From Mammaliicoccus sp. Dog046 (GTDB lineage: Bacteria > Bacillota > Bacilli > Staphylococcales > Staphylococcaceae), in assembly GCF_034039665.1 (NCBI RefSeq), contig NZ_CP120131.1, positions 1,660,446 through 1,724,445 of the forward strand: DNA of 64,000 bases, given 5' to 3'. The notes below the pieces were generated by a model. The model saw only the letters and a program-made list of their open reading frames with translations, was not told where the DNA came from and ran no database searches. The translations under genes and the position numbers were made by a program. Below are positions 1 to 64,000 of this stretch, piece after piece (within the stretch, counting starts at the first letter, position 1; each line of letters starts with the position of its first letter).

Positions 1-176
1 ATACCCCACGCTGCACCTTGATTTCTATGAGAAGTTATATAGATAATGTGATTGATTACTTTTACCGATTCACCAACTTCTAAAGATTTCACTATTAGAA
101 ACTTAGTAAGTTGATCAAATATAATTAATATTAATATAAAAGTACTCCATATAGGAATATTGTATCCTTTACGCAT
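1..176 (-). CDS. lspA: Lipoprotein signal peptidase II (partial, C-terminus off window)
   Basis: This is the first 58 or so codons of prolipoprotein signal peptidase, the membrane aspartyl protease that cleaves lipoprotein signal peptides ahead of the lipidated cysteine. The reading frame opens with [10 protein letters not shown], a hydrophobic first membrane segment, then FDQLTK, which carries the conserved Asp-Gln-Leu-Thr-Lys block, and the HRNQGAAWG motif typical of LspA close to the window edge. The ATG at 176 follows a GGAGTG ribosome site at 8-nt spacing. The gene continues past base 1. It lies downstream of ileS on the same strand, the usual staphylococcal order, and is separated from it by a terminator. 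Confidence 0.9.
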
Positions 177-251
177 CTTTTATTCACTCCAATCTTGACT
201 ATTTTACCACATAACACACCCCTTATGTTAAAGAGACGGCATATAATAATG

Positions 252-323
252 GCAAAAATAAAACACCTATCTTTCAATGATAGACTTCAAAGTGTGAAGG
301 ACTATCTTTGAAAAATAGGTGTT
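252..323 (-). terminator. Terminator downstream of ileS
   Basis: AACACCTAT (262-270) pairs with ATAGGTGTT (315-323) around a long imperfect inner stem. On the minus strand it is followed by a T-rich tract (TTTTATTTTT). It lies 7 nt after the ileS stop and separates ileS from lspA. Confidence 0.8.
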
Positions 324-329
324 ATCACT

Positions 330-3083
330 TTAAATAAGTGTTTGTACGACTGATTGACAACGTGGACATAAATGATCTAGTTCGCCTACTGAACCAAGTT
401 CATCTGAATAATTCCAACAACGTTGACATTTTTCGCCTGAAGCATGTTCAACTTTCACTTTAACATATTCATATTCTTCACCATCAGTTAATTCATCTAC
501 TAGATCAACTTTTGATACAATAAATAATTGTTGTAAATCAACAAATTGATTTAAGAATTCAACGCTAGCAAAGTCAGCTGAATTTGTAAGTGTGATATGT
601 GCTTCTAATGATTTACCAATGACTTTCTCATTACGAGCAACTTCTAATGCTCTGTTTACATCGTCTCTGAGTTTCATAAGTTGCGTCCATTTTTCAACTA
701 ATTCCGTATCAACTTCATGTGGATTAGGCATGTTTGATAAATGTACACTTTCTTCTTCAACATGTGGAATATGTCCCCAAATTTCTTCAGCAGTATGTGG
801 AATGATTGGGGCAAGTATTTTAGTTAATTTAACTAATGTTTCATACAATACTGTTTGCATACTGCGACGTTTTAATGCATCTGCTTGTTCAATATATAAA
901 ATATCTTTACCGTAGTCTAAATAGAAGTTACTTAATTCAACATTGATAAAGTTTTGGATATCTTGATAAATATCTAAATAATCGAATGCTTCATAATGTG
1001 ATAACGTACGTCCAATAAATTGATTCAATCTATTGTGCATATATTGGTCAATTTCAAGCATATCTTCATATTTCACACTATCTACTGCTGGATTAAAATC
1101 ATTTACATTTCCTAATAAGAAACGGAATGTATTTCTGATTTTACGATATACATCTGATGTTTGTTTTAAAATATCATTTGAAATACGCACATCTGCTAAA
1201 TAATCTACGCTACTCACCCATAGTCTAGCAATGTCTGCACCCATTTGTTTTACGATTTTATCTGGTACGATAACATTTCCTAATGACTTACTCATTTTTT
1301 TACCTTCACCGTCCATTACGAAACCATGAGATAATAACATTTTGTATGGTGAGATGCCTTTAGTTGCTACAGAAGTTGTGATTGAAGAGTTAAACCAACC
1401 TCTATATTGGTCACTACCTTCTAAATAGATATCTGCTGGATATGATAATTCTGGTCTTGTTTCAAGTACACCACGGTGTGTAGAGCCTGAATCAAACCAA
1501 ACATCCATGATATCTGTTTCTTTTGTGAATTCTCCATTAGGACTTCCTTCATGTGTAAATCCTTCAGGTAATAATTCTTTTGCTTCTCTTTCAAACCAGA
1601 TATTAGAACCGTTCGCTTCAAATAAGTCTGCAACATGACTAATTGTTTCTTCTGTCATGATGATTTCGCCATTTTCTGCATAGAATACAGGTAATGGTAC
1701 ACCCCAAACTCTTTGACGAGAAATTACCCATTCGCCTCTATCTCTAATCATGTTATAAAGACGTGTTTTACCCCAATCGATTTTGAACTTAGTCGTATCA
1801 ATTGCATCTAGGATATCTTGTCTTACTTTACTAATTGAAGCAAACCATTGTTCAGTCGCTCTAAAGATAACTGGTTTTTTAGTTCTCCAATCATGTGGAT
1901 ATGAGTGTGTGAAGAATGTAAGTTTAAGTAACGCACCTACTTCTTCTAATTTCTCAGTAATTGTTTTGTTTGCTTTATCATAAAATTGACCAGCAAATTC
2001 TCCAGCTTCTTCAGTAAATACACCTTTATCGTCAATTGGACTAATTACATCTAGACCATATTTTTGACCAACAACATAGTCATCTTCACCATGACCAGGC
2101 GCTGTATGAACACAACCTGTACCAGCATCAGTAGTTACATGATCACCTAAAATAAGTAATGACGTACGGTCGATAAATGGATGTTGTGCAGTTACATATT
2201 CTAAATCTGAACCTTTAAATGATTTTTCAATGACTACTGTCTCTTTATTCCATTCTAATGATTCACATACTGCATCAAGTAATGCTTCAGCTACTATATA
2301 TTTTTTACCTTCAATATTAACTTGAACATATGTCAATGTAGGATTCACAGAAATCGCTACATTTGAAGGAATTGTCCAAGGTGTTGTTGTCCAAATAATA
2401 AACGCTGCATCTTCGTCAACGACATTTTTACCATCTACAACATTAAATGCTACATAGATTGATGGAGACTTTTTATCTTGGTATTCAATCTCAGCTTCAG
2501 CTAATGATGATTCACTTGAAGGTGACCAATAAACTGGTTTTTTACCTTTATAGATTAAACCTTTAGCTGCCATTTCACCAAATACTCTAATTTGTGCCGC
2601 TTCAAATTCTGGTTTCAAAGTAATATAAGGATTATTCCAATCACCATTTACACCTAATCGTTTAAAATCGGCTTTCTGTAATTCAATTTGTTCTAACGCA
2701 AAAGCTTCACATTTTTTACGGAATTCTGCGATTGACATTTCTTTTCGTTTTACACCTTTATTTGTTAACGCTTGTTCAATTGGTAAACCGTGCGTATCCC
2801 AACCAGGAACGTAAGGTGTGTAATATCCTGACATCGCTTTTTGTCTAACGATGATGTCTTTTAAAATTTTATTTAAAGCATGTCCCATGTGCAAATTACC
2901 ATTTGCATATGGAGGGCCATCATGTAAGATGAATGGTTTATTACCTTTATTTTTTTCTAAAATTTTATTATATAAATCTTTCTCTTTCCATTCCTCTTGA
3001 ATTTGCGGCTCTTTATTAGGTAAGCCACCTCTCATAGGAAAACTAGTCTTAGGCATTAACAACGTATCTTTGTAGTCCATCAT
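330..3083 (-). CDS. ileS: Isoleucyl-tRNA synthetase
   Basis: Class I aminoacyl-tRNA synthetase that charges tRNA-Ile, in the cytoplasm. The HIGH motif appears as HMGH near residue 65, the editing (CP1) domain follows, KMSKS lies near residue 595, and the C-terminal zinc site has CxxC pairs (CQRC and CPRC). About 917 aa is the usual staphylococcal length and the sequence is of the mupirocin-sensitive bacterial type rather than MupA. An upstream ATG in frame at 3089 lies only 1 nt from AAGGAG, so I place the start at 3083 (7-nt spacing); 3080 is also possible. It is preceded by a T-box leader, so expression should rise when tRNA-Ile is uncharged. Confidence 0.97.
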
Positions 3084-3111
3084 TCTCATACTCCTTCATC
3101 ATTTAAATTAA

Positions 3112-3275
3112 AGTAAAAAAACTCTAAGTTGAAATAACAGGGACGATTTAAATCGCGGTACCACCCTTATTAACTCAACTTAGAGTTCACTCAAATTACA
3201 TATATGTTTTTTCTGAACAGGTGATATCTAAAAAGGTGAATTCGCTAGGCTTTCACTCTCCCTAACTCGCTAATC
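3112..3275 (-). promoter_or_regulatory. T-box riboswitch, ileS leader
   Basis: The T-box core AGGGTGGTACCGCG reads on the minus strand at 3154-3167. Upstream are a GAGAGTGAA...TTCACC stem and a TATCACC segment whose AUC triplet (3223-3225) would be a fitting isoleucine specifier. A terminator hairpin (ACTCTAAGTTGA with TCAACTTAGAGT, then T7) ends at about 3114. Uncharged tRNA-Ile is expected to stabilise the antiterminator. The leader lies between divIVA and ileS; its 5' end was not resolved. Confidence 0.93.
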
Positions 3276-3278
3276 AAT

Positions 3279-3866
3279 TCATTCCTTTGAAGACTTGTCC
3301 TCTTCATTATTTACTACTTCATTATTTATCTTCTCTTGATTATTTTCGTCTTCTTTATTCAAAATGTCAATATTTTCTTCAGTAACTTTTTGTTGGTCGA
3401 CATCATAATTTAATAAATAATCCCAATCATCATTTTTTAATAAGTCTAATTGCGCTTCAACTAACATACGGAAGCGTGAACGGAACACTTTAGATTGTCT
3501 CTTCATATCTTCAGTTTGGAAACTGATATGACGCGCTTTTTGAAGTGCATCATTAATAATTTGATCAGAGCGTCCTTCTGCTTCTTTAACAATTGCATCT
3601 GCTTTTAATACAGCTGTATGTTTCGTTTCTTCTCCAGCTTTTTGAGCTTGAACAAGTGCATCTGAAATAGTATTCTCAACCGCTTTGAAACGATTAATAT
3701 TTTCATCTTTATCATTAATTAATGTTTGCAGTTGTTCTTTATCAGATTTTAACTTTTCGATTTCATCACTTAAAGTTTGTAAATATTGTCTTACTTCTGT
3801 TTCATCTAAACCTTTGTGAACTCTACTGAATTCTTTTTGTTTGATATCCTCTGGGGTAAATGCCAT
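3279..3866 (-). CDS. divIVA: Cell division protein DivIVA
   Basis: Membrane-curvature-sensing coiled-coil scaffold that acts at the division site and cell poles. The N-terminal lipid-binding domain is recognisable (PEDIKQKEFSR and GLDETEVRQYL, residues 5-30), followed by long coiled coils (about 30-75 and 95-145) and a charged, asparagine- and glutamate-rich tail. At 195 aa it is slightly shorter than the S. aureus protein. It is the last gene of the ylm block and sits next to ileS, as in other staphylococci. Family identity is clear; the role in this species is inferred. Confidence 0.95.
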   Translation of the reverse strand: MAFTPEDIKQKEFSRVHKGLDETEVRQYLQTLSDEIEKLKSDKEQLQTLINDKDENINRFKAVENTISDALVQAQKAGEETKHTAVLKADAIVKEAEGRSDQIINDALQKARHISFQTEDMKRQSKVFRSRFRMLVEAQLDLLKNDDWDYLLNYDVDQQKVTEENIDILNKEDENNQEKINNEVVNNEEDKSSKE

Positions 3867-3884
3867 CAGTTTTCCTCCTCAGCA

Positions 3885-4658
3885 CTATTTAAACAATGTT
3901 CTATATGTTATTCGTAACTTACCTTTTTTAGATTCGCCATTATTAGCTACAATCACTGCTCGACCATAACCTTTAATTGACAGCAAATCATTCTCTTCGA
4001 CTATAAAGTCTACTGCATCAATTTCCCGATGATTAACTTTAACACGTTTACCTTCAATAAGTTTCTTACTCAAAGCTCTGCTCGTATTAGTAATATGTTT
4101 TACTATTACATCCAGTCTCAACGCGCTCACAGTCACATCATGCGTCAACCAATGCTCATTTGATTGTATCATATTTTCAAAAGGAATAGTACTCAATTTG
4201 ATTCCTGCACCTTTGATCTTTGTTAGTTCCAACATAATATATGATTCAAATCTTTTTGTCAAAATAAACTGTATGCGATCATTCACTATAATATCACCTA
4301 ATTGATTTCGATCAATTCCAAGTGACATGATTGTCCCTAGTATATTTCTATGAGTTAGATTCACAAATTTTGATGGGTACTTTAATTCAATGAGCACCAT
4401 TTCATAATCTTCTTCTGAAGGTGTGAAATAATCAGGTGCAACAATAGCTCGTTTTCTTTCAGATTGTTCGTCTCCACCAAAAAAATGCACTTCTAATGTA
4501 TCAAATCTGCCAACTATTGTTTTTAATATAAATTGTTCTCTTGGATCTAAGAAGTCCGTTAATACAGGCTGATAATTCCTATCCGCTATTTCACATTTAT
4601 TAATAAATAAATCAATGTCTTCTTTTTCTTCTTTTCTAAAGTGTTGATATATATCCAT
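3885..4658 (-). CDS. ylmH: YlmH, S4-domain RNA-binding protein
   Basis: RNA-binding protein of the division cluster. In B. subtilis YlmH is linked to rescue of stalled ribosomes through its S4 domain. The N-terminal part is the YlmH-specific domain and the S4 fold occupies roughly residues 180-240 (SALRLDVIVKHI, LIEGKRVKVNH). The frame is open to 4697, but the ATG at 4658 has a matching AGAGGTG ribosome site and gives 257 aa, the family length, so I use it. It lies between yggT and divIVA on the same strand. Confidence 0.92.
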   Translation of the reverse strand: MDIYQHFRKEEKEDIDLFINKCEIADRNYQPVLTDFLDPREQFILKTIVGRFDTLEVHFFGGDEQSERKRAIVAPDYFTPSEEDYEMVLIELKYPSKFVNLTHRNILGTIMSLGIDRNQLGDIIVNDRIQFILTKRFESYIMLELTKIKGAGIKLSTIPFENMIQSNEHWLTHDVTVSALRLDVIVKHITNTSRALSKKLIEGKRVKVNHREIDAVDFIVEENDLLSIKGYGRAVIVANNGESKKGKLRITYRTLFK

Positions 4659-4733
4659 GTTTACACCTCTAATTATATAAAAAATAGGATGTGACATTTA
4701 ACGTCTCACCCTAATCAATCGACTGTTGCTATA

Positions 4734-5036
4734 CTATAATATTGGCACTACATTTGCAAAAATATTAAATATCTGAATTAGCCCCATATAGAATAAGCCT
4801 AATGTTAAAAATGCAACAATTGAAGAAATATCTAGCATACCTAATGGCGGTATGATTCTTCTAAATGGTTCTAAGTATGGTTCATATATTTTCCCTAAAA
4901 ATTGACCGAATGCACCTTCTCTTACACCTGGTAACCAAGATGTAAGGAAATAAATAATCATGCCATATTGATAGATTTTAACTAGGAATAAAATGAATCC
5001 TAAAATCGTACTTAATAATCCGCTATCCATATTCAT
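4734..5036 (-). CDS. ylmG: YggT family membrane protein
   Basis: Small integral membrane protein of 100 aa with two YggT-type hydrophobic segments (about residues 10-32 and 70-95) and the conserved YEPYLEPFRRIIPPLG loop between them. YlmG/YggT proteins are encoded in the division cluster of most Firmicutes and are thought to help organise division or nucleoids, but the biochemical role is not settled. It lies 6 nt after sepF and is probably co-transcribed with it. Confidence 0.9.
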   Translation of the reverse strand: MNMDSGLLSTILGFILFLVKIYQYGMIIYFLTSWLPGVREGAFGQFLGKIYEPYLEPFRRIIPPLGMLDISSIVAFLTLGLFYMGLIQIFNIFANVVPIL

Positions 5037-5042
5037 TTACCT

Positions 5043-5642
5043 CTATTCTTGATAAGGGTCAACTTGTTCTAATTGCTCAGTAATTGATCCCGCTACTTCA
5101 ACATTATCTGGTGTACATAAGAATATATCTGTCCCTACTCGTCTAATATCTCCACCAATCGCATAAACTGTTCCACTTAAGAAATCAATGATGCGTTTAG
5201 CTGATACTTTATCAATACGTTGTAAGTTCACTAATGTTGTTCTTCTATTTTTCAATTCATCTGCAATATCTTGAGTATCTGAAAATACTCTAGGCTCAAA
5301 CAAGCACATTTTTGAACTTTGCGCAAAATCCATATTTCCACTCATGCTAACAACATTTGTTTGTGATGAATTTGTACGTTTTTCAGTCATAGCCTCTTTC
5401 CTTTCAGGTTTTTTAAAATCACGAGAGCGTTGTGACTGATACCTTGTCGTATTTGTTTGTTGAGTAGGTACACTTTTTATTGATTGTTGTTTCGTCTTCT
5501 TCTCTTGTGATACTGACTCTTGTTGTGGTGTATGATTTTGTTCACGTTGTGGTTCTCTTTGTGATTCTCTTTGTGGTTCTTCATATACTTCTTCCTCTTC
5601 ATCTACTATGAAGAAACCTTTAAAAACGTCCTTAATCGCCAT
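5043..5642 (-). CDS. sepF: Cell division protein SepF
   Basis: FtsZ-binding ring-forming protein that anchors the Z-ring to the membrane. It has a short N-terminal amphipathic helix ([11 protein letters not shown]), a long Glu/Gln/Arg-rich linker (residues 15-105, with repeated REPQREPQ-like units) and the C-terminal SepF core ([16 protein letters not shown] through [17 protein letters not shown]). The length of 199 aa exceeds the S. aureus protein slightly because of the linker. The gene lies between ylmE and yggT. Confidence 0.95.
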
Positions 5643-5653
5643 AATTTACACTC

Positions 5654-6325
5654 CTATTCACCAACTAATTTTGTACCAATTCTCACGTAAGAAGCACCTT
5701 CTAAAATTGCTTCATTAAAGTCATTACTCATACCCATAGACAATTCTGTACATGGTGCATGTGCTACGTTTAATAATTGTACTTTATCTCTTATTTCCCT
5801 TAGTTGATTAAAATATTCTCTTAATTTATCTTTATCTTCTGTTAAAGGTGCCATAGTCATTAAGCCGACTATTTGAATTTGTTCATAATTTTCAAGTTCT
5901 TGTATAAAAGGAATGACTTCCTCTGGAGATATACCATGTTTAGATGATTCACCAGATACATTCACTTGTACAAAACATTTAACAACTTGGTTTGCACGTT
6001 TATTTATTTCTTGTGCAAGTTTCATTCTATCTAAAGCATGTAAGTAATCAATATCATTGATGATATCTTTTACCTTACGTGTTTGTAAAGAACCTATAAA
6101 ATGCATAACAGCATCATCAGGTAAATGTTTTTTCTTTTCTAAGAAACCTTCAATTCTATTCTCACCAAAGTTTCTCAAACCTGATTCATAAGCTTCTTTA
6201 GCTCGCTCTATTGTAACATATTTTGTCACAACAATCACTTTAGGTACTGTTTCAAATGCTGATTTCTCAGTACTGTCACAAATTTGTGTCTGAATTTTTT
6301 TTAAGTTTTCTTTAACAGATTTCAC
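5654..6325 (-). CDS. ylmE: PLP homeostasis protein, YggS/YlmE family
   Basis: Fold-type III PLP-binding protein, monomeric, with no known catalytic reaction, involved in vitamin B6 and amino acid homeostasis. The PLP lysine lies in the VIVVTKYV motif (about residue 35), and NFGENRIEGF, HFIGSLQTRK, VNVSGESSKHG and the C-terminal ELSMGMSNDFNEAI and VRIGTKLVGE blocks are all family signatures. 223 aa is normal. The stop is followed within 12 nt by sepF and the gene starts 9 nt after pgeF. Confidence 0.95.
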   Translation of the reverse strand: MKSVKENLKKIQTQICDSTEKSAFETVPKVIVVTKYVTIERAKEAYESGLRNFGENRIEGFLEKKKHLPDDAVMHFIGSLQTRKVKDIINDIDYLHALDRMKLAQEINKRANQVVKCFVQVNVSGESSKHGISPEEVIPFIQELENYEQIQIVGLMTMAPLTEDKDKLREYFNQLREIRDKVQLLNVAHAPCTELSMGMSNDFNEAILEGASYVRIGTKLVGE

Positions 6326-6333
6326 CAGATTCC

Positions 6334-7125
6334 CTACTTTCTACCTATGAAAGCTAGCATCCTACCAGTATTACCCTTTTCTTCTCTATAAGAAAAGAAT
6401 AAATCCGTTTCGCTAGCCGTACAATGTTGAGATTTAATTATATGTTTTGGATCAATGCCGTAATGAATCGCCAATAATTCATTTGCCAATTTCAAATCAA
6501 TGCCATATCTATCATGCCCACGTTGTTCAATATATAATTCTGAATTAATAGGTAATGTCTTGAATTTCAAATAAATATCGTTATTTATTTCATAACTATT
6601 TGATGTTGATGGTCCGATAACAATTCTAAGTTGAGATATATCGCCTTTATATTGCGCGATCATTTCTTTAATTATTTGTGAATGCGTGCCTCTCCAACCT
6701 GCATGACATAAACCAACATATGATTCATTTACATCATACAAATAAATTGGGACACAATCAGCAAAGCACATTGTTAATAATAAATCAGGTTCATAAGTGA
6801 ATAATCCGTCAATGCCATGTAATTCATTTGTTAATTCCCGAATATTAGTACCTTTATCTGAACTTCGCACTTCTTTCACATGATTTTCATGAGTTTGAAT
6901 CGGAAAAACCCAATCCTCACGTTTAAAATCAATTTCTTTAGCTAATATCTCTTGATGTTGTGTAATATTATCAGGTTCATCATCGATGTATCTAGCCATA
7001 TTAAAAGCTTTTTCCGGATAAAGACTTAATCCATTATGGCGTGTTGTTATACCAAGTGTTATATCATCATGTCCATCGATATCACAAGATAAATAATGTT
7101 TTTGACGACTAAAGATCTCTTTCAT
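6334..7125 (-). CDS. pgeF: Polyphenol oxidase/purine nucleoside phosphorylase, PgeF family (YlmD)
   Basis: DUF152 (Cu-oxidase_4) family protein. Members have multi-substrate activity including adenosine phosphorolysis/deamination and peptidoglycan editing. Metal-binding motifs are visible: QTHENHV, MCFADCVPIYLYD, GLCHAGWRGT and SQHCTASETDLFFSYR. The frame is open to 7152, but that extension runs through the ftsZ terminator; the ATG at 7125 follows TAGGAG at 8-nt spacing and gives the family length of 263 aa. It heads the ylmDE-sepF-ylmGH block downstream of ftsZ. Confidence 0.93.
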   Translation of the reverse strand: MKEIFSRQKHYLSCDIDGHDDITLGITTRHNGLSLYPEKAFNMARYIDDEPDNITQHQEILAKEIDFKREDWVFPIQTHENHVKEVRSSDKGTNIRELTNELHGIDGLFTYEPDLLLTMCFADCVPIYLYDVNESYVGLCHAGWRGTHSQIIKEMIAQYKGDISQLRIVIGPSTSNSYEINNDIYLKFKTLPINSELYIEQRGHDRYGIDLKLANELLAIHYGIDPKHIIKSQHCTASETDLFFSYREEKGNTGRMLAFIGRK

Positions 7126-7140
7126 TTCATCTCTCCTATT

Positions 7141-7175
7141 AAAAAAAGCCATCAGGTCTGAGCCTGATGACTTTT
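7141..7175 (-). terminator. Terminator downstream of ftsZ
   Basis: AAGTCATCAGG pairs with CCTGATGGCTT on the minus strand, followed by a T7 run. It lies 10 nt after the ftsZ stop and overlaps the false upstream extension of pgeF. Confidence 0.85.
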
Positions 7176-7184
7176 AAAGTTCAT

Positions 7185-8342
7185 TTATCTTCTAGAGCGT
7201 CTAGAGCGTCTATCTTCTCTATTTCTAATGAAACTTGGAATATCACTATCATCAGTTGATTCATTTGTAGGTTGATTATCAAATGAAGCTTTTCTACCTA
7301 GTGATTCACCTTCTTCTCTATTTGAAACAGTTTCTTCTGTGTTTCCACCAAATGCGCCACCAGATTGTGGTTTACGTGCATTAGAAGGTTTGTCATTGAA
7401 ACCTGTTGCGATAACTGTAACTACTAATTCATCTTGTAACTCTGGATTAATTACAGTACCGAAAATCATATTTACATCTTCATCAGCTGCATCTTGGACG
7501 ATATCTGCTGCTTCTTGTGCTTCGAATAATGATAGAGATTCTCCACCAGTAATATTCATTAACACACCTTGAGCTCCAACGATTGAAGTTTCTAATAATG
7601 GAGATGAAATAGCTTTTTTAGCTGCTTCAATTGCTCTGTTTTCACCAGATGAAACACCAATACCCATTAATGCTGAACCTTGGTTAGACATGATTGTCTT
7701 AACATCGGCAAAGTCTAAGTTAACTTCCCCAGAAACTGCGATTAAATCTGAGATACCTTGTACCCCTTGACGTAATACATTATCAGCTTCTTTAAATGCT
7801 TCCATCATTGGTGTTGATTTATCAACGATATCTAATAAACGATCATTAGGGATAACGATTAATGTATCAACAGCAGCTTTCATAGATTCTACACCAGCAG
7901 CAGCTTGTGTTTGACGTTTACGTCCTTCAAAGCTAAATGGACGAGTTACAACACCTACTGTTAATGCACCCATTTCTTTTGCAATTTTAGCAACTACAGG
8001 CGCAGCACCAGTACCAGTTCCGCCTCCCATACCAGCAGTTACGAATACCATATCCGCACCTTGGATTGCATCTTCTATTTGTTCACGTGATTCTTCTGCA
8101 GCTTTTTTACCAATTTCAGGGTTAGCTCCAGCGCCTAAACCACGTGTTAATTTTTCACCAATTTGAATTTTAGATGAAGCTTTTGATAAATTTAATGCTT
8201 GACCATCTGTGTTAATTGAAATAAATTCAACATTGTTCATACCATGATCTATCATACGGTTAACAGCGTTGTTACCTCCGCCACCAACACCTATTACTTT
8301 TAATGTAGCTAAATGATTAAACCCTTGCTCAAATTCTAACAT
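7185..8342 (-). CDS. ftsZ: Cell division GTPase FtsZ
   Basis: Tubulin-like GTPase that polymerises into the Z-ring at mid-cell. The tubulin signature GGGTGTG is at residues 106-112 and the N-terminal nucleotide-binding [11 protein letters not shown] at 20-30. The T7 loop/NDRLL region and the C-terminal conserved peptide (DIPSFIRNR, which recruits FtsA and SepF) are intact, followed by an Arg-rich tail. 385 aa is normal. It lies 28 nt downstream of ftsA and is followed by a terminator. Confidence 0.98.
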
Positions 8343-8370
8343 TTAATATCCTCCTAATCTTTATGACCCA

Positions 8371-9765
<1,395 letters not shown>

Positions 9766-9858
9766 CTAACACATGATAATCAAATTTACACTATTATTAG
9801 TTTACATGATAGTCGATTTAATGTGAACTAATTATATGTTTATTTATTGATTTTTTAC

Positions 9859-10812
9859 TTATTCTTCCGTTTTTTTATCTTTTTTTGTTTCTTCATCTGA
9901 TTTATCGATTTCTTTAGATAAATCTTGCAATGCTTGGTCTAGCTTTTTGTGTTCAGTTTTTGTACTTTCTTCTTGCTTAGTTTCTTTATCAGTACGTTCT
10001 TTTTGTTGTTCTTTCGTTTCATAAGGTAAGAAAGTCGCACCGACTTGGAAATCAATATACCCAGGTGTTTTTAATTGGCCTGAGTTGTCTCTCTCTAATT
10101 TATCAGAAATACTAGGATAATAATTCATTTTTTTCGCAAAAGTTTGAATATCACCAATAATTTCTACACCATCTGTCATAAAGAACTGAATTCTATTTTG
10201 ATTATTCTTTCCGGGTTTATAATTAACTTCGGAAATCATCGATCTCACATTTGGTTTTACTTTGCTTAATTCAGGTATTACTTTATCTAATTTTTTCGAA
10301 CTAAAATCATTTAATATAGGAACATCTATTGGTAAATCTGTTGAAAGGTTTTTTACTGTTGACCCATTTTCCAACAGAGGTTCATACCCTTTTTTCTTTT
10401 TAATTAAACCGACCGTCTCGTACTCTTTAACTTCTACAGTAAGATCATTTGGAAAATGCCTTTTAATTTCGACATTTTTGACACCCTCGTACTTTTCAAT
10501 TTTTGATTTCATATCACTTATTGGCAGATTGTAAATGCGTGAGTCCGATTTAATATTGAGTGCTTTTTTAATGTCAGATTTAGCAACAAGTTTTTCACCC
10601 TTAATATCAACTTTGTCAACTTTACTTATATCTGTGAACATATATAGCACAATTAGAATAACAAAGAGAATGACACCTATGAAGATCCCTAATTGAATTT
10701 GACGGCTACGTTTTCTTTTCATTCTTAACTTTTTCAAACGTTCATCATCTGTAGACGTTTCAAATTGTAATACATCTTCATGATTTTCAGAACTTTTATT
10801 CACGGTTGTCAC
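9859..10812 (-). CDS. divIB: Cell division protein DivIB/FtsQ
   Basis: Bitopic division protein that works with FtsL and DivIC at the septum. A single transmembrane helix lies at about residues 40-61, followed by a POTRA domain (VDKVDIKGEKLV onward) and the beta domain (FFMTDGVEIIGDIQTFAKKM), then a Lys/Glu-rich tail (residues 265-317). At 317 aa it is much shorter than S. aureus DivIB (439 aa), mainly through a shorter cytoplasmic N-terminus. It sits between murD and ftsA, the expected position. Confidence 0.93.
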   Translation of the reverse strand: MTTVNKSSENHEDVLQFETSTDDERLKKLRMKRKRSRQIQLGIFIGVILFVILIVLYMFTDISKVDKVDIKGEKLVAKSDIKKALNIKSDSRIYNLPISDMKSKIEKYEGVKNVEIKRHFPNDLTVEVKEYETVGLIKKKKGYEPLLENGSTVKNLSTDLPIDVPILNDFSSKKLDKVIPELSKVKPNVRSMISEVNYKPGKNNQNRIQFFMTDGVEIIGDIQTFAKKMNYYPSISDKLERDNSGQLKTPGYIDFQVGATFLPYETKEQQKERTDKETKQEESTKTEHKKLDQALQDLSKEIDKSDEETKKDKKTEE

Positions 10813-10828
10813 TCCTTTTTACACAAAT

Positions 10829-12178
10829 TTAGAAAGTTGGTAGATGTTTTTGGAAGCTTTCAATAAATGCATCTCCTCGCGCTTCGAACGTATCGTATTG
10901 ATCCCAGCTCGCGCATGCAGGAGATAATAAAACAACATCATTCGGGTGAATAATACTCTGTATCTTATCTACAGCATCTTTGACATCTGTTGCTTGAATG
11001 ATTTCTTTCCCTTGACTTGCACCTAAAGCATTTAATTTATCTTTTGTTTCACCAAAAGTAACCATCAATCTCACATTATCCATATAAGGAATTAAATCAT
11101 CAAAATCATTACCACGATCTAATCCACCACATAACCAGATAATAGGCGATCTAAATGAACTTAAGGCAAATCTAGTTGCAAGTGTATTTGTAGCTTTAGA
11201 ATCATTATAATACTTATTCCCTCGATTATTGCCGACATATTGTAAGCGATGCTTAATGCCTGAGAATGTTGTCAATGTATGTACGATTGATTTTATATCT
11301 ACACCAGATAACACTGCAGCAAGTACAGCAACTAATACATTTTCCAAATTATGTTTACCAGGCAGTACAATATCATTCACATGAATAATACGTATTCCAT
11401 TACATACGACATAATCATCTTCTATGTAAATGCCGTTAACTTGTTGTTCTGTTGAAAAGTATAATATTTTAGATTTTATTTCATCTTTATTTATAAGGTG
11501 TCGCTGTTCATAATTAAAGATCAAATAATCTTCTTCTGTCTGATTACTAAAAATATTTTTTTTAGCTTTTTGATATTCTTCAAGATTACCATGATAATCT
11601 AAATGTGCTGAATATATATTCGTAACAATCGCGATATGTGGTTTATATTGAATTGTACCTAACAATTGAAACGAAGATAATTCTGTTATTAAATATTCAT
11701 CAGATTTCACTTCTTGTGCAACTTTTGATGCAACGACGCCAATATTACCAGCAACGTGTCCATTTACTTTACTATTCCCGAACATATCACCAATTAGTGA
11801 AGTTACAGTTGTCTTACCATTAGTACCCGTGATACCTATAATTTGTGCCTCTGAAATATAGAAACTTAGTTCTACTTCAGTAATGATATCTAGACCTTGC
11901 TTAACCGCTTCTTCTAACAAAGGAATATGATAAGGTATGCCTGGGTTTTTAACGATTAAAGGTCGATTATTTAATAACGACATTGGATGTTCCCCACCGA
12001 TTACTTCAATACCTAACTCCTGTAATTCCACTGCATGAGGATCTTTTGAGATGTCTTTACCATCGTTTACGACAACATTAGCTCCCAATTTATGGCATAA
12101 TTTTGCACTTTCATATCCACTTTTTGCTAACCCTAAAATTAATACATCTTTACCTTGCAAATCATCATATGTTTTCAT
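10829..12178 (-). CDS. murD: UDP-N-acetylmuramoylalanine--D-glutamate ligase
   Basis: ATP-dependent Mur ligase that adds D-glutamate to UDP-MurNAc-L-Ala, in the cytoplasm. The P-loop GTNGKTT is at residues 118-124, the N-terminal Rossmann-like domain starts with [15 protein letters not shown], and the C-terminal domain contains NDSKATN and [12 protein letters not shown]. 449 aa is the family length. The gene begins 1 nt after mraY ends, so the two are translationally adjacent. Confidence 0.98.
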
Positions 12179-12179
12179 T

Positions 12180-13145
12180 TTACATAACTCCTATCCATAA
12201 ACCGATTGCACCTGTAACAATTCCAGCACCCCAGAATACGAGTACAATTTTCCACTCACTCCAACCTACTAATTCAAAGTGGTGATGCAATGGACTCATT
12301 TTAAATATTCTTTTACCCGTAAGTTTGAATGATGTAACCTGTAACATTACTGAAAGTGTCTCGATAACGAACACTAGACCTACAAGTAATAATGTTATTT
12401 CTTGGTTTAACATAATAGAGATTGTTGCAAATATACCACCTAATGCCAAACTACCTGTGTCACCCATAAATACTTTAGCCGGATATTTATTATAAATTAA
12501 AAATCCAACTAAACTTGCTAACATAACTAAACAGAATAAACCTATTTCAGGTTTGTCTAATATAAATGATAAGACTGCATAATATGCGAAAGCGATGATT
12601 GATAAGCCAGTAGCTAATCCATCTAAACCATCTGTTAAGTTAACTGCATTACTAAATCCAACTTGCCAAAAGACAATGAAGATAATATAGAAAACTGATA
12701 ACGGTAATGACCAATCAGTAAATGGAATATTAACAGAAGTATCAAAATCGTAATTCGGTAAAATCACACTCACGATATAAAATACAACTGCAATACCAAT
12801 TTGTGCAAAGAATTTTTGTTTACTTGTTAATCCTTGATTATTTTTCTTTACAACGATGATATAGTCATCAATAAATCCAATTAATCCGAAGCCAATCGTC
12901 ACAAATAACAGGAGAATAAGTGGACCAACTTGATCTACGTAGAACAACGCTATAATTGTCACTAAGATTGTTGATAGTAAAAACGTTAGCCCTCCCATAG
13001 TTGGTGTGCCTGTTTTTTTCATATGACTCTTTGGACCTTCTTCTCTAATACTTTGACCAAATTTCATTTTTTTCAGTGTAGGTATTAACACTGGTACGAG
13101 AATTAAAGTCAATAAAAACGCAATGACAGGTAGCGTAAAATTCAT
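12180..13145 (-). CDS. mraY: Phospho-MurNAc-pentapeptide transferase
   Basis: Polytopic membrane enzyme (about 10 TM helices) that makes lipid I from UDP-MurNAc-pentapeptide and undecaprenyl phosphate. Family motifs are all present: GTPTMGGL near residue 50, [14 protein letters not shown] with the Mg-binding [27 protein letters not shown] and [11 protein letters not shown]. 321 aa matches S. aureus. It lies between pbp1 and murD; the 98-bp gap upstream holds a perfect hairpin (see 13180-13206). Confidence 0.98.
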
Positions 13146-13179
13146 AATCGTTCACCTTTTCTTTTATTTTTTATCGGTA

Positions 13180-13206
13180 GAGGTTGAAACCTTTTCTTTC
13201 AACCTC
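13180..13206 (-). other. Perfect hairpin in the pbp1-mraY gap
   Basis: GAGGTTGAAA pairs perfectly with TTTCAACCTC around a 7-nt loop. Neither strand continues with a U run, so this is not a standard intrinsic terminator. It lies inside the presumed pbp1-mraY transcript and could be a processing or mRNA-stability site. Confidence 0.55.
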
Positions 13207-13243
13207 GAAGCCTTTCATTTTTAACTTTCCATTAACACCTTTT

Positions 13244-15427
13244 TTAAGATGATGTATCAGATACTTGCCCTATAGATGAATCGCCGTTTGGATGAGGACT
13301 CGATAATTTAAACTTCACTTTGTCCCCAGATTTGATTGTTGCATTCTCTTCGACAGATTGTTCAGTAACGTAACCTGTACCTTCAGTTTCAACTTTGATA
13401 CCCGTAGCTTCTTCCAATTTCAACAGATCTCTCTTCGTCCAATTTTCAGTTGCTGGCATCGTTAATTCACCATCCGTTACGAGCAATATTTTTTCTTTAT
13501 CTTCTACATTTTTACCTTTAAGCGGTAACTGTTTCGTAATTTTATCACCTTGTCCAATGACAACGGGTTCTAATTTCTTACCTTTTATCGTGTCAGTTGC
13601 CTTTTGAGTATTTGAATTAACTACATCAGGTACTTCAGCCACGTTTGATTTCACTTTTTTATCTGTTGCTTCAACATTTAAATATTTCAATGTGTTTTCC
13701 ATTATAGGATTGAAAGCTCTAGATACACCGTATTCATAAGCTTCTAAATCACGTTTTTTAGCAAGTGACATACCAGCATAAACCACTACTTGTGGATCTT
13801 TAGCTGGTGCATATCCCATGAAACTTACGAAGTATGGATTCGCTCCATTAACATAACCACCATTTTTAGTGTCAGGTACTTGTGCAGTACCCGTTTTACC
13901 AGCTACACGATAACCATCAATTTTATAGTTTGTCGCATGACTTTCTTTACTATTTACTACATTGTCTAGTTCATGCATCGTTTTCTTAGCTGTATCTTTA
14001 GAAATCGGGTTACCGACAACTTTCTTCTTACCTTCTTTAATGGTTTCATTTGATTGTTTATTTTCAATGGACTTCACATAGTATGGTTCTAACATGTTTC
14101 CTTGATTTAATATAGCCGTCTCTGCTTGCAACATCTGCACAGGTGTCACAGTTGTAGACTGTCCGAATGAAGATGTTTTTCTTTGAAGTTCATTATCAAA
14201 TGCAATATGCCCAGGTGCTTCGCTATCATATAAACCACCTGTCTTTTTACCAAATCCAAATTTCTCATAGTAAGCCTTAGCTTTATCTTCACCTACTAAA
14301 TCTTGCAATCTCATCATAAGTGTATTTGCAGAATAAGTGAACCCTGTTGTCATTGGGATATTACCCCAACCATCATCATTCCAGTCATAAATCTTAAATC
14401 CATCAATATCTCTATGACCAGATTTAAATTTCTTATTAGGATCGAATTTACCTTCTTCTATTGCAGCAGCCAGTCCATATGTTTTAAATGTTGACCCTGG
14501 CTCATACGTGTTTTGATAAAGGTCATTTGCCCATTTTTTGCCGAATCCTTCTTTTGTATCAGGATTAAACGTTGGGCGTTGACTGTAACCTAATATTTCA
14601 CCAGTTTTTGCATCCATAACAACAGCAAAGACATCTTCTGGTTTATATCTATCTACCATTTCATCAAGTGAATTTTCGACAAAGACTTGTATATTAGAAT
14701 CGATTGTTAAATGAACATCGTCACCATTTTTAGCATCTATGTTATCTTCACTATTCGGTATAAGCATGCCCCAAATATCTTGTTTGTATGAATTTTTACC
14801 TGTTTTACCTCTTAAATAACTATCGAATGTTTTTTCAGTTCCTGAAACACCCTTTAATTGATTTGTTTTTTGGTCTTTGTCTGCTAATCCAATAAGATGC
14901 GACGCAAAGTTACCATTAGGATAAAATCGTTTTTTCTCGTTTTCAAACGTTAATCCAGGTAATTTTAACTTTTCAAGTGTCGTTTTTTGTTTGAATGTTA
15001 AATCTTTACCTTTTTGACCGAATTCAACCTGAAATGCATTTTTTGTTTTCAATCTTTTTAGCACTTCATCTTCGTCCATTTTAAGGACTTTAGATACTGC
15101 TTTTGCAGTTTTCTTCTTATCTACAACGTGTCTTGGCTTTTTACTACCTTCACTCATTTTTTTATCTAAAATGGCAACCAGTTTATAGCTATCTGTATCT
15201 TTAGCTAATACTTTACCATTTCTATCATAAATCTTACCTCTTTCTGGTTCTGCTACTGACTGTCTTAAATACTTTTCACTCGCACGATAAGCTAAATCTT
15301 CCCCACCGGAATGACCACTTATCATTAGATATGAATATCTAACGGCCAATATAAAAAAGAGCAGTCCGAAAAAGCTTACTAAGAGGACTGCTCCTATTTT
15401 ATTTTTCTTTATTTTAATTTTGGGCAT
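13244..15427 (-). CDS. pbp1: Penicillin-binding protein 1 (class B, FtsI-like)
   Basis: Monofunctional transpeptidase of the divisome that cross-links septal peptidoglycan. It has one N-terminal TM helix (about 12-33), a dimerisation domain with RGKIYDRNGKVLA, and the catalytic motifs STFK (313-316, Ser nucleophile), SAN (367-369) and KTG (512-514), followed by two PASTA domains (about 600-720). 728 aa in the longest frame compares with 744 in S. aureus PBP1. The frame starts with GTG-ATG; I use the ATG at 15427. It overlaps the 3' end of ftsL by 14 nt and is therefore probably translationally coupled to it. Confidence 0.97.
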   Translation of the reverse strand: MPKIKIKKNKIGAVLLVSFFGLLFFILAVRYSYLMISGHSGGEDLAYRASEKYLRQSVAEPERGKIYDRNGKVLAKDTDSYKLVAILDKKMSEGSKKPRHVVDKKKTAKAVSKVLKMDEDEVLKRLKTKNAFQVEFGQKGKDLTFKQKTTLEKLKLPGLTFENEKKRFYPNGNFASHLIGLADKDQKTNQLKGVSGTEKTFDSYLRGKTGKNSYKQDIWGMLIPNSEDNIDAKNGDDVHLTIDSNIQVFVENSLDEMVDRYKPEDVFAVVMDAKTGEILGYSQRPTFNPDTKEGFGKKWANDLYQNTYEPGSTFKTYGLAAAIEEGKFDPNKKFKSGHRDIDGFKIYDWNDDGWGNIPMTTGFTYSANTLMMRLQDLVGEDKAKAYYEKFGFGKKTGGLYDSEAPGHIAFDNELQRKTSSFGQSTTVTPVQMLQAETAILNQGNMLEPYYVKSIENKQSNETIKEGKKKVVGNPISKDTAKKTMHELDNVVNSKESHATNYKIDGYRVAGKTGTAQVPDTKNGGYVNGANPYFVSFMGYAPAKDPQVVVYAGMSLAKKRDLEAYEYGVSRAFNPIMENTLKYLNVEATDKKVKSNVAEVPDVVNSNTQKATDTIKGKKLEPVVIGQGDKITKQLPLKGKNVEDKEKILLVTDGELTMPATENWTKRDLLKLEEATGIKVETEGTGYVTEQSVEENATIKSGDKVKFKLSSPHPNGDSSIGQVSDTSS

Positions 15428-15794
15428 CACTACGCACTACCTTTACATTGTCATTATTCAACTTAAGACCGTAGTCTTTAGCTTTGTCGTAGATGCGTTC
15501 ATATGACGATTGCTTCATTGATTCCGTCTTCAAATCACTGTTTGTTGTTTGCTGTTGTGCAATTTTATTGTCTAATTCTGCAATTTGAGTTTTACTATTG
15601 TACGCATCCATTTTTAAAGATAGCATATAAATACTTATTAACGCAATCATAGTTATAAGTGATATGTATACGATTTTTTCGATTCTAGAAATACCAACAA
15701 CTTTGGTCTTCGTTACCTTTTTCTTCTGCGGTTCGAATTGTGGCTCTTGCCACTCATTAGGTCTATAATTTGGATATACTCTTTCTACTGCCAT
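15414..15794 (-). CDS. ftsL: Cell division protein FtsL
   Basis: Small bitopic divisome protein: a basic cytoplasmic N-terminus, one TM helix (about residues 43-63) and an extracellular coiled coil (68-110) that pairs with DivIC/DivIB. 126 aa. Sequence conservation in this family is low; the call rests on size, topology and position between rsmH and pbp1, which is the invariant FtsL slot. Confidence 0.93.
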   Translation of the reverse strand: MAVERVYPNYRPNEWQEPQFEPQKKKVTKTKVVGISRIEKIVYISLITMIALISIYMLSLKMDAYNSKTQIAELDNKIAQQQTTNSDLKTESMKQSSYERIYDKAKDYGLKLNNDNVKVVRSDAQN

Positions 15795-15813
15795 TCAATT
15801 GCCACTCCTCTGC

Positions 15814-16749
15814 TTACTTCAATATTTCTGCTACTCGTAATTTCGCACTTCTCGCTCGATTATTTTGCTCAAGTTCTTGTTCATCAGAAACGATTGGTTT
15901 TTTGTTAACACGTTTTAATTTCGGTTTGTACTCATCTGGTATTACCGGAATTCCCCTTGGTACGTCTGGCCCTTTTTCATATTCTTGAAAGACTTGTTTA
16001 CACAAACGATCTTCTAAAGAATGGAATGTAATTACAGAAATTCTTCCGCCAACTTTAACATTTTGTATTGCTGCTTCAATCGACGTTTCAAATGCACCTA
16101 ATTCATCATTAACTGCAATTCTCACTGCTTGGAATACACGTTTGGCAGGATGTCCACCTTTTCTACGTTTCGCAGCAGGAATACCTTCTTTTATTAAATC
16201 CACTAATTCGAAAGTCGTTTCTATAGGTACTTGTTCTCTTCTTGCTTCTATCTTTCTCGCGATTTGCTTAGAAAATTTTTCTTCACCATATCTAAAAAAG
16301 ATTTTCACAAGTTGTTCATATGACCATTCATTAATCACTTCGTATGCAGATAAAGGTTGCGATTGATCCATACGCATATCTAATTTTGCATCGTAATGAT
16401 AACTGAATCCTCTTTCAGGTGTGTCCAATTGCGGACTAGATACACCAAGATCATAAAGTACACCGTCTACTTCACTAATATGTAGGTCTTCTAATATATA
16501 TTCTAAATTTCTAAAGTTATCTTGCACAAAAGTTACTTTATGAATATGATCCTTTAAAATATCTTTTGCATGTTCAATTGCTGTTTCATCTTGGTCAATT
16601 GCGATCAGTCGACCATTGTCATTTAATTGTTGAACAAGGTATAAACTATGCCCTGCTCCACCTAATGTACAATCTACGTATGTACCATTGGGTTTTATGT
16701 CTAATTTATTTACTGTTTCTTCTAATAGTACGGATACGTGATGAAACAT
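15814..16749 (-). CDS. rsmH: 16S rRNA (cytosine-1402 N4) methyltransferase
   Basis: SAM-dependent methyltransferase that makes m4C1402 in the ribosomal P site. The SAM-binding motif [10 protein letters not shown] is near residue 27 and [14 protein letters not shown] follows; [34 protein letters not shown] and [12 protein letters not shown] are family signatures. 311 aa is normal. It is 11 nt downstream of mraZ in the mra operon. Confidence 0.98.
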
Positions 16750-16760
16750 TTAATTCACTC

Positions 16761-17192
16761 CTAAAAATCAAAATCAATGAGATCTTCTGCAATGTCCTCA
16801 AAATTGTCTTCAGATTCATCATAAAAATCATTCCACGTAGCTCTATCCCAAATTTCAATTCTGTTAGATACACCAATTACAGTACATTCTTTACTTAAAT
16901 TAGCGTAACTTCTTAAATTTTGAGGAATATTGATACGTCCTTGTTTGTCTAATTCAACTTCTATAGCGCCTGAGAAGAACATTCTCATGAATTTACGTGC
17001 ATCTTTTTTTGTAATAGGTAAGGTTTTGAGTTTTTCTTCGATGCGCGCCCATTCGTCAAGCGTGTAACCAAACAAACATTTATCAAGGCCTCTAGTAATA
17101 ATAAAACGTTCATTCAAATCATATCTGAATTTAGAAGGCACAATCATACGCCCTTTTGTATCCAATTGATGTTGGTATTCACCCATGAACAT
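16761..17192 (-). CDS. mraZ: Transcriptional regulator MraZ
   Basis: AbrB-like DNA-binding protein that forms rings and represses the mra/dcw operon, including itself. Two SpoVT/AbrB-type halves are visible: [20 protein letters not shown] (residues 4-23) and [20 protein letters not shown] (75-95). 143 aa is standard. It is the first gene of the cluster and three GTGG direct repeats, an MraZ-type operator, lie just upstream at 17221-17246. Confidence 0.97.
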
Positions 17193-17220
17193 TTTATCTC
17201 ACCTCGCCTTATTTATAATT

Positions 17221-17246
17221 TACCACATTCCCCCACAATCCTCCAC
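17221..17246 (-). promoter_or_regulatory. Probable MraZ operator
   Basis: On the minus strand three direct repeats GTGGAG, GTGGGG and GTGGTA are spaced exactly 10 bp apart (4-nt spacers), upstream of the mraZ ribosome site. This matches the known MraZ operator style of GTGG-type direct repeats. A TATAAA-like -10 lies directly upstream, so binding would cover the start of transcription. Confidence 0.7.
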
Positions 17247-17284
17247 TATTTATACAAGTTTTCTTAAAATTTGTGTAATTAGAC

Positions 17285-17323
17285 AAAAAAACACCCAATT
17301 TACGATTTCGTAAATTGGGTGTT
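17285..17323 (-). terminator. Terminator downstream of bshC
   Basis: AACACCCAATTTACG pairs perfectly with CGTAAATTGGGTGTT, followed on the minus strand by T7. It ends bshC just ahead of the mraZ promoter region. Confidence 0.9.
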
Positions 17324-17337
17324 AAACCTTTATATGA

Positions 17338-18954
17338 CTAGAGTTCAATGGTTATATGTTCAAATGTATAACTAAGTGGTGGATAAGTGGAGGGACTGAA
17401 CATACTCATCCCAAATTGATTCAATAATTGAACCGGATTCCACACTCTTTCTTGTAACCCGTGGTGAGGGTGTAACGTATGCTCCACGATTTCAAAATGT
17501 CTCATACTTATTTCATTTTCTCTTTCAACATTTAATAAGTAGCGATCTATTAAATACTGATATTGATGCTGGTGAATTTGATTGTTCTTTTCGATTAATT
17601 TTCTATTTTGGTAACCGTCTCCAATTTCTTCAATTAATCTTTGGTGGAATGATTTTTGAGAATCTTTCATTTCTTCAATTTCTCTCAAGACGTCATCAGA
17701 TGCTTTTTCCCTAATAAAACGTTCTTTATCTTGTGCAACACCATTTATTAACACATGATCTAAATCAATATTATATTTCTCAAGACATTTTTTGCTTTCT
17801 TGAGTTAAATAACTGATTCTCATTCGTGGTATGACGATTGGCATTTCTATATCAAGCGTGTTAAAGACTTCCTTCAGTTCACCCCAATAAATAATTTCAC
17901 TCGGCCCACCGACAAAACTTAATGTATTAAATAAATATTCTTCCATCACTGGTCGAGTAACAACATTATTTGAGAATCTCTCTGGATATGTTTCTACTAA
18001 TGACAAGAGTTCATCTTTCGTAAATCTTACATCCGTATCTTTGCTTAAATAAAATTCATTATCCTCAAACATAAGTAATTGTCTTTTTTCATTGTAATCA
18101 TAAAACAAATGAACATTACTATCTGTCAAAATCATGCGTTTGTTAATAACTTTAGAAAAATCATCCTGTGTTTTTCTAAACGATTCATCTACTTGTGCAC
18201 TATGCTCTATCATTTTTTTAAACATTGGTACTTCTAATTTTCTTAATTTTGAGTAACTCGCATCAATTAATAATAAACCTTGCTCCTTAAATACATCGTG
18301 AGTAATGTGTTTAAATATATCACTCCACGATTCTGAAGTTTCAATGGCTTTATTTACCATATGCCTAACATCTTTAGAATGCGACGTTTCCCCAATATGT
18401 CTGAACAACTCATTTAATGCATTAATGATAAGATCTTTATCAAATGAATACTGCGACACACTTTTCTCTGGCGGCTCCATCGTACTGTATTTCACTTTAT
18501 TCAACTGACGCGAAATACGATCATAAACATATGTATGATTTACTTCATCAAAGTCATGATCCTCTCCAGCAATCCAGAATACTGGAACAATTGGTGTATT
18601 TAATTTTTCACTCTGTTCTTTAGCCAATACTATAATAGAAACCATTTTATGAAATGTATACAGTGGTCCTGTGAACAAACCAGCTTGTTGTCCCCCTATA
18701 ACAACTTTATGCCCTCCACGAATCTGTTCTAAATGATCCTTTTGAGTTTCAGTTAAATCTAGATCAGACATATAACTTTCTATTACATCTGCCAGCTCTG
18801 ATTCTCTACCATTAGCTTCTGTGCGAGCACGTTGTTCAAAGTCATTTTGACTCCCAGGTTTATATTCATAAAAGTTCAATATTTCTTCACTATGATTTGT
18901 ATATCTATCAATAAAACTATTTTGTTGATCAATAATCGTTTTCTTACAGTCCAT
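17338..18954 (-). CDS. bshC: Bacillithiol synthase (cysteine-adding enzyme)
   Basis: Putative cysteine ligase of the last step of bacillithiol biosynthesis, the low-molecular-weight thiol of Firmicutes. 538 aa, near-identical in length to S. aureus BshC (537). Typical segments include VIGGQQAGLFTGPLYT near residue 90, PVFWIAGEDHDFDEVNH, SFVGGPSEIIYWGELK and the C-terminal coiled-coil region (about 395-450). It is adjacent to mraZ as in S. aureus and has its own terminator. Confidence 0.96.
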   Translation of the reverse strand: MDCKKTIIDQQNSFIDRYTNHSEEILNFYEYKPGSQNDFEQRARTEANGRESELADVIESYMSDLDLTETQKDHLEQIRGGHKVVIGGQQAGLFTGPLYTFHKMVSIIVLAKEQSEKLNTPIVPVFWIAGEDHDFDEVNHTYVYDRISRQLNKVKYSTMEPPEKSVSQYSFDKDLIINALNELFRHIGETSHSKDVRHMVNKAIETSESWSDIFKHITHDVFKEQGLLLIDASYSKLRKLEVPMFKKMIEHSAQVDESFRKTQDDFSKVINKRMILTDSNVHLFYDYNEKRQLLMFEDNEFYLSKDTDVRFTKDELLSLVETYPERFSNNVVTRPVMEEYLFNTLSFVGGPSEIIYWGELKEVFNTLDIEMPIVIPRMRISYLTQESKKCLEKYNIDLDHVLINGVAQDKERFIREKASDDVLREIEEMKDSQKSFHQRLIEEIGDGYQNRKLIEKNNQIHQHQYQYLIDRYLLNVERENEISMRHFEIVEHTLHPHHGLQERVWNPVQLLNQFGMSMFSPSTYPPLSYTFEHITIEL

Positions 18955-19089
18955 ACGAGTCTTTCTCCTTCAAAATTAATTACTACTAATAGTATAAAGA
19001 TTGTAGGTAAATAAAACAATTTAACGGCTTATAATTTAAAATTTATTACAAATGAAGTATAATTAAGAAAAAGAACAAGGGGGATAATC

Positions 19090-19536
19090 ATGTCAAAAGT
19101 AGAACATTTACAAATTAATTATAAAACTGAAGAAGATTTTGAACACTTCAGAAACTTCGGTAACGAAGGTTTATATATGGTAGAAGAATTAAAAGGTAAA
19201 ATGATTGATGCTAGTTCAGATTCACCATTTTACGGTATCTACGTAGGGGATAAACTCGTTGCTAGAATGTGTTTATATCAACAAGATGAAGTTGAAAAAA
19301 CGTATTTTCCAGAATTTAATGACTACCTTATCTTATGGAAATTAGAAGTTTTAAAAGATTATCAAGACAGAGGATATGGTATTCAATTATTAGACTATGC
19401 TAAGAAATTCGACTTACCAATAAAATGTATCGCACGTAATCAGTCGAAAGATTTCTTCTTAAATCATGGTTTTAAAGATATTGAACAACAAAATCAATCT
19501 GGTGAAGACATTGTTATTTGGACACCAGAAAAATAA
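19090..19536 (+). CDS. GNAT family N-acetyltransferase (YlbP-like)
   Basis: Single-domain acetyltransferase of 148 aa, resembling B. subtilis YlbP and the staphylococcal gene beside bshC. The acetyl-CoA-binding part is visible as LEVLKDYQDRGYGIQLLDYAKKF, with the RGYG version of the R/QxxGxG/A pyrophosphate loop, and a C-terminal ARNQSKDFFLNHGF strand-helix. The substrate is unknown. The ribosome site is AAGGGGG. It is divergent from bshC and followed by a strong terminator. Confidence 0.88.
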   Translation: MSKVEHLQINYKTEEDFEHFRNFGNEGLYMVEELKGKMIDASSDSPFYGIYVGDKLVARMCLYQQDEVEKTYFPEFNDYLILWKLEVLKDYQDRGYGIQLLDYAKKFDLPIKCIARNQSKDFFLNHGFKDIEQQNQSGEDIVIWTPEK

Positions 19537-19550
19537 AATGTAAATAAAAT

Positions 19551-19584
19551 AAGAGACTAGGACAAATGTCCTAGTCTCTTTTGC
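19551..19584 (+). terminator. Terminator downstream of the YlbP-like gene
   Basis: AAGAGACTAGGACAAATGTCCTAGTCTCTTTT forms a near-perfect stem with a small loop and a terminal T4. Confidence 0.9.
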
Positions 19585-19619
19585 TTTGTCCAAATACTTT
19601 TTATATAGTATAAATTCGG

Positions 19620-19783
19620 TAACGAGATTGTTTCCCAGAACTATCTCGTTAAAATTTCTAACAGGATTGTTTTCTATAACTATCTCGTTAGAGCTTTATT
19701 TTTCTACTTTATATAGTTCATTCAGGCTTTTGGGTACTCATTTCACCCGCTAACGAGATTGTTTCCCAGAACTATCTCGTTAG
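19620..19783 (+). repeat. Palindromic composite repeat, 131-bp period, locus A
   Basis: Three hairpin-forming units: TAACGAGAT...ATCTCGTTA at 19620-19650, CTAACAGGAT...ATCTCGTTAG at 19657-19691, and again CTAACGAGAT...ATCTCGTTAG at 19750-19783. The first and third are 131 bp apart. The A/T-rich spacer (19692-19749, containing TTCAGGCTTTT) resembles the spacer of the second locus at 53143. A conserved tail follows at about 19800-19834. It lies between convergent genes and has no ORF. Confidence 0.85.
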
Positions 19784-19799
19784 ACACAAGTCTCAAGCA

Positions 19800-19834
19800 T
19801 TTTTTGTACTGACTCCTGCAAGAACAGCATGTGC
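19800..19834 (+). repeat. Conserved tail of repeat locus A
   Basis: The segment with CTGACTCCTGCAAGAACAGC and ATGTGCA matches the tail of the array at 53501-53530 (CTGACTCCTGCGAAAAGC, ATGCGCA). It joins directly to the ydcF-family terminator. Confidence 0.7.
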
Positions 19835-19869
19835 AAAAAAATGCCGACAAAGTAAATGACTTTGTCGAC
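19835..19869 (-). terminator. Terminator of the YdcF-family gene
   Basis: TGTCGACAAAGTC pairs with a GACTTTGTCGGCA-type arm (loop ATTTAC region) and is followed on the minus strand by ATTTTTTT. It abuts the end of the YdcF-family gene. Confidence 0.8.
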
Positions 19870-19870
19870 A

Positions 19871-20860
19871 CTATTTCATCAAAGTATACGTAATGATTAT
19901 CGCAAGCAAGATGATAATCACAATAATATGTGTCTTTAAATACATATACATTAAAGCAAAACATTCTCTAATATATGCATTGGGATAAAAATAATACTTT
20001 GATGAACCACCAAATATATTGGCATTTATTTTTAATTCTTTCGATAAACATGCTGCTCGCAATACATGAAAATGACTCGTCACTATCGTTACAATTGGAT
20101 TTTTCTTAAACTTCTTCATTATCTTCATAGAATACATTAGGTTTTCACTAGTATTCGTAGATTGATTTTCTAAAATGATATCTTCAATGTTTATACCTTG
20201 TTCTAATAAATAATTCTTCATTGCTTCAGCTTCACTAATCATTTCATCAGGTCCTTGACCTCCACTAACAATGATCAATGCTTCCGGATTGCTCTGTTTT
20301 ATTTTTATAGCCTTATCTAATCTTGCTTGAAGCAACGGTGTCACTTTTCCTTCGATAAGACCAGCACCTAAAACAATGATAAATTCACTATTATGCTTTT
20401 TAGATACACGATTAATAATCCACGTGTACAAGTTATGCAATATAAATATCAGATTAAAATAATAAAATGTGAACGACAATAAGATTAATATCAAACCATT
20501 TAGACAATCTACAAAGATATATGGTTTAAATATTATGACTAGAAAGTTAAATAGAATAAATATCCCGTAGCCTAAGACGATAGTATTCGTTACAACTTTA
20601 CCTTCATTAGCAATTTTCTTTTTAGTATTTAAAAGTGACAACAACATGATCACGATGATGATTAAACTATAAACAATATTGCCCATGAGTAAATAATTTA
20701 TATTCATATTTAGTTGTAATTGAGGAACTACCATTCCAAAAAATATACTACTTAAAAGCGCAATTATCCATGCACCTAATATGAAAATGTTTTTGTACTC
20801 TCTAAACTCTATTACATAACTAATAATAAACAAAATGAGCAAACTCACCGTTATTAACAT
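19871..20860 (-). CDS. YdcF/ElyC (DUF218) family membrane protein
   Basis: Membrane protein of 329 aa. About five N-terminal TM helices (residues 1-150) precede a soluble DUF218 domain and one C-terminal TM helix (about 305-325). The DUF218 signature is clear: IVLGAGLIEGKVTPLLQARLDKA, IIVSGGQGPDE, NQSTNTSENLMYS and VTSHFHVLRA. Family members (SanA, ElyC, YdcF) are linked to envelope integrity or undecaprenyl-lipid processes, but the reaction here is unknown. A GTG in frame at 20875 is upstream, but GGAGGTGA fits the ATG at 20860. Not part of the conserved mra or rdgB neighbourhood, so accessory. Confidence 0.88.
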   Translation of the reverse strand: MLITVSLLILFIISYVIEFREYKNIFILGAWIIALLSSIFFGMVVPQLQLNMNINYLLMGNIVYSLIIIVIMLLSLLNTKKKIANEGKVVTNTIVLGYGIFILFNFLVIIFKPYIFVDCLNGLILILLSFTFYYFNLIFILHNLYTWIINRVSKKHNSEFIIVLGAGLIEGKVTPLLQARLDKAIKIKQSNPEALIIVSGGQGPDEMISEAEAMKNYLLEQGINIEDIILENQSTNTSENLMYSMKIMKKFKKNPIVTIVTSHFHVLRAACLSKELKINANIFGGSSKYYFYPNAYIRECFALMYMYLKTHIIVIIILLAIIITYTLMK

Positions 20861-20942
20861 GCTTGTCACCTCCACTCCTTTAAGTATAAAAAATTATATC
20901 ACTATCACAACGAATATACATCATTTTAAATTTATCCTTTTA

Positions 20943-20957
20943 ATTTTTCAGAATTTT
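20943..20957 (+). promoter_or_regulatory. Possible CodY box
   Basis: ATTTTTCAGAATTTT differs at three positions from the CodY consensus AATTTTCWGAAAATT and lies just upstream of the -35 of the aminotransferase homologue. CodY senses branched-chain amino acids and GTP. AT-rich DNA yields chance matches, so this is tentative. Confidence 0.4.
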
Positions 20958-20968
20958 CAATCTTTATA

Positions 20969-20997
20969 TTGTTTTAGGTCAACATAGCTGATATAAT
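20969..20997 (+). promoter_or_regulatory. SigA-type promoter of the aminotransferase homologue
   Basis: TTGTTT (20969-20974), a 17-bp spacer, and a perfect TATAAT (20992-20997). It lies about 35 bp upstream of the AGGAGG ribosome site of the gene at 21034. Confidence 0.7.
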
Positions 20998-21033
20998 ATT
21001 TCTCATTGATATAAATTACACAGGAGGAAACAA

Positions 21034-22077
21034 ATGATGCCCCATTATACGAGCCATACAGAAACAAACCACTTTTCCGAAACTCAAATGTTAACAATGA
21101 CATATCAAACAAGCGAAGGATGGTCCCTTCCAGAAATTAAGCCCTATGCACCAATAACCGTTTCCCCAAGTGCACAATGTCTCCATTATGGTCAAACTGT
21201 TTTTGAAGATATAAAAGTATTCAATATAAATGATGACATTCATATATTTCAGCCACTTGATCATTTAAATAAGTTTAATCGTTCATTAAGAAGAATCGAA
21301 ATGCCAGAAGTAAATCCTGATCAAATGCTTACCTATCTTTCTACTTTACTTGAAGAAAATACCTCTTTTTCCTCAAATCAAACAATCAGTTGTGCTCAAC
21401 TCAGATTATTTATGTTTGCGTCTGAAAGTAAGTTAGGTGTTAGTAAATCAGATACGTACGAATGTATCGCCTTTTTATCTCCTTTAGCATCAACTCACAT
21501 GTCAAAAGAATTAAATGCTATGCAAGTACTTGTTGAAGAAAAGCTCATCAAGTCAATTTCTGGTGGTGCTGGTACTTCACAATTTGGTGGCAACTATGCT
21601 TCTACATTTACTGCACAAATAAAAGCTAATCAACTTGGTTTTGATCAAGCATTGTGGCTTGATGGTAAGTATAGACACTATGTTGAGGAAGTTGGCAATA
21701 TGAATGTATTTTTTGTGATTAGCGACAAAATCATAACACCACAATTAAACGATAGTATACTTCCAGGTGTGACACGCCAATCAATCATTTTGTTAGCTAA
21801 ACAATTAGGTTATTCGATAGAAGAACGTGATATTTCTATAGATGAGGTCATTTCAGAAAGCTATAATGGACATTTAACTGAAATATTCTGCACGGATACT
21901 TTAAATACAATCACTTATGTCGATCGCTTAAAGTACAAAGAAGAAAACATCACATTGCATAATACTACAATTGCTCAACATCTATTGAATACATATGTAG
22001 ATATTCAATTAAACAACCGACTAGATGAAAATCATTGGAATTACAGTTTGCCACATGGTACTACTGTTCAATTATAA
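21034..22077 (+). CDS. Branched-chain aminotransferase homologue lacking the PLP lysine
   Basis: Class IV aminotransferase-fold protein of 347 aa, similar along its whole length to IlvE: HYGQTVFEDIK, RLFMFASESKLGV, GGNYASTFTAQIKANQLGFDQALWLDG, EEVGNMNVFFV and LPGVTRQSI. The lysine that forms the Schiff base in IlvE (K159 in E. coli, before GGNY) is Gln here (Q183, codon CAA at 21580-21582). The phosphate-binding Arg (E. coli R59) is Lys80, the FEGLK motif is FEDIK, and the SGTAA loop is TDTLN. The Tyr (Y188) and Glu of the active site remain. This suggests a pseudoenzyme or altered function rather than a working transaminase. The start follows AGGAGG at good spacing; the frame is intact, so it is not simply decaying. 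Confidence 0.85.
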   Translation: MMPHYTSHTETNHFSETQMLTMTYQTSEGWSLPEIKPYAPITVSPSAQCLHYGQTVFEDIKVFNINDDIHIFQPLDHLNKFNRSLRRIEMPEVNPDQMLTYLSTLLEENTSFSSNQTISCAQLRLFMFASESKLGVSKSDTYECIAFLSPLASTHMSKELNAMQVLVEEKLIKSISGGAGTSQFGGNYASTFTAQIKANQLGFDQALWLDGKYRHYVEEVGNMNVFFVISDKIITPQLNDSILPGVTRQSIILLAKQLGYSIEERDISIDEVISESYNGHLTEIFCTDTLNTITYVDRLKYKEENITLHNTTIAQHLLNTYVDIQLNNRLDENHWNYSLPHGTTVQL

Positions 22078-22098
22078 ATAATCAACACAATAAAAATT

Positions 22099-22142
22099 AA
22101 AGCACCGATTATTAGTAACTATTACTAACGATCGGTGCTTCT
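22099..22142. terminator. Bidirectional terminator between the aminotransferase homologue and ftsW-like gene
   Basis: AAGCACCGAT (22100-22109) pairs with ATCGGTGCTT (22131-22140) with a TTAGTAA/TTACTAA inner stem. It serves the plus-strand gene and the convergent minus-strand gene. Confidence 0.8.
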
Positions 22143-22153
22143 TATATGTATGA

Positions 22154-23332
22154 TTATTGTTTCAACTCTTTATTGATTTTTCTACTTGTCGCCAAAAGTA
22201 TACCTAGTGCAATACTGATACTTAAGAATGACGAGCCACCATAACTTAATAACGGCAAAGTGACACCGGTTAATGGTATTAATCCAGAAATTCCAGCTAA
22301 ATTAATAAAAACTTGCATAAATATATAACTTGAAATACCAATACAAATCATTTTATAAAAATGGTTTGATGTCTTATTTGCATAAATAACGCCCTTGAAT
22401 GTAATAAAAGCATACATCGCAATAATTACTAACACACCGACTAATCCAAGTTCTTCAGAAATTACAGCAAATATAAAATCAGTATGTGGTTCAGGCAGAT
22501 ACCCTAGTTTCATAATCCCATTACCAAGACCTTTTCCAAAAAAACCACCATTACCAATTGCTAGCAATGCATTCGCTAACTGATACCCATCTCCATTTTC
22601 ATATAAAAACGGATTAGCAACCACTTTAATTCTTTTCATTCTATAAATATTTTGTGCATCAAATAGTAGTGTGTATACAAGGTAAATAATCATAGGTAAA
22701 GCCGTGATTGAAAATATTTGTATTTTGATTTTGTTTTTTATATCTGAATACAACAACATAAAGGCTATAATCGCACTATTTAAAAGTGCACCCCCTAAAT
22801 CACCTTGAATTAAAATTAGCATAATACCAAAACCTAATACTAATAAAGGTGACACAAGCGAGCTTAAATTAAAATGACTACCCGCACGTAATCGACGATC
22901 AATAATGTATGACAAATATAGTATAGAAGAAATTTTCAACAACTCTGACGATTGTATATTTACGATACCTAAATTCAACCAGTTTTTAGAACCATTAATT
23001 TCACTACCGAACAACAACGTAATTACAAGTAAAGCGAGTACTACTGTTAAGATTACTTGCTGCATCTCTTTCCTCTGAAATACATTAATGTTCACTCTAT
23101 AACTCATCGTAATCACAACTAAACTACCAATACAGAAATATATAAACTGTCTCTTAATAAAATACTTATCACTAATAGGTACACCATTCGTTAAAGCACC
23201 ATTATTAGCAGAAACCATACTCGCACTGTATATCATCACTACGCCAATCATCGCAAGTATAAAATAAGTGAACAGTATACCGATATCTCCTCCCGAACTC
23301 TTTTTAAATTTAAATCGCTTCTTGAAATTCAT
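22154..23332 (-). CDS. FtsW/RodA/SpoVE-family glycan polymerase (FtsW-like)
   Basis: SEDS-family peptidoglycan polymerase with about 10 TM helices and 392 aa. Nearest in style to staphylococcal FtsW: MIYSASMVSANNGALTNGVP near the N-terminus, GSEINGSKNWLNLG, AIGNGGFFGKGLGN, LGYLPEPHTDFIFAVISEELGL, and GVTLPLLSYGGSS near the C-terminus. The usual staphylococcal ftsW lies beside pycA upstream of ctaA; here it lies alone in an accessory stretch, so it is likely a paralogue. No class B PBP gene is beside it. Confidence 0.9.
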   Translation of the reverse strand: MNFKKRFKFKKSSGGDIGILFTYFILAMIGVVMIYSASMVSANNGALTNGVPISDKYFIKRQFIYFCIGSLVVITMSYRVNINVFQRKEMQQVILTVVLALLVITLLFGSEINGSKNWLNLGIVNIQSSELLKISSILYLSYIIDRRLRAGSHFNLSSLVSPLLVLGFGIMLILIQGDLGGALLNSAIIAFMLLYSDIKNKIKIQIFSITALPMIIYLVYTLLFDAQNIYRMKRIKVVANPFLYENGDGYQLANALLAIGNGGFFGKGLGNGIMKLGYLPEPHTDFIFAVISEELGLVGVLVIIAMYAFITFKGVIYANKTSNHFYKMICIGISSYIFMQVFINLAGISGLIPLTGVTLPLLSYGGSSFLSISIALGILLATSRKINKELKQ

Positions 23333-23438
23333 AAGCCTCTCCTTTCAACCCCAAGAACCATCTTATCTATTTTTATTTACAATTGTCAATTATTTTTAGG
23401 CAAACCTAAAACATTTTACGTAAAATATTAAAAAACAT

Positions 23439-23486
23439 AAAAAAAACCTTGTTAATAATCATAATTTAATGACATTTAACAAGGTT
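23439..23486 (-). terminator. Terminator of the ElaA-type acetyltransferase
   Basis: AACCTTGTTAA pairs with TTAACAAGGTT across a long A/T-rich loop; on the minus strand a T run follows. Confidence 0.75.
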
Positions 23487-23492
23487 ACTTCT

Positions 23493-23927
23493 TTATAATT
23501 TAAGTTCCATATCAATATGTGGAATATCATCTTCTAAATAAACTTCTGAAATAGCATTGAATCCAAATGCTGAATAGAAATCAATCAGTCGAGATTGAGC
23601 AGAAATGATAATTTTATTCGTTTCTAAATTCTCTTTTACATAATCAATCGCATACGCAACAATTTTCTTACCATAACTATGCCTTCTATAATTTGGATCA
23701 ACTAAAACCCTACCTATATGTATAACATTGTCCACTTCAATCACTCTTAAATAAGCAACAATTTTCTCATTGTCTTTAAAAATAATATGAATCGCTTCAA
23801 AATCCAATTCATCCACTTCTTGATATGGACAACTTTGTTCAACTACAAAAACCTTTGTACGCATTTGAAATACTTGAACTAATTCCGCTGGAGACAAGTC
23901 ATCCGTCTTCTTGATTACATATTCCAT
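23493..23927 (-). CDS. GNAT family N-acetyltransferase (ElaA-like)
   Basis: Small acetyltransferase of 144 aa. The ElaA-type N-terminus is obvious: MRTKVFVVEQSCPYQEVDELD. The acetyl-CoA segment is HIGRVLVDPNYRRHSYGKKIVAYA, followed by SAQSRLIDFYSAFGF. The substrate is unknown. It lies between the FtsW-like gene and the pair of mini coiled-coil proteins, on its own with its own terminator. Confidence 0.9.
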   Translation of the reverse strand: MEYVIKKTDDLSPAELVQVFQMRTKVFVVEQSCPYQEVDELDFEAIHIIFKDNEKIVAYLRVIEVDNVIHIGRVLVDPNYRRHSYGKKIVAYAIDYVKENLETNKIIISAQSRLIDFYSAFGFNAISEVYLEDDIPHIDMELKL

Positions 23928-24063
23928 ATTATCATTTGGTCTAGATTTCTTTTTATCATCTTAACCTCTCCTTTTTGAAACGAAATGTTACTACTATAAC
24001 AATTATCCCTTATTATTGTATTTAAATCTAACAAAGAGCTAATAACTCATAAATAATTAAACA

Positions 24064-24282
24064 TTAATACACTCCAAAAGCTTTACCTGCTAAACAAATG
24101 ATAACAATTAATGTACCAATGAACCATTTAATTTGTGTATTTTTCATTTCAGATATTTGAAACTTGATTTTATCTTCAATCTTTAAAGGTAATTCGTCTA
24201 TTTTTTTATTTAAATTATCGAACTTATCATCTATTCTCTTCTCAAACTGATCAAATTCTTTTCTTTCAATAAATTCACTCAT
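24064..24282 (-). CDS. Mini coiled-coil/TM protein, copy 1
   Basis: 72 aa from the ATG at 24282 (GAGGTGAT ribosome site); a GTG three codons upstream is open but badly placed. The first 45 residues are charged and helical (EFIERKEFDQFEKRIDDKFDNLNKKIDEL), the end (about 50-70) is one hydrophobic TM helix. It is paralogous to the next gene upstream. The layout (short coiled coil then C-terminal anchor) resembles XhlA/holin-associated phage proteins, but no other phage gene is near. Function unknown. Confidence 0.7.
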   Translation of the reverse strand: MSEFIERKEFDQFEKRIDDKFDNLNKKIDELPLKIEDKIKFQISEMKNTQIKWFIGTLIVIICLAGKAFGVY

Positions 24283-24312
24283 AATTATCACCTCGTTTAA
24301 ATAATATATAAT

Positions 24313-24555
24313 TTACAACCAACCTAGCGTCCTTGTAATTGTTACAGCTAATCCTACAATAGCAATTGTCCATCCAATGATTGTATTTCGATCATGTTTG
24401 GCTTCTTTCTTTAATTCTTTATTGTTTTCCATCAACATTAACTTTATATCAGAACTAGAAGGTATATTATCTATTTTCTTCTCAATCGCATTAAATTTAT
24501 CATCAACTCGTTGCTCAAACTGATTAAATTCACTTCTATCAATGAAATTACTCAT
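24313..24555 (-). CDS. Mini coiled-coil/TM protein, copy 2
   Basis: 80 aa from the ATG at 24555 (GAGGTG, 6-nt spacing). It starts SNFIDRSEFNQFEQRVDDKFNAIEKKID, clearly related to copy 1, then a lysine-rich stretch and a C-terminal TM helix (about 58-78). The two genes are 30 nt apart and share the same ribosome site style, so they look like a tandem duplication expressed together. Function unknown; not found in the conserved core order. Confidence 0.7.
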   Translation of the reverse strand: MSNFIDRSEFNQFEQRVDDKFNAIEKKIDNIPSSSDIKLMLMENNKELKKEAKHDRNTIIGWTIAIVGLAVTITRTLGWL

Positions 24556-24723
24556 ATTTAACACCTCATTCTAATTAATTTTGATTGACTTCCCATTTTT
24601 TTGAATCATTCAATTTTATATTATAATAAAATTGAATTGTAGACAAGTTAAATTGTTAGTAAATCCTCTGATAAATTCAGAGCATAAATATCACTTTAAA
24701 TGTAAAAAAGTTTGTGAAAAGTA

Positions 24724-24751
24724 TTGCAATAATGGGACAACCTTATATAAT
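24724..24751 (+). promoter_or_regulatory. Promoter-like sequence in the intergenic region
   Basis: TTGCAA (24724-24729), 16-bp spacer, TATAAT (24746-24751). About 95 bp later comes a hairpin with a T7 run (24812-24848), so a short transcript of about 90 nt is possible. Confidence 0.4.
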
Positions 24752-24799
24752 AAATTTGTGAATTACAAATCAGTAGATTTAACATGATAATTCTTTAGA

Positions 24800-24892
24800 T
24801 GAACTTTAACACCTTACATAAATTTTGAGTAAGGGTATATTTTTTTAGCTCATTTTATGTTGTGAGAAATGTTATTATAATTAATTAAAATA
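24800..24892 (+). repeat. Direct repeat, copy 1
   Basis: TGAACTTTAACACCTTACAT... matches 25672-25764 over about 93 bp with few differences. It contains CCTTAC/GTAAGG as a 6-bp stem and a T7 run, a terminator-like element on the plus strand. Confidence 0.8.
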
Positions 24893-25243
24893 TAATATGT
24901 AAAAAAGATAAATAAAATACAAAGTGATTAAGTGCAAAATTCTAAAGTTTTGTTAATATGTCTTTTATCAATTTTAATAAAATTTGCTTTAACCACTCTT
25001 TTGAAATGTTTAATCTTTTAACCTGCATCATTAAGGGTGATTAAATATATTAATTTTTTAGAAAGGAGTTCAATATAAAGTAAAAACAAATGGTAATCAA
25101 TTATAATTTAAAAAGGAGTGATAGTACCAATATTTACTTGTAACTACTTCAATATGATGAATAATAGAATAGAAATATACACCTATTTTCAATTTTATTA
25201 ATTTAATTTATAACTTCAATACGATTTTTAAGGGGTAATAAAA

Positions 25244-25644
25244 ATGAAAAAGTATACTTATTATTATTTGCAACATTATTAGTTTTAGCAGCATGTGGTA
25301 AAACTGTTGAAACTAAGGATTTAATTCAAGGTTTTGAAAAAGAAGGTCTTTCTGTTAAAGATAGCCGAGATATGAAAAATGAAGATTTTTGTTTTGCTCC
25401 TAACAAAACAAAAGACGCTAAAATATTTACTGTAACCAAAGATAATAATGCTAGAATATTTGTTTTTGATAACGAGAGCGACTTAAAAGACACTAAAGAA
25501 TATTATGATAAATTAGGAGAAAAAAGTGCTATATTCTTTTCACATACTTATGCGAAAGACAATGTACTGATTCAGATGAATGGAGAAATTGATGAATCTA
25601 CTTTCAAAAAATATACAAAAGTTATTGATAAAGTAGTCGATTAA
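25244..25644 (+). pseudogene. Lipoprotein gene broken by a 1-base deletion after the start codon
   Basis: AAGGGG and ATG (25244) are followed by five A. One more A would give MKKVYLLLFATLLVLAAC, a full lipoprotein signal peptide with an LAAC lipobox, and an open frame to 25644 (about 134 aa); as read, the ATG frame stops after about 12 codons. The mature part (GKTVETKDLIQGFEKEG, then a soluble domain ending TFKKYTKVIDKVVD) has an intact frame; an internal ATG at 25372 would give 90 aa with no signal. I do not recognise the family. Either a real frameshift, reversible slippage, or a sequencing error. Confidence 0.75.
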
Positions 25645-25671
25645 AATATAAATAGTCTACACTCTGTGTAT

Positions 25672-25764
25672 TGAACTTTAACACCTTACATAGATTTTGA
25701 ATAAGTGTATATTTTTTTAGCTCATTTTATGTTGTTCGAAATGTTATTTTAATTGATTACAATA
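25672..25764 (+). repeat. Direct repeat, copy 2 (with terminator-like hairpin)
   Basis: Second copy of the 93-bp repeat, 28 nt after the lipoprotein stop. The hairpin has a weaker stem (CAC/TTA with TAA/GTG) and the same T7 run. It probably terminates the lipoprotein gene; copy 1 may be the end of a lost paralogue. Confidence 0.75.
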
Positions 25765-25880
25765 TTTTTTATCAACAAAATATTAATTATGTAATCTTTT
25801 TGAATTTTAATTTCTGGTTTGTACGTCTTTATAACATCTCAGACGTTGAACATAAATTTTTTACAAAGGCGGGATAAAGT

Positions 25881-26866
25881 ATGAATAATGGCAAGAAAAA
25901 ATTTATTTGGGGCTGTATGGGTTGTTTAGGAGTTTTCGTAATACTAGCTATCATTTTGCAGGATGTGCTGCATTAGTTAGCAATGATTCATCAAACTCTA
26001 GTAATTCATCAAGTAAATCCAATAAAGAAAAAGTATATAAAATTGGTGAAACAGCTAAAAATGGTGATTTAGAAGTTACTGTGAATGGTATTGAGACAAC
26101 TAAGCAGGTTGGTCCTTCTATCGCACCGACACAAGCAAAAGATACGTATGTTGTAGCTGATGTAACGATCAAAAATAAAGGTAACGACAGTCTGACGATC
26201 GATACTAATATGTTTAAATTAAAAGCTGGAGACAAAACAGCAGATGCAGATTCTACTGGTTCAATTAGCGCTAACCAAAGTGATAATGGCTCTATTAGCA
26301 ACTCATTCTTCCTTGAAAAAGTAAATCCTGACAGTACTATTAAAGGTAAAGTTGCGTTTGATGTATCAGAAAAAGTAGCTAATGATAAAAATAAAAAATT
26401 AGTTGTATCATCAAGTTTATTTAGTTTTAAAGAAGTTACATTTGATTTGTCTGATGAAAAACAATCAGCAGAAAAAAAGGAAGACAAAAAGGACGATAAA
26501 GCAACTGTACAGTCAGACACTCAACCAGTTGAAAACATCACAAATGTTAATTCAAGCAGCAATACAACTACTAACAATGTAGCGGTTCTCACTAATTCAC
26601 CTACTTCAAACAATGTAAATGAAAATAATACAACATCAGAAATAAACGAAGAAGAAAATATTTATGAAACTACAACATTTGAAGATGAACCTCAAATCAA
26701 TGATATTACTTATGAACAGTATCTAGCTGCGCAAGACCTTCAAATGACTGGCCCTACAGACGATATTGGCGATGGACCTGGTTTAAGTTCACCACCTGAA
26801 GAAACATTCCAAGAATATGAAACTCGAGTGCAAGAAGAACTAGATCTATATACTGTGCCAGAATAA
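25881..26866 (+). pseudogene. Exported DUF4352-like protein broken by a 1-base deletion
   Basis: The ATG at 25881 opens MNNGKKKFIWGCMGCLGVFVILAII and then stops at a TAG by 25977. One extra T in the TTTT run at about 25955-25959 joins it to FAGCAALVSNDSS and a frame open to 26866, giving a protein of about 328 aa: an N-terminal membrane/lipobox-like segment, a Ser/Asn linker, a DUF4352-type immunoglobulin-like domain (YKIGETAKNGDLEVTVNGI ... FKEVTFDL, about 150 aa) and an unusual acidic Asn/Thr/Glu-rich tail of about 120 aa. An in-frame TTG at 25907 gives an artefactual N-terminus. The function is unknown. This is the second adjacent gene with a 1-base loss in its signal region. Confidence 0.75.
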
Positions 26867-26914
26867 AAAACACCCGTTGTATCAATATTAATGTGATACA
26901 ACGGGTGTTTTTTA
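26866..26914. terminator. Bidirectional terminator between the DUF4352 gene and the oxidoreductase gene
   Basis: AACACCCGTTGTATCA pairs with TGATACAACGGGTGTT, with an A run before and a T run after. Confidence 0.9.
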
Positions 26915-26916
26915 TG

Positions 26917-27447
26917 TTAATTTGATTCTTCTAATTCACGTATATTTGCAATATATGCTTTAACATTCTCTTCAAGTTTTTCTTGAGTTAAATTGAGAGC
27001 ACCATATAATTTATGTATCCCCACAAATTTAGCTCCTACAAAATCAGCTGTAGCCATCATCGGTGACAATAGCGTATCTGTTGAAAATCTTGTTGCATTT
27101 TCAGATTCATATTTATCACTATCTGCACCTATAGAAACAGCCAGTCCAATATTTTTATTGTTTAAGGCATTTCCAGTAGATCCATATGCCCAACCATACT
27201 CAAATACTTCGTCTAAATATTTTTTCAATAATGATGGTGAACTATACCAGTACAATGGATATTGAAAAATGATATTATCATAGCTTTCTAATAAATCTTG
27301 TTCTTCTTTAATATTTAATTCGCCATTTGGATATTTTAAATATAATTCATGAACATCAATATTTTCACTTAACAAAGCATCGCGCCACTTTTTATTTACT
27401 ACAGATTCCTCAATGTTAGGGTGTACAAGAATAACTAATGTAGACAT
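26917..27447 (-). CDS. NAD(P)H oxidoreductase, flavodoxin-like fold
   Basis: 176 aa protein of the flavodoxin_2 (MdaB/KefF/YwrO-type) family, predicted to reduce quinones or similar substrates with NAD(P)H and FMN or FAD. It begins TLVILVHPNIEESVVNKKW; QYPLYWYSSPSLLKKYLDEVFEYGWAYG is the flavin-binding signature. FMN and the actual acceptor are inferred from the family. It is convergent with the DUF4352 gene. Confidence 0.88.
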   Translation of the reverse strand: MSTLVILVHPNIEESVVNKKWRDALLSENIDVHELYLKYPNGELNIKEEQDLLESYDNIIFQYPLYWYSSPSLLKKYLDEVFEYGWAYGSTGNALNNKNIGLAVSIGADSDKYESENATRFSTDTLLSPMMATADFVGAKFVGIHKLYGALNLTQEKLEENVKAYIANIRELEESN

Positions 27448-27582
27448 TTCAATACCTCCATCTTATTTATATAAAAATTATAGCAAAAGTAAAAACAAAA
27501 TGTTAACTACATTGCTTAGTGATATTAAATTATTGAAGGGATTTTGGGGTTATAACGTGAATAATGGTTAAATTTGTGAAAT

Positions 27583-27852
27583 CTATATAATAAAAAATAA
27601 TAAGAAGATTATAAATGGTATTAATGCGAATATATTTACTAAATTCATAACAAACCTTATTAAACCTGTATATCTAACTCTTTTAATTCTTGAAAATACA
27701 AATGCTAATGAAATGACACCTGCTATTATCGATGTATGGAAAAAATAATATAGTAAATCAGCAAATTCTAATTTCTGTATGTAAAAAATGATACTACCAA
27801 TAACTAAAAATAAATAATTAAATATATTCACTATGTATAATAATTTAACCAC
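27583..27852 (-). CDS. Small membrane protein, unknown function
   Basis: 89 aa with three hydrophobic segments (about residues 5-24, 37-52 and 66-89) and a basic loop (SRIKRVRYTGLIRF). I do not recognise the family. It lies 46 nt downstream of the next small membrane gene, on the same strand. Confidence 0.55.
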   Translation of the reverse strand: MVKLLYIVNIFNYLFLVIGSIIFYIQKLEFADLLYYFFHTSIIAGVISLAFVFSRIKRVRYTGLIRFVMNLVNIFALIPFIIFLLFFII

Positions 27853-27898
27853 TTTTAATTACACCTCTTTTTTAAATATATAATTTTGACGAGATTAA

Positions 27899-28096
27899 TT
27901 ATTTACGATTGTTGTCTAAGTAATTAGCAAATAACTTTATTGGTATTAAAAGAGAATATCCTAATAATAATCCACCCACTGATGAAACTTGAACTGATAG
28001 ATCAAATGTTTTAGTTAAACCGACATAACTTATAAAAATACCGACTAAGAAAATTAAAGTGAAATTCATAATTAAATTTTTTATTGGAATAAACAA
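27899..28096 (-). CDS. Small membrane protein, unknown function (TTG start)
   Basis: 65 aa with two hydrophobic segments (about 10-27 and 38-55) and a basic C-terminus (NYLDNNRK). It begins with TTG at 28096, which follows GAAGGAG at 7-nt spacing; no ATG gives a better start except an internal one at residue 10. No family recognised. It may form a unit with the 89-aa gene after it. Confidence 0.55.
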   Translation of the reverse strand: MFIPIKNLIMNFTLIFLVGIFISYVGLTKTFDLSVQVSSVGGLLLGYSLLIPIKLFANYLDNNRK

Positions 28097-28210
28097 ATCT
28101 ACGCTCCTTCTCTAATTGTTAAATTATGTAAAACCAAAGTTGTAAGGTAATTATACATAAGGAAAAGATGAATTTCTATAAAAACTAATAATGCTATATT
28201 TTTTATTCAC

Positions 28211-28254
28211 AAAAAATACCCCTAAAGTTGAACCAAAATTCAACTTTAGGGGTG
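28211..28254 (-). terminator. Terminator of the DUF6270-like gene
   Basis: ACCCCTAAAGTTGAA pairs with TTCAACTTTAGGGGT; on the minus strand ATTTTTT follows. It is about 90 nt after the stop of the 28346 gene. Confidence 0.85.
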
Positions 28255-28345
28255 CACTTCACTATTTAGGTGGTTTATCTAACGATTTAAGAAGTATATG
28301 TTTTATAATACGTAACCAATCATATATAATTTATCTTTCTCTAAT

Positions 28346-30091
28346 TTAAAACGTTGTATTCAACAACATTTTGTTTAATATCATTAATTGTTCTGGTATT
28401 GTATTTTTCGATACATCAGGATGAGCTTTGATATGTTCATCGACTTGATTCATTTTTATAATGTTATCCCCTTCAATTTTCGAGATATGTGAAAAATTAA
28501 AAGATACATTCTCAGAACCTATTATATACTTTTCATTATTTGAACCTGCTTTAAGATATTCGTTAATATTATCGCTGATATCTTCTTTTCTTAAATCTTT
28601 AAGAAAATGTTCATCTTTCACATTATATTCACCCAAACTTATAATTGGATCAACGGCTAAACATTTTAAGTCTAATTTTGAACCATAATATAATGAACCT
28701 GTACCACCTTTAGAAGCACCATATAATACAATGTCTTCTTCACTAATATTAAGTTCTTCTTTAACTCTCATAATGGCATTCGTAATATCTTTTTCAAAAG
28801 TATCATTATTCACAGAGTTAATGTAATGTGAGCCATGAGATAGGTTTAAATCCATAATTCTCATAGTATACACATTTTTGACTAAACTTCTCTCAATTTC
28901 ACTAAAGAATTTAGGGAACATTCTGCTAGGCATTAAATAATTGTCATATCCTTCAACGTTTGGCATACATGTGAATATAACAATCAGTTTTTTATCAATA
29001 GAACTTTTATTTTCTTTACGGTCTAAAGGTTTATCTAGAGTATAAAAAACATCACCTTCTTGATGTAGATCATTCCTTTGCCACAATTCATTAATATATT
29101 TGCGTTTATATAGTTTTGATATACCGTCTTTATGAAGATATAAAATATAGTCATTCTTGAGCAATTCTTTATACAAGTTATAAATTTTTTCGTTTCTTCT
29201 AGACATTTCAATGATATTTTTTTCTGAGTTTAATATAACTTCAACAGTTTTAGTGTGTAAAAGTTCTAATTCATCATCAATATGAACGCGTTGGACACTT
29301 CTTGGCAAATTATCTACCGAACTGTTGTGATTTTTGTATGTAATATTAACTAATTTATTTAAAAATTCATTATAAAACTTATTCTCATAATGTAAATAAT
29401 ATGGTCCCCATACATGATTTTCATCTAACTTAAAGTTAGTATTTGTCATATCAAGTACTTCAACATCGAAATTATTAACTATATAATCGTCTAATTTATC
29501 CCATATCTTATTCATAGATTCAAAATTTTGTAGCGTAATGTTCTGTTTAGTTCTTAATTCAGTTAATGTAGTATCGTCCGTGAAGATATCTGTAAATCTT
29601 GCTTTAACTAAAACAACTTTACATCCTGGTACTTCATTATTTATGAAATTAAAAAATTTATGTATAGCTGAACTCCAAATTTCAACATACTGGTCGAAAT
29701 CATCATTAATATTTAGTACATCAGATGTATCTATATTATCAATACCTTCAAAATTAGGGTTGTTTGTTATATAGTTGTTATCTTTAATTTTCAACAGACC
29801 GAATTTCACGTCTGGGTTTAGATCCATTAATAAATATTGTGGTTTTTCTTTTTTTAAAGTTTCCAAGAAACCTTTGTCAAATTCTCTTAATAATAAATTT
29901 TGAACGTAATTCGTTTTATTTTTAATTGATTTTGTAACTTTTAATTCGAGTTTATCTGACATCAAACTCGGAATAGCTGTTTGATTTTGATGAGCGATAA
30001 CATCAAAAAATAACTTATAATATGGATTAAATTTAGAGTTAAAATTATCTCTTGTAATACATGATCCAACTGTAGCAACTTTGATAGTCAT
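28346..30091 (-). CDS. Two-domain protein: DUF6270/SGNH-like plus alpha/beta-hydrolase-like
   Basis: 581 aa with no signal peptide or TM helix. The N-terminal half (1-250) opens with KVATVGSCITRDNF, the DUF6270-type GSC block; its C-terminal part holds a KLDENHVWGPYYLHY motif, in the place of an SGNH-hydrolase DxxH. A charged link follows (about 260-365). The C-terminal half (368-581) looks like an alpha/beta hydrolase: LYGASKGGTGS has a GxSxGG nucleophile elbow (Ser460), with an Asp in DPIIS (481) and His in DEHIKAH near 556. This second half resembles XcbB/CpsF and Asp2-type proteins of capsule and adhesin-export systems. A role in modifying a surface glycan is an inference. Its neighbours are unrelated. 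Confidence 0.6.
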   Translation of the reverse strand: MTIKVATVGSCITRDNFNSKFNPYYKLFFDVIAHQNQTAIPSLMSDKLELKVTKSIKNKTNYVQNLLLREFDKGFLETLKKEKPQYLLMDLNPDVKFGLLKIKDNNYITNNPNFEGIDNIDTSDVLNINDDFDQYVEIWSSAIHKFFNFINNEVPGCKVVLVKARFTDIFTDDTTLTELRTKQNITLQNFESMNKIWDKLDDYIVNNFDVEVLDMTNTNFKLDENHVWGPYYLHYENKFYNEFLNKLVNITYKNHNSSVDNLPRSVQRVHIDDELELLHTKTVEVILNSEKNIIEMSRRNEKIYNLYKELLKNDYILYLHKDGISKLYKRKYINELWQRNDLHQEGDVFYTLDKPLDRKENKSSIDKKLIVIFTCMPNVEGYDNYLMPSRMFPKFFSEIERSLVKNVYTMRIMDLNLSHGSHYINSVNNDTFEKDITNAIMRVKEELNISEEDIVLYGASKGGTGSLYYGSKLDLKCLAVDPIISLGEYNVKDEHFLKDLRKEDISDNINEYLKAGSNNEKYIIGSENVSFNFSHISKIEGDNIIKMNQVDEHIKAHPDVSKNTIPEQLMILNKMLLNTTF

Positions 30092-30220
30092 TATATACTC
30101 CCTTTGTTTACTTTTATTTTATTATAGTATAATTTAACCAAATATTTTAAACAACAAAAAAATATGAATAGTATACAATGTTTTATAATAAAAAAATAAC
30201 CCTACCTAGTTTTTGAACAC

Positions 30221-30268
30221 AAAAAATCCCGTCATAACGAGTGACTAATCACTTGTTACAACGGGATA
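30221..30268 (-). terminator. Terminator downstream of tRNA-Arg
   Basis: ATCCCGTTGTAACAAGTGA pairs with TCACTCGTTATGACGGGAT and is followed on the minus strand by TTTTTTG. Confidence 0.85.
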
Positions 30269-30279
30269 TAGGTAATTTA

Positions 30280-30353
<74 letters not shown>

Positions 30354-30473
30354 ATTTTCAACACAAGAATAATTATATCTAATAGATGCCATTTTATCAA
30401 TACATTTTCTAAAGAAAAATGTTTATTTAATCGCTTTAGAGGTATTATTACATATTTATTCCAATACTTCTAT

Positions 30474-30689
30474 TTAATCTGTTATTACAATGTCATTGAT
30501 TTTGACTGAATTCTCTTTATCTGCCTTACATATCGACTGATCATCAAATATTTTTACTACATTCGCCTTAACTAATCCAGCTGCACTTAAGACATATATT
30601 TTCTCATTCGTATGTAATTCATTATCTTTCCCCGTATTTATACAAAAATCTTCCTGATTTATAACTGATGTCACGTATGTTCTATACAT
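30474..30689 (-). CDS. Small hypothetical protein
   Basis: 71 aa, no signal peptide or TM segment, slightly acidic; it looks like a small beta-rich protein (YRTYVTSVINQEDF, EKIYVLSAAGLVKANVVKIF, SVKINDIVIT). The ATG follows GGGAGG at a normal distance. I do not recognise the family. It is followed by the tRNA gene and preceded by yfcE on the same strand, with about 190 bp between. Confidence 0.65.
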   Translation of the reverse strand: MYRTYVTSVINQEDFCINTGKDNELHTNEKIYVLSAAGLVKANVVKIFDDQSICKADKENSVKINDIVITD

Positions 30690-30878
30690 TTAAACATCCT
30701 CCCTATTACATTTCAGATTTACCTTATTGCATTTACTTGAAATTAAGAACATTAATAATTATAAAACAATTTTACTTTAATTGAAAGTTTATTCTAAATT
30801 TGTAATAAAAATGAGATATTCAGATGAATATCTCATTTCATAAAATCTTATTTACATTTTGGTTGTGTACTTTATTAA

Positions 30879-31385
30879 TTATAATGCGAGGGATTGTTTC
30901 TCTACTACTTCATGATTTCTATTTAAAAATGTCAAATTAGCATTTTCATATTGTTCATCAAACTCTAAAATTGCATATGTTTCTTCCCAAGTACCTCTTG
31001 TTTGAGATATGCTTCCTGGATTGATGCAATAAACACCATTGATTGATTCACATAGTGCTATGTGACTGTGTCCATAAAACGCAAATTTAGCGTTAGTATT
31101 TTGGGCATGTGCGCTAAGTACTTCTCTCGTACCTTTCACTTCATATCTATGACCATGTGTATAGAAGTATCCAACGCCTTCTACTTCACCTTGATTTTCT
31201 ATTGGAAATTGCGCATCAAAGTCGCAGTTTCCTTTCACGCGGTCATATAAAGCTAATTCTGTATCATTATAATCGAACTCAGAATCTCCTAAGTGCAGAA
31301 ATAAGTTTCCATCTTTATGGTGATCATATACTTCATGTAATATACCTTGTTCTCCATGATTATCACTTACGATTACCCATTTCAT
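30879..31385 (-). CDS. YfcE family metallophosphoesterase
   Basis: 168-aa calcineurin-like phosphoesterase. The metal motifs are SDNHGE (residues 7-12), HLGDSEFD, VKGNCD, YTHGH and FYGHSH, all as in YfcE/YsnB proteins. The in vivo substrate is unknown; family members hydrolyse phosphodiesters in vitro. It overlaps rdgB by 4 nt (ATGA), so the two are translationally coupled. Confidence 0.93.
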   Translation of the reverse strand: MKWVIVSDNHGEQGILHEVYDHHKDGNLFLHLGDSEFDYNDTELALYDRVKGNCDFDAQFPIENQGEVEGVGYFYTHGHRYEVKGTREVLSAHAQNTNAKFAFYGHSHIALCESINGVYCINPGSISQTRGTWEETYAILEFDEQYENANLTFLNRNHEVVEKQSLAL

Positions 31386-31966
31386 TGAAATCTCTCCCCT
31401 ATGTCTTCATTCATCAATTTAATTGCATTTCCACGATGACTGACTGCACCTTTTTCTGCTGATGTTAACTCAGCCATTGTTCGATCTAATGATGGTACAA
31501 AGAAAATTGGATCATAACCGAAACCATTTTCACCGCGTGGCTCGTCTATGATTTCACCTTGTACAGTTCCTATATAAGTGACTGTCTCTTTATTAGGTTC
31601 ACTTACTGCAATTGCACATACAAACTCAGCAGCTCTATCTTCAATTCCTTTTAAATTTTCAAGTAATTTATCCATATTATCTTGATCATTCTTCGCTTCT
31701 CCTGCATATCTTGCTGAATAAATACCTGGTTCACCGTTTAAAGCTTTAACAGAAAGTCCACTGTCATCTGCAATAACAATTTTATGTAATTGTTTAGACG
31801 CTGATTCTGCTTTTAAAATTGCATTTTCTTTAAATGTTTTGCCAGTTTCATCAACATCAAAGTCCAGTGCTATTTCTGATATCCCAATTACATTTGCCTT
31901 TGGAAAAATTGTTTTAAAATCATTAATTTTCCCTTTGTTATTTGATGCAATTATAATATCTTTCAT
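31382..31966 (-). CDS. rdgB: dITP/XTP pyrophosphatase (RdgB/HAM1)
   Basis: Removes non-canonical purine NTPs (dITP, XTP) from the nucleotide pool, giving the monophosphate and pyrophosphate. N-terminal IIASNNKGKINDFK, DDSGLSVKALNGEPGIYSARYAG, GENGFGYDPIFFVP and GAVSHRGNA are the HAM1 signatures. 194 aa is normal. It is 13 nt downstream of murI and overlaps yfcE. Confidence 0.96.
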   Translation of the reverse strand: MKDIIIASNNKGKINDFKTIFPKANVIGISEIALDFDVDETGKTFKENAILKAESASKQLHKIVIADDSGLSVKALNGEPGIYSARYAGEAKNDQDNMDKLLENLKGIEDRAAEFVCAIAVSEPNKETVTYIGTVQGEIIDEPRGENGFGYDPIFFVPSLDRTMAELTSAEKGAVSHRGNAIKLMNEDIGERFQ

Positions 31967-31979
31967 TAGAATTCTCCCC

Positions 31980-32777
31980 TTACAATGTTATTCTTTCTAC
32001 TACAGCATCTTCAATATGTAGCCATTCTTTTATTGTTCTTGTAATATGCTCAACATCACCATTGGCATAAAATTGATGCTTTGGATTAGGTGTATAATAC
32101 GAATGTTCATTACTAAAAGTTAACAATGCACTTACTTCTCTTGCTGTTTCCAAGCCAGAAGATATAATCGTCTTTCCATCGTCAAAATATTGATGAATCG
32201 CTTCATATAGTAATGGATAATGTGTACATCCAAGAATGATTGTATCTGAATCATCATATCTCCACTGTTTCAGTGTTTGATGGATAACAATACTAGTTAT
32301 TGTCGGATCCTTATATCTCATTTGTTCTACTAACGGTACAAATCCAGGACAAGATATCCCTTTAACTTCAACTTGTGGATTAATGGATTTGATACTTTTT
32401 CTGTATGCTTCTGATTTAATCGTACCTTCTGTACCTAATACAAGCACTCTATTATTCTTCGTAGTCATAATCGCAGTTCTTGAACCTGGATCTATTACGC
32501 CAATAACAGGAATTGATAGTAGTTCTTGTAATGGTTTCAAAGCAACAGCTGTTGCAGTGTTACAAGCAATCACAAGCATTTTAATGTCTTTCTCCACTAA
32601 GAAATTAGCTAATTGAATTGTAAAAGATTTAACTTCTTCTTTAGAACGTGGACCATATGGACATCTACCTATATCACCTAAATAAAAAATAGTTTCGTTT
32701 GGTAATTGACGCATAATTTCTTTAGCTACTGTTAAGCCGCCAATACCAGAGTCTATTACACCAATCGGTTTATTCAT
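31980..32777 (-). CDS. murI: Glutamate racemase
   Basis: Cofactor-independent racemase that makes D-glutamate for peptidoglycan. The two catalytic cysteines are in IACNTAT (about residue 72) and LGCTHYPLL (about 185); [13 protein letters not shown] and [14 protein letters not shown] are N-terminal signatures. 265 aa is standard. It overlaps the marR gene by 4 nt and precedes rdgB. Confidence 0.97.
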
Positions 32778-33208
32778 TCGTCTTCACTTCTCATTCTTTT
32801 TAACATGATTTCTAAAGCTTCATTAAATTTTAATTTGTCATCTTCATCCATGACAGCCAATATACCTTCAGTATACTGTTGTCTTGCATAGATCACTTCA
32901 TCAATTAACTTGTAACCTTTTTCTAGCAATTTAACATGGAATACTCTTTTGTCTGCTTCAGATTGTACCCTTAAGACCAATTCTTTTCGTTCAAGTTTAT
33001 CTACAATATCTGTAGTTGTGGAATAAGCTAAGAATAGTTTTTTTGACAATTCACCAATCGTTAATTGCTCTCGTTCATGTAACCATTGCATCGCTATAAA
33101 TTGTGGTAGTGAAATATCATATACTTTTAAATGTTCACGTGATTTTAACTTCGTTCTTTCACCAATATGTCTTAAAGAATATTCAATCTGTTTTGTTATT
33201 TCTTCCAT
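32774..33208 (-). CDS. MarR family transcriptional regulator
   Basis: 144-aa winged-helix regulator (recognition region [25 protein letters not shown], wing [16 protein letters not shown]). The ligand and targets are unknown. It is the first gene of the murI-rdgB-yfcE operon, with a 4-nt overlap with murI, and a palindrome in its promoter spacer could be an autoregulatory site. S. aureus has a MarR-type gene in the same place. Confidence 0.9.
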
Positions 33209-33245
33209 GGTTGATAGTACCTCTTTCTACATAAAACTTATACTT

Positions 33246-33274
33246 TATATAATAACATATTCATGAATTGTCAG
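33246..33274 (-). promoter_or_regulatory. Promoter of the marR-murI-rdgB-yfcE operon, with palindrome
   Basis: On the minus strand CTGACA (33269-33274), a 17-bp spacer and TATATA (33246-33251). The spacer contains the perfect 10-bp palindrome ATTCATGAAT (33259-33268), a candidate operator. Confidence 0.5.
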
Positions 33275-33300
33275 TTAATCAATTGATATGTTTTACACAT

Positions 33301-33352
33301 AAAAAAAGACCTATATAAATTTTGTAACGATAACAAAATTTATGTAGGTCTT
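33301..33352 (-). terminator. Terminator downstream of sdhB
   Basis: AAGACCTACATAAATTTTGT pairs with ACAAAATTTATATAGGTCTT, followed by T5 on the minus strand. It ends the sdhCAB operon. Confidence 0.9.
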
Positions 33353-33359
33353 ATATCAA

Positions 33360-34169
33360 TTAATTTACTTCGTGATCTGAACCAAAGAATGATTTGAACA
33401 TTTGGAATGTTGCTTCTCTATTCATTGATGCAATTGAAGTTGTTAATGGAATTCCTTTAGGACATGCGTTCACACAGTTTTGTGAACTACCACATTCTTG
33501 AATACCACCATCTGACATTATTGCTTTAATTCTTTCATCCTTAGTCATGCTACCTGTTGGATGTAAATTGAATAAACGTACTTGAGAAATCGCTTGTGCA
33601 CCCATGAAATTATTATTAACATTCACGTTTGGACAAACTTCTAAACAAACACCACATGTCATACATTTTGATAATTCATATGCTGTTTGACGTTTTTTCT
33701 CAGGCATACGTGGACCAGGACCTAAGTCATAAGTTCCATCAATAGGTACCCAAGCTTTAACTTTTTTCAAGTTATCAAACATACGTGAACGGTCTACTTG
33801 TAAATCACGTACGACAGGGAATGTTTTCATTGGTTCAAGTTTAATAGGTTGTTCCAATTGATCAATAATTGCAGAACATGATTGACGCGCTTTGCCATTA
33901 ATAACCATAGAACAAGCACCACAAACTTCTTCAAGACAGTTCATATCCCAAGTTACAGGTGTAGTTTTTTCACCATTTGACGTAATAGGATTTCTTTGAA
34001 TTTCCATTAACGCAGCGATTACGTTCATGTTCGGTCTGTAAGGTATTTCAAACTTTTCTTCATAAGATGCTGATTGTTCATTTTCTTGACGTCTAATGAT
34101 TAATGAAATAGTTTTATTTTCTTGTTTTTGACCTTGTGCGTTTGGTTCAACTGTTTGTGTGTCTGCCAT
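33360..34169 (-). CDS. sdhB: Succinate dehydrogenase iron-sulfur subunit
   Basis: Membrane-associated Fe-S subunit of complex II. It carries the 2Fe-2S cysteines (CLEEVCGACSMVINGKARQSC, about residues 79-99) and the 4Fe-4S/3Fe-4S ferredoxin-like cysteines (CMTCGVCLEVCP and CGSSQNCVNACPKG). 269 aa. Its start overlaps the sdhA stop by 1 nt (TAATG), so the two are translationally coupled. Confidence 0.98.
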   Translation of the reverse strand: MADTQTVEPNAQGQKQENKTISLIIRRQENEQSASYEEKFEIPYRPNMNVIAALMEIQRNPITSNGEKTTPVTWDMNCLEEVCGACSMVINGKARQSCSAIIDQLEQPIKLEPMKTFPVVRDLQVDRSRMFDNLKKVKAWVPIDGTYDLGPGPRMPEKKRQTAYELSKCMTCGVCLEVCPNVNVNNNFMGAQAISQVRLFNLHPTGSMTKDERIKAIMSDGGIQECGSSQNCVNACPKGIPLTTSIASMNREATFQMFKSFFGSDHEVN

Positions 34170-35935
34170 TATGATTTCCCTCCTTTAGATTTCTTAGAGT
34201 AATCTCGTTTACGAGGTTCAATGTGACTTAAATCAACTTCTTCATATGAGAATTCAGGTGCTTCTTCTGCGCCTCTGAATTGTGCAATTGTTGTTTTTAA
34301 CCATTCTTCATCATTACGGTCTGGGAATTCAGGTTTATAATGTGCACCACGTGATTCATTACGATTGTATGCACCAATTGTAATAACCCTTGCTAATACA
34401 AGCATATTCCATAATTGACGTGTGAAGAATACTGCTTGGTTACTCCAAGTTGATGTATCTTCCATATCGATATCTTGATAACGCTTCATCAATTCCACAA
34501 TTTGTTTATCTGTTTCTAGAAGTTTATCGTTATGACGAACAACAGTAACGTTAGCTGTCATAATCTCTCCTAATTCTTTGTGTAATTTATAAGCATTTTC
34601 AGTACCTTTTTGGTTTAATAAGCGATCGAATTTTTCTTGTTCTTCTTCGATTCTTGTTTGGAATAATGATTCATCTAATTCAGTATAAGATGTTTCGATA
34701 TTTTTAACATATTCCATTGCATTTGGTCCTGCAACCATACCACCATATATTGCTGATAATAATGAGTTTGCACCCAATCTGTTACCACCATGTTGAGAAT
34801 AGTCACATTCACCAGCTGCAAATAAACCTTTAATATTAGTCATTTGATCAAAGTCTACCCAAATACCACCCATTGAATAATGGACTGCTGGGAATATTTT
34901 CATTGGGACTTTACGAGGGTCGTCACCAGTGAATTTTTCATATATTTCAATAATACCACCAAGCTTAACATCTAATTCATGTGCATCTTTATGTGATAAG
35001 TCTAGGTATACCATGTTTTCACCGTTGATACCTAATTTTTGATTCACACATACATCAAAGATTTCACGTGTTGCAATATCACGAGGCACTAAATTACCAT
35101 AGTCAGGATATTTTTCTTCTAAGAAGTACCAAGGTTTACCATCTTTATATGTCCAAATACGGCCACCTTCACCACGAGCTGACTCACTCATTAATCTTAG
35201 TTTGTCATCACCTGGAATTGCTGTTGGGTGAATTTGAATAAATTCACCATTCGCATATTTCGCACCTTGTTGGTATACAACAGAAGCTGCTGATCCAGTA
35301 TTAATCATTGAGTTCGTTGATTTACCAAATATGATACCAGGTCCACCTGTTGCCATAATTACAGCATCAGAACCGAATGATTCAATTTTAGAATCTTTTA
35401 AGTTTTGTGCGACGATACCGCGTGCAGCATCTTCTTCGTCTTTCACTATACCTAAAAATTCCCAACCTTCATATTTCGTAACTAAGCCTTTAACTTCAAA
35501 ACTTCTCACTTGCTCATCTAATGCATATAATAATTGTTGACCAGTTGTTGCGCCAGCAAATGCAGTTCTATGATATAAAGTACCACCAAATCTTCTGAAG
35601 TCTAAAAGACCTTCAGGTGTACGGTTAAACATTACGCCCATTCTATCTAATAGATGAATAATGCTTGGTGCTGCTTCAGTCATATTTTTAACCGGTGTTT
35701 GGTTAGCTAGGAAATCTCCGCCGTAAACTGTATCATCAAAGTGAATAAACGTTGAATCGCCTTCACCTTTCGTATTTACAGCACCGTTAATTCCACCTTG
35801 TGCACAAACAGAGTGTGAACGTTTAACAGGAACTAATGAGAATAAATCAACATGTGCACCTTTTTCTGCTGCTTTAATCGTTGCCATTAATCCAGCTAAA
35901 CCACCACCGACAACAATAATTTTGTTGTTTGCCAT
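34169..35935 (-). CDS. sdhA: Succinate dehydrogenase flavoprotein subunit
   Basis: Covalent-FAD catalytic subunit of complex II, oxidises succinate to fumarate. FAD-binding VVGGGLAGLMATIKAAE near the N-terminus, SHSVCAQGGINGAVN with the histidyl-FAD region, and HPTAIPGDDKL, GEGGRIW and HGGNRLGANSLLSAIYGG are all present. The start at 35935 (MANNK) gives 588 aa, as in S. aureus; a GTG at 35947 extends the frame by four codons. Confidence 0.98.
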   Translation of the reverse strand: MANNKIIVVGGGLAGLMATIKAAEKGAHVDLFSLVPVKRSHSVCAQGGINGAVNTKGEGDSTFIHFDDTVYGGDFLANQTPVKNMTEAAPSIIHLLDRMGVMFNRTPEGLLDFRRFGGTLYHRTAFAGATTGQQLLYALDEQVRSFEVKGLVTKYEGWEFLGIVKDEEDAARGIVAQNLKDSKIESFGSDAVIMATGGPGIIFGKSTNSMINTGSAASVVYQQGAKYANGEFIQIHPTAIPGDDKLRLMSESARGEGGRIWTYKDGKPWYFLEEKYPDYGNLVPRDIATREIFDVCVNQKLGINGENMVYLDLSHKDAHELDVKLGGIIEIYEKFTGDDPRKVPMKIFPAVHYSMGGIWVDFDQMTNIKGLFAAGECDYSQHGGNRLGANSLLSAIYGGMVAGPNAMEYVKNIETSYTELDESLFQTRIEEEQEKFDRLLNQKGTENAYKLHKELGEIMTANVTVVRHNDKLLETDKQIVELMKRYQDIDMEDTSTWSNQAVFFTRQLWNMLVLARVITIGAYNRNESRGAHYKPEFPDRNDEEWLKTTIAQFRGAEEAPEFSYEEVDLSHIEPRKRDYSKKSKGGKS

Positions 35936-35967
35936 AAAAATTGTCACTCCCCTAAAAAGTATAAATC

Positions 35968-36579
35968 TTATACGAATGCAAATATAGCTCTTAAGCCAAT
36001 AATACTAACTACGATAAATACGAATAAAGTTACATAAGTCATGATACGTTGTGATTTAGGTGATTGTGTGATTCCCCAAGTGATGAAGAATGACCATAAA
36101 CCATTTGAGAAATGGAATATAACACTTAGAACACCAACAACATAAAGGATGAGTGAAATAGGATTAGATAATATATCTGAAACCATATCAAAATCAACAT
36201 GATGACCTAATGCAGCTTGAATACGTGTTTGGTATACGTGTACGGCAATAAAGATAAATGAAATGATGCCTGTAACACGTTGTAATAGAAACATCCAGTT
36301 TCTAAATAATGAGTGTCTGCCAATATTTTCTTTAGCAGTAAACGCTATGTATAATCCATAAATAGCGTGGAATAGTATAGGAATATAAATTACTACAACC
36401 TCTAATACAATTTTAAATGGTAAGTTCCACATAAAGTCCGAAGCTTTATTAAATGCCTCCGGGCTAATAGTTGCAAAGTGGTTAATTAATAAATGCTGAA
36501 TTAAGAATATCCCTATAGGAATTACACCTAATAATGAATGAATACGACGTAATATAAACTGTTTTTCGCTTGACGCCAA
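35968..36579 (-). CDS. sdhC: Succinate dehydrogenase cytochrome b558 subunit
   Basis: Five-TM di-heme membrane anchor of complex II (Bacillus type), linking electron flow to menaquinone. Heme-ligand histidines sit in the hydrophobic helices (QHLLINHF, FHAIYGL, VHVYQTR, FHFSNGL). 203 aa. It is the first gene of sdhCAB; a cre box lies 60 bp upstream. Confidence 0.95.
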   Translation of the reverse strand: MASSEKQFILRRIHSLLGVIPIGIFLIQHLLINHFATISPEAFNKASDFMWNLPFKIVLEVVVIYIPILFHAIYGLYIAFTAKENIGRHSLFRNWMFLLQRVTGIISFIFIAVHVYQTRIQAALGHHVDFDMVSDILSNPISLILYVVGVLSVIFHFSNGLWSFFITWGITQSPKSQRIMTYVTLFVFIVVSIIGLRAIFAFV

Positions 36580-36638
36580 AAGAAGTCCCCCCTAACTTTA
36601 ATCTATGGCTCGATCGTTATTTTTAAGGATGTAATATT

Positions 36639-36652
36639 TGTAAACGATTACA
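36639..36652 (-). promoter_or_regulatory. cre site (CcpA) upstream of sdhC
   Basis: TGTAAACGATTACA matches the CcpA consensus TGWAANCGNTNWCA at all positions and is nearly palindromic. It lies 60 bp upstream of sdhC, so succinate dehydrogenase is expected to be repressed on rapidly used sugars, as for the TCA cycle genes of other staphylococci. Confidence 0.75.
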
Positions 36653-36772
36653 TCAACTCCAAAAAAAATTCGATGAGCATTACATGTATATTGTAACATT
36701 ATCTAGCATGAATTTGGGTATGAGAATAATTCTCATACCCTTATAAATGGATTTTTTATTGTAAATTTACTC

Positions 36773-38554
36773 TTAAGATTTTAGTTTTTCAATCAAGTTT
36801 TCTGCAACTTTTTTTGGTAGACCTAAATTTGTAAATGCTTCCATATCTGCTTCTCTCATTTTTTTAATTGAGCCGAAATGTTTTAACAGATTTTGTTTTC
36901 TTTTCGGTCCAATACCTTCTATATCATCTAAAGCAGATTTTAAAGTTGTTTTTTGACGTGTTGATCGATGGAAACTAATTGCAAATCGATGCACTTCATC
37001 TTGAATTCGTTGTAATAAGTAAAATTCTTGTGAATTTTTCTTTAGTGGTATAATTTCTGCTTGCATGCCGTAAAGTAATTCTGACGTTTGGTGTTTGTCA
37101 TTTTTACTTAAACCAGCAATAGGAATATCTAAACCTAATTCGTTTTCTAATACTTCTCTTACCGATGACATATGACCTTTACCACCATCGACGATGATTA
37201 AATCTGGTATCGGTAATCCTTCTTTTAAAACTCTTGTATATCTTCTTCTCACAGCTTCTTGCATTGATTTATAGTCATCTGGCCCATCAACCGTTTTGAT
37301 TTTATATTTTCGATAATCTTTTTTACTTGGTTTTCCATCAACAAATGCAACCATTACAGAAACTGGATCAACACCTTGTATATTAGAATTATCAAATGCT
37401 TCTATTCTAATTGGCGTTTGAATTCCCATTGCTTCTCCAAGGTTATCAATCGCTTTTACCGTTCTAGATTCGTCTTTTGCGATAAGTTCAAATTTATTTT
37501 TCAATGCGATTTTTGCATTTTTTATTGCTAAATCTATCATTTCTTTTTTCTTACCGCGTTGTGGTTGAACTACTTTAGCATCTACAACTGACTCTACTGT
37601 TTCCAAATCTAGATTTTTTGGTATATGAATTTCTTTTGGCGTTAAATGTTGATTCAAACTATAAAACTGACCAATAAATGTATAAAACTCTTCTTCTGCA
37701 GTTTGTATAATTGGCACCATTGAGGCTTGTCTTTCAATGAGCTTTCCTTGTCTAATGAAAAATACTTGAATACACATCCAGCCTTTATCAACTGAATAAC
37801 CAAAGATATCTCTCATAGTCATATCTGCTGACATCATGTTCTGCTTATAATTCAACATTTCTATATGTTGTATTAAATCTCTATATTCTTTTGCTTCTTC
37901 AAATTTTAATGCTTCACTCGCAGCCATCATTTTCTCATTTAAGTCATTCACAATCGTTTTATCATCACCATTTAAGAAATCTGTAATTTCTTTAATCATT
38001 GTTTGATATTCAGATTGTTCTACAGGATAAACACAAGGGCCTAAACATTGCCCAATGTGGTAATATAAACACAATTTATTTGGCATTGTGACACATTTTC
38101 TTAAAGGATATATGCGATCTAATAATTTTTTAGTTTCATGTGCAGCATATGCATTTGGATAAGGTCCGAAATATTTACCTGAATTCTTTTTAACTGTACG
38201 CGTTACGAGTAAGCGTGGATGTTTCTCATTTGTTATTCTAATAAATGGATAACTTTTATCGTCTTTTAACAAAATGTTATATCTAGGGTGATGTTTCTTT
38301 ATAAGATTTAACTCTAATAATAAAGATTCAATTTCACTAGATGTAACAATAAATTCAAAATCTCTAATCTCAGCTACTAAACGTGTTGTCTTCTCATCAT
38401 GTGCCCCGGTAAAATAACTTCTCACTCTATTTCTTAGTCGTTTTGCCTTCCCGACATAAATCACAGACTGGTGTCTATCTTTCATAATATAACAACCCGG
38501 TTCAGTAGGTAATACATCTAATTTTTGTTTTATTTTTAATTGGTAGTCTTCCAC
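36773..38554 (-). CDS. uvrC: Excinuclease ABC subunit C
   Basis: Nucleotide-excision-repair endonuclease that makes both incisions with UvrA and UvrB. It has an N-terminal GIY-YIG nuclease ([25 protein letters not shown], residues 18-45), a UVR/UvrB-binding helix pair ([16 protein letters not shown], about 213-225), the RNase H-like C-terminal nuclease ([17 protein letters not shown]) and a C-terminal HhH ([18 protein letters not shown]). 593 aa is normal. Confidence 0.98.
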
Positions 38555-38634
38555 CTTTATACACCTACCTTCGTTAAATATTATATCAATAAATAATCTT
38601 CAAACATAAATATATGTCTTTATTTAACATACAT

Positions 38635-38673
38635 AAAAAAGGCTGAGACATTATATTATGTCCCAGCCTCTTG
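38635..38673 (-). terminator. Terminator downstream of trxA
   Basis: AGGCTGGGACATAATATAATGTCTCAGCC on the minus strand, then TTTTTTA. The same stem sequence recurs at 61421-61459, a common staphylococcal terminator. Confidence 0.85.
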
Positions 38674-38703
38674 AACCAACATATTCATGATGGTTAAGTT
38701 ATA

Positions 38704-39018
38704 TTAATAATGTTTAGATAAAACTTGTTCCAATTGTTCTTTAGGTTGGAAACCAACTACTTTATCTACAGCTTCGCCATCTTTGAATACGATTAAAGTT
38801 GGAATACTCATTACTTCGTATTTAGCAGCAGTTGCTTGGTTTTCGTCTACATCAACTTTCACGATATTAGCTTTACCTTCAACGTCTTTAGCTAAATCTT
38901 CAAGTACTGGTGCGATCATTTTACAAGGTCCACACCAAGGTGCCCAGAAGTCCACTAAACTTACGCCTTCTTTAATTTGTTCATCGAAATTTGAATCAGT
39001 TGCTTTTACTAATGCCAT
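38704..39018 (-). CDS. trxA: Thioredoxin
   Basis: Small dithiol-disulfide oxidoreductase, 104 aa, cytoplasmic. The redox site WCGPC is at residues 28-32 and the cis-proline segment is MSIPTLIVF. It supplies electrons to ribonucleotide reductase and peroxiredoxins. Monocistronic or the last gene of the enoyl-CoA hydratase unit; a terminator follows. Confidence 0.98.
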   Translation of the reverse strand: MALVKATDSNFDEQIKEGVSLVDFWAPWCGPCKMIAPVLEDLAKDVEGKANIVKVDVDENQATAAKYEVMSIPTLIVFKDGEAVDKVVGFQPKEQLEQVLSKHY

Positions 39019-39129
39019 AGGAAAAATCCTCCTTGTTTACTTATGATAGTGAGAGTATAGCACGCTTTATTTATCAATGCATGTTGTTTGCTCACACTGT
39101 ATTTTACTTCATGAATTGCTATGAAGCAA

Positions 39130-39876
39130 TCACTTAAATTGTGGTTTTCTCTTTGATATAAATGCATCGATACCTTCTTTAGCATTTTCAGTATCAATAA
39201 TATCTACGAAATGTCTTTCTTCAATTTGATCACTTTCTAATGATAAATCTAAATTAGACATTTGTTTTATGACTTTAATTGAATCTGCTGATTTAGATGC
39301 AATTTGTTGTGCTAACGCTAAAGTTACTTGATCTAATTCCACTTCATCTTTAACGATATCGTTAAACAATTCTTTAATATCATTTAAATTTACATTCTCA
39401 CCAGTTAATGCAATTTGTAGTGCTTTATGTTGTCCAACCATATCAGACAACCTTCTGACACCACCAAAGCCTGGGAATATACCTAAATTAATTTCCGGTA
39501 AACCTACTTTAGTATCTTGTGTAATGATACGCATATCACATGCCAATGCTAATTCAAATCCTCCACCTAAACATACACCATGAATGGAACTAATCACTGG
39601 TTTATGACAAGTTTTAATTAATCTAAATAGTTTTGCACTTGTAGATGCTAAATTAAGCCTTTCGTGCTTAGTTAAATTTGGAAATGATTTAATATCTGCA
39701 CCAGCAGAAAAACATTTACCGTTACCTTTTATAACGATGACTTTAATATTTGGATCAAATCCTTTGTTTTCAATCGCTTCAATCAATCCATTCAACACCG
39801 CTTCATTTAGCGCATTTACTGGTCCATGATTTAATTGAATAAACAATATTTGATTTTCTATTTTTGTTTCAATCAT
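39130..39876 (-). CDS. Enoyl-CoA hydratase/isomerase family protein
   Basis: Crotonase-fold protein of 248 aa. The oxyanion-hole segments are CFSAGADIKSF (about residue 57) and HGVCLGGGFELALACDMRI (about 100); GLPEINLGIFPGFGG follows, with the catalytic-type Glu. The true substrate is unknown; members act on enoyl-CoA thioesters. It follows the small ORF at 39889 and mutS2 on the same strand. Confidence 0.9.
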   Translation of the reverse strand: MIETKIENQILFIQLNHGPVNALNEAVLNGLIEAIENKGFDPNIKVIVIKGNGKCFSAGADIKSFPNLTKHERLNLASTSAKLFRLIKTCHKPVISSIHGVCLGGGFELALACDMRIITQDTKVGLPEINLGIFPGFGGVRRLSDMVGQHKALQIALTGENVNLNDIKELFNDIVKDEVELDQVTLALAQQIASKSADSIKVIKQMSNLDLSLESDQIEERHFVDIIDTENAKEGIDAFISKRKPQFK

Positions 39877-39888
39877 TGTTTGCCTCCT

Positions 39889-39984
39889 TTAAAAAAATAT
39901 TAAATATGCAATACCTGCTATAAATGTTACTGCAGAAATAACGAGCAATACTTTTGCTAGTTTATACATATCAAAGTTATCCAA
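39889..39984 (-). CDS. Small membrane protein of 31 aa (TTG start)
   Basis: TTG at 39984 follows a strong AAGGAGGAAG ribosome site and opens MDNFDMYKLAKVLLVISAVT, then one hydrophobic helix ending IAYLIFF and a TAA at 39889. It lies between mutS2 and the enoyl-CoA hydratase gene, which starts 13 nt after its stop, and its stop codon abuts that gene's ribosome site, so translational coupling is likely. It is too short for most gene callers. Function unknown. Confidence 0.6.
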   Translation of the reverse strand: MDNFDMYKLAKVLLVISAVTFIAGIAYLIFF

Positions 39985-39996
39985 TATGCTTCCTCC

Positions 39997-42345
39997 TTAT
40001 TTCAACGTTACTACAGTTACACCAAATCCACCTTCTGAAGGCATACCTGTTCTGTAACTATCAACTGAACGGTGTCGTTTTAAGTGATCAGTGACACCTT
40101 TTTGAAGTGCACCCGTACCTTTACCATGAATAATGTTTACTGTACCGTAATTTGAAAGTACAGCTTGATCTAAATATTGATCTAATTCTATCATTGCTTC
40201 TTCATATCGATAACCTCTTAAATCTAAATCCATTTTTATTGTAGATCGATTTGTTCTAGGTACAACTTTTTTCACAGGCTGTTTCTTCTTATCTAGTTTT
40301 TCTAAATCTTTTATTTCAATTTTCATTTTTAATATACCCATTTGAACAACCGCTTCTTCTTCATTGATCACTTCAATGACTTCACCTTTTTGTCCATATG
40401 AAAGTACTTTGACATCGTCGCCTTTTTCTATCTTATCGTGTCTTTCTTTTTGCACATTTTGTTTCAGTGATTCAGCTGTATATTGGTTATCTAATCGTTT
40501 CTTTCTTTCAATGAGTTCATGTTCTTTCACATTTGCTGCAGAATTGTCTCTCATTTCTCGTAATTCTTGAAGTATCGTTTCAGCTTCTTTTGTCTTTTGT
40601 TTTACTTCTTGGTTTGCTTTCGTACGTGCTTCATCCATTAACTGTTTTTTAAAGTTTTCAAAACGTTGTAATTCTTGACTTAATGATTGATGTAATGCAG
40701 TTGATTCTTGTTTAAGTTTTTCAACTTCAATTCTATCATTTTCAACAGATTTTGCATTTTTTTCTAATGAAGCAATCATTTGATTGATTTCTTTCTCATC
40801 TTGTCCGATTAATGTTTTCGCATGATTGATAAGTTCTGTTTTTAATCCTAATTTTTTTGAAATTTCAAATGCGTTTGATCGACCAGGAATGCCCATCAAT
40901 AATTTATATGTTGGTCTTAACGTTTCAACATCAAATTCAACACTAGCATTCATTACTTTTTCACGATTGTAGCTATATGCTTTCAATTCTGGGTAATGTG
41001 TTGTAGCCATAATCAACGCATCACGTTCAATCGTATAATCTAAAATACTCATTGCTAAAGCGGCACCTTCACTCGGATCCGTACCCGCACCTAATTCGTC
41101 GAATAAAATCAAAGAATCTTTATCAGATTGATCAATGATACTTACAATATTTTTCATGTGAGATGAAAATGTTGATAATGATTGCTCAATAGATTGTTCG
41201 TCTCCAATATCACAAAATACTTTTTTGAATATCGTAATAATAGAGCCATCTAAAGTTGGGATTAACAAACCAGACTGTGCCATTAATGAAATTAAGCCAA
41301 CTGTTTTTAATGTAACAGTCTTACCACCTGTGTTTGGTCCTGTAATAATCACAGCATTTATATCTTGTTTAAACTCGATTGTATTACTGACTACATCATC
41401 TTGGTTAATGAGTGGATGTCTCGCTTTAGGTAAATAGATTGTTCTATCATCCGATACAGCTGGTTTTGTAGCTTTAATAGTTGCACCATACTTTGCTTTC
41501 GCAGTGACAAAATCTAAATGTCCCATAATTTGTGTGCTTAATAACAATTCTTGACCTACTTCACTGACACTTTCGGTTAAGATATAAAGTAATCTATCTT
41601 TTTCTTCTTTTTCTTTTGCCTTAACTTGTGCAATTTGATTATGCATTTCTACAATTGCACTTGGCTCGATATATAAAGTTTGACCAGAAGCAGATTGATC
41701 ATGAACAATACCGCTAAAGTCTTGTCTATATTCAGCTTTAACTGGTATAACATGTCTATCATTTCTTACAGTTACTAGCGCATCAGATAATTTCTTCTGA
41801 TTGGACTGAGATCGAACCATTTGTTCTAGTCTTGATTTGATTCTATCTGTTGTTTTTCTGATTTGATATCTTAAATCAGCTAATTTTGGACTCGCATTAT
41901 CAAATAAATCATGTTCATCACATTGTTCACTGATTTGATTAAGCAAATCACTTAATACAGGCAATTGCGCTGCGTATCCATCTATATTTGGATAAAGGAT
42001 GTCTTCATCTTCATCGACGATACTTGCATAAAAAGTTTTAAATCGATTCTGAACTTGAATGTTTCGCTTAATTTGATTAAGTTCTTCAACGTTCAATAAA
42101 CTACCAATTTCAGAGCGTCTAACATAAGATTTAATATCTTTAAGCCCTGAATATCCCGGCATTCTGTGCTTATTATAAATTTGAGTTAATTCATCTGTTT
42201 CGTTTAAACTATGTTTTACGGTTTCTATATCTATACTTGGTTGTAGTTCTTTTATGAGTTGCTCAGCAATATCACTTGTCGCATGTGCTAATAATTGTTG
42301 AATAATTAAGGGATACTCAAGAACTTTTAATGTTTTATCATTCAT
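39997..42345 (-). CDS. mutS2: MutS2, Smr-domain DNA/RNA recombination protein
   Basis: Rather than mismatch repair, MutS2 suppresses recombination and in Firmicutes senses collided ribosomes. The P-loop [15 protein letters not shown] (about 330-345) and Walker B with [17 protein letters not shown] form the ATPase; long coiled coils occupy about 510-640; the C-terminal Smr nuclease-type domain ends with [12 protein letters not shown] and [11 protein letters not shown]. 782 aa matches S. aureus. Confidence 0.97.
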
Positions 42346-42371
42346 TTTATCTTCCCTCTTCTTTAATACTT

Positions 42372-44075
42372 TTATTTATTTGAAGTAATCCATGTTTTGA
42401 ATGCGTCACGGCTCATTGCATTAATGACTTGGGATTTACGTACCCAGCCTTTTTGTGCAGTGCCAACACCATATTTCATGAAATCAAAGTGATCAATATG
42501 ATGTGCATCCGTATTAATTGTAATCATTAAATCTGGATTGGCTTTCAACACTTCTGCATTTAAATCTAACCTTTGTGGATTTGCATTTAATTCTAACACT
42601 GTGTTCGACTCTCTCGCCATCTTAATGAGTTGCTCCATATTAACTTTGTACCCTTCTCTTCGGCCTATAATTCTACCAGTTGGATGTGCAATGTGTCTGA
42701 CATATGGATTTTCACAAGCTGTTTTGAGTCGATGCATAATTTCTTCTTCAGTTTGGTTAAAGCTCTGATGAATTGCAGCAATAACATAATCTAACTCTTT
42801 CAATACTTCATCAGGATAATCTAATGTGCCATCTGGCTTTATATCCATTTCCGTACCACTGTAAATATCAATTTCTTGATATTTTTCATTGAGAGATTTA
42901 ATTATTTTATTTTGTTCGAGTAATCGTTCAATCGACAAACCATTTGCGACTGCTAAATTTCTAGAATGATCCGTAATACAAATAAATTTATAATTTCGTT
43001 TAATTGCCGCTTCAATCATTTCTTCAATTTTAAATGCACCATCACTGTAAGTCGTGTGCATATGGATATCTCCATTTATATCACCGAGTTGAATGATATC
43101 TTTAAGATCTTTATCAAATTCAGTACCATCTTCTCTCATTGCTGGTGGAATAAACGGAACATCATAATGTTCATATATTTTTTTCTCGCTATCATAAGTG
43201 ATTAAACTTCCATCACTTTTTTCAATTCCATATTCGCTGACTTTCTCATTTCTTTGTTTAGCAAGTTGTCTTATTCGAATATTGTGGTCTTTTGATCCAG
43301 TGAAGTGCTGTAACGTATGATAAAAAGATGCTGGTTTAATTAATCTAAAATCTACACCGATAATATCATCATCAATCTTTAAATCGAGTGAAACTTTAGT
43401 CTGTCCTACAGCAATTTGTTCATTAATATTAGGTAGTTCTAATAATAATGACTGTACTTTCATTTCATCGTCTGTAGCAATGATGTAATCTAAATCTTTA
43501 CTTGTTTCTCTCATTCTTCTGTAGCTTCCGGCAACTTGGAATTGTTTTATTTCGTCGATACTCTCTAAATATTTTTGAATGCTCGATTGTGCTTTAATCA
43601 TTGAATTTATTGGATATCTCTCAGGTCTTTGACCTAATATTTTCGCTTCTTCTAATAATTTTTGTTCTGTTTTTTTAGCAAAACCAGGTAATTCAGAAAC
43701 TTTTTTATTTTCACAAGCATCTATCAAATCTTCTTTATTTTTAATATCTAATTCTTTATAAAGTTTAGCTATTTTTTTACTACCTAAACCAGGAATTTTT
43801 AGAAGTGGGATTAAACCTTCAGGAATTTCTTGTTTCAATTCGTCTAAATAGGTTTGTGTACCCTCATTTAAATATTCATTAATGACATCTCCTACACCTT
43901 TACCAATGCCTTTTAAAGTTGTAATATCTTCTATTTCTTGCAATGTTCTTTCATCGGTTTCAAGTGATTGACTTGCTTTTCTATACGCAGATACTTTAAA
44001 AGGATTCTCCCCTTTAATCTCCATATATATCGCAATTGTTTCTAACATTTTTATAATATCTTTTTTTGTTAACAT
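42372..44075 (-). CDS. polX: DNA polymerase/3'-5' exonuclease PolX
   Basis: Family X DNA polymerase fused to a C-terminal PHP domain with 3'-5' exonuclease activity, for base-excision and gap repair. It has HhH motifs ([12 protein letters not shown] and [12 protein letters not shown]), the polymerase palm ([20 protein letters not shown] with DxD) and the PHP part ([11 protein letters not shown] near residue 335, [13 protein letters not shown]). 567 aa. Its position next to cvpA and mutS2 is the usual one. Confidence 0.97.
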
Positions 44076-44089
44076 CTCTATTCCTCCGT

Positions 44090-44124
44090 AAAAAAAGTCA
44101 TAGGTTCTCCCATGACTTTTTTTC
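44090..44124 (-). terminator. Terminator between cvpA and polX
   Basis: AAAAAAAGTCATGGG pairs with CCTATGACTTTTTTT on the minus strand with a 6-nt loop. Because it is bordered by A and T runs it could work in either direction. Confidence 0.85.
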
Positions 44125-44138
44125 TAATATGAATTCAT

Positions 44139-44672
44139 TTAATTTGAAAGCCATTTTACTAATAGATCAGATAAGAATGGTGTTTTTGTTAGTATCAGAT
44201 TTCCTAATGAAGACTGATGTAATGATTCTATAAATGAAGGTACCGGTATAACTGCAATTGCTGCAATTATAATGATGACGATGATGTAAGCTTCGATAAA
44301 GCCTAATGCTATCGCAAAATATTTTTGATATTTGCCACCAAATGTCATTTGATGATAAAAATCAAATACAGTAGCTATAATTTGTAAAATCACTTTTGTA
44401 AAAACAAACAAAATGAGAATTGCCATAATATTATAGAACGCATTCTCATTATTTATATTATCAAATATCACATTCTTACCATCCGTTGAAGCACTTGGAT
44501 AAGGTAGAATTAAATGTAATTGTTTACTAAATGGTACATAGCATATTGCTGCTATAACTAATGAACTGATTGTTGCAATGGAATGTAAAGATTGTAAGAC
44601 GAGACCACGTCTATAGCCAATGATAACACCCAATAACAAACATAAAACCGTGAGTAATGTAATCATTATCAA
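44139..44672 (-). CDS. CvpA family membrane protein
   Basis: 177-aa membrane protein with four hydrophobic helices, first of them TVLCLLLGVIIGYRRGLVLQ, with the family GxxRG motif. CvpA-type proteins are linked to colicin V production and purine-gene regulons in E. coli; the role in Firmicutes is unclear. Overlaps zapA by 4 nt, so coupled to it. Confidence 0.85.
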   Translation of the reverse strand: MIMITLLTVLCLLLGVIIGYRRGLVLQSLHSIATISSLVIAAICYVPFSKQLHLILPYPSASTDGKNVIFDNINNENAFYNIMAILILFVFTKVILQIIATVFDFYHQMTFGGKYQKYFAIALGFIEAYIIVIIIIAAIAVIPVPSFIESLHQSSLGNLILTKTPFLSDLLVKWLSN

Positions 44673-44935
44673 TTTCCTTTATTTTTTAATTGTTTAATTT
44701 CTTCTTTTAATTTTTCATTTTCATCTTCTAATTTAACATATTCATGCATCACATTTACAGCAGTGAGTACTGATTTACGCGTTGTATCTAAACCGGCATT
44801 TAATCGCCCAAGCGCTTTAATCTTCTCGTCTACTCTTCCAGCTACATATCGAATATGAGAAGGATCATCTTCACCAATAATTGTATAATGTTGATCATTT
44901 ATAACTACTGTAACTCTATTTTTGTTTTCACTCAT
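44669..44935 (-). CDS. zapA: Cell division protein ZapA
   Basis: Small FtsZ-bundling protein, 88 aa from the ATG at 44935 (AGGGG ribosome site). The ZapA N-terminus is clear (RVTVVINDQHYTIIGEDDPSHIRYVAGRVDEKI), with a C-terminal coiled coil (about 55-88). A TTG in frame at 44953 is an unlikely earlier start. Confidence 0.93.
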   Translation of the reverse strand: MSENKNRVTVVINDQHYTIIGEDDPSHIRYVAGRVDEKIKALGRLNAGLDTTRKSVLTAVNVMHEYVKLEDENEKLKEEIKQLKNKGN

Positions 44936-45111
44936 TATACTACCCCTGTTCAAATTATAAATGGAATTCTATATATTTAATCATAATATATTATACATGA
45001 CATAAGTTCATTTGTGTATGAATATCATAAACTTCATCTGAGAATATTCGTTTATTGTATCTATTTGTGCTAATCTATTAATAGAAAATTTATTAAAGGT
45101 AGGACATAACT

Positions 45112-46038
45112 GTGGCTAACATCGTAAAAATTATAAATACAGAAACAATTAATCAAATCATTTCAAAATATCATATGGAAACCACAAATTTACCAACTGG
45201 TACACTCGCTCGCAAAAAAATTAAAAGTACCCAAGTTCAAATTTATCGATCAAAGAAAATTATGTTTCAAGGTAAAGACGCAGAACAAGTTGCAAGTGAA
45301 GTACTCGGTCAAAAAATGACACCTACGCAAAGTTCAGCGCCTAAAACACCAAAGACTTATCAATTTGATTCACACAATACTATTGGTAGTGACGAAGCAG
45401 GAAGTGGTGATTATTTCGGACCATTAACTGTATGTGCAGCATATGTTTCAAAAAAGAATGCATTACTTTTAAAAGAATTAGGCGTGATGGATTCAAAATC
45501 ATTAACAGACACAAAAATCGTTACCCTTGCTGAACAAATCATTCAAATATGTCCACATTCACTTATCGTACTTGATAATCAAAATTATAATGAGAAACAA
45601 GCTGAAGGTTGGAGTCAAGTTAAGATGAAAGCAGTCTTACATAATCAAGCAATCACAAACGTCATTAATCGAATAGATGAACAGTCACTAGAACAAATCG
45701 TGATTGACCAATTTGTGCAAGCAAGCACTTATGAAAGATATGTGATTGGACCAATGCCTCGTAAAGACATTACATATTTCGAAACAAAAGGCGAATCAAA
45801 ATCGATTGCTATTGCAGCAGCTAGTATTATCGCACGATATGCATTTGTTAAACATATGGATAAACTATCACAAACATATAATGTTACGATACCAAAAGGA
45901 GCAAGTAATAAAGTCGATTTAGAAGCTGCAAAGCTCATCCAAAAACATAGTATTCAACAACTCGATCAAATTACAAAGAAACATTTTAAAAATAGAGACA
46001 AAGCATTGAGCTTAGTCAGCCGTAAAAGGAGAGATTAA
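45112..46038 (+). CDS. rnhC: Ribonuclease HIII
   Basis: RNase H type III, cleaves RNA-DNA hybrids. Starts with GTG at 45112 after TAAAGGTAGG. The N-terminal TBP-like DNA-binding domain is followed by the catalytic core: IGSDEAGSGDYFGPL with D94 and E95, LGVMDSKSLTD, and VIDQFVQASTY with the third acidic residue. 308 aa is standard. Divergent from zapA and followed by a small membrane ORF. Confidence 0.97.
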   Translation: MANIVKIINTETINQIISKYHMETTNLPTGTLARKKIKSTQVQIYRSKKIMFQGKDAEQVASEVLGQKMTPTQSSAPKTPKTYQFDSHNTIGSDEAGSGDYFGPLTVCAAYVSKKNALLLKELGVMDSKSLTDTKIVTLAEQIIQICPHSLIVLDNQNYNEKQAEGWSQVKMKAVLHNQAITNVINRIDEQSLEQIVIDQFVQASTYERYVIGPMPRKDITYFETKGESKSIAIAAASIIARYAFVKHMDKLSQTYNVTIPKGASNKVDLEAAKLIQKHSIQQLDQITKKHFKNRDKALSLVSRKRRD

Positions 46039-46039
46039 T

Positions 46040-46150
46040 ATGTTGTTCATTACATTCAGTTGGCAAGTCATATTGGCTTTAGTAGTCATTTGCTATTTAA
46101 TATGGTTCATCGGTAAACAAATAACAATATTGAATAAGAAAAAGAAATAG
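46040..46150 (+). CDS. Small membrane protein of 36 aa downstream of rnhC
   Basis: The ATG at 46040 follows AAAGGAGAGA, which overlaps the end of rnhC (spacing 7 nt). It encodes MLFITFSWQVILALVVICYL, a single TM helix, and a basic end (KQITILNKKKK). It starts 2 nt after the rnhC stop, so the two should be co-transcribed. Too short for most gene callers; function unknown. Confidence 0.6.
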   Translation: MLFITFSWQVILALVVICYLIWFIGKQITILNKKKK

Positions 46151-46174
46151 TGTTATTCGTATAAATAATAGAAA

Positions 46175-46346
46175 CGCACGATATCTCAGCATTTTCCTTT
46201 AGTCTTCGTGCGTTTCATACCTAATCGCACGATATCTCGGCACTACCCCTAAAGTCTTCGTGCGTTTCATACCCAATCGCACGATATCTCAGCTCTACAC
46301 CTAAAGTCTTCGTGCGATTCACACCCAATCGCACGATATCTCGATA
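46175..46346 (+). repeat. Tandem hairpin repeat, period about 52 bp
   Basis: Three and a third units beginning with CGCACGATATCTC at 46175, 46226, 46278 and 46330 (the last truncated). Each full unit ends with TCTTCGTGCG, so CGCACGA pairs with TCGTGCG around a variable 24-nt middle; a TTCATACCCAAT-type spacer joins units. It lies between the convergent rnhC and pheT genes. Confidence 0.85.
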
Positions 46347-46385
46347 CAAAAAGCTACCCTTGAAAGTATTCAAGGGTAGCTTTTC
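46347..46385 (-). terminator. Terminator downstream of pheT
   Basis: AAAAGCTACCCTTGAA pairs with TTCAAGGGTAGCTTTT around a 4-nt loop; symmetrical, so it may work in both directions. Confidence 0.9.
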
Positions 46386-46389
46386 AATA

Positions 46390-48795
46390 TTATGCTCTTA
46401 ATGTTGCACCGTTTTGTTCAAGTGCAGCTAAGATTTGATTATGAACTGTCGTTACTTTTTCTTCAGTTAACGTATCATTGATATCTAAATAATCGATTCG
46501 AATCGCGACTGATTTTTTACCTTCTTCCATATGTTCACCTTCATATACATCAAATACTTCTGCATGATTTAATATTTCATCACCATTCGCATCGATTGTA
46601 TTTATAAGTGAAGCTGCAGATACGTCAGTTCCTACGACTAAAGCGATATCTCTAGAAACACCTGGGAATTTAGGTATTGGTTGATATTCTATTTTTCCAA
46701 CTTGTTGTTCTAACAATTTAGTGAAGTTTAACTCAAATACATACGTACGATCTAAGTCATTTTCTTTTTCAACTGTTGGATGCAATTCTGCAATTAAACC
46801 TACAACGTTGTCATTTAATTTAACATAAGCTGTTCTACCTGGATGTAATAAATCTAATTGTGTCGCTTCAAAAGTAAGTGTTAAATTCAATTGTTCAGCG
46901 ATTCGTTCAACGATTCCTTTTACTAAGAAGAAATCTACTGGTTCTTCTTTTTGTTGCCATTTATTAGCCGCATATTGACCAGTTAATATACCACTCAAGA
47001 ATTCTACTTCAGTTGGTAATTGATCTTGTCCATTGCTGTAGAATACTCTACCTAATTCATAAAGCGCTACATTTTTATTTTTTCTTGCAACGTTATAACG
47101 TGTTGCATCAATAAGTCTTGGTAATAGACTTTGTCTTAACACTGCTTGGTCTTCACTCATTGGCATCATTAATTCGACAACGTCATTTTGTTCTATTGTA
47201 TATTTTTTCGCAACTTCTTTATGCACTAATGAATAAGTGATTGCTTGATTCAATCCTGCACCTTCAAGAATTTCTTTCACTTTACGTGTTTTAAGTTGAT
47301 TCTCTGTTAAATGTCCAGCAGTCGCACTTTCAAAGTTTGGTAATGTTGATGGTAATTGATCATAACCGTAAATTCTTGCGATTTCTTCGATTAAATCAGA
47401 TTTAATTGAAATATCATTTCTACGAGATGGTACTTCAACTTCAAATGCTTCACCGTTCACTTTTGTACCAAAGCCTAATCTTTCAAAAATTGTATTTATT
47501 TCTTCAGTTGTTAATTCAAAACCAATTAATTGGTTCACATTTGTTGTTGTAATTTGAATCACGCGTGAAGTCTCTGGCAATTTACCGTCTGAAACGATAT
47601 CACTCAATACCGTACCGCCTGCAATTTCTTGTAATAATGATGCCGCTCTATTCAATGCATCAATAACTCTTTCACTCGCGATGCCTTTTTCGAATCTACT
47701 TGAAGCTTCACTTCTTAAGCCAAGTCTTCTAGATGTTTGTCTCACATTAGTTTCATTGAACATTGCACTTTCAATCACTACATTTTGCGTTTGTTCTGTT
47801 ACTTCAGAGAAATCTCCACCCATAACACCTGCAATTGCAATTGCCTCTTTTCCATTTGTAATAACAATATCAGACTCTGTCAACGTTCTTTCAACATCAT
47901 CTAATGTTGTCATCGTTTCACCTTCATTAGCATAACGAGCGACAATTTGTTCAGAACCGATGTGATCTTGATCAAACATATGCAATGGTTGACCATACTC
48001 TAACAATACATAATTTGAAATATCTACAACATTATTAATTGGACGAATGCCCGCTTTCATCAATCTTGATTGCATCCATTCAGGAGACGGTCCAATTGTT
48101 ACATTTTTAACGATTCTTGAAGCATAAAATGGCACCGCTTCTTCATCTTGTACAGTAACTGATAATGCTTTTGATGCTTGCTCAGTCGATTCTTGTACTT
48201 CAGTATTCGGATATTGCACTTCATTACCATATAAAGCACTCACTTCATGTGCAGCACCTAACATACTTAAGCAATCCGCTCTGTTTGGAGTTAAATCAAA
48301 GTCCATCACTTGATCATTTAATAACAATGCTTCAAGGGCATCACTACCTGGAACTTGTTCATTTGAAAATACATATATACCGTCAGCGAATTTTTTAGGC
48401 ATAACATTAGCATCAAATCCGATTTCTTGTAATGAACAAATCATACCTTCAGAAACTTCGCCTCTTAGTTTAGCTCTTTTAATTTTAACGCCACCAGGAA
48501 GTCGACCACCAACACGTACAACAATAACATATTGCCCTACATCTACATTCGGTGCACCACATACGATTTGTACGGGGTCTTCTTCTCCAACATCCACTTT
48601 ACAGATGTTCAATTTATCAGCTTCTGGATGTTTTTCTTTAGAAACAACATGACCGACAACTAATTTTTTAATTTCATCACCATATGTTTGAATGCTATCC
48701 ACTTCGATACCACTTCTAGTGATTTTCTCAGCTAATGCTTCAACTTCAACGTCTGTGTTTATATATTCATTTAACCATTCTTTACTTACTAACAT
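46390..48795 (-). CDS. pheT: Phenylalanyl-tRNA synthetase beta subunit
   Basis: Large subunit of the (alpha-beta)2 enzyme, carries editing and tRNA-binding functions. Domains in order: EMAP-like tRNA-binding (VGHVVSKEKHPEADKLNICKVDVG, 40-150), B3/B4 editing, B5 (about 405-470), catalytic-like core, and C-terminal FDX-ACB (KFPGVSRDIALVV onward, about 705-801). 801 aa. Shares 1 nt with the end of pheS (TAATG), so coupled. Confidence 0.98.
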   Translation of the reverse strand: MLVSKEWLNEYINTDVEVEALAEKITRSGIEVDSIQTYGDEIKKLVVGHVVSKEKHPEADKLNICKVDVGEEDPVQIVCGAPNVDVGQYVIVVRVGGRLPGGVKIKRAKLRGEVSEGMICSLQEIGFDANVMPKKFADGIYVFSNEQVPGSDALEALLLNDQVMDFDLTPNRADCLSMLGAAHEVSALYGNEVQYPNTEVQESTEQASKALSVTVQDEEAVPFYASRIVKNVTIGPSPEWMQSRLMKAGIRPINNVVDISNYVLLEYGQPLHMFDQDHIGSEQIVARYANEGETMTTLDDVERTLTESDIVITNGKEAIAIAGVMGGDFSEVTEQTQNVVIESAMFNETNVRQTSRRLGLRSEASSRFEKGIASERVIDALNRAASLLQEIAGGTVLSDIVSDGKLPETSRVIQITTTNVNQLIGFELTTEEINTIFERLGFGTKVNGEAFEVEVPSRRNDISIKSDLIEEIARIYGYDQLPSTLPNFESATAGHLTENQLKTRKVKEILEGAGLNQAITYSLVHKEVAKKYTIEQNDVVELMMPMSEDQAVLRQSLLPRLIDATRYNVARKNKNVALYELGRVFYSNGQDQLPTEVEFLSGILTGQYAANKWQQKEEPVDFFLVKGIVERIAEQLNLTLTFEATQLDLLHPGRTAYVKLNDNVVGLIAELHPTVEKENDLDRTYVFELNFTKLLEQQVGKIEYQPIPKFPGVSRDIALVVGTDVSAASLINTIDANGDEILNHAEVFDVYEGEHMEEGKKSVAIRIDYLDINDTLTEEKVTTVHNQILAALEQNGATLRA

Positions 48796-49853
48796 TATGC
48801 TTCACCACCATCTTCTACAGGCTTAAATTGTTCTAAAAATCTCACGTCATTCGTATAGAAATGTCTAATATCTTCAATACCATATTTCAACATTGCCATT
48901 CTATCTGGACCTAGTCCAAAAGCAAATCCTGAATATTTATTTGAATCGAATCCAGCCATTTCTAATACATTTGGATGTACCATACCTGAGCCTAGTACTT
49001 CAATCCAGCCCGTTTGTTTACAAACGTTACAGCCATCACCTTTACATTTGAAACATGATACGTCTACTTCAACAGAAGGTTCAGTAAATGGGAAAAAACT
49101 TGGTCTCAATCTAATTTCTCTATCCGCACCAAATAATTTACGTGCTAATAATTCTAATGTGCCTTTTAGGTCACTCATTTTAATATTTTCAGCAACTACT
49201 AGTCCTTCAATTTGCGTGAACTGATGACTATGTGTCGCATCGTCAGAATCTCGTCTATATACTTTACCTGGGCAAATAATCTTAACTGGGCCTTTGCCTT
49301 TTCTTTGTTCTAACGTTCTCGCTTGAACTGGTGAAGTATGTGTACGCATTAAAATTTCTTCAGATATATAGAATGTATCTTGCATGTCTCTTGCAGGGTG
49401 TGATTTTGGAAGGTTTAATGCTTCGAAATTATAATAATCTGATTCTACTTCGTATCCTTCAACAATTTCATAACCCAATCCAATAAATAAATCTTCTAAA
49501 TCTTCATTGATTTTTGTTAATGGGTGTTTTGCTCCTATAGATACTTTTCTACCAGGTAACGTTACATCCAATGCTTCATTTTCTAATTGAGCATTTAACG
49601 CCGCTTCTTCTAAAAGTACTTTTTTAGCTTCGATTTCTTTTTCCACTGCTTGACGTACTTCATTAACTAATTGACCAAATTCTGGTCTTTCTTCTTTAGG
49701 TAAGTCTTTCATTTCTTTCATCAATCCAGTGATTACACCTTTTTTACCTAAGTAATTCACTTTAACGTCTTGTAATGCTCGTTCTGCTTCTGCTTCATTA
49801 ATTCTTACAAGTGCTTCTTGTCTTAAATCAGATAACTTTTCTTGTAATGACAT
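48795..49853 (-). CDS. pheS: Phenylalanyl-tRNA synthetase alpha subunit
   Basis: Class II catalytic subunit. N-terminal coiled coil (1-100), then motifs typical of Phe[55 protein letters not shown] and [18 protein letters not shown] (motif 3). 352 aa. A T-box leader precedes it and pheT follows. Confidence 0.98.
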
Positions 49854-49865
49854 TTAAATCCTCCT

Positions 49866-50120
49866 ATTTTAGTCGAAAAAAAGACTTCCACCCCTCATAT
49901 AGAGGGACGAAAGTCTTCCGTGGTACCACCCAAATTTATACATACTTATGCATACACTTATATGTTGATAACGGATATACATTCCGACTTAAATTTCTTT
50001 AAGTAGCTAAAAAGATGAAAAAAATTAAGTTACAACATAGGATCTTTCAGTCTCGAATCCATTCCCTTATCATGTGTAAACATTAATTTACGTCCTTTTA
50101 TAAGCTCATATTGATTATGA
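49866..50120 (-). promoter_or_regulatory. T-box riboswitch, pheS leader
   Basis: TGGGTGGTACCACGG on the minus strand (49918-49932) is the T-box core, with GAAGACTTTCGTCCCTC...GAGGGGTGGAAGTC and T7 as terminator hairpin (about 49877-49918). A stem GGATT...GATCC near 50041-50061 fits the distal part of stem I. A UUC triplet near 50017-50019 could be the Phe specifier, but I did not model the fold. Confidence 0.9.
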
Positions 50121-50124
50121 AATC

Positions 50125-50154
50125 ATTATATTAAATATTATAACATTGGTCAAC
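50125..50154 (-). promoter_or_regulatory. Promoter of pheST
   Basis: TTGACC (50149-50154), 18-bp spacer, TATAAT (50125-50130) on the minus strand. The -35 overlaps the last codon and stop of the TrmH-family gene. Confidence 0.7.
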
Positions 50155-50890
50155 CTTTCAAATGGTAGAGCAAGATGCCACCTGACACTGCTACGTTCAG
50201 ACTTTCTGCTTTACCGTAAATAGGAATATTCAGGTTTGCTGTTGTTTGACTTAATAACGTTTCATCAACACCGCTTCCTTCATTCCCCATAATTAATGCG
50301 AATTGTGATTGGCTTTCTACCTCTTTATAATGTACAGCATCTTGTAAACTTGTGCCGTAAGTATTCCCTTCAAACTGCTCAACAAATTGATGTATATCTT
50401 CTTCAACGATTGGCAAATGAAATACACTTCCTTGTGAAGCTCTCAACACTTTATCTTGATATGGATCTGCGCTCCCTTTTGAATAAATAACAGCATCCAT
50501 ACCTGCAGCATCTGCCGTTCTAATAAGCGCACCCATGTTTCCTGGATCTTGTACTCTATCTAATATAAGTACTTGATTGAACGTATCAGCTTTGTATTCT
50601 GGTAACTCTACCATTGCAAAGATACCTTGTGGTGTCGTTGTATCAGATAAAGCTTCAGCTACTCTGAAATTAATTACAAACGATTCTTTAGCATAAGCGA
50701 TGATTTCAGGATCTACTCTTGAAAAATCAACAGCTAATAACGTAACAATATTTAAGTGACTACGATACGCTTCTTCAATTAAATGGAACCCCTCTATTAG
50801 GAATGCCCCTTGCTTAACACGCTCTTTTTTCTTTTTCAATTTATTAATTTGTTTAATTTTAGTATTTTGTACTGAAGTGATTTCTTCCAT
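50150..50890 (-). CDS. TrmH family RNA methyltransferase (SPOUT)
   Basis: 246-aa 2'-O-ribose methyltransferase of the SpoU/TrmH family (YsgA-like). N-terminal RNA-binding substrate domain (NKLKKKKERVKQGAFLIEGFHLIEEA), then the knotted SPOUT domain: LILDRVQDPGNMGALIRTADAAGMDAV, FALIMGNEGSGVD and IPIYGKAESLNVAVSGGILLY. The exact rRNA or tRNA target is unknown. The pheS promoter overlaps its end. Confidence 0.93.
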   Translation of the reverse strand: MEEITSVQNTKIKQINKLKKKKERVKQGAFLIEGFHLIEEAYRSHLNIVTLLAVDFSRVDPEIIAYAKESFVINFRVAEALSDTTTPQGIFAMVELPEYKADTFNQVLILDRVQDPGNMGALIRTADAAGMDAVIYSKGSADPYQDKVLRASQGSVFHLPIVEEDIHQFVEQFEGNTYGTSLQDAVHYKEVESQSQFALIMGNEGSGVDETLLSQTTANLNIPIYGKAESLNVAVSGGILLYHLKG

Positions 50891-50971
50891 ATAATCTCCT
50901 CGTATTTCATTATTCTTATTTATATAGTATATCTGATATTCGAATCATTTATAAGTCATTTCATATAAATT

Positions 50972-51001
50972 AAAAAAACGCCCTGAATGAGGACGTTTTT
51001 T
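50972..51001 (-). terminator. Terminator downstream of rpmF
   Basis: AAAAAACGTCCT pairs with AGGGCGTTTTTTT on the minus strand across a short loop. Confidence 0.85.
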
Positions 51002-51009
51002 ACAAGTTA

Positions 51010-51183
51010 TTATTTAGAAACGACTTCTTTACCTTTGTATGATCCACATGCTTTACATACACGGTGAGATAATTTCATTTCTCCACAGTTTGAACATTCT
51101 ACCATACCTGGTACTGAGATTTTGAAATGCGTACGACGTTTTCTTTTAGCTGTTTTTGAAGTTCTTCTAGCTGGAACTGCCAT
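51010..51183 (-). CDS. rpmF: Ribosomal protein L32
   Basis: 57-aa zinc-binding large-subunit protein: [20 protein letters not shown] at the start, then a CSNC...CKAC pair (residues 30-46), so the zinc-containing version. The ATG at 51183 follows AAGGAGG. It follows yceD, with which it usually forms an operon. Confidence 0.97.
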
Positions 51184-51221
51184 GTCTTATTCCTCCTTAA
51201 ATTTTATAAACACTTGTTCGA

Positions 51222-51767
51222 CTATTTTTCGTCATCGAAGAATTGTTGTAATTTTTGAAGTCTTGGATCAATTTTCTTTTCAGATGGATGATCCTCTGAA
51301 ACTTCAGTTGATTCAAATTGGTCTTCGCCAATAACTTCCCAACCATTGCCTGCCATTGAAATATCTTCACTACCTTCAGAGAACACTTGTAAAGGTTTCT
51401 CTAAAATGACGAGTTCTTCTATGATTGGTAATAAATTAACCATTCCGCCATCGAGTTTATGTCTCAATTCGTCATCGTCATCATTACGCTCATTGACCTC
51501 ATCTAAGTCGAATATTTCAGTTGATGTAGTATCAAATGGTAGCTCTACTGGCTTTAAAGTACGGGCACATGGTAACGTCAATACACCATTAATGTCAAGA
51601 TTGACAATTATCTCATGCATTCGCACTTGAACGTCTCCTGTTACTTTTATTGGAGATATATCGATAAGTTCATCAACTCTATCAGTCAAATATTTCATAT
51701 CGATTTCTTTATCAAAAGTAAATGGTTCGTTTTGGTATTTTTTCAGTTGTGTTATTGACCACTTCAT
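51222..51767 (-). CDS. YceD family (DUF177) protein
   Basis: 181-aa protein of the family almost always encoded next to rpmF; in E. coli YceD is linked to 23S rRNA processing and 50S assembly. The DUF177 signature is present (RTLKPVELPFDTTSTEIFDL, LPIIEELVILEKPL) with an acidic middle (DEVNERNDDDDE). It is co-directional with rpmF, 38 nt before it, and divergent from tmcAL. Confidence 0.93.
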   Translation of the reverse strand: MKWSITQLKKYQNEPFTFDKEIDMKYLTDRVDELIDISPIKVTGDVQVRMHEIIVNLDINGVLTLPCARTLKPVELPFDTTSTEIFDLDEVNERNDDDDELRHKLDGGMVNLLPIIEELVILEKPLQVFSEGSEDISMAGNGWEVIGEDQFESTEVSEDHPSEKKIDPRLQKLQQFFDDEK

Positions 51768-51892
51768 CTGGGTTCACCTCTTACAAACACAAAAATTATT
51801 GTAACCTTAACGACAATGTTTGTCAAGATTTTTTCTTAACATTCATTATCTGATACAATACTTATGATGACGTGAATTGGGAGGAAATGCAA

Positions 51893-53038
51893 ATGAAAAG
51901 TGTTGCTTTAATAACGGAGTACAATCCATTTCACAATGGCCATGTATATCACGCTGAAACGTCTAAAAATATAACCGAAAGTGACGTTACTATTTCTATT
52001 ATGAGTGGTTCTTTTACAATGCGAGGAGAACCTGCCATTTTAAACAAATTCAAACGTGCACAAATGGCCATTCAATATGTTGATTTAGTAATCGAACTAC
52101 CACTTATAAACGCAATTTCTTCTGGAGATTTATTTGCAAGCGGTGGCGTCCAAATTGCTGAAATGTTACAGTGTGACACTTTATCATTTGGTAGCGAATC
52201 AGGGAATATTGATGAATTTAAATCTGCAGTTCAACAAATAAATAACCTTAAAAACGATCCAAGATATCAAACAATGCTCAAGGAAGGTAAATCTCATCCT
52301 AGAATTTTATCAGAATTGATGGACGATGACTCTATACTATCAGGGTCAAATAATTTACTCGCTATTGAATATGTTAAGCATATTATAGAAAATAACTTTT
52401 CTATAGAACCTGTAACCATTCAGAGAAAAGATAATTTATATTTAGATGACACATTAAATCAACATACTCACGTTTCAAGTGCAACTTCTATCCGAAAAGC
52501 ATATTTTGCTCATGAAGAAGACTACCAATTAAGCGTCCCCCAAACAACTGCACATATCTTAAATCAATCTCAAGGTGTAAATTGGGACGACTTCTTTCCT
52601 GTGCTTAAATGGACAATTTTACGATCCACGCATGAGGAACTAAGAGATATTTATATGATGACAGAAGGTCTAGAATATAAAATAAAAAAAGATATTCAAA
52701 CAAGTGATCACTTTGAAATGTTTATTAAAAAGCTAAAATCAAAACGATATACGTGGACAAGATTGCAACGTTTATTAACTGCAGTGCTGTTAAATATTAA
52801 AACAACAGACGTTGAAAGCGATGAAATCACCGGCATACGCGTCCTTGCTATGACGAAAAAAGGACAAGCATATTTAAAATCCATTAAAGACCAATGCCCT
52901 GTCCCTATCATTACAAATGTAAACAAGAAAACCGCTACACTATTCTCGAATGAAATTAAAGCAACCGAATTATACCAACAAATTTCAGGACAAACCGAAA
53001 CTGATTTTAACCAACCTGTATATATTAGAGAAATTTAA
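51893..53038 (+). CDS. tmcAL: tRNA(Met) cytidine acetate ligase (TmcAL/YlbM)
   Basis: ATP-dependent ligase that makes N4-acetylcytidine at the wobble base of elongator tRNA-Met. The nucleotidyltransferase-like motif ALITEYNPFHNGHVYHA (HxGH form HNGH) is at the start, followed by IMSGSFTMRGEPA, SGSNNLLAIEYVK and SATSIRKA. The frame is open from a GTG at 51872, but GGGAGG fits the ATG at 51893, as in S. aureus (381 aa). Confidence 0.95.
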   Translation: MKSVALITEYNPFHNGHVYHAETSKNITESDVTISIMSGSFTMRGEPAILNKFKRAQMAIQYVDLVIELPLINAISSGDLFASGGVQIAEMLQCDTLSFGSESGNIDEFKSAVQQINNLKNDPRYQTMLKEGKSHPRILSELMDDDSILSGSNNLLAIEYVKHIIENNFSIEPVTIQRKDNLYLDDTLNQHTHVSSATSIRKAYFAHEEDYQLSVPQTTAHILNQSQGVNWDDFFPVLKWTILRSTHEELRDIYMMTEGLEYKIKKDIQTSDHFEMFIKKLKSKRYTWTRLQRLLTAVLLNIKTTDVESDEITGIRVLAMTKKGQAYLKSIKDQCPVPIITNVNKKTATLFSNEIKATELYQQISGQTETDFNQPVYIREI

Positions 53039-53142
53039 AGCATGCGCATAAAACGTCGACAAAGTTCATAAGTTAGTAGACACTATATGGGTGAGCATCC
53101 GCTCAACTCTTTTTATTTATTTCCTTTTTATGTAGAAAAGTC
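53039..53142. other. Spacer before the 131-bp repeat array
   Basis: Contains CATGCGCATAAAACGTCGAC and GTAGACA, which resemble the tail of locus A plus its terminator (ATGCCGACAAAG). Remains of the same repeat family; no ORF. Confidence 0.5.
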
Positions 53143-53481
53143 GCGCTAACGAGATTGTTTTTACTTTCAATCTCGTTAGATTTTCTAACGGGATTGTTTC
53201 TCAGAACTATCTCGTTAACGCGTTGTTTTCTCACTTTTTATAGGCTATACAGGCTTTTTCGCGGTCTATTTGTGCGCTAACGAGATTGTTTTTACTTTCT
53301 ATCTCGTTAGATTTTCTAACGGGATTGTTTCTCAGAACTATCTCGTTAGCGCGTTGTTTTCTCACTTTTTATAGGCTTTTCAGGCTTTTTCGCGATCTAT
53401 TTGTGCGCTAACGAGATTGTTTTTACTTTCTATCTCGTTAGATTTTCTAACGGGATTGTTTCTCAGAACTATCTCGTTAGC
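53143..53481 (+). repeat. Palindromic composite repeat, 131-bp period, locus B
   Basis: Units start with GCGCTAACGAGAT at 53143, 53274 and 53405 (exactly 131 bp apart; the third is partial). Each unit holds two hairpins, CTAACGAGATT...ATCTCGTTAG and CTAACGGGATT...ATCTCGTTAG, and a spacer with TTTTCTCACTTTTTATAGGC and CAGGCTTTTTCGCG. Sub-units and spacer resemble locus A at 19620-19783. It lies between convergent tmcAL and coaD. Confidence 0.9.
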
Positions 53482-53489
53482 ATTATATC

Positions 53490-53538
53490 TCTAACATTTT
53501 TGCGCTGACTCCTGCGAAAAGCATGCGCATAAAAAATG
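53490..53538 (+). repeat. Conserved tail of repeat locus B
   Basis: CTCTAACATTTTTGCGCTGA, then CTCCTGCGAAAAGCATGCGC, matches the tail of locus A (19793-19834) with a few substitutions. Confidence 0.75.
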
Positions 53539-53543
53539 CTAAT

Positions 53544-53581
53544 TAAAAAAAGACCATGACTTAAATCGTCATGGTCTTTTT
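53544..53581 (-). terminator. Terminator downstream of coaD
   Basis: AAAAAGACCATGACGATTTAAGTCATGGTCTTTTTT forms a strong hairpin with a T run on the minus strand. Confidence 0.9.
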
Positions 53582-53584
53582 ATA

Positions 53585-54626
<1,042 letters not shown>

Positions 54627-54702
54627 GTTTAATCATCACTTTCTTTATTTAAAATTATTATCTATACTATATAGTATATTAACGAAAACGAGGTTTATAA
54701 AA

Positions 54703-55092
54703 ATGAAACAATCATTTATCGTCATCGGGCATGGTCTTACAGACTTGTTTGAATTCCAAACGATTATAGAATATAACCATGCACGTATCTCAGATATTTT
54801 AATGTTACATACACCTTTGTCTAAAGATAAATTATCTTCAGCTTGTATCATTATGAAACCAACAGAAGGTAGACATTTTCAAGCTATTTATACAATCTTA
54901 GAAGGTATTAAATATCCCTATCCAGAAGCTAATAAGAAATTCGATTTGATTCAATCTTGGGCAGAAGCATACGATATACAAGTAAAAGGTTTAGACGTGA
55001 AATCTCGTTCAGAGTTTGCTGAGGACGACCTCTATTTTACATATTTAAAAGGTGTGCTAAGACTTGAACATTACTTACCACCATTACAATAA
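54703..55092 (+). CDS. DUF7147-like conserved protein
   Basis: 129 aa, conserved in staphylococci at this position, with no known function. It reads IVIGHGLTDLFEFQTIIEYN near the start and ends YFTYLKGVLRLEHYLPPLQ; no signal peptide or TM helix. Old annotations call homologues methylthioribose kinase, for which I see no kinase motif. Divergent from rsmD and convergent with ylbG. Confidence 0.8.
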   Translation: MKQSFIVIGHGLTDLFEFQTIIEYNHARISDILMLHTPLSKDKLSSACIIMKPTEGRHFQAIYTILEGIKYPYPEANKKFDLIQSWAEAYDIQVKGLDVKSRSEFAEDDLYFTYLKGVLRLEHYLPPLQ

Positions 55093-55093
55093 A

Positions 55094-55360
55094 TTAAAAG
55101 TCTAAGTATTCCTTTTTATCACTATTCGAACTCGAATAGTCCCTCTTCACATATTTAAACGGTGATGCTTTAACATCTTTAACGTACTTAAGTTTCATGA
55201 GATGTTGTAAAGTATCATCTATTTTATCTTCATTTGTATATAACATCACGTACTGTTGATCTTTATTTACGAAATAAATATTCCCGAATTTTCGTAATTG
55301 ACGTTCATGTTTCATATGTTTTAAATATACAACTAAACTGATACGTTCCACGAGCTCCAT
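55094..55360 (-). CDS. ylbG: YlbG family protein (DUF2129)
   Basis: 88 aa; ISLVVYLKHMKHERQLRKFGNIYFV and MLYTNEDKIDDTLQHLMKLKYVKDV are family signatures. Function unknown. The ATG at 55360 follows GGAGG; a GTG one codon earlier is also open. Ends 1 nt after the stop of the convergent gene. Confidence 0.9.
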   Translation of the reverse strand: MELVERISLVVYLKHMKHERQLRKFGNIYFVNKDQQYVMLYTNEDKIDDTLQHLMKLKYVKDVKASPFKYVKRDYSSSNSDKKEYLDF

Positions 55361-55517
55361 CACAATACCTCCTTTAGTTTTTATTTTTATATTAGCATGT
55401 TCTATAAGATGATGAAAGAAGATAACTTCATATCTTAAGTTACTTGCTTTGATATCATAAAGCTATTTGATAGAATATATATGAGTCTTTATTTGCATGT
55501 CGAAAGGATTGGATAAA

Positions 55518-56432
55518 ATGGCAAAATTAAATTTACTTAAAACAACAGGTCTTATCGGAGGTGTCGTTGCAGGTTCATGGATAATTACGAAAACTACATC
55601 TAAAGTGCAACCACGCAGCATCAAACCATTCTTCACACAACAAGCACCTTACGTCTTTGCACATCGTGGTGGTATGGCATTAAGACCAGAGCATACACGA
55701 TTAGCATTTGACCATGCGTTAAAATATGACGTGACAGGTTTTGAAATCGACGTTCGTCTTACTAAAGATGAAGTATTAGTTGTCACACATGATGAAACAG
55801 TAGATAGAACAAGTAACGGTTCAGGTTATGTAGGCGAACATACGTTAGCTGAATTACAACAACTTGATTTCGGATATCACTTTAAAGATATTAACAATGA
55901 ACATCCATACCGCGGTCATGAAGAAGCTAAAATAGTTACACTTAAAGAGCTACTCACTGCATACCCAGATGTTTTAGTTAACATTGATATAAAAGACCAT
56001 CCAGAATCATACACAGGTAGTTTAGCACCATCTCACCTTTATCGTTTGATTACTGATTTAAAAGTTGAAGACAGAGTGAATGTAACAAGTTTCTATGATG
56101 AACAAATTGAAAGATTCAACTTATATGCACAAGGCAGTATTTCGATTGGTACAGGTCAAAATGAAGTCGCTAAAGCCTATTTAGCTTACACTTCAGGTTA
56201 TGGTCACACATATCAACCAAAAACAGATACTTTCCAATTACCATTACAAGTGAAAAATATTCCACTTGATAAAGCTGGTTTCATACAATTTCTAACTTCA
56301 CTGAACATATCAGTAGGTTATTGGGTTGTAAATCAAATCGATATCATGGACGACCTCATTCAAAAAGGCGCGCATACCATCGTTACAGATCGCCCAGACA
56401 CAGCACATTTCTTAATTAAAAAACAATATTAA
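55518..56432 (+). CDS. Glycerophosphodiester phosphodiesterase
   Basis: GDPD TIM-barrel enzyme that hydrolyses glycerophosphodiesters to glycerol-3-phosphate. An N-terminal hydrophobic stretch (LKTTGLIGGVVAGSWIITK) may be a signal anchor. Catalytic motifs: AHRGG...PEHT (His, Arg, Glu), GFEIDVRLTKDEVLVVTHDETVDRTS with the second His, and NIDIKDHP. 304 aa from the ATG at 55518 (AAAGGA); an upstream in-frame ATG at 55497 is less well placed. Confidence 0.93.
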   Translation: MAKLNLLKTTGLIGGVVAGSWIITKTTSKVQPRSIKPFFTQQAPYVFAHRGGMALRPEHTRLAFDHALKYDVTGFEIDVRLTKDEVLVVTHDETVDRTSNGSGYVGEHTLAELQQLDFGYHFKDINNEHPYRGHEEAKIVTLKELLTAYPDVLVNIDIKDHPESYTGSLAPSHLYRLITDLKVEDRVNVTSFYDEQIERFNLYAQGSISIGTGQNEVAKAYLAYTSGYGHTYQPKTDTFQLPLQVKNIPLDKAGFIQFLTSLNISVGYWVVNQIDIMDDLIQKGAHTIVTDRPDTAHFLIKKQY

Positions 56433-56440
56433 ATAATAAT

Positions 56441-56482
56441 AAAAAGAAAGACAGCCTCTTATTTAGATGCTGTCTTTCTTTT
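56441..56482. terminator. Bidirectional terminator between the GDPD gene and ylbF
   Basis: AAAGAAAGACAGC pairs with GCTGTCTTTCTTT; flanking A and T runs suggest that it serves both convergent genes. Confidence 0.85.
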
Positions 56483-56489
56483 ATATATT

Positions 56490-56930
56490 CTACGTTGAAC
56501 AACCGCATGATCCACCTGTAGAACATCCTCCTCCGTGGCTTTCGCTACTAAAGAATGGATTTCCGGTATCTACTTTGACATTATTAGATACTGAGTAAGA
56601 TACAATACTAATTACTTCATCTAACAAATTTTGAAGTGCTGTTTCTTTCGTTTTGAAATTAGAAACAACAGGATGCATTTCATAAGTTCTCTTCTGTTGT
56701 CTCGTCTCTTTCATCACCCTACTATAATCAGGGTGATATCTACCAAATCTTAAACAATCATCATAGTGCGATTTAATTTGATCAAACTTTTGTCTTAAGA
56801 TTTTTACTTCTATATCTGTTTCTAATTTATATTTTGCTTCTTGATATTCTTGATATATTTCTGAATTCATAATACAGGCGCTTAATTCATCTGATTGATC
56901 CAATATATGAACAGTTTCAGTTGTAAACAT
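56490..56930 (-). CDS. ylbF: YlbF, Y-complex/RNase Y regulator
   Basis: Helical regulator that in B. subtilis works with YmcA and YaaT as the Fe-S Y-complex steering RNase Y. The ATG at 56930 follows AAGGAGG and gives 146 aa; the 27-codon upstream extension overlaps the CAP gene. The YlbF helix region is visible (VHILDQSDELSACIMNSEIYQEYQ, then coiled coil), and it ends with Cys-rich CSTGGSCGCST, four cysteines that could bind a cluster. 13 nt after the CAP gene on the same strand. Confidence 0.9.
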   Translation of the reverse strand: MFTTETVHILDQSDELSACIMNSEIYQEYQEAKYKLETDIEVKILRQKFDQIKSHYDDCLRFGRYHPDYSRVMKETRQQKRTYEMHPVVSNFKTKETALQNLLDEVISIVSYSVSNNVKVDTGNPFFSSESHGGGCSTGGSCGCST

Positions 56931-56943
56931 AATTGTGGCCTCC

Positions 56944-58011
56944 TTATTCTTTATTTTCTTTGAATACAAGAGAATAATACTCTCGAGAGTTACCAGCACC
57001 AAATTCATCATATTGGCTACCTAATAATTTTTCTCGATAAGTATCTTTATTTAGCCAACTATTTACTAATGTAGGTACATCATAAAAGTTAAATGCTAAA
57101 TTTTGATTTATTGATTCATATTCTAACTTCTGATTATCAATATGCTTCATTATACCATCTTCTAATGTCTTCACTGCTTCATCCTCAGGAATATCATTTT
57201 CAATCGAATCTGCTTCCATTTGAGTGATGTATGTTAATTGATCATTCATGTCTAATGGTTTTACTTGTTTCATTTCTCTATATTGATTAACCATTTCTAA
57301 TAAAGTTAAATCTTTATTCATATGTGTTTGAAAATCTTGTTCATCTGCACGTTTTAGTTTCTTGTCTTTATTATCTGATATCTTAGACATTGAAAATGGT
57401 GCATGCTCAACAACAACGTCTGAATCCATAAATTGTACACCCATGACTTCATTCGTTTCACTATCAATTAGTACTTGTGCATATACATTACCATATTTAA
57501 TGAGTAATTGTGTCTTTATATCACGCTCAGATAATTCAATTTGATATTTTCCATATGAACTCTGAACAATTGGTTCCATATCTATATTCGTTCCGTTAAA
57601 GAATTTTGTTGCATCTTGCTTTATCTTTATAGGAGATACATTTACGTTTTTACCTGTTGCAAACACTGAGGCTACTTTATTATTTTTAGCAGAAACTAAA
57701 TAATAATTACCTTTAGACTTAAAGACGTATTCCTTCTTACCATGTGCTACTTTATATACTCTATCTGGTTGTCCTAAATTTTTAATGACTTCATTTATAT
57801 TTTTATAAACATAAGTACCTACGCCCTCTTTCAACTTTGCATTACCAGTCGATTTTTTAGCTTGTTGATCATAGTAATTCTGGTCTGCTTTGTCATGCGA
57901 GTAGTTAGGATTCTTTAAGACATCAAATTCTAATTTAGGAGAATAGAATAAATAAAAGAGTACAACGATTAAAATCGTTATCGCAACAACTTTAATGATA
58001 ATATTCTTCAC
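56944..58011 (-). CDS. CAP-domain family exported protein (YlbC-like), degenerate
   Basis: 355 aa with an N-terminal signal anchor (about 6-25), a CAP-associated lower domain (VGTYVYKNINEVIKNLGQPDRVY, about 60-215) and a C-terminal CAP-like domain (LLEMVNQYREMKQVKPLDMND to YYSLVFKE, about 238-353). The usual tetrad residues are missing: the HSxDM helix is QMEADSIEND, the GENIA motif is NQNLAF, and the GHR motif is TYR. It may keep a binding role rather than a catalytic one. Paired with ylbF as in B. subtilis. Confidence 0.85.
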   Translation of the reverse strand: MKNIIIKVVAITILIVVLFYLFYSPKLEFDVLKNPNYSHDKADQNYYDQQAKKSTGNAKLKEGVGTYVYKNINEVIKNLGQPDRVYKVAHGKKEYVFKSKGNYYLVSAKNNKVASVFATGKNVNVSPIKIKQDATKFFNGTNIDMEPIVQSSYGKYQIELSERDIKTQLLIKYGNVYAQVLIDSETNEVMGVQFMDSDVVVEHAPFSMSKISDNKDKKLKRADEQDFQTHMNKDLTLLEMVNQYREMKQVKPLDMNDQLTYITQMEADSIENDIPEDEAVKTLEDGIMKHIDNQKLEYESINQNLAFNFYDVPTLVNSWLNKDTYREKLLGSQYDEFGAGNSREYYSLVFKENKE

Positions 58012-58179
58012 TTATTTACCTCCTCATTTCTACCTGTTTTCAATTATATCATTTTACAGTAAAAGTTTGAGTTAAATCAATCGATATCACAAGATAAATG
58101 TTAAATTTAAATGTACATTGCAACATTGGGCCTTTTATCTTAAAATAAACTTAAAGGTACTTAGAGGGAGGAAATTCAC

Positions 58180-58551
58180 ATGATATTTAATGATACAGGT
58201 CTTGAAAGCGTTATTATTGAACAAGAACTTTTAAAAGATGTTATGAATAAGCATGGTTTTGTTGCTGGGGGTCATTGGGATTATGAACGCATCACTTACG
58301 ATTTTAAATACGAAATCAGTGAAGGCATTTATTACTTAAGAGTCCCAGGTTACGCACTTAAAGGGGATATCGGTGCTAACAATGCAACAATTCAATTAAT
58401 GGAACCTTATCTTGGTAAACATTATTATCCTACTGGCGTTGAATATGGCGACGACGAAGTATATCCAGACAATTTAGTCTCACATTGCAACTTACAAATT
58501 GAACGTATCACGTCAGACATCAAAGCATTAAACAGCTTAGGTGCTCACTAA
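58180..58551 (+). CDS. YugN-like family protein
   Basis: 123 aa cytoplasmic protein; FNDTGLESVIIEQELLKDVMNKHGFVAGGHWDYERITYDFKYE and the ALKGDIGANNATIQLMEPYLGKHYYPTGVEYG block match the YugN-like family. Function unknown. The ATG follows GGGAGG. Divergent from the CAP gene. Confidence 0.85.
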   Translation: MIFNDTGLESVIIEQELLKDVMNKHGFVAGGHWDYERITYDFKYEISEGIYYLRVPGYALKGDIGANNATIQLMEPYLGKHYYPTGVEYGDDEVYPDNLVSHCNLQIERITSDIKALNSLGAH

Positions 58552-58570
58552 ACTCAACATAAACAAATAT

Positions 58571-58609
58571 ATAAATGAAGAGACGTGATAATCACGTCTC
58601 TTCATTTAT
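58571..58609 (+). terminator. Terminator downstream of the YugN-like gene
   Basis: ATAAATGAAGAGACGTGA pairs with TCACGTCTCTTCATTTAT, a near-perfect symmetrical hairpin. Confidence 0.85.
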
Positions 58610-58637
58610 ATATAATTCTATCAAAGAGGTCATACAC

Positions 58638-59684
58638 ATGAAAAAATGGATAAACAAACGAAATATTAGCATCACGATTATCATAATATTAGCGATTCTT
58701 TTTATTTATTTCATTTTGCCAATATCAATTCCTTTAATTACGGCAATGATTATTGCGCTCGCCTTTAATCCATTAGTTAATAAATTAGAAGTAAAAATCA
58801 AAAGTCGAAAATGGAGTGTAACATTAATTTATACTGCATTAATTTCCATTACAGGGCTAGCTATCTTTTTATTTTTAACAAAATTATATGATCAGATTGC
58901 TTTATTTATCGAAGATTTACCGAAAAAAATCAATAAACTCATCAAAATCATCGAACAATACAATGATAAGATGAAAGCCGTATTACCAGATGAAATGGCA
59001 GTAACGATAAATAAAGAATTACAAAACGTAGTCGTCTCTATGAGAGACTCCATTTCTAATTATATTAGTGTCCAAAATATAACGGAAATTGTATCATCCC
59101 TACCCGGCTTTATTATCAGTCTTGTAGTATTTTTAGTTGCACTCTTCTTATTTATGTTAGAAGTGCCGAATATCCATCGTTTCATAAAAAAACACCTATA
59201 TCCTAAAACTTATCGAGAATCTTTTAAAATATATAAACAAATCAATCATTCTATTGTTGGTATGCTTTCAGCAACCGTTGTATTAAGTTTTATTACATGG
59301 GTATTCACTTATTTAGGGTTGCTTATCATTGGTGTTGATTCGGCATTTGTCATCAGTTTATTCATCTGGTTAGTTGATTTACTACCGATTGTAGGTGCTA
59401 CAGGATTAACCATACCTTGGGCTATTTATGCATATATTGTCGGCGACGCAACTTTAGGTATTCAACTGATTATTTTATCCATTGTATTATTAATTCAAAG
59501 AAAAATATTAGAACCTAAAATATTTGGAACGGGGGTTGGTTTATCCCCGCTTCCTACATTAATTTCTATGTTTATCGGCTTAAAATTACTTGGATTTCTA
59601 GGATTCTTTATCGGACCTTTGTTTTTAATTGTTATTAAGACAATTCTAGACTCTGGTTTAATCAAGACTGACTTTAAAATTTAA
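58638..59684 (+). CDS. AI-2E family transporter (PerM/UPF0118)
   Basis: 348-aa membrane protein with about eight TM helices. Typical parts are LPISIPLITAMIIALAFNPLVNKLE, the cytoplasmic amphipathic segment, and the C-terminal DLLPIVGATGLTIPWAIYAYIVGD. The substrate is unknown (family names AI-2 exporter and PerM). An upstream extension to 58575 would run through the terminator; the ATG at 58638 has AAGAGGT at 8-nt spacing. Confidence 0.9.
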   Translation: MKKWINKRNISITIIIILAILFIYFILPISIPLITAMIIALAFNPLVNKLEVKIKSRKWSVTLIYTALISITGLAIFLFLTKLYDQIALFIEDLPKKINKLIKIIEQYNDKMKAVLPDEMAVTINKELQNVVVSMRDSISNYISVQNITEIVSSLPGFIISLVVFLVALFLFMLEVPNIHRFIKKHLYPKTYRESFKIYKQINHSIVGMLSATVVLSFITWVFTYLGLLIIGVDSAFVISLFIWLVDLLPIVGATGLTIPWAIYAYIVGDATLGIQLIILSIVLLIQRKILEPKIFGTGVGLSPLPTLISMFIGLKLLGFLGFFIGPLFLIVIKTILDSGLIKTDFKI

Positions 59685-59697
59685 TGATTTACATAAT

Positions 59698-59738
59698 AAA
59701 AGAGTCATCATTCAGTATGTTGAATGACGACTCTTTAT
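59698..59738. terminator. Bidirectional terminator between the AI-2E gene and ctaM
   Basis: AAAGAGTCATCATTCA pairs with TGAATGACGACTCTTT, with A and T runs on the flanks. Confidence 0.85.
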
Positions 59739-59750
59739 TTCATGCTTTAA

Positions 59751-60212
59751 TTAATGTCCTAAGATTGCTTTGATCATTGATGTTGTCTCTCCACCATGAT
59801 AAAACACATATAATAATAAATACACAGCAACGCCCGTAATAGCTGTAAAGAACCAAATAATTGATGTGACTGGTCCAAATTTACGGTGTCGGTCTAATTG
59901 ATTTTTTAACCCTAAATAAATTGTGTAAATCCCTAAAATTGCGCCTGTAGTAGCAAGCGTAATATGGAAAATAAGAAAAACAGTATAATATATTTTTATG
60001 TTATCTGGTCCACCAAATGACGTGTTACCAATGAACACAGTTCGGCTTGCATAAATCGTAAAGAATACAACTGCCGCCACTGCTGCTGACAACATGAATT
60101 TTTTATGTGTTTCTATTTTTCTTTGTGTAATAAAGTACCACCCTATAGCAACTAAGATTGCACTTAAAACAATAAACGTTGTACTAATTGTCGGTAAAAT
60201 TGGTAAATTCAT
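59751..60212 (-). CDS. ctaM: DUF420 protein, oxidase assembly factor CtaM
   Basis: 153-aa four- or five-helix membrane protein of the DUF420 family. In S. aureus CtaM is needed for maturation of the aa3-type oxidase. KIETHKKFMLSAAVAAVVFFTIYASRTVF and KNQLDRHRKFGPVTSIIWFFTAITGVAVYLLLYVFYH carry the conserved His-rich helices. It lies 11 nt downstream of ctaG, consistent with a role in maturing the adjacent ctaDEF oxidase. Confidence 0.9.
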   Translation of the reverse strand: MNLPILPTISTTFIVLSAILVAIGWYFITQRKIETHKKFMLSAAVAAVVFFTIYASRTVFIGNTSFGGPDNIKIYYTVFLIFHITLATTGAILGIYTIYLGLKNQLDRHRKFGPVTSIIWFFTAITGVAVYLLLYVFYHGGETTSMIKAILGH

Positions 60213-60223
60213 AGTTATACATC

Positions 60224-61180
60224 CTATCTAAATTGATTATATAATGCTTTTTGTTCTTGTAACTTTTTCAAACTATCTTCTGTAATTTGGCTTTCATTTT
60301 TACGTTCATATCTAAACCAATTCATAAATATGATATAGAGATAAATACCAAATACGATTTCTTGCATCACCTTCATAATCACGCCACCAGTTTGTTGATC
60401 TTCTAATGGTGTAAAGTTAGTGAAGTATTCTGGTCCAGAAATACCTGAGCCTTGCACAACAGAGTTTAATGTATCTGGTGGTACACATAGCGTCATAGCT
60501 CCTAACCATGCTTGGCCAGATGTATACGTATCATACATCGCCGTTCCACTAAAGATAATCAATCCACACGATGGTGTTAATAAAACACCAATAAAGAAAA
60601 TATATAAAATCTTCTTAATACTAGACATATGTTCTTCTTCAGAAATATGTCGATTAAATATTGGATGCCACATGAACCATGCACTGATAAATAAAATGAT
60701 CGTGTATAAATCATGTAATACAGCATCTTGTTTTAAAGTATCCAATACTAATGGAATATGATAAATCGAAAATAATCCATTAAATAGAATAATCGCTAAA
60801 ATTGGTTTTGTAAATAACTGAACTACTTGTTTAACAACCGGTAATTCCTCTACATACTTAATGATATATTCTGGTATCGCGTAGAATAGCAATGGTACGA
60901 CAATAAGAAATAGTACCGCCATCTGTAACATATGAAAACTGAATATAATATGAGACAAAATATTGACTGGACCACCTTCTAAAAGGTAAATCACAAGCAT
61001 AAGTATGACAAAAACGATTGCCTCACCTTTTTTTAAAGGTCTGCCACCGGGTATGTCTTTATACCACTTTCCACAAATTAAGAAATATAAAGTAATTACG
61101 CATAACACACCTACAAAGAAGAAAGGTGTCCAATTTGCCCAAAAACCAAAAATTGATATCGAGGTTAAGTTTCCCATCAT
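60224..61180 (-). CDS. ctaG: Cytochrome c oxidase assembly factor CtaG (caa3 type)
   Basis: Seven-TM CtaG/caa3_CtaG protein needed for assembly of caa3 oxidases in Bacillus. It includes LEGGPVNILSHIIFSFHMLQM, FSIYHIPLVLDTL, HDLYTIILFISAWFMWHPIF, and ends with a cytoplasmic charged tail. 318 aa from the ATG at 61180 (GTG one codon before, ATG also at 61177). Follows the ctaCDEF block as in B. subtilis. Confidence 0.93.
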   Translation of the reverse strand: MMGNLTSISIFGFWANWTPFFFVGVLCVITLYFLICGKWYKDIPGGRPLKKGEAIVFVILMLVIYLLEGGPVNILSHIIFSFHMLQMAVLFLIVVPLLFYAIPEYIIKYVEELPVVKQVVQLFTKPILAIILFNGLFSIYHIPLVLDTLKQDAVLHDLYTIILFISAWFMWHPIFNRHISEEEHMSSIKKILYIFFIGVLLTPSCGLIIFSGTAMYDTYTSGQAWLGAMTLCVPPDTLNSVVQGSGISGPEYFTNFTPLEDQQTGGVIMKVMQEIVFGIYLYIIFMNWFRYERKNESQITEDSLKKLQEQKALYNQFR

Positions 61181-61293
61181 CACACTTCCTCATAAAGTCA
61201 TTACCATTATTATAAAATTTAATCCAAATTTAAACAACCCAACAAAAAAATAAGTTATGACAAGAGTATGACCAATCGACACAATTTAAAAAT

Positions 61294-61405
61294 GGGAGCG
61301 GGACAGAAATCTTATTTATATAAAAAAGATTTCGTAGTCTCGCCCCAGCAAGGATGACTAGAGTTGAAAAAAGCTTGGTACAAGCGCATTTTCAATTCAG
61401 TCATC
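61294..61405 (+). repeat. Staphylococcal intergenic hairpin repeat
   Basis: First hairpin 61294-61346 (GGGAGCGGGAC, GAAATCTT with AAGATTTC, GTCTCGCCCC); second 61353-61405 (GATGACT...AGTCATC with TTGAAAA/TTTTCAA). GGGACAGAAAT...GCCCC elements are frequent between genes in staphylococci. A terminator follows, so three hairpins occur in a row. Confidence 0.75.
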
Positions 61406-61420
61406 TACTGCCAAGATACT

Positions 61421-61459
61421 AAAAGAGGCTGAGACATACATTATGTCCCAGCCTCTTTT
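61421..61459 (-). terminator. Terminator downstream of ctaF
   Basis: GAAAAGAGGCTGGGACATAATG pairs with CATTATGTCTCAGCCTCTTTT-type arms on the minus strand. Its core equals that of the trxA terminator at 38635-38673. Confidence 0.85.
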
Positions 61460-61469
61460 CATAACGTCA

Positions 61470-61823
61470 TTATTTTGTTTTCACAAATAATGGGTCACCT
61501 AACCATACAATATATATAAAGGTTACGATAAATGATAAACCAAAGAAAACGCCAGTAATCATAAATAATTTAGAAATACCATGTTTCTCCGTTTTCATAT
61601 GCATGAAATAGTAGAACTGCAAGATAACTTGTAATACTGCTAATCCTAAAATTACAGGTATAACAAATTCTTTCGGTAATTCTGCAGCTACTAATGCGAA
61701 AGCAATAAATGTAACAAAAATCATAATTGCAAAGTTAGTTACTTGTAAACGCATCTCTTTAGTGCTTTTACGTCTCTTATATGCTTTTAGCGCTTGTGCG
61801 TCATGATTGATTTGTTCGCTCAT
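61470..61823 (-). CDS. ctaF: Cytochrome c oxidase subunit IV (CtaF)
   Basis: 117 aa, three TM helices, with the family pattern NFAIMIFVTFIAFALVAAE and LGLAVLQVILQFYYFMHMKTEKHG. Small accessory subunit of the caa3 terminal oxidase. Starts 1 nt after the ctaE stop. Confidence 0.93.
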   Translation of the reverse strand: MSEQINHDAQALKAYKRRKSTKEMRLQVTNFAIMIFVTFIAFALVAAELPKEFVIPVILGLAVLQVILQFYYFMHMKTEKHGISKLFMITGVFFGLSFIVTFIYIVWLGDPLFVKTK

Positions 61824-61824
61824 A

Positions 61825-62454
61825 TTATCCTAACGCTCCCATCAAATATACTACTGTAAATATGAACACCCATACAACGTCAATGAAGTGCCAGTATAAA
61901 GCAGCAGTATTAAATTTATGTGCATTATAAATATTTAATCCTCTAGATTTATTTCGGAAAAGAAGTAATGTTAACCAAACTAAACCGATCAATACGTGGA
62001 AACCATGTGTACCTACTAAGAAGTAGAACGCACTACCAAATGCACTTGAACGGAAAGTATGACCTTGATGAACATATTCAACAAATTCATAAATTTCTAA
62101 TCCTAGGAAACCTAATCCTAATAAGATTGTAATACCAATCCAAATAAATAATCCTTTGGCATTAAAGTTACGTAAATGATATAAAGCATAAACACTCGTT
62201 AACGATGATGTCAGTAATAACATTGTCATTACAAACGCTAATGGTAAATGAAATAAGTCTTTAGCTAATATATGTGATTCACTTGGTACAGCATCTTTCA
62301 ATGCTAAATAAGTTGCGAATAATGATGCGAATAAAGCAACTTCACCACCAAGGAATACCCAAAAACCAACTAATTTATTCTTACCTTCTAACGATGCCGT
62401 TTCCGGATGATCTGGCCAATTGTCAGCAGTAAATTTAACTTCTTCTTGTGACAT
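61825..62454 (-). CDS. ctaE: Cytochrome c oxidase subunit III (CtaE)
   Basis: 209 aa, five TM helices. Typical segments: EGKNKLVGFWVFLGGEVALFASLFATYLALK, TSSLTSVYALYHLR, GTHGFHVLIGLVWL and ALYWHFIDVVWVFIFTVVYLMG. Its start shares a base with the ctaD stop (TAATG). Closer to B. subtilis CtaE than to QoxC. Confidence 0.96.
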   Translation of the reverse strand: MSQEEVKFTADNWPDHPETASLEGKNKLVGFWVFLGGEVALFASLFATYLALKDAVPSESHILAKDLFHLPLAFVMTMLLLTSSLTSVYALYHLRNFNAKGLFIWIGITILLGLGFLGLEIYEFVEYVHQGHTFRSSAFGSAFYFLVGTHGFHVLIGLVWLTLLLFRNKSRGLNIYNAHKFNTAALYWHFIDVVWVFIFTVVYLMGALG

Positions 62455-64000
62455 TAACGCTCACCTCTTTCATACTCTAATAACTCTTCTTTAGAAATAT
62501 GATGTCCATGATCATCTTTAAGTGATCTTACAATCATACTTCCAGCAGTAATACCTAAACCAATGATTAACACAAATACTGCCCATGGTTTTTCATTTAA
62601 GTCTTTAACTGCATCTAAAGCCCACTCTTTTCCATCTGCAAAATACATTGCACCGAATGATGCTACAAATAAACCAAACGCTTGCATAAATGGAATAAAT
62701 GAATTATTAGGCATGTGTATCTCATCTAACGATTCAGCAGGTAAAATCTTACCGTTGTTATCTTTCTTCTCAATCCAAAATGCATCTAAACCACGAACAA
62801 GTGGTGTTTGTGCAAAGTTATAATGAGGTGTTGGTACTGGTAATGACCATTCTAAAGTACGACCATCTCCCCAAGCATCTCTTCCAACTTTTTTACCTTT
62901 AATCAATGTAATAATAACATTTAATACTTCTATAATGACAGCGATGGCCATTAAGATTGCACCAATTGATGATACTAAGTTTGGAATGTCATATCCTTGT
63001 CCTGGTAAGTATGTAAATACTCGACGAGGCATTCCCCATAGTCCTAAGAAATGTTGGATTAAGAACGTTAAATGGAATCCAATGAAGAATAACCAGAACG
63101 TAATTTTACCTAACTTCTCACTAAGCATTTTACCTGCAATTAATGGGAACCAATAATGCAGACCTGCGAGAAGTGCAAATACGACACCGCCCACGATAAC
63201 ATAATGGAAGTGAGCAACAATGAAGTATGAATCATGTAGTTGATAATCAGCTGGCGCTGATGCTTGCATGACACCTGTTACTCCACCCATAACGAATGAT
63301 GGGATAAAGAACAATGAATATAGCATTGGTGTTGTAAATTCAACGCTACCACCCCAAACAGTGAGTAGCCAGTTAAATATTTTAACACCTGTTGGAACTG
63401 CAATTGCCATTGTAGCTACTGCAAATATAGCGTTAGCAACTGGGCCTAAACCAACTGTAAACATATGGTGAGCCCAAACCATGAATCCTAAGAAACCGAT
63501 TAATACAGTTGCAAATACCATTGCTGAATAACCAAATAAACGTTTTCTAGAAAATACAGGTATGATTTCAGAGAAAATACCAAACGCTGGTAATACTAAA
63601 ATATATACTTCTGGATGTCCGAAGATCCAGAATAAATGTTCCCAAATAATTGTGTTACCACCTTGAGAAGCAACGAAGAATGAAGTACCAAACATTCTAT
63701 CGAAAATTAACAAGAATAAGCCGATTGTTAATGGTGGAAATGCAAATACGATTAATGTTGAAGCAACAAATGTTGTCCAAGTCATTAAAGGCATACGCAT
63801 ATATGTCATACCTGGTGCTCTCATATTTACAATTGTAGCAACAAAGTTAATACCAGCAATCAATGTACCAGCACCTGAAATTTGTAAACCTAATGCATAG
63901 AAATTAATACCGTGTCCAGCCGATTCAAGTGATAAACTTGCATAAGATGTCCACCCTGCATTTGGCGCGCCACCTAAGAACCATGATAAGTTTAAGAATA
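62454..64000 (-). CDS. ctaD: Cytochrome c oxidase subunit I (CtaD), N-terminus off window
   Basis: Heme-copper catalytic subunit of the caa3 oxidase, the C-terminal 515 codons or so. The frame is open to the window edge; it contains WFLGGAPNAGWTSYA, WEHLFWIFGHPEVYI (Cu-B His and cross-linked Tyr), WAHHMFTVGL (the two Cu-B histidines) and VAHFHYVIVGGVVFALLAGLHYW (heme ligands). It matches B. subtilis CtaD far better than QoxB. An internal ATG at 63863 is not the true start. ctaC and earlier genes should lie beyond the edge. Confidence 0.96.
   Translation of the reverse strand, partial: FLNLSWFLGGAPNAGWTSYASLSLESAGHGINFYALGLQISGAGTLIAGINFVATIVNMRAPGMTYMRMPLMTWTTFVASTLIVFAFPPLTIGLFLLIFDRMFGTSFFVASQGGNTIIWEHLFWIFGHPEVYILVLPAFGIFSEIIPVFSRKRLFGYSAMVFATVLIGFLGFMVWAHHMFTVGLGPVANAIFAVATMAIAVPTGVKIFNWLLTVWGGSVEFTTPMLYSLFFIPSFVMGGVTGVMQASAPADYQLHDSYFIVAHFHYVIVGGVVFALLAGLHYWFPLIAGKMLSEKLGKITFWLFFIGFHLTFLIQHFLGLWGMPRRVFTYLPGQGYDIPNLVSSIGAILMAIAVIIEVLNVIITLIKGKKVGRDAWGDGRTLEWSLPVPTPHYNFAQTPLVRGLDAFWIEKKDNNGKILPAESLDEIHMPNNSFIPFMQAFGLFVASFGAMYFADGKEWALDAVKDLNEKPWAVFVLIIGLGITAGSMIVRSLKDDHGHHISKEELLEYERGER

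Follow-up and report, generated by a model that had tools for sequence, protein, structure and literature searches.

The locus and the family membership of its gene

The window (the whole stretch of 64,000 nucleotides of Mammaliicoccus sp. Dog046 DNA that was analysed) carries on its forward strand an intact open reading frame for a branched-chain aminotransferase (BCAT) of the ilvE_II type, with fold type IV, which is complete in length but has lost the lysine of the cofactor site. The gene and the elements around it are the following:

19871-20875, reverse strand: divergently transcribed DUF218 (YdcF-like) gene, present at the locus in 8/8 Mammaliicoccus species, carriers and non-carriers of the BCAT paralogue alike
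20943-20966, forward strand: CodY-like overlapping box with the core TTTTCAGAATTTTCAA at 20945-20960, conserved in the orthologues (consensus from PMC10415144)
20969-20997, forward strand: promoter with -35 TTGTTT, a 17-nt spacer and -10 TATAAT, resembling the canonical ilvE promoter
21022-21027, forward strand: ribosome-binding site AGGAGG
21034-22077, forward strand: lysine-less BCAT/IlvE paralogue, 347 aa, monocistronic
22100-22140, forward strand: rho-independent terminator hairpin between the paralogue and the convergent ftsW-like gene (-22.3 kcal/mol, z = -7.6)

An earlier note on this DNA had described the gene as full length, alignable with IlvE throughout and equipped with a promoter, a ribosome site and a terminator. 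All of these signals could be located, and the NCBIfam models PRK13357 and ilvE_II (E 9e-85 and 3e-68), as well as the mycobacterial BCAT structure 3dtf (E 6e-56), align with the protein from end to end. Its single domain is Pfam Aminotran_4, which exceeds its cut-off. However, the bit scores against the two curated NCBIfam models lie 20-23 bits under the respective cut-offs (284.5 vs 307 and 230.3 vs 250.05), so that the protein is a member of the BCAT/IlvE (ilvE_II) family by homology and predicted fold, but falls short of the score demanded of a functional equivalog. An AlphaFold model built on a shallow alignment (pLDDT 73, pTM 0.78) supports the BCAT fold, and all of the structural matches listed for it are BCATs, with TM values of about 0.75-0.8. 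The pLDDT of the model falls below 50 at 177-191 and 210-221, that is, in the active site, where the lysines are too uncertain to be placed; therefore, we draw no conclusion on the pocket from it.

Three other genes of the window deserve mention in their own right. The gene convergent with the paralogue (22154-23332, reverse strand) encodes an extra FtsW/RodA-type (SEDS) protein whose nearest relatives are encoded in M. sciuri (74%) and M. lentus (63%), in both cases at other places; a fragmented copy occurs in the genome G005, and each genome has other SEDS genes. The DUF4352 protein at 25907-26866 (forward strand) was called from a TTG start and has a lipobox-like AGCAAL near this start, which suggests a lipoprotein with an out-of-frame signal peptide or a misplaced start. 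A protein of 581 aa encoded at 28346-30091 (reverse strand) contains a DUF6270 domain, with a weaker match to Asp2 of the accessory Sec system in its C-terminal half.

Replaced residues in the cofactor site

Comparison of the window copy with its orthologues in four other Mammaliicoccus species and with 32 lysine-bearing BCATs delineates the following positions, all on the forward strand:

21208-21210: D59 where BCATs have an invariant glycine in the pocket (FEG to FED), in 5/5 orthologues
21271-21273 (AAG): K80 replacing the arginine that contacts the PLP phosphate, K in 5/5 orthologues and R in 32/32 others
21424-21450: ESKLGVSKS (E131-S139), counterpart of the inter-subunit BCAT loop, with K133, S137 and K138 fixed in the orthologues
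21580-21582 (CAA): Q183 replacing the lysine that forms the Schiff base with PLP, Q in 5/5 orthologues and K in 32/32 other aligned BCATs
21889-21906: the loop C286-T-D-T-L-N291 replacing G-T-G-T-A-A, with L290 in 5/5 orthologues and D or S at 288

Pairwise alignment sets GAGTSQFGGNYAS of the query against GTGAAKFGGNYAA of 3dtf, with GGNYA following in both, and thereby places Q183 at the position of the PLP lysine. K80 stands in the context HLNKFN in the window copy vs NFKRIN in IlvE, and the segment T287-D288-T289-L290-N291 occupies the position of TGTAA in IlvE. We take the stretch C286-N291 to be the counterpart of the phosphate/substrate-carboxylate loop of BCATs. The three replacements had been proposed in the earlier note from the window copy, the loop as a change of an SGTAA-type motif to TDTLN; the alignments with IlvE relatives and structures uphold the equivalences of Q183 and K80 and extend the observation from one gene to a clade. 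As the same replacement is found in five species, a sequencing error or an oddity of one strain is ruled out. The accompanying claim that the tyrosine and the glutamate of the site are kept is correct for the window copy (Y188 and E219), but does not extend to the clade, given that the M. lentus orthologue has F at the former position and that of G002 has D at the latter.

On the whole, seven clade-fixed switches can be recognized (G59D, N77H, R80K, R173K, K183Q, K249Q and A290L), a switch being a position that is invariant in the 32 lysine-bearing relatives and bears one different residue in all five copies. These switches concentrate in the presumed pocket (4/17 vs 3/114, Fisher p 0.0055), and clade-invariant positions are likewise commoner in the pocket than elsewhere (12/19 vs 104/328, p 0.006). 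Both p-values are only indicative because the list of 19 pocket positions, which was transferred from the structure of human BCATm, was compiled when it was already apparent which residues had changed, and the five copies, which share ancestry, are non-independent. The residues Y52, F57, R124, L134, V136 and T289 are kept in 5/5 orthologues. By sequence comparison, the cofactor pocket was altered in concert and stayed fixed thereafter.

A PLP enzyme that lacks the lysine of the aldimine, the arginine at the phosphate and the glycine of the carboxylate loop should no longer carry out ordinary transamination, and the paralogue is very probably incapable of it. It might instead be an enzyme of altered chemistry that holds PLP or PMP non-covalently and carries out slow transamination or another reaction, with K80, K133, K138 or K173, the new lysines that are invariant in the clade, perhaps substituting for the lost one. 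A precedent of sorts is the laboratory mutant K145Q of the related D-amino acid transaminase, which was reportedly studied kinetically as an enzyme (Bhatia et al. 1993, cited in PMC8105722). It shares with the paralogue the change of lysine to glutamine in a fold type IV transaminase; however, it is an engineered single change with the other cofactor contacts intact, whereas the change in Mammaliicoccus is natural and accompanied by others. In the alignment, K80 corresponds to the former phosphate contact and K173 to a former arginine, and none of the new lysines falls at the aldimine position. Furthermore, the glycine loop is changed as well, and Y188 and E219, which would be expected in a PLP enzyme, vary in two of the five copies. 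Hence, we consider a retained catalytic role rather improbable.

The concerted switching of the cofactor-contacting residues, together with the conservation of the pocket above the rest of the protein and the six residues kept throughout, would also agree with a homodimer acting on its own, in which the rebuilt pocket binds an amino acid, an oxo acid or a phosphorylated ligand as a binder or sensor, with no catalysis. Against this stand the presence of a single Aminotran_4 domain, with no fused output domain, and the want of a consistent candidate signalling neighbour at the locus, the flanking ydcF gene being found in all species regardless. Such a self-sufficient sensor is unlikely, though less so than retained catalysis.

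Distribution, descent and selection

Orthologues of the gene are present in five of the eight Mammaliicoccus species sampled (the sample including M. sciuri NCTC 12103 and M. lentus NCTC 12102), always at one site downstream of bshC, about 2 kb past it and divergent from the DUF218 gene, and are 48-58% identical to the window copy over the aligned part. A normal, lysine-bearing IlvE is encoded once in each of the eight genomes. Among 108 Staphylococcaceae genomes, a second full-length BCAT (in profile searches) and the strict DNA pattern Q-[FY]-G-G-x-x-A are each confined to the five carriers. A wider family of Q-bearing BCATs in Bacilli found no support, as a scan of 399 genomes of the class with the same pattern recovered two additional matches, neither of them a BCAT gene. 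A contig scan with the single protein as query gave no match, and one with the alignment recovered M. sciuri and M. lentus, together with a Ruminococcus MAG that encodes a lysine-bearing copy. Among the plasmid matches listed, only ordinary BCATs of at most 40% identity were seen, the best being from an S. aureus plasmid and having the lysine; in viral contigs there were two BCAT loci only.

The DUF218 gene is a landmark rather than a partner, since it is present in all eight species irrespective of the paralogue. No operon or neighbouring partner was found at the locus, and the genes downstream differ among species; the search for Q-bearing homologues and their neighbours suggested by the earlier note leads to the five orthologues and to no consistent partner gene.

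In the maximum-likelihood tree the lysine-less copies are monophyletic (100/100), and the branch that separates the other members of the family (98/94) places them with the Mammaliicoccus IlvE, although the long branches suggest that their exact placement is less certain than these support values imply. The branching order of the gene tree agrees with that of the species tree, and carriers occur on both sides of the deepest split of the latter, which was midpoint-rooted. The tree, the distribution of carriers across this split and the ilvE-like promoter with its CodY-like box (see below) are best fitted by a single origin, namely a duplication of ilvE along with its promoter in the ancestor of the genus, with later losses.

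The paralogue is missing from three of the eight species. In one of these (G005, the sister of the carrier G002), AGGAAGCAATTTATCATG stands opposite AGGAGGCAATTTATCATG of G002, and this match of 28 nt (89%, E 1.7e-4) over the ribosome site and start is probably a remnant of the gene. The copy of G007 (L046, about 7865-8923) is interrupted by an in-frame TAA at codon 92 but is otherwise open, and probably represents a null allele that arose recently in this strain. Given the absence from three species and the nonsense codon in another, the paralogue is dispensable.

The G001/G007 pair, the two closest carriers and the only pair with unsaturated synonymous change, gives a dN/dS of 0.21 at a dS of 0.19 for the paralogue, a value that may include a short unconstrained period given the stop codon in G007; the same pair gives 0.05 for ilvE and 0.07 for ydcF. 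The remaining pairs, with pS of 0.64-0.73, yield rough values of 0.13-0.29. Between species, the paralogue has accumulated about ten times as much amino acid change as IlvE. The glutamine in 5/5 orthologues, a lysine-bearing IlvE in the same genomes and a dN/dS of 0.21, which indicates purifying selection, together mark the clade as a probable pseudoenzyme of a known enzyme family.

The losses, the 28-nt remnant, the nonsense codon and the rapid sequence change could point to a redundant duplicate that is losing its function, with the apparent constraint being a leftover of the past. Yet four copies are open and free of frameshifts despite identities of 46-58%, the promoter, ribosome site and terminator-like hairpin are retained, the dN/dS is about 0.2, and Q183 and the six other switches are the same in all five copies, the broken one of G007 included. 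Simple decay is therefore improbable, and we have good confidence that the paralogue is kept by selection in most carriers. The role other than standard catalysis for which the earlier note had assumed such selection is likely, in view of the dN/dS and the seven fixed switches, but its maintenance is not general, as the three absences and the nonsense codon indicate.

The promoter region and the proposed role

When the ilvE promoter of G002 is used as query, the region upstream of the paralogue is the best of 2242 windows and is equalled in 0/500 shuffles; with that of G000 itself as query, another window ranks first. Common to the ilvE and paralogue promoters are a -35 element TTGAAT, CTGATATAC/A and CATTA. 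The resemblance supports descent from the Mammaliicoccus ilvE independently of the tree. The spacer of the promoter contains TAGGTCAAYRTAGCTGA (20975-20991 in the window), which is near-invariant in the five orthologues and thus conserved beyond the needs of a spacer; close matches to it occur nowhere else in the eight Mammaliicoccus genomes. A regulon defined by the spacer element TAGGTCAAYRTAGCTGATATA was considered and rejected, as it is found only before these genes, apart from two 3-mismatch matches in G006 that are at the level of chance.

The CodY-like box adjoins the -35 element in 5/5 orthologues, with the form TTATCAGAATATTCAA in M. lentus, and in three species its core block agrees with the overlapping CodY consensus over 16 contiguous bases; CodY sites often overlap, by 6 nt (PMC10415144). 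Four species show 5 mismatches to the CodY 24-mer and the window copy 7, where 0.6 and 27 sites, respectively, are expected by chance per 64-kb sequence. The 24-nt match of the window copy by itself is thus at chance level, and the weight of the box comes solely from its conservation. With one mismatch, the 16-nt block recurs in the same genomes upstream of genes that we take, from sequence recognition, to be those of a BrnQ-type transporter and hisZ/hisG. The canonical ilvE has a CodY-like box at the equivalent place, and codY is present in the genome. Taken together, these patterns in the DNA make CodY control of the paralogue likely.

BCATs are dimers in which the substrate pocket takes a loop from the neighbouring subunit. 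The ESKLGVSKS counterpart of this loop is almost fixed in the clade, with three residues being clade-specific, and its conservation and the probable shared regulation hint at a hetero-oligomer with the active paralogue. Because of these two features, we prefer mixed dimers with IlvE as the main mode of action, if only tentatively; the fast divergence from IlvE is unlike that of a tight obligate partner and counts against it.

The best overall explanation, to which we assign a probability of roughly 0.4, is an IlvE-derived pseudoenzyme that acts through mixed dimers with IlvE or through ligand binding. In this scenario, ilvE would have been copied together with its promoter in the Mammaliicoccus ancestor. 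The copy would still have the BCAT fold and a large part of the pocket for the substrate, while the inability to form an internal aldimine with PLP and the loss of the standard phosphate contacts would have ended normal transamination. The paralogue would be transcribed from a separate CodY-type promoter under a shortage of branched-chain amino acids and would then most probably modulate the genuine IlvE, either in mixed dimers in which its inter-subunit loop completes the IlvE active site or by accommodating an amino or oxo acid in the pocket of the paralogue. With odds somewhat short of even, it may control branched-chain amino acid metabolism in connection with the CodY response, whether as a regulatory subunit or as a sensor of a ligand.

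With IlvE and related BCATs of the ilvE_II type (TIGR01123, PRK13357; 3dtf, 3ht5 and human BCATm), this pseudoenzyme shares the fold, the full-length alignment, the pocket residues Y52, F57, R124 and T289 and, probably, descent from ilvE with its promoter; it differs from them in the absence of the PLP lysine and phosphate arginine, the altered G-x-G-T-A loop and scores under both curated equivalog cut-offs. Most of the pseudoenzymes described among PLP enzymes come, to our knowledge, from fold type I and from eukaryotes. A precedent for a lysine-less partner is LCB1/SPTLC1 of serine palmitoyltransferase, a PLP-fold paralogue that stands alongside a catalytic one, with which it forms a heterodimer (PMC3794620), but it is of fold type I, eukaryotic and experimentally established, whereas a heterodimer in Mammaliicoccus is a proposal from sequence. 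A limited search of the open-access literature found no description of a BCAT pseudoenzyme or of a Mammaliicoccus BCAT.

In this clade, the catalytic site has been rebuilt alike in all five sister copies, and the active parent enzyme is available beside them in bacteria that are small and can be cultivated. This allows a direct examination of the route by which a transaminase acquires another role, and of whether bacteria employ an inactive IlvE copy to adjust the synthesis of branched-chain amino acids. On a practical note, metabolic models of the carrier species would go astray if the gene were annotated as a "branched-chain amino acid aminotransferase". A separate irregularity concerns the sole ilvE of another Staphylococcaceae genome (G026:C27:79127-80034), which matches as three pieces in different frames, suggesting either a broken ilvE or assembly errors.
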